Shown here one piece after another: positions 1-23,061 of a stretch of 23,061 bases of DNA (positions are counted from its first letter, which is position 1; each line of letters begins with the position of its first letter). The stretch lies in the IMG/VR virus record IMGVR_UViG_3300036854_000009, positions 1-23,061 of that record; one strand, written 5' to 3'. A program made the position numbers and the translations under genes. The notes below the pieces were generated by a model. It saw nothing but the letters and a program-made list of their open reading frames with translations, was not told the DNA's origin and did not search any database. The DNA comes from a virus.

Positions 1-33
1 ATCGCCCGGCCGCACAAGAAATCTTTTCGGTGA
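1..33 (+). CDS. C-terminal end of an upstream gene (5' truncated)
   Basis: Frame 1 is open from the window edge and reads IARPHKKSFR before a TGA at 31-33. That TGA overlaps the GTG of the terminase gene as GTGA, the same stop/start coupling used at many later junctions. Its place directly before the large terminase is where a small terminase subunit or HNH gene often lies, but ten residues cannot identify it. Confidence 0.4.
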   Translation: MARPHKKSFR

Positions 34-1442
34 GTTACGACCTGCGATCCTTCAGCCGATTCACCCGCCCTCTCAAGCTCGAGGGGATGATGCCGCTAGT
101 GCTGGAGGGCTTCCAGCGGGAGATCCTGGGGGATCACTTTGGCCCAGCTATTGAGCTAACGGTGGTCATCCCCAAGAAGAACTACAAGACCACCACTCTG
201 GCGGCCCTCGCCCTATCCCATGTCCGAGAAGTTATCGATGCAGAGGTTCCCATTCTGGCCTCTACCCGTGAGCAGGCTGGGGTCTTGTACCGCCAGGCCG
301 AAAAGATGATCCGCCGCTCAGGCGAGAAGGACGGCCGGCGGAAGGACGTATACCACCTCGACGGCTCCACCTATGAGGTTCGCCCCGGCTACAAGGAAAT
401 CCGCTGCGTCGAAACTCGAGGGCTAATCAAGGTGCTGCCCGCCGAGGCTGGTGCGGTGGACGGCATTATCCCTACCCTGGCCCTGGTTGACGAGCTCCAC
501 CGCCACCCCAATGGCGAGCTCTATGGTGTTCTCTCAGACGGCTTGGGTGCCCGTGATGGGCGCATGGTGACGATCTCTACGGCCGGTGCCGATGAGGGCT
601 CCACATTGGGCCTGATGCGACAGCGCTACCGGGATATCGGTGGAGAGAAGAAAGAGCGCCATCTGCGGGTTCAGGACGGGTCAGATGTTTACCACGAGTG
701 GGCGCTAGACCCGGAGGACGACCCGGAAGATCTCGAGCAGGTCAAAAAGGCCAATCCGGCCAAGGGCCAATCGATTGAGAAGCTTCGCCGCCGCCGGCAG
801 TCCAAAGGCATGACGATGGGCCGGTGGCTCCGCTTCGCTTGCGGGATCTGGACGGCCGGTGAGGAACCAGAGATCCAGGCCAAAGAATGGGACGCCCTCC
901 GTGTGGATATCGGTCAGCTGGAGGACGGGGACCGCGTTTGGTTGGCCCCATCCGCTGGGGACAATGCCGCTATCGGGATTGCGTCCCACCGGCCTGATGA
1001 CCGAGTAGCGGTCGGTGCCATTCTCCTTGAGCGCCGCGATGGCCACTCGCTCCTCGTTGACGTCGAACAGGCATGTCTGGAACTTGCAGAACGCTATGAA
1101 GTAGTGGCGTTCCTCGATCCCGGCCGTGCATTCATCCGCTCTGGCGACATCCTCGAGGCCGCTGGCCTTCCACGGCAAGAGGCCACCTGGTCGCCACAGC
1201 GCAAGATGGCTGCTACCGGCACCTTCCTGCGGATGCTTCGTGACAATGCTCTTATGCATGATGGCAACCAAATGCTGCGTAATCACGTTCTCAAGGTAAC
1301 GCTAAAGACCTCCGGTGGTGAGGAATACATGGACGTGAACGCCTACGACCGCGCAGCGGTAGCAGTGGCAATGGCGGTACATCACGCAGTTGCCAATGAA
1401 CCTGAACCCTATCTGGGCCTTCCATCGGAAGGAATCGCATGA
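30..1442 (+). CDS. terL: Terminase large subunit (packaging ATPase/nuclease)
   Basis: This 470-aa protein is the motor that pumps DNA into the prohead and cuts the concatemer. The ATPase domain comes first: a Walker A-type loop VVIPKKNYKTTT (about residues 45-56, with Tyr where Gly is common), a Walker B stretch LALVDELH with Asp154-Glu155, and a coupling motif STAG (183-186). A nuclease-like domain follows from about residue 300. There, APSAGDNAAIG (306-316) sits where the first catalytic Asp motif is expected, FLDPGRAF (361-368) follows, and YDRAAVAVAMAV lies near the C-terminus. GTG at 30 is chosen because it overlaps the upstream TGA as GTGA. The frame stays open to the window edge, so a longer N-terminus is possible. 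The gene ends in an ATGA overlap with the portal gene. Confidence 0.93.
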   Translation: MSYDLRSFSRFTRPLKLEGMMPLVLEGFQREILGDHFGPAIELTVVIPKKNYKTTTLAALALSHVREVIDAEVPILASTREQAGVLYRQAEKMIRRSGEKDGRRKDVYHLDGSTYEVRPGYKEIRCVETRGLIKVLPAEAGAVDGIIPTLALVDELHRHPNGELYGVLSDGLGARDGRMVTISTAGADEGSTLGLMRQRYRDIGGEKKERHLRVQDGSDVYHEWALDPEDDPEDLEQVKKANPAKGQSIEKLRRRRQSKGMTMGRWLRFACGIWTAGEEPEIQAKEWDALRVDIGQLEDGDRVWLAPSAGDNAAIGIASHRPDDRVAVGAILLERRDGHSLLVDVEQACLELAERYEVVAFLDPGRAFIRSGDILEAAGLPRQEATWSPQRKMAATGTFLRMLRDNALMHDGNQMLRNHVLKVTLKTSGGEEYMDVNAYDRAAVAVAMAVHHAVANEPEPYLGLPSEGIA

Positions 1443-2650
1443 GCTGGGATACCGGCATGAAACTGGAACAGCCGGTACCAGACGTGGCGTTCCAGGTGGA
1501 AGTGCCAGCAGAGATGTTAGAGGGAATGACGGCAGGGGGCCAAATCGCCCCGCGTATCTCAAGGAAAGAGGCCTTACAGGTTCCCGCTGTCCTGCGGTCC
1601 CGAAACCTGATTGCCGGCACACTGGCCCGCCTACCGATTCATATCCGGGACAAGAATCACAAGATCGTGTCCCCAACAACCCTGCTAGACCAGATCGACC
1701 AGGATGTCCCCAATGTCGTCACATTCGCCCAGACCTATGAAGACTTGCTCTTTGAGGGCGTCAGTTGGTGGAGGGTCACAGAATTTGGTTGGCACGGCTT
1801 CCCTACGTTCGCCACCCACGTAGACACCAGTCGTGTGTATGTCTCAGGCTGGGTGCCCCCGGTCAATGGGAGTAGCCCGGGAATGGCACCAAATGCACGG
1901 GTATACATCGACGGCATATCGGTTCCCGATAATGAGGTAATCCGGTTCGACTCACCCAACCCCCCGCTACTCGTCCACGCTGCAAGGGCCATCAGGGCTT
2001 GTCTTGCCCTCGAGAAGGCCGCTGCGCGGTATGCCGAAGAGCCGGTGCCGCTGGGCTACTTCACCCCAAAGGAAGGCCTACGTCCCAGGGAGTCCGAGGA
2101 CCTTATCCAGGGGCTTCTAGACAAGTGGGAGCGAGCACGGGCGCGGCGAGTGTGGGGATATGTCGGAGCCGCCTGGGATGTCAAGACGCTCCAATTCAAC
2201 GCCGAACAGATCCAGCTTGCAGACCAGCGCCAGCATGCAGTGCTGGAAATTGCTAGGGCGGCCGGCGTAGATCCCGAGGACCTGGGCGTTTCGACAACTA
2301 CGCGGACCTACCAGAACGCCGAACAGCGCAGGCTGGATTTACTTGACTTCACACTCGCCCATTACATGGCTGCGGTTGAGGAGCGCCTATCTATGCGCGA
2401 CATTCTCCCCCGGGGCTACCAGGCCAAGGTGAACCTTGATGGATTCCTCCGTTCGGATACGAAGACCCGGATGGAGGCCTACAAGATCGGCCGTGAGGTA
2501 AACGCCTACACCGACGAGGAAATCAGAGAACTCGAGGATCGCCCGCCACTCACACCATCGCAGCGTGCAGCTAATCAGCCGCCTACTGCACTTCCGGCAC
2601 AAGGGCCGACACAGGGGGTAGCCAATGCCGTGGCACGTCGCGAAACGTGA
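1439..2650 (+). CDS. Portal protein (HK97 family)
   Basis: This 403-aa protein would form the dodecameric ring at the capsid vertex through which DNA enters and to which the tail attaches. Family-typical stretches are visible: an N-terminal helix VPAVLRSRNLIAGTLARLP, a central LLFEGVSWWRVT, the acidic EVIRFDSPNP, a long stem region LALEKAAARYAEEPVPLGYF, and the late segment EIARAAGVDPEDLGVS followed by TYQNAEQRRLDLLDFTLAHY. Length is at the short end for HK97 portals. The ATG overlaps the terL stop as ATGA, so the two are probably translationally coupled. The 3' end overlaps the next gene by 26 nt. The order terL-portal-protease-capsid fits the standard module. Confidence 0.93.
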   Translation: MSWDTGMKLEQPVPDVAFQVEVPAEMLEGMTAGGQIAPRISRKEALQVPAVLRSRNLIAGTLARLPIHIRDKNHKIVSPTTLLDQIDQDVPNVVTFAQTYEDLLFEGVSWWRVTEFGWHGFPTFATHVDTSRVYVSGWVPPVNGSSPGMAPNARVYIDGISVPDNEVIRFDSPNPPLLVHAARAIRACLALEKAAARYAEEPVPLGYFTPKEGLRPRESEDLIQGLLDKWERARARRVWGYVGAAWDVKTLQFNAEQIQLADQRQHAVLEIARAAGVDPEDLGVSTTTRTYQNAEQRRLDLLDFTLAHYMAAVEERLSMRDILPRGYQAKVNLDGFLRSDTKTRMEAYKIGREVNAYTDEEIRELEDRPPLTPSQRAANQPPTALPAQGPTQGVANAVARRET

Positions 2651-4574
2651 CGGAAGGTTTTGTGTAATCAAAGATGAAGATGAATCAGTCGAGAAATGTC
2701 ATCCGACTAGAGCTGAGGCCGAGGCACATATGAAAGCGCTGTATGCGAACGAGCCAAGAACAGAAGCAGTATCCACGATCACATTCGTTGACGACGAAGA
2801 GGTCGCTGCGTCATTCAAGGCCGACATCGAGAAACGAACAATTACTGGTCTGTTGGTCCCGTGGGGCAAGGTTGCCCGTGCGGGGTTCGCGAAGTGGCGA
2901 TTCGCTAAAGGATCGCTGCATTGGGCCGCCGAGCAGCGGGTCAAGCTGAACCTTGGGCACGAGCGCAAAGAAACCGTTGGGGTGGCAGTCCGCCTTCAGG
3001 ACACCTCCTCTGGGCTTACGGGTACCTTCAAAATCGCCCGAGGGGACGAGGGAGATCGGGCGCTCTCGCTGGCGGAAGACGGTGTCCTCGATGGGTTCAG
3101 CGTAGAGGTGGATTTCGATGAGGGGGACGGATGGCAACCTGATCCGTCCAACGAAGAAGTCCGCTTGGTCAGTAGAGCGGCGCTCAAGGCTGCGGCGCTC
3201 ACTGGGTATCCGGCATTCGATGATGCTCGAGTGGAGCGCATCGCGGCCGCACGTCAGGAAGGAATGAAGATGGGAGATAAGGACAAAGAGCAAGGCGATA
3301 CGCAGGATTTGGAGGCAGACGCGGGAGTGATCGCATTCGAGACAGCGATGGACCGTCTCGCCGGCAAGGTTACCGAGTCGCACGCCAGGCTAACCGAAGA
3401 GCTCACGCAGTCAATCGGTGAGTCAATCTCCGAGGGCGTGAAGACTGCGCTTGAGGGGATTAGCGACCCTCAGCGTGGATCGGTGAAGGCGGCAAGGTAC
3501 ACCGTGACCCGCGAAGAGCCGATCTATCGGTTCGACGGTACGGGCCACTCGGTAGTTCGTGATGCATGGTACGCCGCTACACAGCGGGAAGAGGATGCAA
3601 TCGAGCGCCTTCGGAAGTATCGGAAGCAGACGGAGGAAGTCGCTACCTTGTTCTCGCAGAACTATAGCCTGAACTTCACTCCGCAGAGTACCTCCACGGC
3701 CTCGCAGGTTATCCCACCGGGCTACCGTCCCGAGCTTTACGTGCCACAGCTTCAGCAACAGCGGCCGTTCGTGGCGGCTGCATCCCAGGGATTGCTTGCG
3801 AATGCTACCCCGTTTACGGTTCCGACATTCACGTCCGTCACCACGGGCTCGGCGGACCACGTCGAGGGTACGAACCCTTCGGATGGTTCGCTGTCGTTCG
3901 GCACAAAGACAGTAACCCCGCAGGCGATTTCCGGGCGCATCGTTCTGACTCGTGAGATCGTTGACGCCTCGAATCCGGCGATTGACCAGATCGCTCTTAC
4001 GGCAATGCGGGAGTCCTACAACCGCCAGACCGAGGTTAAGGTCTACACGCTGCTCAACGGTGCGAACGGTTCGGGTGGAACGATCACCGCCGGCTTCGTG
4101 CCTTCGGGTGCCCAGGCCGTGACGGTGGCTGGTGGTACGGACAACCAGGGCCTGGTCAAGCAGATCAGGACATCCCTGGCCGCCTATCCGTTCAACCGTT
4201 TCCTTTCGCCGACCGTCGCCCTCATGGGACAGGGAGCAACGGGACGGTTGGCGGCTGCGGTGGACACCACACAGCGTCCGCTCTTCCCGTACCTCGGGGC
4301 GAGCAACGCCGTGGGGACCGGCAATTCCATCGACAACGCCTGGAACGTGGACGGGTTGCCCTTCGTGGCTGCTTGGGCCGCGACCGGCACGGCTGCTGGT
4401 GACACTCAGATCTTCATCCTCAACAGATCTGACCTGTGGGTCTGGGAATCACCGCTGCTGTCGTTCAGGTTCGAGGAGAAGCAGGGACCGGCGAATATCG
4501 AGCTCAACATCTTCGGCTATTTCGCCACCCACTTGCTTCGTCCGGTGGGCCTGTCCGGTATCCGAATCACATAA
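2625..4574 (+). CDS. Capsid maturation protease fused to HK97-fold major capsid protein
   Basis: One 649-aa frame carries three parts. Residues 2-43 hold a small Cys-containing module starting PWHVAKRDGRFCVIKD, a type often seen beside phage head genes. Residues about 55-210 form a U35/S78-type prohead protease: KLNLGHERKETVGVA gives the likely catalytic His112, and LDGFSVEVDF gives Ser159. A charged helical linker (about 217-300) resembles the scaffolding delta domain. Residues about 345-649 are a HK97-fold capsid (VIPPGYRPELYVPQL, GRIVLTREIVDAS, ending in GYFATHLLRPVGL). Such fusions are known in actinophages. An internal AGGAAGGA at 3256-3263, 6 nt before ATG 3270 (Met216), may allow separate synthesis of the 434-aa capsid part. 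ATG 2625 overlaps portal by 26 nt. Confidence 0.92.
   Translation: MPWHVAKRDGRFCVIKDEDESVEKCHPTRAEAEAHMKALYANEPRTEAVSTITFVDDEEVAASFKADIEKRTITGLLVPWGKVARAGFAKWRFAKGSLHWAAEQRVKLNLGHERKETVGVAVRLQDTSSGLTGTFKIARGDEGDRALSLAEDGVLDGFSVEVDFDEGDGWQPDPSNEEVRLVSRAALKAAALTGYPAFDDARVERIAAARQEGMKMGDKDKEQGDTQDLEADAGVIAFETAMDRLAGKVTESHARLTEELTQSIGESISEGVKTALEGISDPQRGSVKAARYTVTREEPIYRFDGTGHSVVRDAWYAATQREEDAIERLRKYRKQTEEVATLFSQNYSLNFTPQSTSTASQVIPPGYRPELYVPQLQQQRPFVAAASQGLLANATPFTVPTFTSVTTGSADHVEGTNPSDGSLSFGTKTVTPQAISGRIVLTREIVDASNPAIDQIALTAMRESYNRQTEVKVYTLLNGANGSGGTITAGFVPSGAQAVTVAGGTDNQGLVKQIRTSLAAYPFNRFLSPTVALMGQGATGRLAAAVDTTQRPLFPYLGASNAVGTGNSIDNAWNVDGLPFVAAWAATGTAAGDTQIFILNRSDLWVWESPLLSFRFEEKQGPANIELNIFGYFATHLLRPVGLSGIRIT
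3256..3272 (+). promoter_or_regulatory. Internal ribosome-binding site and in-frame ATG within the protease-capsid gene
   Basis: AGGAAGGA (3256-3263) precedes ATG at 3270-3272 with a 6-nt spacer. A second in-frame ATG lies at 3264. It falls exactly between the protease and delta/capsid domains, so initiation here would yield a protease-free 434-aa capsid precursor. The sequence pattern is seen directly; its use is inferred. Confidence 0.5.
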
Positions 4575-4595
4575 GGCTGGGGACTACGTGCAAGG

Positions 4596-4621
4596 GGGGA
4601 GGGGCTTTCGGGTCCCTCCCC
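4596..4621 (+). terminator. Strong GC hairpin after the capsid gene (no T-tract)
   Basis: GGGGAGGG (4596-4603) pairs perfectly with CCCTCCCC (4614-4621). G4604-T4613 and C4605-G4612 can extend it, leaving a small TTTCGG loop. It lies 21 nt after the capsid stop and about 12 nt before the next Shine-Dalgarno. No T-run follows, so it may be a partial attenuator or an mRNA processing/stability element that keeps capsid message high rather than an intrinsic terminator. Confidence 0.5.
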
Positions 4622-4643
4622 GGTCCCCTGACAAGGAGGAAAG

Positions 4644-4943
4644 ATGGCAGCAATTACAGTTGCAGCAAAGGGCGGCGCAATGACGATGGCCGCAGCCACG
4701 GGTGGTGGTGACACCGTTGCGGCGACCGGCATCAATGCCGCAGGATGGCAGTCACCCGGTACCCCGGTACTCGTCGCCACTGTGGGCGCCAACTCCACGA
4801 TCATCACGATTGACGGGGTAGCGCAACCTGCATTCATCTCGGGGACCGTGGTGTATCCACTCAACCCAGGTGTCTATGCGCGTTCGCTCACGGTCACCTA
4901 CAACCAGGTGGTCGGCCTGACAGTCGGTGCGGCGGTTCTCTAG
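4644..4943 (+). CDS. Small Ala/Gly/Thr/Val-rich protein, possible capsid decoration protein
   Basis: This 99-aa protein has a low-charge beta-rich composition. A strand-like pattern runs through VLVATVGANSTIITIDG and ends in RSLTVTYNQVVGLTVGAAVL. No signal peptide or membrane segment is convincing. A strong AAGGAGG (4633-4639) lies 4 nt before the ATG, as expected for a highly made virion protein. The first gene after the major capsid is commonly a head decoration protein in siphoviruses, and size and composition fit that role. This is positional inference; no specific family is recognised. Confidence 0.65.
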   Translation: MAAITVAAKGGAMTMAAATGGGDTVAATGINAAGWQSPGTPVLVATVGANSTIITIDGVAQPAFISGTVVYPLNPGVYARSLTVTYNQVVGLTVGAAVL

Positions 4944-4951
4944 GAGGGAAC

Positions 4952-5242
4952 ATGGCAGAACCCAAGGGCAAGTACGTCAAGCGCGGCGATGTCGAGGAAT
5001 GGGTCTGGGACGAGGATGGTCCCGGCACGCCCAAGCTAACTGGTGGATGGGTCGTTCCCGAAGGGGAATTCGACCCAAAGTCGGCACCATCTGATACCAA
5101 GGCTCCATCGGAACTGGTAGCGGAAGCAGCGAAGTCCCAGGGACTCCGGGTTGCCGAGATGGCCGAGCCCGAAGAGGAGCCTGCACCAGCGGAAGCACCA
5201 GAGAGGCGCGGTCCAGGCCGGCCGAAGAAGACTGAGGCGTAA
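4952..5242 (+). CDS. Acidic hypothetical protein with basic GRPKK tail
   Basis: This 96-aa protein has an N-terminal half with strand-like aromatic segments (KYVKRGDVEEWVWDEDG, TGGWVVPEGEF), a Pro/Glu/Ala-rich disordered stretch (about residues 70-86), and an abrupt basic end RRGPGRPKK that resembles an AT-hook or DNA-binding tail. AGGAGGG (4942-4948) precedes the ATG closely. Its stop TAA shares one base with the next ATG (TAATG), so translation is probably coupled. Small proteins of this size and position often lie between capsid and adaptor genes. The function is not recognised; a capsid-associated or DNA-contacting role is possible. Confidence 0.7.
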   Translation: MAEPKGKYVKRGDVEEWVWDEDGPGTPKLTGGWVVPEGEFDPKSAPSDTKAPSELVAEAAKSQGLRVAEMAEPEEEPAPAEAPERRGPGRPKKTEA

Positions 5243-5724
5243 TGTCTACGCTCCAACTCTTTGGCAAGTTCGGCGTAAACGTGCATGGTGGCGAAGCCGG
5301 TGGCGACGTTGCGATGGACTTCCTATCAGACGTAATTAAGTTCACCCTGCACACTACAACCCAAACGGTCAACCTCGACACCGATGAGGCATTCTCGACA
5401 TGGTCGGCGACCGAACTTGCTACAGCCAACGGGTATACCGCTGGCGGAATTGCCATTGGCACCAAGACGGCTACCTACAACGCCACGGGTGGAGTTACTA
5501 CATTTGACATGGACGACACGACCGTAACGTGGACCGCATCGGGCGCTGGGATTACCTTCCGCTATGCCCTTCTATGGGACGACACCACCACGGCCCCCGT
5601 CGATGCACTCATCGGGTACATCGATACCACCGGTTCGGGCAACCAGACCATCACTGCCGGCAACACGCTGACCATCACCACTGGTGCCAACGGCCTGTAC
5701 CAGGCAACAGTGACGGGGGCATAA
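5242..5724 (+). CDS. Phage structural protein, small beta-sandwich family
   Basis: This 160-aa protein matches the look of a widespread phage structural family: an N-terminal LFGKFGVNVHGG, then DFLSDVIKFTLHTT, ATANGYTAGGIAIG, a strand series VTTFDMDDTTVTWTASG, FRYALLWDDTTTAPVDALIGYID, and a final NTLTITTGANGLYQATV. The alternation of hydrophobic and Thr/Asp residues points to an all-beta fold. It starts by TAATG overlap with the upstream gene and ends by TAATG overlap with the next. In related phages this family is annotated only as a virion or structural protein. A capsid-surface or fibre role is likely but unproven. Confidence 0.75.
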   Translation: MSTLQLFGKFGVNVHGGEAGGDVAMDFLSDVIKFTLHTTTQTVNLDTDEAFSTWSATELATANGYTAGGIAIGTKTATYNATGGVTTFDMDDTTVTWTASGAGITFRYALLWDDTTTAPVDALIGYIDTTGSGNQTITAGNTLTITTGANGLYQATVTGA

Positions 5725-6167
5725 TGGCGCGCTACTCGGCCGAGGTCACAACGGGTGCGGGCTCGACCACCCTACCGATTATCTCTCTCTACGCATCAGC
5801 GTCTGGTCGGCTCGTTGTTCGTGAGGTTGGAGTTTTCAACACCACGACAACCGCCCCAACGGTCGGTCTTAAATTGGTGCGGCTGACATCAACGGGTACT
5901 CAGGGAGCGGCCATCACGGTGAACAAGTACAACCCTGATGACGCCGCCGCTACGGGGACGCCGAGAACGACACACACCGTCGCCCCTGGGCTTGGAACGG
6001 ATATTGCAGCTATGCCAGTTGGTGCCGCGATTGGCGCAGGCACCATCCTTACCTTCTACGGAGAAAATAACGGCCTTCATATTGCAAGCGGTACAGGAAA
6101 CGGGATCGGGATTCTGCCACTAGGGACCGGCGCGGTCTGCACGGCTTATATCATTTGGGATGAATGA
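5724..6167 (+). CDS. Hypothetical beta-rich virion protein
   Basis: ATG 5724, inside a TAATG junction, gives 147 aa. A longer frame exists upstream, but it would run through the preceding gene and has no ribosome-binding context. The sequence shows beta-strand periodicity: ARYSAEVTTGAG, GRLVVREVGVFNTTTTAPTVG, LKLVRLTSTGTQGAAITV, GTILTFYGENNGLHI, and an Ala/Gly end CTAYIIWDE. There is no signal peptide and no membrane segment. The pattern resembles small phage proteins found near head or tail-appendage genes. No function is assigned. The stop overlaps the next gene as ATGA. Confidence 0.7.
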   Translation: MARYSAEVTTGAGSTTLPIISLYASASGRLVVREVGVFNTTTTAPTVGLKLVRLTSTGTQGAAITVNKYNPDDAAATGTPRTTHTVAPGLGTDIAAMPVGAAIGAGTILTFYGENNGLHIASGTGNGIGILPLGTGAVCTAYIIWDE

Positions 6168-6442
6168 TGGTCGTCAACATCCAGGACGATACGACTTGGA
6201 CATTCATCTTCGACGGGCCGAGGAATCTTAGCTTCGCATCGTTCTCTCCACGCTCCGGCGGAAGTTCTCGGGTAGAGATTAGATACAACGGGGTGCTACA
6301 AGACGTTGTAACATCAAGCGTTCCACATTCCTGGTGGACGCCGGCAGGGAATCCCCTCTACAAGCCAATCACGAGCGCCGCCGGAGACAAGCTTGAGGTC
6401 TATGCCTCGCAGGAAATTGACTTGCGAGTGGACCTTGAATGA
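6164..6442 (+). CDS. Small beta-rich hypothetical protein
   Basis: This 92-aa protein begins by ATGA overlap with the previous gene and ends by ATGA overlap with the next, so it is embedded in a coupled series. Alternating strands are evident (TWTFIFDGPRNLSFASF, RVEIRYNGVLQDVV, DKLEVYASQEIDLRVDL) with a central Trp-Trp pair (SSVPHSWWTPAGNPLY). This is consistent with a single compact beta-sandwich. It carries no Cys, no signal and no membrane helix. It could be a head- or fibre-associated accessory protein. No family is recognised. Confidence 0.65.
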   Translation: MMVVNIQDDTTWTFIFDGPRNLSFASFSPRSGGSSRVEIRYNGVLQDVVTSSVPHSWWTPAGNPLYKPITSAAGDKLEVYASQEIDLRVDLE

Positions 6443-7329
6443 CCACAGTCAACCAGGCGCTGGTCCAGAACCGACAGAAGCGCTCGACCGCCAACGTCGC
6501 GGGGACGTCTGCCGCGACGATAGGTCAACAGAATACCCTGCAAGAATGGGAAGCAGAACAGGGCCGACATTACCCCTGGTCTAAGTACCCTCGCAAGTGG
6601 CTGATTTGGTATTACCCGGTCAATAACAACGTCGTTATCAACGTCGATACGCCAGGTGCGATTACTTGGGTTGGCCAGAATGTCGATGTAAAGCAAGCGA
6701 TTATCCCGACAGCTGGGGCAATCACTTGGAGTGGAGCCACCGATATCGTTATCACCATCTCCGGTGGCGGCATAGTCGTCAACGTTGATACCCCCGGTGT
6801 AGTTACGTGGGCAGGGCAAGCGGTTGTACTGAAGACCGGCATCGGAGTAACGCCGGGGGCCATCACATGGGCCGGGCAAGCTCTTCCGATCAAATACGGT
6901 GTAACGATCACCCCCGGTACGGTCACTTGGGCCGGTTCAGCAATTACCCTAGTCCAGAACATCATCCCGGTCCCCGGTGCAGTTACTTGGGCTGGGCAGG
7001 CCATCCCGCTGAAGCTGGGGGTTGGGGTTACCCCCGGCGTCATCACTTGGGCTGGGGCCACCAATATCACGATAGTAACTACTGGCCCCGTCCTTATCCC
7101 CGTAACGATTCCGGGGGCCATCACCTGGGCTGGCGCTACCGATATCACGCTATCTCTCACGTTCGCTGCCCTTATCTCCCTGAGCGAGGGGGACTCTGGG
7201 GTGGCGGGGATGAATGGAGATTCCGCCTCCTCCGGCATGGATAGCGATTCCGCTATGTCCGGACTGCAAGGCGACTCGGCAATGGTGGGCGTGGGTGCGG
7301 ATTCTGGCGTGACCGACTTCGGAAGTTAG
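6439..7329 (+). CDS. Two-tier repeat protein (TPGxxTWxG repeats and 9-residue GDS repeats)
   Basis: This 296-aa protein has a helical, polar N-terminus (about 1-60, including QEWEAEQGRHYPWSKYPRKW). It then has about eight copies of a 20-27 residue unit with the core PGAITWAG (residues about 70-240), and ends in five exact 9-residue units GDSGVAGMN, GDSASSGMD, SDSAMSGLQ, GDSAMVGVG, ADSGVTDFG (251-295). The first array resembles Trp/Gly turn repeats seen in phage fibre-type proteins and would give one short beta hairpin per unit. The second is flexible, acidic and Met-containing. It is probably a virion surface or fibre-like protein; the function is inferred from repeats and position only. It starts by ATGA overlap. 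Confidence 0.75.
   Translation: MTTVNQALVQNRQKRSTANVAGTSAATIGQQNTLQEWEAEQGRHYPWSKYPRKWLIWYYPVNNNVVINVDTPGAITWVGQNVDVKQAIIPTAGAITWSGATDIVITISGGGIVVNVDTPGVVTWAGQAVVLKTGIGVTPGAITWAGQALPIKYGVTITPGTVTWAGSAITLVQNIIPVPGAVTWAGQAIPLKLGVGVTPGVITWAGATNITIVTTGPVLIPVTIPGAITWAGATDITLSLTFAALISLSEGDSGVAGMNGDSASSGMDSDSAMSGLQGDSAMVGVGADSGVTDFGS
6646..7170 (+). repeat. Eight imperfect coding repeats with PGAITWAG core
   Basis: The units start with (D/P)TPGAITWVGQ and continue with variants such as TPGVVTWAGQ, TPGAITWAGQ, TPGTVTWAGS, VPGAVTWAGQ, TPGVITWAGA and IPGAITWAGA. Spacing is usually 60 nt (20 residues), longer at two units. The DNA has diverged more than the protein core, which suggests selection on the motif rather than recent duplication. 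Confidence 0.8.
7189..7323 (+). repeat. Five 27-bp coding repeats (9-residue GDS units)
   Basis: Five back-to-back 9-residue units share [GSA]DS[AG] at positions 1-4, and mostly Gly at position 7. The array ends one codon before the stop. It is visible directly in the translation and is separate from the TPG array upstream. Confidence 0.8.
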
Positions 7330-7342
7330 CTAACAACCTAGA

Positions 7343-7371
7343 GCCCCGGCACCGCTGGCACGGCCCGGGGC
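7343..7371 (+). terminator. GC-rich hairpin upstream of the exported beta-helix gene
   Basis: GCCCCGG (7343-7349) pairs with CCGGGGC (7365-7371), with a possible inner CCG/CGG stem. It lies just after the repeat-protein stop and before an AGGAGGA Shine-Dalgarno. No T-tract follows, so termination is uncertain. Like the hairpin after the capsid gene, it may mark a transcript boundary. Confidence 0.4.
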
Positions 7372-7395
7372 GCGGCACACAGGAGGACAGCCTGT

Positions 7396-8991
7396 ATGCA
7401 CCAACAGCATGGGAAGACCAGGCATGGCATCTCAAGTCGGCTATTTGGGCGACGGCTGCTCGTAGCAATATTCGCGATGAGTCTGCTGGTGATGGCTGCC
7501 AAGCCAGCATTGGCGCTCACTGCTCCGGTGCTGTCTTATGACACGGTCACCCAAACATCGGTACATCTGACGTGGACGGATGCCGGGAACGAGCAGCAAT
7601 ATCGGGTCTATAAGAACTCGGTGCTGCTCATCACGCTAGGAGCCAATGTGCTCTCCTACACGGCAACCGGTCTGACGCCAGCAACCACCTATGCCTTCCG
7701 GGTGGATGCGAAGAAGGGCGGACAGATTCTGCCATCCAACACGGTTACGGTAACCACGCAATCGCCTCCACCGCCTGAATGTAGCGATGGTATTGACAAC
7801 GACGGAGACACGTTCATCGACTACCCGGCCGATCCAGGATGTACGTCGGCCTCAGACACAACTGAGTCTCCCAACCCACCGCCCCCAGTCGAGTGCAATG
7901 ATGGCATCGACAACGATGGTGACACGCTTATCGATTACCCTGCCGATCCTGGTTGCACATCTGCGACGGATACGACCGAATCTCCGAATCCCCCGCCTCC
8001 GACCTGCACGGGCGTCGATGTGCCGTACAGCGCGACGGTCGGCTATCTGAACACGATCATCCCCGGTAACGGTGCGCAGACCTACTGCCTCGCCGCCGGT
8101 CAGTACGAGATGGGAACCGCGTCCCTGAGCTTCGACAGCGGCGACAGCATCATTGGACCGTCCGTCTCCTTTGGTCCGAAGGGCGAGGTCTATGCGCAGG
8201 CGTTCATCCGCAGCTCATCTGGTAATGGAGTCATTGCCGCGGGCTCAGGAGACGTCTCGTTAACCGTAGAGAATCTTGACCTCAGCGGTGCGGGGGGTGG
8301 TCACTACGGCGCAGGGTGGACAGACCGCGCGGACGGCATTAATGGGAACTTCGAGACGACCATCTACCTGACGGTCCGCAACTCGCGCATCCACGACAAC
8401 GCCAACGATGGTATAGGTCACATCGGTCGGGGCATGGTCGTCGAGAACTCAGAGATCGACAACAACGGATCGGGGCACGACGGGTACGACGCGGGGATCA
8501 AGACGGTCCACTATGCCGTGGTCCACAACACCTACTTTCACCACAACTGGAACGGCTTTTGGTGGGACTGTGACGCTCCGGGTGGCGAGATTACGGGCTC
8601 ACGGTTTGAGGCTCAGGAGCGGTCGGGCGTCTACGTTGAGATCAGCGCGGGTGATGACTCTCCTCGCCCCGTTGACCCGGGGCAGACTCGTGGTTTCCGC
8701 ATCCTGAGCAACACGCTTGACGGGAACAACACGGGTAACAACGGGTTCCACGCGGGCGTCCTGGTCATCTCCTCGAGGAGCGTGCTGATCGACGGCAACA
8801 CCGCGACGAACAATCTGCACGCCGATATCCGGGTGGACAACGATAGCCGTCAGTTCAACGGACACGCGGGATGCTCGTCCGGGTTCACCGTGAACAATGT
8901 CACGGTGTCTAACAACCAGTACGGGCCACTTCCGCTCCTTGGAACCAGCCTGCCTGGGACCACTTGGACGAACAACACGAAGATCCTGTAG
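7396..8991 (+). CDS. Exported Fn3/calcium-repeat/beta-helix protein
   Basis: This 531-aa protein begins with a signal peptide: basic n-region to RR20, hydrophobic LLVAIFAMSLLVMAA, and a likely cleavage after PALA40. A fibronectin type III-like domain follows (about 42-122: VLSYDTVTQTSVHLTW, YRVYKNSVL, LTPATTYAFRV). Next come two tandem 38-residue Asp-rich units (128-165, 166-203) with core DGIDNDGDTxIDYPADPGC, a thrombospondin type 3-like calcium motif, separated by Pro-rich linkers. The rest (about 204-531) is Asn/Gly-rich with IHDNANDGIGHIG and VVENSEIDNNGSG repeats of a right-handed parallel beta-helix (pectate-lyase-like). AGGAGGA (7381-7387) lies 8 nt before ATG. Bounded by non-coding gaps, it looks like a cassette. 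It may be a lysogenic surface protein or an exported depolymerase; no catalytic site is claimed. Confidence 0.8.
   Translation: MHQQHGKTRHGISSRLFGRRLLVAIFAMSLLVMAAKPALALTAPVLSYDTVTQTSVHLTWTDAGNEQQYRVYKNSVLLITLGANVLSYTATGLTPATTYAFRVDAKKGGQILPSNTVTVTTQSPPPPECSDGIDNDGDTFIDYPADPGCTSASDTTESPNPPPPVECNDGIDNDGDTLIDYPADPGCTSATDTTESPNPPPPTCTGVDVPYSATVGYLNTIIPGNGAQTYCLAAGQYEMGTASLSFDSGDSIIGPSVSFGPKGEVYAQAFIRSSSGNGVIAAGSGDVSLTVENLDLSGAGGGHYGAGWTDRADGINGNFETTIYLTVRNSRIHDNANDGIGHIGRGMVVENSEIDNNGSGHDGYDAGIKTVHYAVVHNTYFHHNWNGFWWDCDAPGGEITGSRFEAQERSGVYVEISAGDDSPRPVDPGQTRGFRILSNTLDGNNTGNNGFHAGVLVISSRSVLIDGNTATNNLHADIRVDNDSRQFNGHAGCSSGFTVNNVTVSNNQYGPLPLLGTSLPGTTWTNNTKIL
7777..8004 (+). repeat. Tandem 114-bp calcium-motif repeat (two copies)
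   Basis: Copies at 7777-7890 and 7891-8004 encode near-identical 38-residue units differing at only a few residues. Each has the Asp/Asn ladder DGIDNDGD, PADPGC, and a PNPPPP linker. Many synonymous differences exist between the copies, so the duplication is not very recent or was domain-shuffled. Confidence 0.85.
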
Positions 8992-9018
8992 GCGTGACTA
9001 GCACCGGAAGCTAGCCCC

Positions 9019-9873
9019 GTGGCAGTCCAACGCGTACTTCGCAATACTCAGGCGACGCTCGAGGTCACCTTCTACTCGGCCGGCGTAGCTACTGACGCCG
9101 ATGGTGCTGTAACCGTAGATATCACCAGGGCGGACGGTACCGCCTTCGCCACTGGCGCTGCTACCACCCATGGAACCACCGGCCAATACAAGTACACGCT
9201 GGCACCGCAGACCAACCTCGAGTATTTCACCCTGGTCTGGAATGGCACCTTCGGTGGGGTGGCTCAGAAGATCACCACCCATACGGAGATTGTCGGAGCC
9301 TTCTACGCACCAGTAAACGACATCGCGGCCATAAAGGGCCTCTCGGGGTTCTCTGTCGCAGCACTCGAGGAAGCCCGCCAATGGTTCGAGGACTTGGCTG
9401 AGGATTACTGTGGCCGGGCTTTTGTCCCTCGCTATGGCCGCTTCATCACTGATGGGACCGGCACGGCCGCAATCGCTCTAGATCGCCCCGTCCGCAAGCT
9501 GCTCTCGGTGAAGGTAGATGGAACGGATGTCTCGTCCTTCGCAACCTGGGATCTATATCCCAGCGGGCTGGTGGTCCGAAGCACTGGCGCGGGCATCAGC
9601 ACCTCGGGGACATTCACTTATGGCTACCGCAACGTCGAGATCACCTATGAGCACGGCGAGGATGAGCCAGATCTTGAGCTACGCGAAGCGGCATTGCGGG
9701 CCATCCAGTACCGGCTATTGGGTAACAACCTGGGCCTACCAGCCGAAGCCATATCCGCATCCGTGGATGTGCGAGGCCCACTCACGTTCGGTGGTGCTGG
9801 TAGTCAGCCCACGGGAATCCCCGAAGTTGACCAGGTGCTTGCTGGTCGCGTCGTGTCATTGGCAATCGGATGA
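9019..9873 (+). CDS. Head-tail adaptor (gp6-like) with N-terminal beta domain
   Basis: This 284-aa protein starts at GTG 9019, about 8 nt after a GGAAG. Residues about 1-90 form a beta-rich Ig-like domain (VTVDITRADGTAFATG, YKYTLAPQTNLEYFTLVWNG). From about residue 97 it resembles phage head-tail connector proteins: VAALEEARQWFEDLAEDYCGRAF is the typical first helix, RPVRKLLSVKVDG the strand, YGYRNVEITYEHGED the conserved segment, and LREAALRAIQYRLL the closing helix. It would dock under the portal ring and seal DNA after packaging. The fused N-terminal domain makes it longer than minimal gp6. The stop overlaps the following exported-protein gene as ATGA. Confidence 0.8.
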   Translation: MAVQRVLRNTQATLEVTFYSAGVATDADGAVTVDITRADGTAFATGAATTHGTTGQYKYTLAPQTNLEYFTLVWNGTFGGVAQKITTHTEIVGAFYAPVNDIAAIKGLSGFSVAALEEARQWFEDLAEDYCGRAFVPRYGRFITDGTGTAAIALDRPVRKLLSVKVDGTDVSSFATWDLYPSGLVVRSTGAGISTSGTFTYGYRNVEITYEHGEDEPDLELREAALRAIQYRLLGNNLGLPAEAISASVDVRGPLTFGGAGSQPTGIPEVDQVLAGRVVSLAIG

Positions 9874-10457
9874 AGAAGCTAATCCTACTGACGCTTGCAA
9901 TGATGGTGGTCTTGCCCGCCGCAGCTAGTGCTGCGACGGGGATGGTGCTTACCTACGAGTACAAAGAGCCCAATTCCTACCCAGCCCCCGACTATTGTTA
10001 CCACGAAGACGACTACCACATCCGCAATTGGCAAGGCACGCTAGCTCCTGGCGAATCCTTCACCGTTCCGCTGCGGTTCTGCACATACACCGAATCCCCG
10101 ACTGGCCCCAGCGGGGAGGGTTTCATGTACAAGACCGAAATCGCTGACAGGCGGGTATCCATCAGCCTGCGAGCCGTATTCCCTGATGGCACGACGACGA
10201 AGCTAGCGCACACAACGACATATCCCGGTGAATTGTGGGGTTGCGTCATGCCGGCGGTCAAACCGTCATACCGGCCCGAGGGCACCTTCGTAACCCTCAT
10301 TGAGCCGGGCACCTACCAAGTGATAGTGACGAACACTGGCACGAGGACGATCAGCACGAAGAGTCCCCTCCAAGAAACGATCTGGGTGTTCATGGGATAC
10401 CTAAATGCCCAACAAGGCCAGTGTCCACCCGAGGATCAGAACATCGTGGTGGGCTGA
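9870..10457 (+). CDS. Exported protein of unknown function in head-tail module
   Basis: This 195-aa protein has a textbook signal peptide: MKK, a hydrophobic LILLTLAMMVVLPAA, and a cleavage site near ASA-ATG (residue 21-22). The mature part is beta-rich with four Cys (43, 71, 125, 185) that could form two disulfides. It contains SFTVPLRFCTY, RVSISLRAVFPDG, and GTYQVIVTNTGTRTIS, the last resembling a C-terminal beta-sandwich. It is coupled by ATGA to the adaptor gene upstream and by TGATG to the gp10-like gene downstream, so it is a stable operon member. It occupies the place where a head-closure (stopper) gene is often found, but nothing in it looks like one. An envelope-modifying or superinfection-exclusion role is possible. 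Confidence 0.75.
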   Translation: MKKLILLTLAMMVVLPAAASAATGMVLTYEYKEPNSYPAPDYCYHEDDYHIRNWQGTLAPGESFTVPLRFCTYTESPTGPSGEGFMYKTEIADRRVSISLRAVFPDGTTTKLAHTTTYPGELWGCVMPAVKPSYRPEGTFVTLIEPGTYQVIVTNTGTRTISTKSPLQETIWVFMGYLNAQQGQCPPEDQNIVVG

Positions 10458-10807
10458 TGAGCATCCGATTCACACCGGCAAGTGTTGCTCGGACTAAGAC
10501 CGCACTTGAGCGCGTCAGACTTGAGCTGATGGCCATAGCACCTGTTGCAGCCGAGGCAGGCGGTAGGGTGCTCGCCGCAGACATGGCCGCCAAGGCTCCC
10601 CGCGATACCGGAGCACTAGCTGCCAGCATCATCGTGGAAATCGAGGGCGAGACGGCCCATGTGGGCAGCACCCTTCCTTATGCGCGCTTTGTCCAGTATG
10701 GCACCAGGTACATGGCCGCCCAGCCGTTCGAGACGGAGGCGGCCACCGAAGTCCAGGCTCGCATCGTGACAACTATCGCAGCCTTACTCAAGGCCGTTAT
10801 CCACTAA
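10457..10807 (+). CDS. HK97 gp10-like tail completion protein
   Basis: ATG 10457 (TGATG junction) gives 116 aa; the frame extends further upstream but would overlap the preceding gene. The family signature is clear: a helical start, then AADMAAKAPRDTGALAASI, HVGSTLPYARFVQYGTRYM and AAQPFETEA, as in the HK97 gp10 family. These proteins are needed to complete the tail and join it to the head. The position between the adaptor and major tail protein genes fits. The following gene starts 10 nt after the stop with its own Shine-Dalgarno. Confidence 0.85.
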   Translation: MSIRFTPASVARTKTALERVRLELMAIAPVAAEAGGRVLAADMAAKAPRDTGALAASIIVEIEGETAHVGSTLPYARFVQYGTRYMAAQPFETEAATEVQARIVTTIAALLKAVIH

Positions 10808-10817
10808 GGAGGAATGA

Positions 10818-11150
10818 ATGGCAACACTGACGGCGCAGGATGTAAGTGGGACCTCTTCCGTTACGCCGACGTATACGGCCTGCGACGTGGCCGGCGACCA
10901 GGTCGCAAATGACGGGAAGATCCTGCTGCACTTCAAGAACACGAACGCCTCGGCCCGGAACGTCACCATCGACTCGGTGACAGCCTGCAATCAGGGCTCA
11001 GACCACAACATCGTGGTCAACGTTCCCGCTACAACTGGGGACAAGATGGTCGGGCCATTTGACGCGGCCCGATTCACGAATTCGACCGGATTTCTTACTT
11101 GGACATACGACGCGGTCACCAACCTGACCGTCGCGGTTCTAACGGTTTAG
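10818..11150 (+). CDS. Small beta-rich protein before the major tail gene
   Basis: This 110-aa protein is preceded by GGAGG (10808-10812), 5 nt before ATG 10818. The sequence has strands and Thr/Asn-rich loops (KILLHFKNTNASARNVTID, GDKMVGPFDAARF, TGFLTWTYDAVTNLTVAVL). It is similar in style to the protein at 4644 and to small actinophage virion proteins with a jelly-roll or Ig-like fold. A role as virion decoration or as a tail-terminator substitute is possible. No family is firmly recognised, so only a structural role is inferred from position. Confidence 0.7.
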   Translation: MATLTAQDVSGTSSVTPTYTACDVAGDQVANDGKILLHFKNTNASARNVTIDSVTACNQGSDHNIVVNVPATTGDKMVGPFDAARFTNSTGFLTWTYDAVTNLTVAVLTV

Positions 11151-11163
11151 GGGGGGTGAACTA

Positions 11164-11589
11164 GTGACCAAGGTAGCTGGCTATACCGGGTTTCTGAAGC
11201 GAAACACAACGGGTTCCACCTACGTCACTGTTGGCCAGATCATGAGCCTGTCGGCGGTGGGTTCAAGCCGGAACCTGATCGATGTGTCCGCACACGGAGA
11301 CTCTTGGTCAGACTTCCTCCCTGGCCGGCAGGAGGGTAGCGAGGTAACACTAACGATTGCTTTCGACCCGGCCGACGCACAGCACACCGCGATGAAAACC
11401 GATTACGACGCCGCTGTTCCAGTGGCCAAGAACTATGAGCTTCAGCATCCGGGATTCGCCACACGGGCGCTGCGGTTCCCCGCCTATACCACCCAGTACG
11501 AGGAAGCGGCCACGGACGATGGCGCATATGAGGCGCATATCACGCTGAAGATCGTTTCACCGGGCGTCAGCGTGGTGACTCCTTCGTGA
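11164..11589 (+). CDS. Major tail (tube) protein
   Basis: This 141-aa protein starts at GTG 11164 after a G-rich run. It shows the TP901-1-type tail tube pattern: VGQIMSLSAVGSSRNLIDVSAH, a short loop SWSDFLPGRQEGSEVTLTIAFD (the typical PG-x-EG turn), LQHPGFATRALRFPAY, and the final strand YEAHITLKIVSPG. It would polymerise into hexameric rings around the tape measure. The chaperone gene that follows starts by GTGA overlap, as usual for siphoviruses. The moderately short length is normal for tubes without an added Ig domain. Confidence 0.87.
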   Translation: MTKVAGYTGFLKRNTTGSTYVTVGQIMSLSAVGSSRNLIDVSAHGDSWSDFLPGRQEGSEVTLTIAFDPADAQHTAMKTDYDAAVPVAKNYELQHPGFATRALRFPAYTTQYEEAATDDGAYEAHITLKIVSPGVSVVTPS

Positions 11590-11969
11590 CGCTGACAAGG
11601 GAGCAGATCCTAGCATCACGTAAGGACCGGAAACCAGTTCGTCTCGAGGTACCGGAGTGGGGCGGGGCTGTATTCGTCCGCGTCCTCTCGGCAGCAGACC
11701 AGATGGTTCTATCGGATGGGGTAGAGCCCAAGGAGATGGCTCTTAAGGTCATCGTCCATTGCCTGGTCACCGAAGATGGGGAGCGAATCTTCACAGACGA
11801 TGACGTAGGAGAACTCGCCAAGGAAGACTTCCCAGTCATCATGCGGGTGTTCGGTTTCGTCGCCAAGCAGAACGGGCTCTCGACCAAGGAGCTTGAGGAA
11901 GCGATGGAAAATTTCGGACCCAGCCCCAACGGGTCCAAGTCTTCCGAGTCGCTCTTGCCCTTGGGCTAA
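11586..11969 (+). CDS. Tail assembly chaperone, upstream frame (gpG-like)
   Basis: This 127-aa product of the unshifted frame starts with GTG 11586 in a GTGA overlap. An acidic helical protein with MTLTREQILASRKDRKP, RVLSAADQMVLSDGVEPKE and FPVIMRVFGFVAKQNGLS matches tail assembly chaperones. It would bind the tape measure and recruit tube subunits. Near its end lies the slippery heptamer A AAT TTC at 11909-11915, so a fraction of ribosomes should move to the -1 frame and make a longer 221-aa fusion with the following frame. Confidence 0.85.
   Translation: MTLTREQILASRKDRKPVRLEVPEWGGAVFVRVLSAADQMVLSDGVEPKEMALKVIVHCLVTEDGERIFTDDDVGELAKEDFPVIMRVFGFVAKQNGLSTKELEEAMENFGPSPNGSKSSESLLPLG
11909..11936 (+). 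promoter_or_regulatory. Programmed -1 ribosomal frameshift site with hairpin
   Basis: The heptamer A AAT TTC (11909-11915) fits X XXY YYZ in the gpG frame. It is followed at once by GGACCC (11916-11921) that can pair with GGGTCC (11931-11936). The -1 frame is open from 11897 through 12250. A slip gives 110 residues of gpG joined to 111 from the second frame. The very short spacer before the hairpin is unusual; the heptamer itself is canonical. Confidence 0.75.
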
Positions 11970-11980
11970 CGGCCGAGGAG

Positions 11981-12250
11981 GTGGGGGAAACCATGACCTC
12001 GGCCGAACTCACCGACTGGATGGCCTACGAGCGTGTCTATGGTTCTGTCCTTGCCCATGAGCGCATTGATGTGGGCTTCGCCATGCTAGGAACGCTCGTT
12101 CACAATCTTTGGTCGAAGAAACCTAGAAAGATCCAGGACTTCATGCCTCCCTGGTTCCAAGAACTCATTGGACGTACCGAACGCCGGCCCGAAGCCGTGC
12201 GGCAGGGATTCGAGGCATTGATGAGGATGGCTGAGAATGCCGACAATTAG
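11981..12250 (+). CDS. Tail assembly chaperone, downstream frame (gpT-like frameshift extension)
   Basis: The -1 frame encodes LGLTAEEVGETMTSAELTDW (residues spanning the upstream stop) and then WMAYERVYGSVLAHERIDVG, the hallmark of gpT/DUF4035-type extensions. GTG 11981 gives 89 aa and ATG 11993 a little less. A G-rich sequence lies before both, but the frame is open well upstream and the slippery site is present, so the main product is probably the 221-aa fusion ending here. Its last 14 nt overlap the tape measure start. Low-level fusion recruits tape measure during assembly. Confidence 0.8.
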   Translation: MGETMTSAELTDWMAYERVYGSVLAHERIDVGFAMLGTLVHNLWSKKPRKIQDFMPPWFQELIGRTERRPEAVRQGFEALMRMAENADN

Positions 12251-14051
12251 CACGCTCACAATCGATACCCAAGTCAAGACCTCTGGGCTTCAAAGAGGCC
12301 TGAATATTGCGAGCGGTGCCATCCTGGCCGTTGGTGCCATTGCCACAAAGATGGCGCTTGATTATGACGATGCCTTCACCAAGATTGCCGCAGTCTCTAA
12401 TGCTTCCGCCGCCGATGTTGAGAAGTGGAAGGGCCAGGTACTTGACCTAGCTGGCAAGACGGCCCAGGCCCCGAAGGAACTGGCTGACGCCCTTTACTTC
12501 CTAGCCTCTGCCGGCCTGAAAGCGAACCAAATCATGCCGGTGCTCGAAGCTTCGGCCAAGGCATCGGCTGCGGGGTTGGGCGAGACAGCCGACGTGGCTC
12601 ACCTCACTGCGAATGTGTTGAATGCTTACGCCGGTAGCGGGCTTAAGGCGGCCAAGGTCACCGACATTCTTGTGTCTGCCGTGAAGGCCGGTTCTGCGGA
12701 TACCGACGAGTTCGGAACGGCTATCGGCCGAGTCCTCCCGATTGCCTCAAAGGCTGGCATCGGCTTCGACTCTGTGGCTGCCTCCCTGGCCTCGCTGTCA
12801 AACATCGGCCTGGATGTGAACGAAGGTGTCACTGCCATGAGGGGATTGTTCCAGGCCCTAATCGCCCCGACCGGGGCTGCGGCCCAAACGATGAAGACTA
12901 TCGGGCTGAGCTCGCAGGATCTCCTTGACAGCCTTCAGAAGGATGGCCTTATCGCAACGCTGCGCCTGCTCGATACAGCAGTGAAGCAGAACACCACTGG
13001 CGGCGCTGAATACATGAGCATGCTACGGACCATCGTTCCCAATGTCCGAGCACTTACAGGCATGTTGGGATTGACGACACAGCAAGCAGAAGGTGTTGAT
13101 GCGATATTCAAGCAGGTAAGGAATTCAACAGGGGAGCTTGATACGGCATTCAAGACGACGGCGGAATCGGCAGGCTTCAAGTTCCGTCAGGCGCTAGCCG
13201 AGCTTCAAGTGGCCGCGATCAACATTGGGAACATGATAATCCCCGTGCTAGTGGATATCGTGGGTTGGATAGAAAAGCTGGCTGACTGGTTCTCGAAACT
13301 GCCCGAGCCGATGCAGAACTTCGCGAAGATCGCTCTCGCGGTTGGTGCGGGGCTCATATTGTTAGCCAAGGCAGTCACCATTGTGGAGGGCACGGTGAAG
13401 GCTCTTAGCGTGGTTCTGTCAATCAACCCCTATGTGCTAATCATTGCCGCCACTATCGCCTTGGCCATCATCATCGTGAAGAACTGGGACACCATTAAGG
13501 CGTTTTTAATCAGGGCGTGGGACGCCATCTTGGATGCAGCTAAGTGGGCGTGGGATCACTTGGCCATCTTCATCCTGGGCCCCATGAAGTTGGTGATTGA
13601 CTTCCTTATAGACCACTGGCGGGGATTCGCAGAGTTCTTCAAGGCAGCCTGGGACCGCATCTCGGGCATCGTGAAGACAGCCGTGGGGTTCATCGTCGCA
13701 GATGTCAAAATGATTGTTGACGCAATCATGGATGTTGTCCATGCGGTTCAAACAGCCATCAGCTGGCTAGACAAGATGAAGGGTGCCGCCTCAATTGCTG
13801 CCGGGGCACCAGGCCTTGGCGGGGGTGGTGTCGCCCAATTCGTCCCCAAGGCCCAGCATGGTGGTGAGGTTTTGCGCACCGGCCTGGCTCTGGTTCATAA
13901 GGGCGAAGTGTTTAGCGGTGTCGGCAACGAGATGGGATTTGGTGGACTCACCGTAAACATCTATGGCGACGTAACCGGCGAGGAAGTGGTCCGCAAGGTC
14001 CGTGATGGCCTACTTAAGTTGAAGGCCAGAAACGCGACGACTGGACTGTAA
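12237..14051 (+). CDS. Tail tape measure protein
   Basis: This 604-aa protein begins with a conserved-type N-terminus and TP901-family core: DDAFTKIAAVSNASAADVEK, LADALYFLASAGLKANQIM, AVKAGSADTDEFGTAIGRVL and SLASLSNIGLDVNEGV (residues about 45-310). Two hydrophobic segments (about 363-386 and 398-414) and an amphipathic Trp-rich region follow, as in tape measures that insert into the host membrane. The Gly-rich GAPGLGGGGVAQF precedes the C-terminal domain. It sets tail length; 604 residues is short for the class and implies a short tail. It overlaps the chaperone frame by 14 nt and ends directly at the next ATG. Confidence 0.93.
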   Translation: MPTISTLTIDTQVKTSGLQRGLNIASGAILAVGAIATKMALDYDDAFTKIAAVSNASAADVEKWKGQVLDLAGKTAQAPKELADALYFLASAGLKANQIMPVLEASAKASAAGLGETADVAHLTANVLNAYAGSGLKAAKVTDILVSAVKAGSADTDEFGTAIGRVLPIASKAGIGFDSVAASLASLSNIGLDVNEGVTAMRGLFQALIAPTGAAAQTMKTIGLSSQDLLDSLQKDGLIATLRLLDTAVKQNTTGGAEYMSMLRTIVPNVRALTGMLGLTTQQAEGVDAIFKQVRNSTGELDTAFKTTAESAGFKFRQALAELQVAAINIGNMIIPVLVDIVGWIEKLADWFSKLPEPMQNFAKIALAVGAGLILLAKAVTIVEGTVKALSVVLSINPYVLIIAATIALAIIIVKNWDTIKAFLIRAWDAILDAAKWAWDHLAIFILGPMKLVIDFLIDHWRGFAEFFKAAWDRISGIVKTAVGFIVADVKMIVDAIMDVVHAVQTAISWLDKMKGAASIAAGAPGLGGGGVAQFVPKAQHGGEVLRTGLALVHKGEVFSGVGNEMGFGGLTVNIYGDVTGEEVVRKVRDGLLKLKARNATTGL

Positions 14052-15695
14052 ATGGCACAACCCACAGGTGGGTCGGCACGAAACAATCCCAGCCATGCCC
14101 TACTGCACAACTTCCACGTAGACGTGAAGATGTTTGGAGCTGTCGGCAATGGCTCGACCGACGACACCGCCGCTATCCAGGCGGGGATTGATGCTGTCGC
14201 ATCAGCCGGCGGCGGCACGCTGTTCTTCCCACCCACGTCGTCCTACTACAAGGTCACCAACCAGACGGCCAATCGAGCTCTCAAGGTCGCCGCAAGTGGA
14301 GTAGCCCTGATGGGGGCTGGCTACGGCTCCCGCATCCACAACACCTCGACCGATAGCTCCGTCGTCCTCGTCGGAGACGATGCCGCAGGAGATACCGCCA
14401 CCTACACGGGTGTCACCATCGCCAACCTACGCATCACACAGACCCTTCCCCATACTGCTGACGACTGGGCAGCTGTCAAGATCCGCAGTGTCTACGGTGC
14501 GCGGGTTCTCAACTGTGACTTCGATAGCATAGGCATAGCTATCTCTGTCCAGCGGCGCAATGCTGCTGATGCACGCCCGGAAGCCTGCATCGTCCAGGGC
14601 AACCGGATCAATGCTGGCAGCAACCACCGGATGGGCATCGAGATATTCGCCGCCAAGGGTTGCCAGGTCATCGGCAACAACATCACCAGTACCACCACCA
14701 CGGCACTGGGCATCCGCTCCGCTGGTGGCCTCGACAACCTGTTCGCCAACAACTTCATCAGGGGCTGCAACTCGGGCTTCAGCTTCCAGGGAGGCTCCGG
14801 TCCCACTGAGCCCAACCACCGCGCCGCCGTCATCGGTAACCGCGTGGTCGGCCTCATCGGCTCGAGTGCCACGGGAATCATCCTGTTCAACGACATCCAG
14901 GACGCCCTGATTCAGGGGAACTATCTCGACGACTTCGTGTATGGCGTGTGGCTCAAGCCCGATACGGCGGGCGGCACCGACAGGATCGCGATCAAGGGGA
15001 ACCACCTGCGGACCTCCGCATCCACAACTCATGCCATCTTCGCTGGCCCCAACTCGGGGTCCAATGACAACACCGATGTGCGCATCATAGAGAACTACAT
15101 CGAAGCCGGGGCTGGCGGGAATGGGATCTACCTTGACACAGTGACCGGCAGGAACCACCTACTGCGGAATACCGTGTTCCTCGGTTCGGGTGGCGATGGC
15201 ATCCAGCACGTCAACTCCGCAGCGGGCGTGGAGACGTACTCGCATGGAAACTCGATCCATGGTGCGGGAGTCCTGCTTGCCAATGACAACAGGGGAACCG
15301 GTTCGGGCGCATACGTCAACTACAACACCCAGGGTATCGACGACAACTACTACAACCAGACGGATGGGGCAGACGTAGAACTTGCCATCTTCACCCCCGC
15401 CCAGATCACGGCGAACCAGAACGACTACGACCCGCTGTTCGGAAGTGGGCGAGTAGCGGGAACATGGCGCATCAGTTCAGACGCGGCTAGGAACATCACT
15501 GGGATCGCCGGTGGCTACTCCGGTCGACGGCTCACGCTGATAAACGTCAACGGGGCGGCAAACACCATCACCCTGACGGCTGAGGATGCGTTGTCCGCTG
15601 CCGCTAACCGCATCATTGGTGGGTTCGCCATCGCGCAGAATGGTGTGGCTCGACTGATCTATGACGACACTTCGGCTAGATGGCGGGTGGCCTGA
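14052..15695 (+). CDS. Beta-helix tailspike / putative exopolysaccharide depolymerase
   Basis: This 547-aa protein starts right after the tape measure stop (TAA-ATG). Residues 25-43, VKMFGAVGNGSTDDTAAIQ, are the standard opening of pectate-lyase-3/GH28-like phage spikes, followed by GGGTLFFPP. The middle (about 70-420) has regular Asn/Gly turns of a right-handed beta-helix (VQGNRINAGSN, IGNNITSTTTT, IIENYIEAGAGGNGIYLD). The last ~100 residues (GTWRISSDAARNITGI, ANTITLTAEDAL, ARLIYDDTSARWRVA) look like a trimerisation or capping domain common to fibre proteins. No signal peptide is present. The active site and substrate cannot be read. It probably binds or cuts host surface glycan. Confidence 0.82.
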   Translation: MAQPTGGSARNNPSHALLHNFHVDVKMFGAVGNGSTDDTAAIQAGIDAVASAGGGTLFFPPTSSYYKVTNQTANRALKVAASGVALMGAGYGSRIHNTSTDSSVVLVGDDAAGDTATYTGVTIANLRITQTLPHTADDWAAVKIRSVYGARVLNCDFDSIGIAISVQRRNAADARPEACIVQGNRINAGSNHRMGIEIFAAKGCQVIGNNITSTTTTALGIRSAGGLDNLFANNFIRGCNSGFSFQGGSGPTEPNHRAAVIGNRVVGLIGSSATGIILFNDIQDALIQGNYLDDFVYGVWLKPDTAGGTDRIAIKGNHLRTSASTTHAIFAGPNSGSNDNTDVRIIENYIEAGAGGNGIYLDTVTGRNHLLRNTVFLGSGGDGIQHVNSAAGVETYSHGNSIHGAGVLLANDNRGTGSGAYVNYNTQGIDDNYYNQTDGADVELAIFTPAQITANQNDYDPLFGSGRVAGTWRISSDAARNITGIAGGYSGRRLTLINVNGAANTITLTAEDALSAAANRIIGGFAIAQNGVARLIYDDTSARWRVA

Positions 15696-15697
15696 TT

Positions 15698-16897
15698 GTG
15701 GCGCTGCCTACCCTCATCGTTGAACTAGACCTCGGCGACCCACTCTCTACCCCAACATGGTCCGCGGACCTCACCCCATATGTCCGCTCTTGGAGTACGC
15801 ACCGAGGCACCTCGCGGGAGCTTCAGCGGGTGGAGGCGGGAACGGCGACCATCACCCTGGACAATCGCTCAGGCCGGTTCACGCCGCAGAACACCCTGTC
15901 CCCCCATTACCCCAACCTGCTACCGATGCGGCGTGTCCGCATCTCTGTACTGGGTGATGGGTATGACGCCGGCCTATACGACCCCGACGGGGCCTATGAT
16001 GTTGGATACCCCATCTTCCAGGGATTCGTGGAGTCTTGGCCCGCCACATTCCCCGGCGGGGTAGATCAGGTCGTCACCATCAGCGTTGTCGATGGCTTCA
16101 AGCTGCTATCCCTGGCGGCTGTCTCAGGCTCGTTCTCCCAGCAGGGTAGTGGGGCTCGAGTAACAGCCATTCTCGACGCCGTCGGCTGGCCTGCGGCGGA
16201 TCGGGCCATTTCCACTGGCAATTCGACGGTGCCGGCAATCACCCTAACCGACGTCTCGGCGCTCCAGCATCTGCAAGATATCGAGCACGCCGAAGGTGGG
16301 CGGTTGTTCGTGGGCCGTGATGGCAAGATCAACTTCGCTGGCCGCTACGATACCCTGACCGCGCCCGACTTCACCGGACGTACCTGGACCGATGACGGTT
16401 CCCATGTAATGAGCTACCGAGACATCGAGCTGGTCTTTGATGACCAATTGATCGTCAATGATGCCCGCCTTACCAGGGATGGCGGTGTACAGCAGGTGGC
16501 AACATCTGCAACATCGAAGACGCGCTATGGCACCCGCTCTCTAGTCGAGGGCAGCATCCAGCTCGTTACCGATAACGAAGTGCTCGACTTCGCTAATGAG
16601 CTCGTCGGTAGGTATGCCGAACCCGTGCTACGCATCGAGGGATTCGAGGATAACGCTCTAGGCCATGGACTCTGGTTTGGCATCCTGGGGCGTGAGCTAC
16701 GTGACCGAATCCTAATCATTAAACACCCGATGGGTTCTAGCACGCTCTCCCAGGATTCATACATCGAGGGAATCTCCCACAACGCACCCGGTGGTGGGGA
16801 GTGGCGCGTCACTTTAAACGTGAGCCCCGCCGACGCGGAAGCATGGTTCGTGTGGGGCATCTCGAAGTGGGGTGTGGACACCCGGTGGGGACGTTAA
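15698..16897 (+). CDS. Minor tail protein (baseplate/Dit-Tal-like)
   Basis: This protein of about 399 aa starts at GTG 15698 (MALPTLIVELDLGD), 2 nt after the spike stop. ATG 15680 would add six residues and overlap the spike gene, and neither start has a strong Shine-Dalgarno. The N-terminal domain has the distal-tail pattern: DLTPYVRSWSTHRGTSRELQ, EAGTATITLDNRSGRFTPQN and PMRRVRISV. A middle domain (VVTISVVDGFKLLSLA, ITLTDVSALQHLQDIEHAEG, GRLFVGRDGKINF) resembles minor tail proteins that follow tape measures. It is likely part of the tail tip. The next gene begins immediately after its TAA. Confidence 0.75.
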   Translation: MALPTLIVELDLGDPLSTPTWSADLTPYVRSWSTHRGTSRELQRVEAGTATITLDNRSGRFTPQNTLSPHYPNLLPMRRVRISVLGDGYDAGLYDPDGAYDVGYPIFQGFVESWPATFPGGVDQVVTISVVDGFKLLSLAAVSGSFSQQGSGARVTAILDAVGWPAADRAISTGNSTVPAITLTDVSALQHLQDIEHAEGGRLFVGRDGKINFAGRYDTLTAPDFTGRTWTDDGSHVMSYRDIELVFDDQLIVNDARLTRDGGVQQVATSATSKTRYGTRSLVEGSIQLVTDNEVLDFANELVGRYAEPVLRIEGFEDNALGHGLWFGILGRELRDRILIIKHPMGSSTLSQDSYIEGISHNAPGGGEWRVTLNVSPADAEAWFVWGISKWGVDTRWGR

Positions 16898-17572
16898 ATG
16901 CCCTGGACTAATCCTAACGACGCAGCTGCCGATGCGGTCACGGGTCAGGTGGCACCGGCCTCATTGTGGAACACATACGGCGCGGACAACCTCGCGATGC
17001 TCGGGCGGGATATCACACCGATGCGCCACGTCGGTACGACCGACATGGAGATCTGGTATCCATGCGGACAGGCCTATGCGGCCAATGCCGGAACCACATC
17101 TACGGGGGCCATGAGCGTGAACACCCTCTATGCGGTTGCCTTCACGGCCCCACGTAACTCTACAATCGACAGGATCGCCTTCGAGATCGTAGCTAGTCAG
17201 AGCACGTTCTTTGCCCGATGCGGAATCTATAAGACCGTCTCCAATACCAACATGTATCCGGGTGCGCTCGTGGTCGATGGAGGGGAGTTCTCTACCGGTA
17301 CCACGGGCGTGAAGGCGGCGACTATCAGCACGGCGCTCCCCGATTGCTACTACTGGGCCGTCTTTCTCACCAATGCCACGGCGGCCACGTTCCGTCAATT
17401 GCTTCAGCACGCCCCCCTTATCGGCTTCACGAGTGCCCTTGGAGACGGCACGAGCAATCAGTTCCTCACACGCGCCCAGACCTACGGAGCCCTGCCGTCA
17501 ACCTTCCCCGCATCGCCAGCCACGAAGGCGGGTGGTGGTGCTCCGCTCGTCGCAATCAGATTCTCGGCGTGA
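16898..17572 (+). CDS. Tail fibre or receptor-binding-type protein
   Basis: This 224-aa protein starts with WTNPNDAAADAVTGQVAPAS and WNTYGADNLAML, a recurrent N-terminal adaptor motif of actinophage tail/fibre proteins. The rest is beta-rich with small residues (FTAPRNSTIDRIAFEIVAS, CGIYKTVSNTNMYPGALV, YYWAVFLTNATAATF, PLVAIRFSA), typical of a fibre head domain. It contains Cys56, Cys108 and Cys149. It follows the minor tail gene with TAA-ATG adjacency and is the last tail gene before lysis. A host-recognition role is inferred; the ligand is unknown. Confidence 0.65.
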   Translation: MPWTNPNDAAADAVTGQVAPASLWNTYGADNLAMLGRDITPMRHVGTTDMEIWYPCGQAYAANAGTTSTGAMSVNTLYAVAFTAPRNSTIDRIAFEIVASQSTFFARCGIYKTVSNTNMYPGALVVDGGEFSTGTTGVKAATISTALPDCYYWAVFLTNATAATFRQLLQHAPLIGFTSALGDGTSNQFLTRAQTYGALPSTFPASPATKAGGGAPLVAIRFSA

Positions 17573-17596
17573 CCGGCAGGACAGCCTAACTACCAG

Positions 17597-18169
17597 ATGC
17601 GAGTCAACGAGTTCAGTTCCAAATACCTCAACCAGACCAAGTCCCATAGCGGGCCTCGCCCCCCAGTTGTTATCAACCTAGTCGTTATCCACGACACCGA
17701 GGGGACGACTGCCGAGGGTGGGGCCTATACCCTCACGCACCGCACGGACGCTTCTACGCATGTAGTGGTGGACGATGCTCACACCTTCCGGGTCCTGCCC
17801 GACACCATCATCGCCTGGTGCGTGAAGTCCTATAACACGCCCACGATCCATGTTGAGCAAGCCGGCCTAGCTTCCTGGTCCACAATGACATGGCGGGACC
17901 GCGTCAAGACAATCCGCCGTGCGGCCTGGTGGGCCGCCTACTGGATGCGTGAGTACAACATCCCCTTCGTATTCCGTTCCGTAGCGGATCTGAATAGCGG
18001 GAGGATCAGCGGCTACACCAGCCACAACAACCTCTCACTATCCACTCTCTCGGATAGCACCCACACCGACCCAGGCCCGAACTATCCCTGGGCCATGCTG
18101 AAGACGCTCATCACGTACTACCGGGCGCAGATGCGGATGGGCCGACTTCGTAAACCCCGTGCGTTGTAG
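17597..18169 (+). CDS. N-acetylmuramoyl-L-alanine amidase endolysin (amidase_2 type)
   Basis: This 190-aa enzyme would cleave the amide between MurNAc and L-Ala to lyse the cell. Motifs of the Zn amidase fold are visible: VVIHDTEG (His32), THVVVDD (His55) leading the central strand, ITAWCV-like IIAWCVKSYN, VEQAG, and the late HTDPGPNYPW (His156, Asp158) with the second Zn-ligand site. There is no signal peptide, so release needs a holin. The C-terminus is short and basic (MRMGRLRKPRAL) with no recognisable wall-binding domain. It opens the lysis module after a 24-nt gap. Confidence 0.88.
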   Translation: MRVNEFSSKYLNQTKSHSGPRPPVVINLVVIHDTEGTTAEGGAYTLTHRTDASTHVVVDDAHTFRVLPDTIIAWCVKSYNTPTIHVEQAGLASWSTMTWRDRVKTIRRAAWWAAYWMREYNIPFVFRSVADLNSGRISGYTSHNNLSLSTLSDSTHTDPGPNYPWAMLKTLITYYRAQMRMGRLRKPRAL

Positions 18170-18172
18170 GCC

Positions 18173-18598
18173 ATGGAACCGCTTCCCATCCTGTTCGGCT
18201 TCCTGGGAGCCGGCGGCCTAGCCGTATTGCTGAGAATCATCCTGGGATATGCGTCGAAGACGCAGTCCACGTTCCAGGGCGCCCTCCAGGACCAGCGGAC
18301 GTCGTACCAGGCATTCTTGGAGAACCAGCGGAAGGAGTTCGAGACGTTCCTCGACAACCATATGAGCAACACCACGAAGGCCCTGGACAACCTGGTCCAC
18401 GCCACCGAGCGTCTCAGTGACAACGCCTCCAAGGAACATGAAGAGACCAGACAGCTTATAAGAGACCAAGCCAGGATTGTCCGCGATGGTCATCGAAAGC
18501 TGGGGCAGTTGCTACAAGCTAATCGCAACACGGCAAAGGTTGGCCGTGCCCTTGATGAGGTGATGGTCGAGCAAGAAGAAAAGAACAATGAACGGTGA
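18173..18598 (+). CDS. Membrane-anchored coiled-coil protein
   Basis: This 141-aa protein has one N-terminal hydrophobic helix (about residues 5-25, ILFGFLGAGGLAVLLRIILG) followed by about 110 residues of charged helix. Leu recurs every 11 residues at 38, 49, 60 and 71 in units LQDQR, LENQR, LDNHM and LDNLV. This points to a hendecad (right-handed) coiled coil rather than heptads. It starts 3 nt after the lysin stop and overlaps the next gene by 11 nt. Similar anchored helical proteins lie in actinophage lysis cassettes. A holin-partner or envelope-spanning role is possible; the function is unknown. Confidence 0.75.
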   Translation: MEPLPILFGFLGAGGLAVLLRIILGYASKTQSTFQGALQDQRTSYQAFLENQRKEFETFLDNHMSNTTKALDNLVHATERLSDNASKEHEETRQLIRDQARIVRDGHRKLGQLLQANRNTAKVGRALDEVMVEQEEKNNER

Positions 18599-18848
18599 TG
18601 TTCGTCAAAAGCTGAAGGAATGGACTATCGCCCTCATCGTGCCGCTGATGTTCGTAGCCGCATGGGTGTCGGTGCAGTCTGTTAACAATCAGCAGCAGGA
18701 GCAGAGACTGAAGATTCAGTGCTCTATCCAGCAGCAGAATATCGAGCAGCTCCATGCCCTGAAACAGATAGCTAGGGAACTGGGATTGCCGGGAGCCTTT
18801 GAGATACCACCGAGGAGTGCAGAATGCGCCGAATTAGATGGACAGTGA
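18588..18848 (+). CDS. Small single-pass membrane protein of lysis module
   Basis: This 86-aa protein has a short basic N-terminus, one transmembrane helix (about 13-31, TIALIVPLMFVAAWVSVQS), then a Gln-rich helical outer part (NNQQQEQRLKIQCSIQQQN) and the end ARELGLPGAFEIPP...AEC with Cys45 and Cys80. This topology (in-out) is typical of small actinophage proteins beside the holin. A spanin-like or holin-modulating role is possible, but no lipobox is present. It overlaps neighbours on both sides (11 and 25 nt). Confidence 0.7.
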   Translation: MNGDVRQKLKEWTIALIVPLMFVAAWVSVQSVNNQQQEQRLKIQCSIQQQNIEQLHALKQIARELGLPGAFEIPPRSAECAELDGQ

Positions 18849-19351
18849 GCACCGTCCTAGCCCTGCTGTTGTTCGGGGCGTTCGTGCCGTCGAGTCCAAT
18901 AGCTGTTGGTGTCGGATCAGACTGCACCAAGGTCGGCACCAAGTACAAGGACGAACTGGCGGGCTCGAACCGCATGGACATCATCTGCGCTCTTGGTGAC
19001 GACGACTACGTCGCTGGCCGGGGTGGGCCGGATGTTCTCCGGGGTGGCCTCGGTAACGACACCGTTGTTGGTAGCGGGGGGCAGGATGCCCTCAGGGGCG
19101 GAGCTGGAGACGATCGGATTTTTGCATCGGCCGACGGGAAGGTCGATCATCTCGCCGGCGGCCCCGGGATAGACAGCTGCTACGGAGACCAAATCGACTT
19201 CTTCAACGGATGCGAGAAGATCGTTCGCCATACGGCTAGCCCGACCGTAGTAGCTATGGCCCAGGCATTCTCCGGCTCAGTAACAGTAGGCGAGAAGTAC
19301 CAGAAGTGCTTCGCTGCCAACCCGTCCTGCACCGACGCGGACCGGCCATGA
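18824..19351 (+). CDS. Exported RTX-repeat (calcium-binding) protein
   Basis: This 175-aa protein has a signal peptide (MRRIRWTVS, then VLALLLFGAFVPS, cleavage probably near residue 26-30). Five 9-residue RTX-like units follow (about 58-101: DDDYVAGRGGPD, VLRGGLGNDTVVG, DALRGGAGDD), the classic GGxGxD calcium beta-roll. A GIDSCYGDQIDFFNGCEKI segment has Cys119 and Cys130; in all six Cys are present (34, 55, 119, 130, 162, 169). GAGGAG (about 18811-18816) precedes ATG 18824 within the previous gene. It overlaps the next gene by ATGA. Such small exported RTX-like proteins occur in actinobacteria. Its role in a phage lysis block is unknown. Confidence 0.78.
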   Translation: MRRIRWTVSTVLALLLFGAFVPSSPIAVGVGSDCTKVGTKYKDELAGSNRMDIICALGDDDYVAGRGGPDVLRGGLGNDTVVGSGGQDALRGGAGDDRIFASADGKVDHLAGGPGIDSCYGDQIDFFNGCEKIVRHTASPTVVAMAQAFSGSVTVGEKYQKCFAANPSCTDADRP

Positions 19352-19515
19352 CCAAGCACATCGAATCCCTGGAGAAGAAACTCGTGACGCTCATCCGAGA
19401 GTCTGAGCGCCTATACAAGATGCTGGATGAGTGTCTCAAGTCCCGGGAACGGCTACAGCAGGAGATCGAGGACTTAAAGGGGACATTCGCCAAGTACAAC
19501 GACAAGGAGGAGTAG
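19348..19515 (+). CDS. Small coiled-coil protein
   Basis: ATG 19348 (ATGA overlap) gives 55 aa. The whole protein is a charged amphipathic helix: TKHIESLEKKLVTLIRESER, LYKMLDECLKS, LQQEIEDLKGTFAKYNDKEE, with heptad-like Leu/Ile spacing. There is no membrane segment. It ends in TAGTG overlap with the next membrane-protein gene. It may be a regulatory partner (antiholin-like) or an oligomerising lysis accessory. This is inference from position only. Confidence 0.65.
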   Translation: MTKHIESLEKKLVTLIRESERLYKMLDECLKSRERLQQEIEDLKGTFAKYNDKEE

Positions 19516-19658
19516 TGGACGTGATTCGCAAGGCGCTGGTTATCGCGGCGTTGATCCTCGCCGTTCTCGCCCTATTCGGGGCGGAGGTACTGGGCCTTAG
19601 TTCGGTTAAGGAACTAGCACTTGGCCTCGGCTGTCTAGCCGTGGCCTCACTTGTCTAG
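19515..19658 (+). CDS. Small two-helix membrane protein (holin-like)
   Basis: GTG 19515 overlaps the previous TAG as TAGTG and gives 47 aa. Reading from here gives MDVIRKALVIAALILAVLAL, with a first hydrophobic helix (about 6-25), a short polar turn LSSVKE, then LALGLGCLAVASLV as a second helix. Longer frames starting inside the preceding gene look like noise. The size and arrangement match small actinophage membrane proteins next to holins. It may be a holin or a membrane partner of the 70-aa protein that follows 12 nt later. Confidence 0.65.
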   Translation: MDVIRKALVIAALILAVLALFGAEVLGLSSVKELALGLGCLAVASLV

Positions 19659-19670
19659 GGGGATAGACAG

Positions 19671-19883
19671 ATGACCATTCTCGGCAAGTCCTTTACGCAG
19701 GCAGATGCGCGTCGTGTGATCTGGACTGCGATTCAAGCCGGAGTAGCGGTCTTTGTCGCAGCTAGCGTTACCGACGTCAAGACTGCCAAGGTCGCGGCCC
19801 TGGCCGCATTGACCGCTGCCGGTGCTGCTGCGCTGAGCGCGGTGAAGAACTGGTGGTTGACCGACTCAAGCCCAGTCAAGTGA
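19671..19883 (+). CDS. Putative holin
   Basis: This 70-aa protein has a polar start (MTILGKSFTQADARRV), a first hydrophobic helix (about 17-32), a short turn TDVKTAK, an Ala-rich second helix (VAALAALTAAGAAALSAVKN, 41-60) and a short tail. AlSavkN near the end of the second helix is typical of holins from actinophages. Two helices, small size and position after the endolysin fit a pore that releases amidase. Its stop overlaps the next GTG as GTGA. Confidence 0.72.
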   Translation: MTILGKSFTQADARRVIWTAIQAGVAVFVAASVTDVKTAKVAALAALTAAGAAALSAVKNWWLTDSSPVK

Positions 19884-20578
19884 CGGAATACAAACTAGGT
19901 CGAGTCCACGATCCCGAGACACCTCGGGCCATGGCGCTATATCCCGTCAGGGCTGAGACATCCACAAGGCTACGGCGGAAGTGGAATCAGAACGGGGCGT
20001 GGCTAGACCAGGATGGGTACGGGACATGTGTCGGCAATGCTTTTGCTCATCGTAGGGCGGATGGTCCACTGCTGATCGAGGGGATTGACGAGGCCTTCGC
20101 CCAGCAGCTCTACCTGGAAGCATCAGAGTTCTTCTACGGAATCCCCGATACCGACATGCAGAGCGGTACCTCCGGGCTCTCCGCATGCCAAGCCCTGATG
20201 AAGCGGGGAGCCATCGACCGCTACGAGTGGATGACTAGCCCCGAAGCTCTTCGCTACACCATCCTCGAGCGAGGCTCCGTCTGCGTGGGGACGGCCTGGT
20301 ACTCATCCATGTTCGATACCCCACCCGACGGCCTGGGACACAAGTATGTGCGCTACAACCCCGTCTCCACCCGAGTGGGCGGGCATGAGTACCTCATCAA
20401 CGGACTTGACCTGGACCCGCTAGACGGTAGCGAGCCCTATTACCGGATGAAGAACTCGTGGGGCCGGGGCTGGGGGGAGAACGGAACCGCCAGATTCCGA
20501 CTGGCCGATCTCGAGGAACTCGTCTTCACTGGTTGGGGCGATTGTGTCCTCATCCACGAGGTGCCGAGGGCAGCGTGA
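19880..20578 (+). CDS. Papain-family (C1) cysteine peptidase
   Basis: From GTG 19880 (GTGA overlap; GTG 19853 would add nine residues) the protein is 232 aa. The papain catalytic set is complete: Gln44 and Cys50 in WLDQDGYGTCVGNAFAH, His169 in GGHEYLINGLD, and Asn192 in MKNSWGRGWGENGTARF, the hallmark KNSWGxxWGxxG. Length matches a mature C1A domain with no propeptide, and no signal peptide is visible, so it would act in the cytoplasm, after lysis, or in the virion. It sits between holin and small zinc-protein genes and is coupled to both. The substrate is unknown: host wall-associated protein, defence factor or virion processing are all possible. Confidence 0.85.
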   Translation: MTEYKLGRVHDPETPRAMALYPVRAETSTRLRRKWNQNGAWLDQDGYGTCVGNAFAHRRADGPLLIEGIDEAFAQQLYLEASEFFYGIPDTDMQSGTSGLSACQALMKRGAIDRYEWMTSPEALRYTILERGSVCVGTAWYSSMFDTPPDGLGHKYVRYNPVSTRVGGHEYLINGLDLDPLDGSEPYYRMKNSWGRGWGENGTARFRLADLEELVFTGWGDCVLIHEVPRAA

Positions 20579-20775
20579 CCTACCCACCAATCTACGCTTG
20601 CATGGACCCGCTGAATCGAGCGCCTAGTTACGCCGCAGCCCGATGCAGTATCTGCGGATGCGCTACCGATCTGAAGCGAATCGGCATGGAGTTCACCTGC
20701 CGGGGCATGCACCACTATAAGGATTGGGATTTGATCCTTGAGCAGTGGTGCGAGAATGCGGAGCCGGCGGCATGA
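20575..20775 (+). CDS. Small Cys-rich (zinc-binding type) protein
   Basis: GTG 20575 (GTGA overlap) gives 66 aa. Cys residues occur at 9, 24, 27, 29, 42 and 59, with His46-His47. CSICGC and a later TCRGMHH could make a single zinc site. A helix-like end DWDLILEQWCEN follows. It is coupled to the peptidase upstream and to a membrane-protein gene downstream (ATGA). Small zinc-ribbon proteins are common in phages. The function is unknown. Confidence 0.65.
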   Translation: MTYPPIYACMDPLNRAPSYAAARCSICGCATDLKRIGMEFTCRGMHHYKDWDLILEQWCENAEPAA

Positions 20776-20957
20776 CGCTCAACGAGGTGCTCTGGGCGAT
20801 AGTCCTGTTTGCGGGGCTCGCGCTAGAGGTCATCGGACTCATGGATCGCCGCGATAGGTGGCTCCCGCTATCGGACTACATCAACCGGTGGGTACCGCCT
20901 GCCCTCATCGCCGCTGCTCTTATCTGGTTGGCGCATCATTTCGGATTGAGTCCCTAG
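20772..20957 (+). CDS. Small two-helix membrane protein
   Basis: ATG 20772 (ATGA overlap) gives 61 aa with two predicted helices, VLWAIVLFAGLALEVIGLM (7-24) and PALIAAALIWLAHHFG (43-58), separated by a charged, aromatic loop DRRDRWLPLSDYINRW. Proteins of this form occur in many actinophage genomes near the lysis module and are annotated as membrane proteins. It could be a second holin or an envelope protein; the sequence does not decide. Confidence 0.65.
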   Translation: MTLNEVLWAIVLFAGLALEVIGLMDRRDRWLPLSDYINRWVPPALIAAALIWLAHHFGLSP

Positions 20958-20958
20958 C

Positions 20959-21141
20959 ATGACTACGCGCACAGCTCCGTGCTGGTGCGCCTCAACCTTC
21001 TTTATGCCGCATGTTCACGAACCAACTGGTGATCCGAATGTCTGCCCCCGATGCGGGACGGTCCGACTCCTCATGCCGTATCCCGAGCCCTACTGTGCGG
21101 GCTGTGGAAGGCAATGGGATTGGGGTCAAGTAATCAACTAG
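20959..21141 (+). CDS. Zinc-ribbon protein
   Basis: This 60-aa protein carries two CxxC knuckles, CPRC (29-32) and CAGC (46-49), spaced like a zinc ribbon, plus an N-terminal CWC (8-10) and HVH (18-20). This gives eight possible metal ligands. ATG 20959 starts 1 nt after the previous stop; its Shine-Dalgarno is weak. It could bind nucleic acid or a protein partner. A phage transcription or replication accessory role is plausible. Confidence 0.65.
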   Translation: MTTRTAPCWCASTFFMPHVHEPTGDPNVCPRCGTVRLLMPYPEPYCAGCGRQWDWGQVIN

Positions 21142-21150
21142 GAGACGACG

Positions 21151-21570
21151 CTGGCCGAAGACAGCGTACCAACCTGCAAGCGGGGGCACCAACGCACCCC
21201 CGAGAACGTCTACCGGGACGGTACTTGCAAGGCATGTAGGCGGGTTTCCTACGAGAAACACCACGGTACCCCTCAGCAGAGGGAGGCTCAGAGGCGTGCA
21301 GATGCCCGCTTCTACGCAACGCATCGAGAGCAGCGGCTTGCGGCCAATGCTGTATGGCGTAAGGCCAACGCCGAGTATCTGGCGGCCTATGACAACGCCC
21401 GCAATGCCACTACCCGCCGATGGGCTGCGGTGCAAGAGCGCAGGCTCCGTGGAGAACGGGAGCGAATTCAGGCCAAGCTCCAGGCCCTGGAACATGAGGA
21501 GGAAGAGTGCCTGAGATTTCTGGAACAAGCGACAGCGAGGAAGTCAAGCGAGCTAGGGCAAAGTACCTAG
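21151..21570 (+). CDS. Zinc-motif helical protein with apparent CTG start
   Basis: The frame is open from just after TAG 21139 to TAG 21568. It has no ATG, GTG or TTG before the zinc motif. CTG 21151 lies 6 nt after AGGAG (21140-21144), so it is the likely start, giving 139 aa. The protein begins AEDSVPTCKRGHQRTPENVY and continues with DGTCKACRRVSYEKHH: Cys9, His13, Cys26 and Cys29 form a zinc site of the type found in phage HNH-like proteins. The rest is a long Arg/Glu/Ala helix (about 40-130). It overlaps the next gene by 64 nt. A nuclease active site is not complete here, so a nucleic-acid-binding role is more likely. Confidence 0.68.
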   Translation: MAEDSVPTCKRGHQRTPENVYRDGTCKACRRVSYEKHHGTPQQREAQRRADARFYATHREQRLAANAVWRKANAEYLAAYDNARNATTRRWAAVQERRLRGERERIQAKLQALEHEEEECLRFLEQATARKSSELGQST

Positions 21571-21728
21571 CCATTCGCCGGGCTGAGTGGCGGCTCAAGC
21601 AGCGACTAGCAAGCATCGATTTCGAGTACGACGTTCTGAAGCCCGGCCTCCAGGCCCTGGAGAAGCGAATCACTGTCTTGGGCGAGCTCCCCAAGTTCGA
21701 GGTCGCGGATGACGACAGTACGGACTAG
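21507..21728 (+). CDS. Small helical hypothetical protein
   Basis: GTG 21507 is preceded by AGGAGG (21497-21502), 4 nt away, the strongest signal nearby. The 73-aa product is helical and charged (SEEVKRARAKYLAIRRAEWR, LKPGLQALEKRITVLGEL) with an acidic tail DDDSTD. Its first 64 nt overlap the zinc-motif gene in another frame. It may be a DNA-replication accessory or regulatory protein. No family is recognised. Confidence 0.65.
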   Translation: MPEISGTSDSEEVKRARAKYLAIRRAEWRLKQRLASIDFEYDVLKPGLQALEKRITVLGELPKFEVADDDSTD

Positions 21729-22272
21729 CTGGGGGGAACCCCGGCGGGTCTTCGGACTAGACATCGAGGCTAGACCGGGGCCCTGGGGCGGCAAGGATTT
21801 CACGTTCCGCCATATGCTCTCCATCGCCGCTGGTTTTGAGGGCAAGTCCGTCTCCTACATCCCCCCTGGATTCCTAAAGTACGAACTTGAGCGAGTCATC
21901 ATGCCAATGCGCGAGGGCAACCTGCTCGTCGTTGCCCACAATGCCAAGTACGACCTCAGCGGCCTGAACGGAATGATGATGAAGATGGGACTCGAGCCTC
22001 TACCACCCCAACTCGCATGCGACACCTGCGCGGACGTGAAGAAGCACGGCTTCATGTTTTCCAAGAGTCTGGGCAATATGGCCCAGCGATTTGGGGTGCC
22101 GTCCAAGGGACATATGAGCGAGGTGGACTGGGAGGGCGTCTACGAGAACGACCCCGAGGCCCTCGAGAAGCTGCGGATCTATAACATCGGAGACGTGAAG
22201 ACGGTGCTGGCTTTACGGCGGGTGCTACTTGAGCGAGGGCTCCTCAGGCCCCCGCGCACATGGCGACCGTAG
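21709..22272 (+). CDS. DnaQ-like 3'-5' exonuclease (RNase H fold)
   Basis: This 187-aa protein carries the three exonuclease motifs: Exo I VFGLDIEARPG (Asp18, Glu20), Exo II VVAHNAKYDLSGL (Asn78, Asp82) and Exo III YNIGDVKTVLALRR (Tyr158, Asp162). It has no polymerase domain, so it could act as a separate proofreading subunit or recombination/repair nuclease. Cys104-Asp-Thr-Cys107 gives a possible extra metal site. The ATG lies 20 nt inside the previous gene. Its end runs 29 nt into the convergent integrase gene on the minus strand, so this is the end of the plus-strand transcript. Confidence 0.82.
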   Translation: MTTVRTSWGEPRRVFGLDIEARPGPWGGKDFTFRHMLSIAAGFEGKSVSYIPPGFLKYELERVIMPMREGNLLVVAHNAKYDLSGLNGMMMKMGLEPLPPQLACDTCADVKKHGFMFSKSLGNMAQRFGVPSKGHMSEVDWEGVYENDPEALEKLRIYNIGDVKTVLALRRVLLERGLLRPPRTWRP

Positions 22273-22783
22273 GGAGTGCATCCACGGCCCGCCGCTTGTC
22301 CTCTGGCCGTACCGAGGCATACCGATGCGTGGTAGCTAGGTTGGCATGGCCCACAAGCCTCGAGGCCACGGAGACTGGCACCCCCTGATCCAGTAGCCCG
22401 GTGACGAAGCTGGCCCGGAGCATGTGAGCCCGCCTCCGATTCTTGGGTAGGCCGGCATCAGCGGCCGCCCGTTGGACGATCATGGTGAACCACTGGGGGT
22501 GGAAGCCCACCAAGGAATATGCCCGATTGGGTATATCGGGCATTAGTTCCCGCAGGGCCCTCTCGGCCGTGTCGTTCATCTCCACCCACCGAGGCCTATC
22601 CCCCTTGGCGCACCGGATGTAGACCCGCCGCCCCTGCCAGTCGATGTCCTCCGGGGTGATCCCGCAGAGCTCGGAGCGCCTGAGCCCCAGGGCATAGCAG
22701 GCTAGGATCGCCTGGCCGTAGCGGGGGTTTCGAGCACCCGCAGCCCGGACCAGGGAAGCTATTTCCTCCGGTTCCCGATTCAC
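22244..22783 (-). CDS. int: Tyrosine recombinase, catalytic domain only
   Basis: This 179-aa product starts at GTG (22781-22783 complement); a stop lies in frame six codons upstream, so no N-terminal arm or core-binding domain is fused. The catalytic residues are complete: Arg35 in ALGLRRSELCGI, Lys60 in CAKGDRP, His120 and Arg123 in HMLRASFV, His146 in LVGHANL, and Tyr155 in THRYASV. It would cut and join att sites during integration or resolve dimers. The length is about half that of common phage integrases. It is convergent with the exonuclease gene. No attP core is evident nearby. Confidence 0.88.
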   Translation of the reverse strand: MNREPEEIASLVRAAGARNPRYGQAILACYALGLRRSELCGITPEDIDWQGRRVYIRCAKGDRPRWVEMNDTAERALRELMPDIPNRAYSLVGFHPQWFTMIVQRAAADAGLPKNRRRAHMLRASFVTGLLDQGVPVSVASRLVGHANLATTHRYASVRPEDKRRAVDALPTVAMCAGA

Positions 22784-22815
22784 TAAAGGACACCCCCTCT
22801 ATCGGTAGATGACCG

Positions 22816-22842
22816 GGGTCGAGCGTAGTCCTGCTACTCGGG
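22816..22842. promoter_or_regulatory. Imperfect inverted repeat between integrase and HTH-like gene
   Basis: CGAG-CG-TAG (22820-22828) pairs with CTACTCG (22834-22840), leaving a two-base bulge and a 5-nt loop. It lies in the 61-nt gap between two minus-strand genes. It could be an operator or a weak terminator; no T-tract follows on the minus strand. Confidence 0.25.
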
Positions 22843-22844
22843 GA

Positions 22845-23061
22845 TTAGGCCGCCACCCCTAGGTGGATGGGCCGATGCTGCCGTCGGTCCCGGCGGGGGG
22901 TCCGGGTAGGGCGGATGGTGTAGGGAAGGTGGGGTTGACTGAGGTACCTGGCCTTAGACCACTTCCCCAAACTGGCCTCGACCAGCATATCTACGATGGC
23001 GTCCTGAGCATCGACGCCAGGATCTGATCCCCGGAGCCACCGGCCTACGGTGTCGTTGGAC
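22845..23061 (-). CDS. C-terminal part of an HTH-like regulator (5' truncated by window)
   Basis: The minus strand is open from the window edge to TAA at 22845-22847 (complement), giving 71 residues. The first part, SNDTVGRWLRGSDPGVDAQD, has the look of the recognition helix and following loop of a Cro/C1-type HTH (TVGRWLRG). It is followed by a helix AIVDMLVEASLGKWSKARYL and a basic, disordered tail rich in Arg and Pro (RPTRTPRRDRRQHRP). Its place upstream of the integrase on the same strand suits a lysogeny regulator or excision factor. Only the C-terminal part is visible, so assignment is tentative. Confidence 0.5.
   Translation of the reverse strand, partial: SNDTVGRWLRGSDPGVDAQDAIVDMLVEASLGKWSKARYLSQPHLPYTIRPTRTPRRDRRQHRPIHLGVAA

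What the first reader, a model, noticed from the sequence alone, without database searches (positions are those of the whole stretch)
19880..20578. Complete papain-family peptidase inside the phage lysis module
Gln44, Cys50, His169 and Asn192 are all in classic C1 motifs, including KNSWGRGWGENG. There is no propeptide or signal peptide. The gene is coupled to a putative holin upstream. A cytoplasmic C1 protease made late could attack host proteins, help lysis by cutting wall-linked protein, or disarm a peptide-regulated defence.
Basis: partly seen in the sequence, partly recalled or inferred. Interest (0 to 1): 0.62.

Follow-up and report, generated by a model that had tools for sequence, protein, structure and literature searches.

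The report
Papain-type protease beside phage lysis genes
The phage carries a complete, apparently working papain-family protease tucked directly behind its membrane-hole (holin) gene; such proteases are already annotated in many phages, and this one is an optional extra, most likely helping the cell burst open, though that role is unproven.

Summary
Window 19880-20578 (+) encodes a 232-aa C1A (papain-family) protease with Gln44/Cys50/His169/Asn192. Pfam Peptidase_C1 passes its cutoff, PHROG 16701 'peptidase' gives 9e-31, and AlphaFold (pLDDT 90) best matches xylellain. It has no signal peptide or classic propeptide, but does have a short conserved N-terminal segment. Its GTG start overlaps the stop of a 70-aa two-TM holin-like gene, inside an amidase-containing lysis module.

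It belongs to a known, widespread phage family: 52 phage records, hundreds of IMG/VR stretches, and GenBank labels 'peptidase' or 'cysteine protease'. The catalytic residues are near-invariant. Lysis linkage recurs in unrelated lineages. In Gordonia phages the gene lies between a stand-alone LysA C-terminal domain and the holin. Other lineages carry it beside terminase, tRNA genes or elsewhere.

Near the window, L002 keeps it in the same slot (85% aa, dN/dS about 0.07) although its holin and amidase differ. L218 lacks both holin and protease there, so the gene is accessory. L218 carries a metzincin-like protease in its lysis region instead.

Best reading: an accessory, cytosol-folded endopeptidase freed by the holin, helping degrade envelope or cell protein at lysis (about 0.45). 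Activity itself is likely (about 0.9). New member of a known kind.

The parts
19880..20578 (+). C1A (papain-family, xylellain-like) cysteine endopeptidase, 232 aa; Q44, C50, H169, N192
19671..19883 (+). 70-aa two-TM holin-like protein; its stop codon overlaps the protease start (GTGA)
   Evidence: PHROG 443 holin E=2.1e-5; 2 TM; coupling
19515..19658 (+). 47-aa two-TM small membrane protein; also in L218, where homology to the window stops just after it
17597..18169 (+). Endolysin, N-acetylmuramoyl-L-alanine amidase (Amidase_2)
   Evidence: Pfam 1.1e-11; PHROG 12609 4.8e-26
18173..18598 (+). One-TM coiled-coil protein of the lysis module; L002 has a counterpart at the same place with little sequence similarity
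18588..18848 (+). One-TM small protein of the lysis module
20575..20775 (+). 66-aa Cys-rich small protein, start overlaps the protease stop; conserved downstream in L002 and L218
20772..20957 (+). 61-aa two-TM protein conserved downstream in L002 and L218
19669..20574 (+). Holin+protease block that is absent from the close relative L218, replaced there by a different 60-aa holin-like gene
   Evidence: blastn breakpoints

Best explanation
It is a catalytically competent, xylellain-type C1A endopeptidase. It is made late from the lysis operon by translational coupling to the holin gene, and it folds in the cytoplasm without a signal peptide or large propeptide. Like an endolysin it would reach the envelope only when the holin opens the membrane, and it would act as an accessory lysis factor by cutting proteins of the envelope, or released cell protein, so that the cell and its debris come apart faster. 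Shown by computation: family, fold, conserved active site, purifying selection, gene overlap with the holin, recurrent lysis-cassette position, optional presence. Inferred: activity, late expression, release through the holin, substrate, and benefit to lysis.
For: Active site near-invariant across 206 loci. dN 0.084 against dS 1.2-1.5 between window and L002. AlphaFold pLDDT 90.3, best PDB match xylellain 3ois, TMq 0.71; profile search gives xylellain E=4e-18. Lysis-cassette position in the window and L002, Arthrobacter phage Mufasa8 (holin directly upstream, 4-nt overlap), Gordonia phages Forza, GMA2, Lilbeanie, Cafasso and Sixama, and probably Streptomyces phage ZL12, where the protease is followed two genes on by an amidase-like protein and then a 3-TM protein. 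In viral contigs the next gene is a GH25 (5) or Amidase_2 (3) hydrolase or an r1t holin (1) in 71 loci. In Gordonia phages the gene overlapping the protease start is a stand-alone LysA C-terminal domain: 67.5% and 52% identical to the C-terminal part of Fury and OneUp LysA, and matching the C-terminal region of endolysin PHROGs. Small TM proteins lie directly upstream in 23/73 loci against 150/1103 background pairs, p=2e-4. On the tree the lysis label needs at least 7 changes on well-supported branches and is clustered beyond shuffles. The C1-free relative L218 carries a metzincin-like protease in its lysis region.
Against: Family members lie far from lysis genes in Mycobacterium Bclasvirinae, beside terminase in Streptomyces BillNye and Muntaha, among tRNA genes in Shaeky and Sycamore and next to a phosphoesterase gene in jumbo phages. 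The window protein has no wall-binding or peptidoglycan-hydrolase domain. L218 lacks the gene at the same slot, so lysis does not need it. C1A enzymes are known for cutting L-peptide bonds in proteins, and no C1A peptidoglycan hydrolase was found in the papers searched. The end of a lysis cassette is also a common place for cargo genes (general knowledge). The lysis labels rest partly on seed lysins taken from the same neighbourhoods.
Confidence: 0.45

Rival explanations
1. Cytoplasmic host- or phage-protein protease: it acts inside the cell during late infection (host protein turnover, counter-defence, processing of a phage protein), and its place next to the holin only ensures late expression.
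For: No signal peptide or wall-binding domain. Many relatives lie outside lysis cassettes: right-arm regions, terminase, tRNA arrays. The active site is conserved in those too.
Against: Recurrent coupling to holin or LysA parts in unrelated lineages. Small membrane proteins enriched directly upstream. No partner or substrate gene was found to travel with it.
Confidence: 0.3
2. Accessory cargo gene parked at a tolerant site (end of the lysis cassette) and selected for a benefit unrelated to the infected cell, for example degrading protein in debris or acting on neighbouring cells after release.
For: Presence/absence polymorphism at one slot between close relatives. Scattered positions in different phages. 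C-terminal Pro-rich tails in many relatives.
Against: Tight overlap with lysis genes on both sides in several phages, and position shared with L002 at near-saturated dS.
Confidence: 0.17
3. Virion-associated or assembly protease: packaged in or processing virion proteins.
For: The gene lies in the late operon; some relatives sit beside terminase or portal genes.
Against: The window phage has its own prohead protease (S78-capsid fusion, 2625-4574). No tail or capsid domain was recognised fused to C1 in the loci examined.
Confidence: 0.06

Closest known systems
Phage 'cysteine protease/peptidase' family, PHROG 16701 (e.g. Mufasa8 gp26, Forza gp111, Cafasso gp30, Thonko gp77)
   Same: Same single-domain length, Q-C-H-N order, N-terminal GR..HDPRSRAY motif; E=9.1e-31 to PHROG 16701; similar lysis position in several
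   Different: Only about 27-36% identical; the window and L002 form a long separate branch with a variant N-terminal motif (GRVHDPETPRAM)
Xylellain (Xylella fastidiosa C1A protease, PDB 3ois)
   Same: Best solved structure by profile (E=4e-18) and by fold (TMq 0.71); no large propeptide (from memory of the literature)
   Different: About 16% identity in the fold alignment, longer N-terminus, cellular enzyme; PMC10380794 states that xylellain-type C1A genes were acquired by tailed phages
Mycobacteriophage LysA N4/N5 cysteine peptidase domains
   Same: Papain-like fold, lysis role; remote fold match to Lysin A of MOOREtheMARYer and Indlulamithi
   Different: N4 resembles RipA and N5 a C39-like peptidase / staphylococcal papain-family match, both in multidomain LysA (PMC3314691); the window protein is a stand-alone C1A enzyme

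Membership tests
Peptidase family C1A (papain) | Ordered oxyanion Gln, catalytic Cys, His, Asn | tested here: met
   Q44, C50, H169, N192; conserved 204/204, 204/204, 206/206, 205/206
Peptidase family C1A (papain) | Curated profile score | tested here: met
   PF00112 27.0 bits vs 20.7 cutoff
Peptidase family C1A (papain) | Papain fold | tested here: met
   AlphaFold pLDDT 90.3, pTM 0.90; Foldseek top hits xylellain and cathepsins
Peptidase family C1A (papain) | Peptidase activity, E-64 sensitivity | not testable with these tools
   needs a bench assay
Xylellain-type short bacterial C1A | Closest solved relative is xylellain; single short domain | tested here: met
Xylellain-type short bacterial C1A | N-terminal segment that covers part of the active site | tested here: inconclusive
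   Conserved segment with invariant D11, but the model is weak at residues 11-30 (pLDDT 57-66), and the profile alignment to 3ois does not reach the N-terminus
Phage endolysin (LysA) | Known peptidoglycan-hydrolase domain | tested here: not met
   Only Peptidase_C1 and a sub-threshold C1_2 match
Phage endolysin (LysA) | Cell-wall-binding domain | tested here: not met
   232-aa single domain; in Gordonia relatives a LysA C-terminal domain is a separate upstream gene
Phage endolysin (LysA) | Encoded with the holin in the lysis cassette | tested here: met
Phage endolysin (LysA) | Present in all close relatives | tested here: not met
   Absent at the slot in L218
Phage peptidase PHROG 16701 | Full-length profile match | tested here: met
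   E=9.1e-31, residues 5-226 of 232 vs profile 4-231/234

The most novel reading that the evidence does not exclude
Phages recruit true proteases, of the papain class and, in relatives, metzincins, as a recurrent, interchangeable accessory component of the lysis module, released by the holin to cut envelope protein alongside the peptidoglycan hydrolases. In Gordonia phages the protease would work with a stand-alone LysA C-terminal domain.
Probability: 0.2. Interest if true: 0.6.

Novelty: new member of a known kind. Interest (0 to 1): 0.38.

Why it matters
Phage lysis models consist of holins, peptidoglycan hydrolases, spanins and, in mycolate-bearing hosts, LysB. A protein-cutting protease is not part of them, and the survey of Gordonia rubripertincta lysis cassettes does not mention cysteine proteases (PMC9671378), although GenBank records show one between the LysA parts and the holin in several Gordonia phages. 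If the activity matters for lysis, it would explain a gene that has been annotated but little discussed in many actinophages. Cultured relatives such as Mufasa8 make it directly testable.

Tried and rejected
(1) Whole-family alignment A1 as a scan query failed for lack of a conserved stretch; sub-alignments were used instead. (2) Greedy length-based gene calling gave false opposite-strand genes; replaced by codon-usage scoring. (4) The window holin and the small Cys-rich gene have no match in the phage collection. (5) A genome scan for close bacterial homologues found only short motif matches. (6) A conserved partner or inhibitor gene travelling with C1 across lineages was looked for in neighbour lists and not found. 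(7) The tail motif W..AKG(L/Y) was sought on other phage proteins and is essentially confined to C1. (8) Virion-protease reading set low because the phage has its own S78-capsid fusion.

Full report
Observation. The ORF at 19880-20578 (+) is complete, starts with GTG and encodes 232 aa. Pfam Peptidase_C1 passes its curated cutoff (27.0 vs 20.7 bits), and PHROG 16701 'peptidase' matches end to end (9.1e-31). A sequence search of the PDB finds cathepsins and papains mainly through the His/Asn half. A family profile finds xylellain first (3ois, 4e-18). The AlphaFold model is confident (pLDDT 90.3, pTM 0.90), and Foldseek puts xylellain first, followed by cathepsins.

N-terminus and export. Relatives show no signal peptide (1 of 158 has a hydrophobic N-terminus) and no large prodomain. 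A short N-terminal segment is conserved, however (consensus GR..HDPRSRAY; D11 invariant in 203/203), so 'no propeptide' is right for the classical kind but a short regulatory segment is not excluded.

Local context. The module runs: tail genes, Amidase_2 endolysin 17597-18169, one-TM proteins at 18173 and 18588, an RTX-repeat protein with an apparent signal peptide 18824-19351, a short coiled coil, a 47-aa two-TM protein, the 70-aa two-TM holin-like protein 19671-19883, the protease, a 66-aa Cys-rich protein and a 61-aa two-TM protein. The protease start overlaps the holin stop and has no clear Shine-Dalgarno sequence, consistent with translational coupling.

Close relatives. L002 has the protease at the same slot, with an ATG start aligned to window 19880. 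It is the best conserved gene of the shared segment (85% aa; tail protein 72%; amidase 23%; the holin-like genes are not recognisably related), with dN 0.084 and dS 1.2-1.5. In L218, which is closer to the window over much of the structural module (tape measure 89% nt over 1.4 kb), homology ends at window 19668 and resumes at 20575; a different 60-aa holin-like gene fills the gap. The holin+protease block is therefore an accessory cassette. L218 and the more distant L222 each carry an ORF with HExxHxxGxxH plus a Met-turn-like motif in the lysis region, before the endolysin. Pfam Peptidase_M10 matches are below its cutoff (0.0017 and 0.00017). L222 ends before the C1 slot, so mutual exclusion rests on L218 alone.

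Wider family. tblastn finds 52 phage records, mostly of Mycobacterium, Gordonia and Streptomyces phages plus Arthrobacter and jumbo phages of Xanthomonas and Stenotrophomonas. Three IMG/VR scans found hundreds of further relatives. Catalytic columns are near-invariant; the sole Asn exception is ZL12 (Gln). Contexts differ: lysis cassette in Forza, GMA2, Sixama, Lilbeanie, Cafasso, Mufasa8 and probably ZL12; not so in Bclasvirinae, BillNye/Muntaha, Shaeky/Sycamore and jumbo phages. In viral contigs the following gene is a peptidoglycan hydrolase in 8 of 71 and an r1t holin in 1, and small TM proteins are enriched directly upstream (32% vs 14%, p=2e-4; genes called by my own script, loci not fully independent). 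A quick tree places window+L002 on a long separate branch and needs at least 7 changes of the lysis label on well-supported branches. The label is incomplete, so this is a rough figure.

Gordonia detail. The ~123-aa gene overlapping the protease start in Gordonia phages matches the C-terminal region of endolysin PHROGs 317/1519 and is 67.5% and 52% identical to the C-terminal part of LysA in Fury and OneUp, which show no C1 gene in the fetched flank. LysA is thus split there into a C39-peptidase gene, an amidase or glycosyl-hydrolase gene, and a stand-alone C-terminal domain, followed by the C1 protease and the holin.

Mechanism. Activity is very likely from residue conservation and selection. 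Late expression, cytosolic folding and release at holin opening are inferred from the anatomy. A lysis-helper role is the best contextual inference, but the non-lysis positions of relatives and the natural absence in L218 keep the cytosolic and cargo readings alive.

Prior knowledge. Acquisition of xylellain-type C1A genes by tailed phages is published (PMC10380794), and GenBank records of these phages say 'cysteine protease' or 'peptidase'. The Gordonia lysis survey does not discuss it (PMC9671378). BetterKatz gp29 is described as a cysteine protease-like endolysin (PMC4982276); whether that is C1A was not tested. I therefore file this as a new member of a known kind.

Noticed in passing
L218:7000-7486 (approx.) and L222:11227-11655: Metzincin-like zinc protease ORFs (HEVGHALGLNH, HELGHTLGFGH, Met-turn) in the lysis region, between tail genes and endolysin, of relatives of the window phage; Pfam M10 sub-threshold.
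   Followed up: partly
L004:7600-7968, L005:7606-7977, L010:5603-5974, L013:5507-5890: Stand-alone gene for the C-terminal domain of LysA, annotated 'hypothetical protein' or 'putative lysin', in Gordonia phages with a split LysA.
   Followed up: yes
L007, L047, L054, L077, L080, L091, L095, L200 and others (C1 C-termini): Roughly a quarter of 158 relatives carry a C-terminal extension, usually a Pro/Thr-rich linker plus a short helical-looking tail, several ending in W..AKG(L/Y); nearly confined to C1 among neighbouring phage proteins.
   Followed up: partly
window 18824-19351: Small protein with an apparent signal peptide and RTX calcium-binding repeats (Pfam 1.1e-12) inside the lysis module; homologues in L222 and L221.
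   Followed up: partly
window 2625-4574: Prohead protease (Peptidase_S78) fused to the major capsid protein in one 649-aa ORF.
   Followed up: no
window 7396-8991: Beta-helix protein with fn3 domain and acidic double-disulfide repeats and an apparent signal peptide, in the middle of the structural genes.
   Followed up: no
window 22244-22783 (-): Tyrosine integrase domain (Phage_integrase 1.4e-22) on the minus strand at the right end, suggesting a temperate phage.
   Followed up: no
L008:3906-4001 and 4714-4839; L009:3873-4004: In Bclasvirinae phages outside the lysis cassette the protease gene is flanked by tiny one- or two-TM membrane proteins with overlapping start/stop codons.
   Followed up: no
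window 20575-20775 and 20959-21141: Two small Cys-rich (CxxC) proteins downstream of the protease; the first is conserved in L002 and L218 and unmatched in the phage collection.
   Followed up: partly
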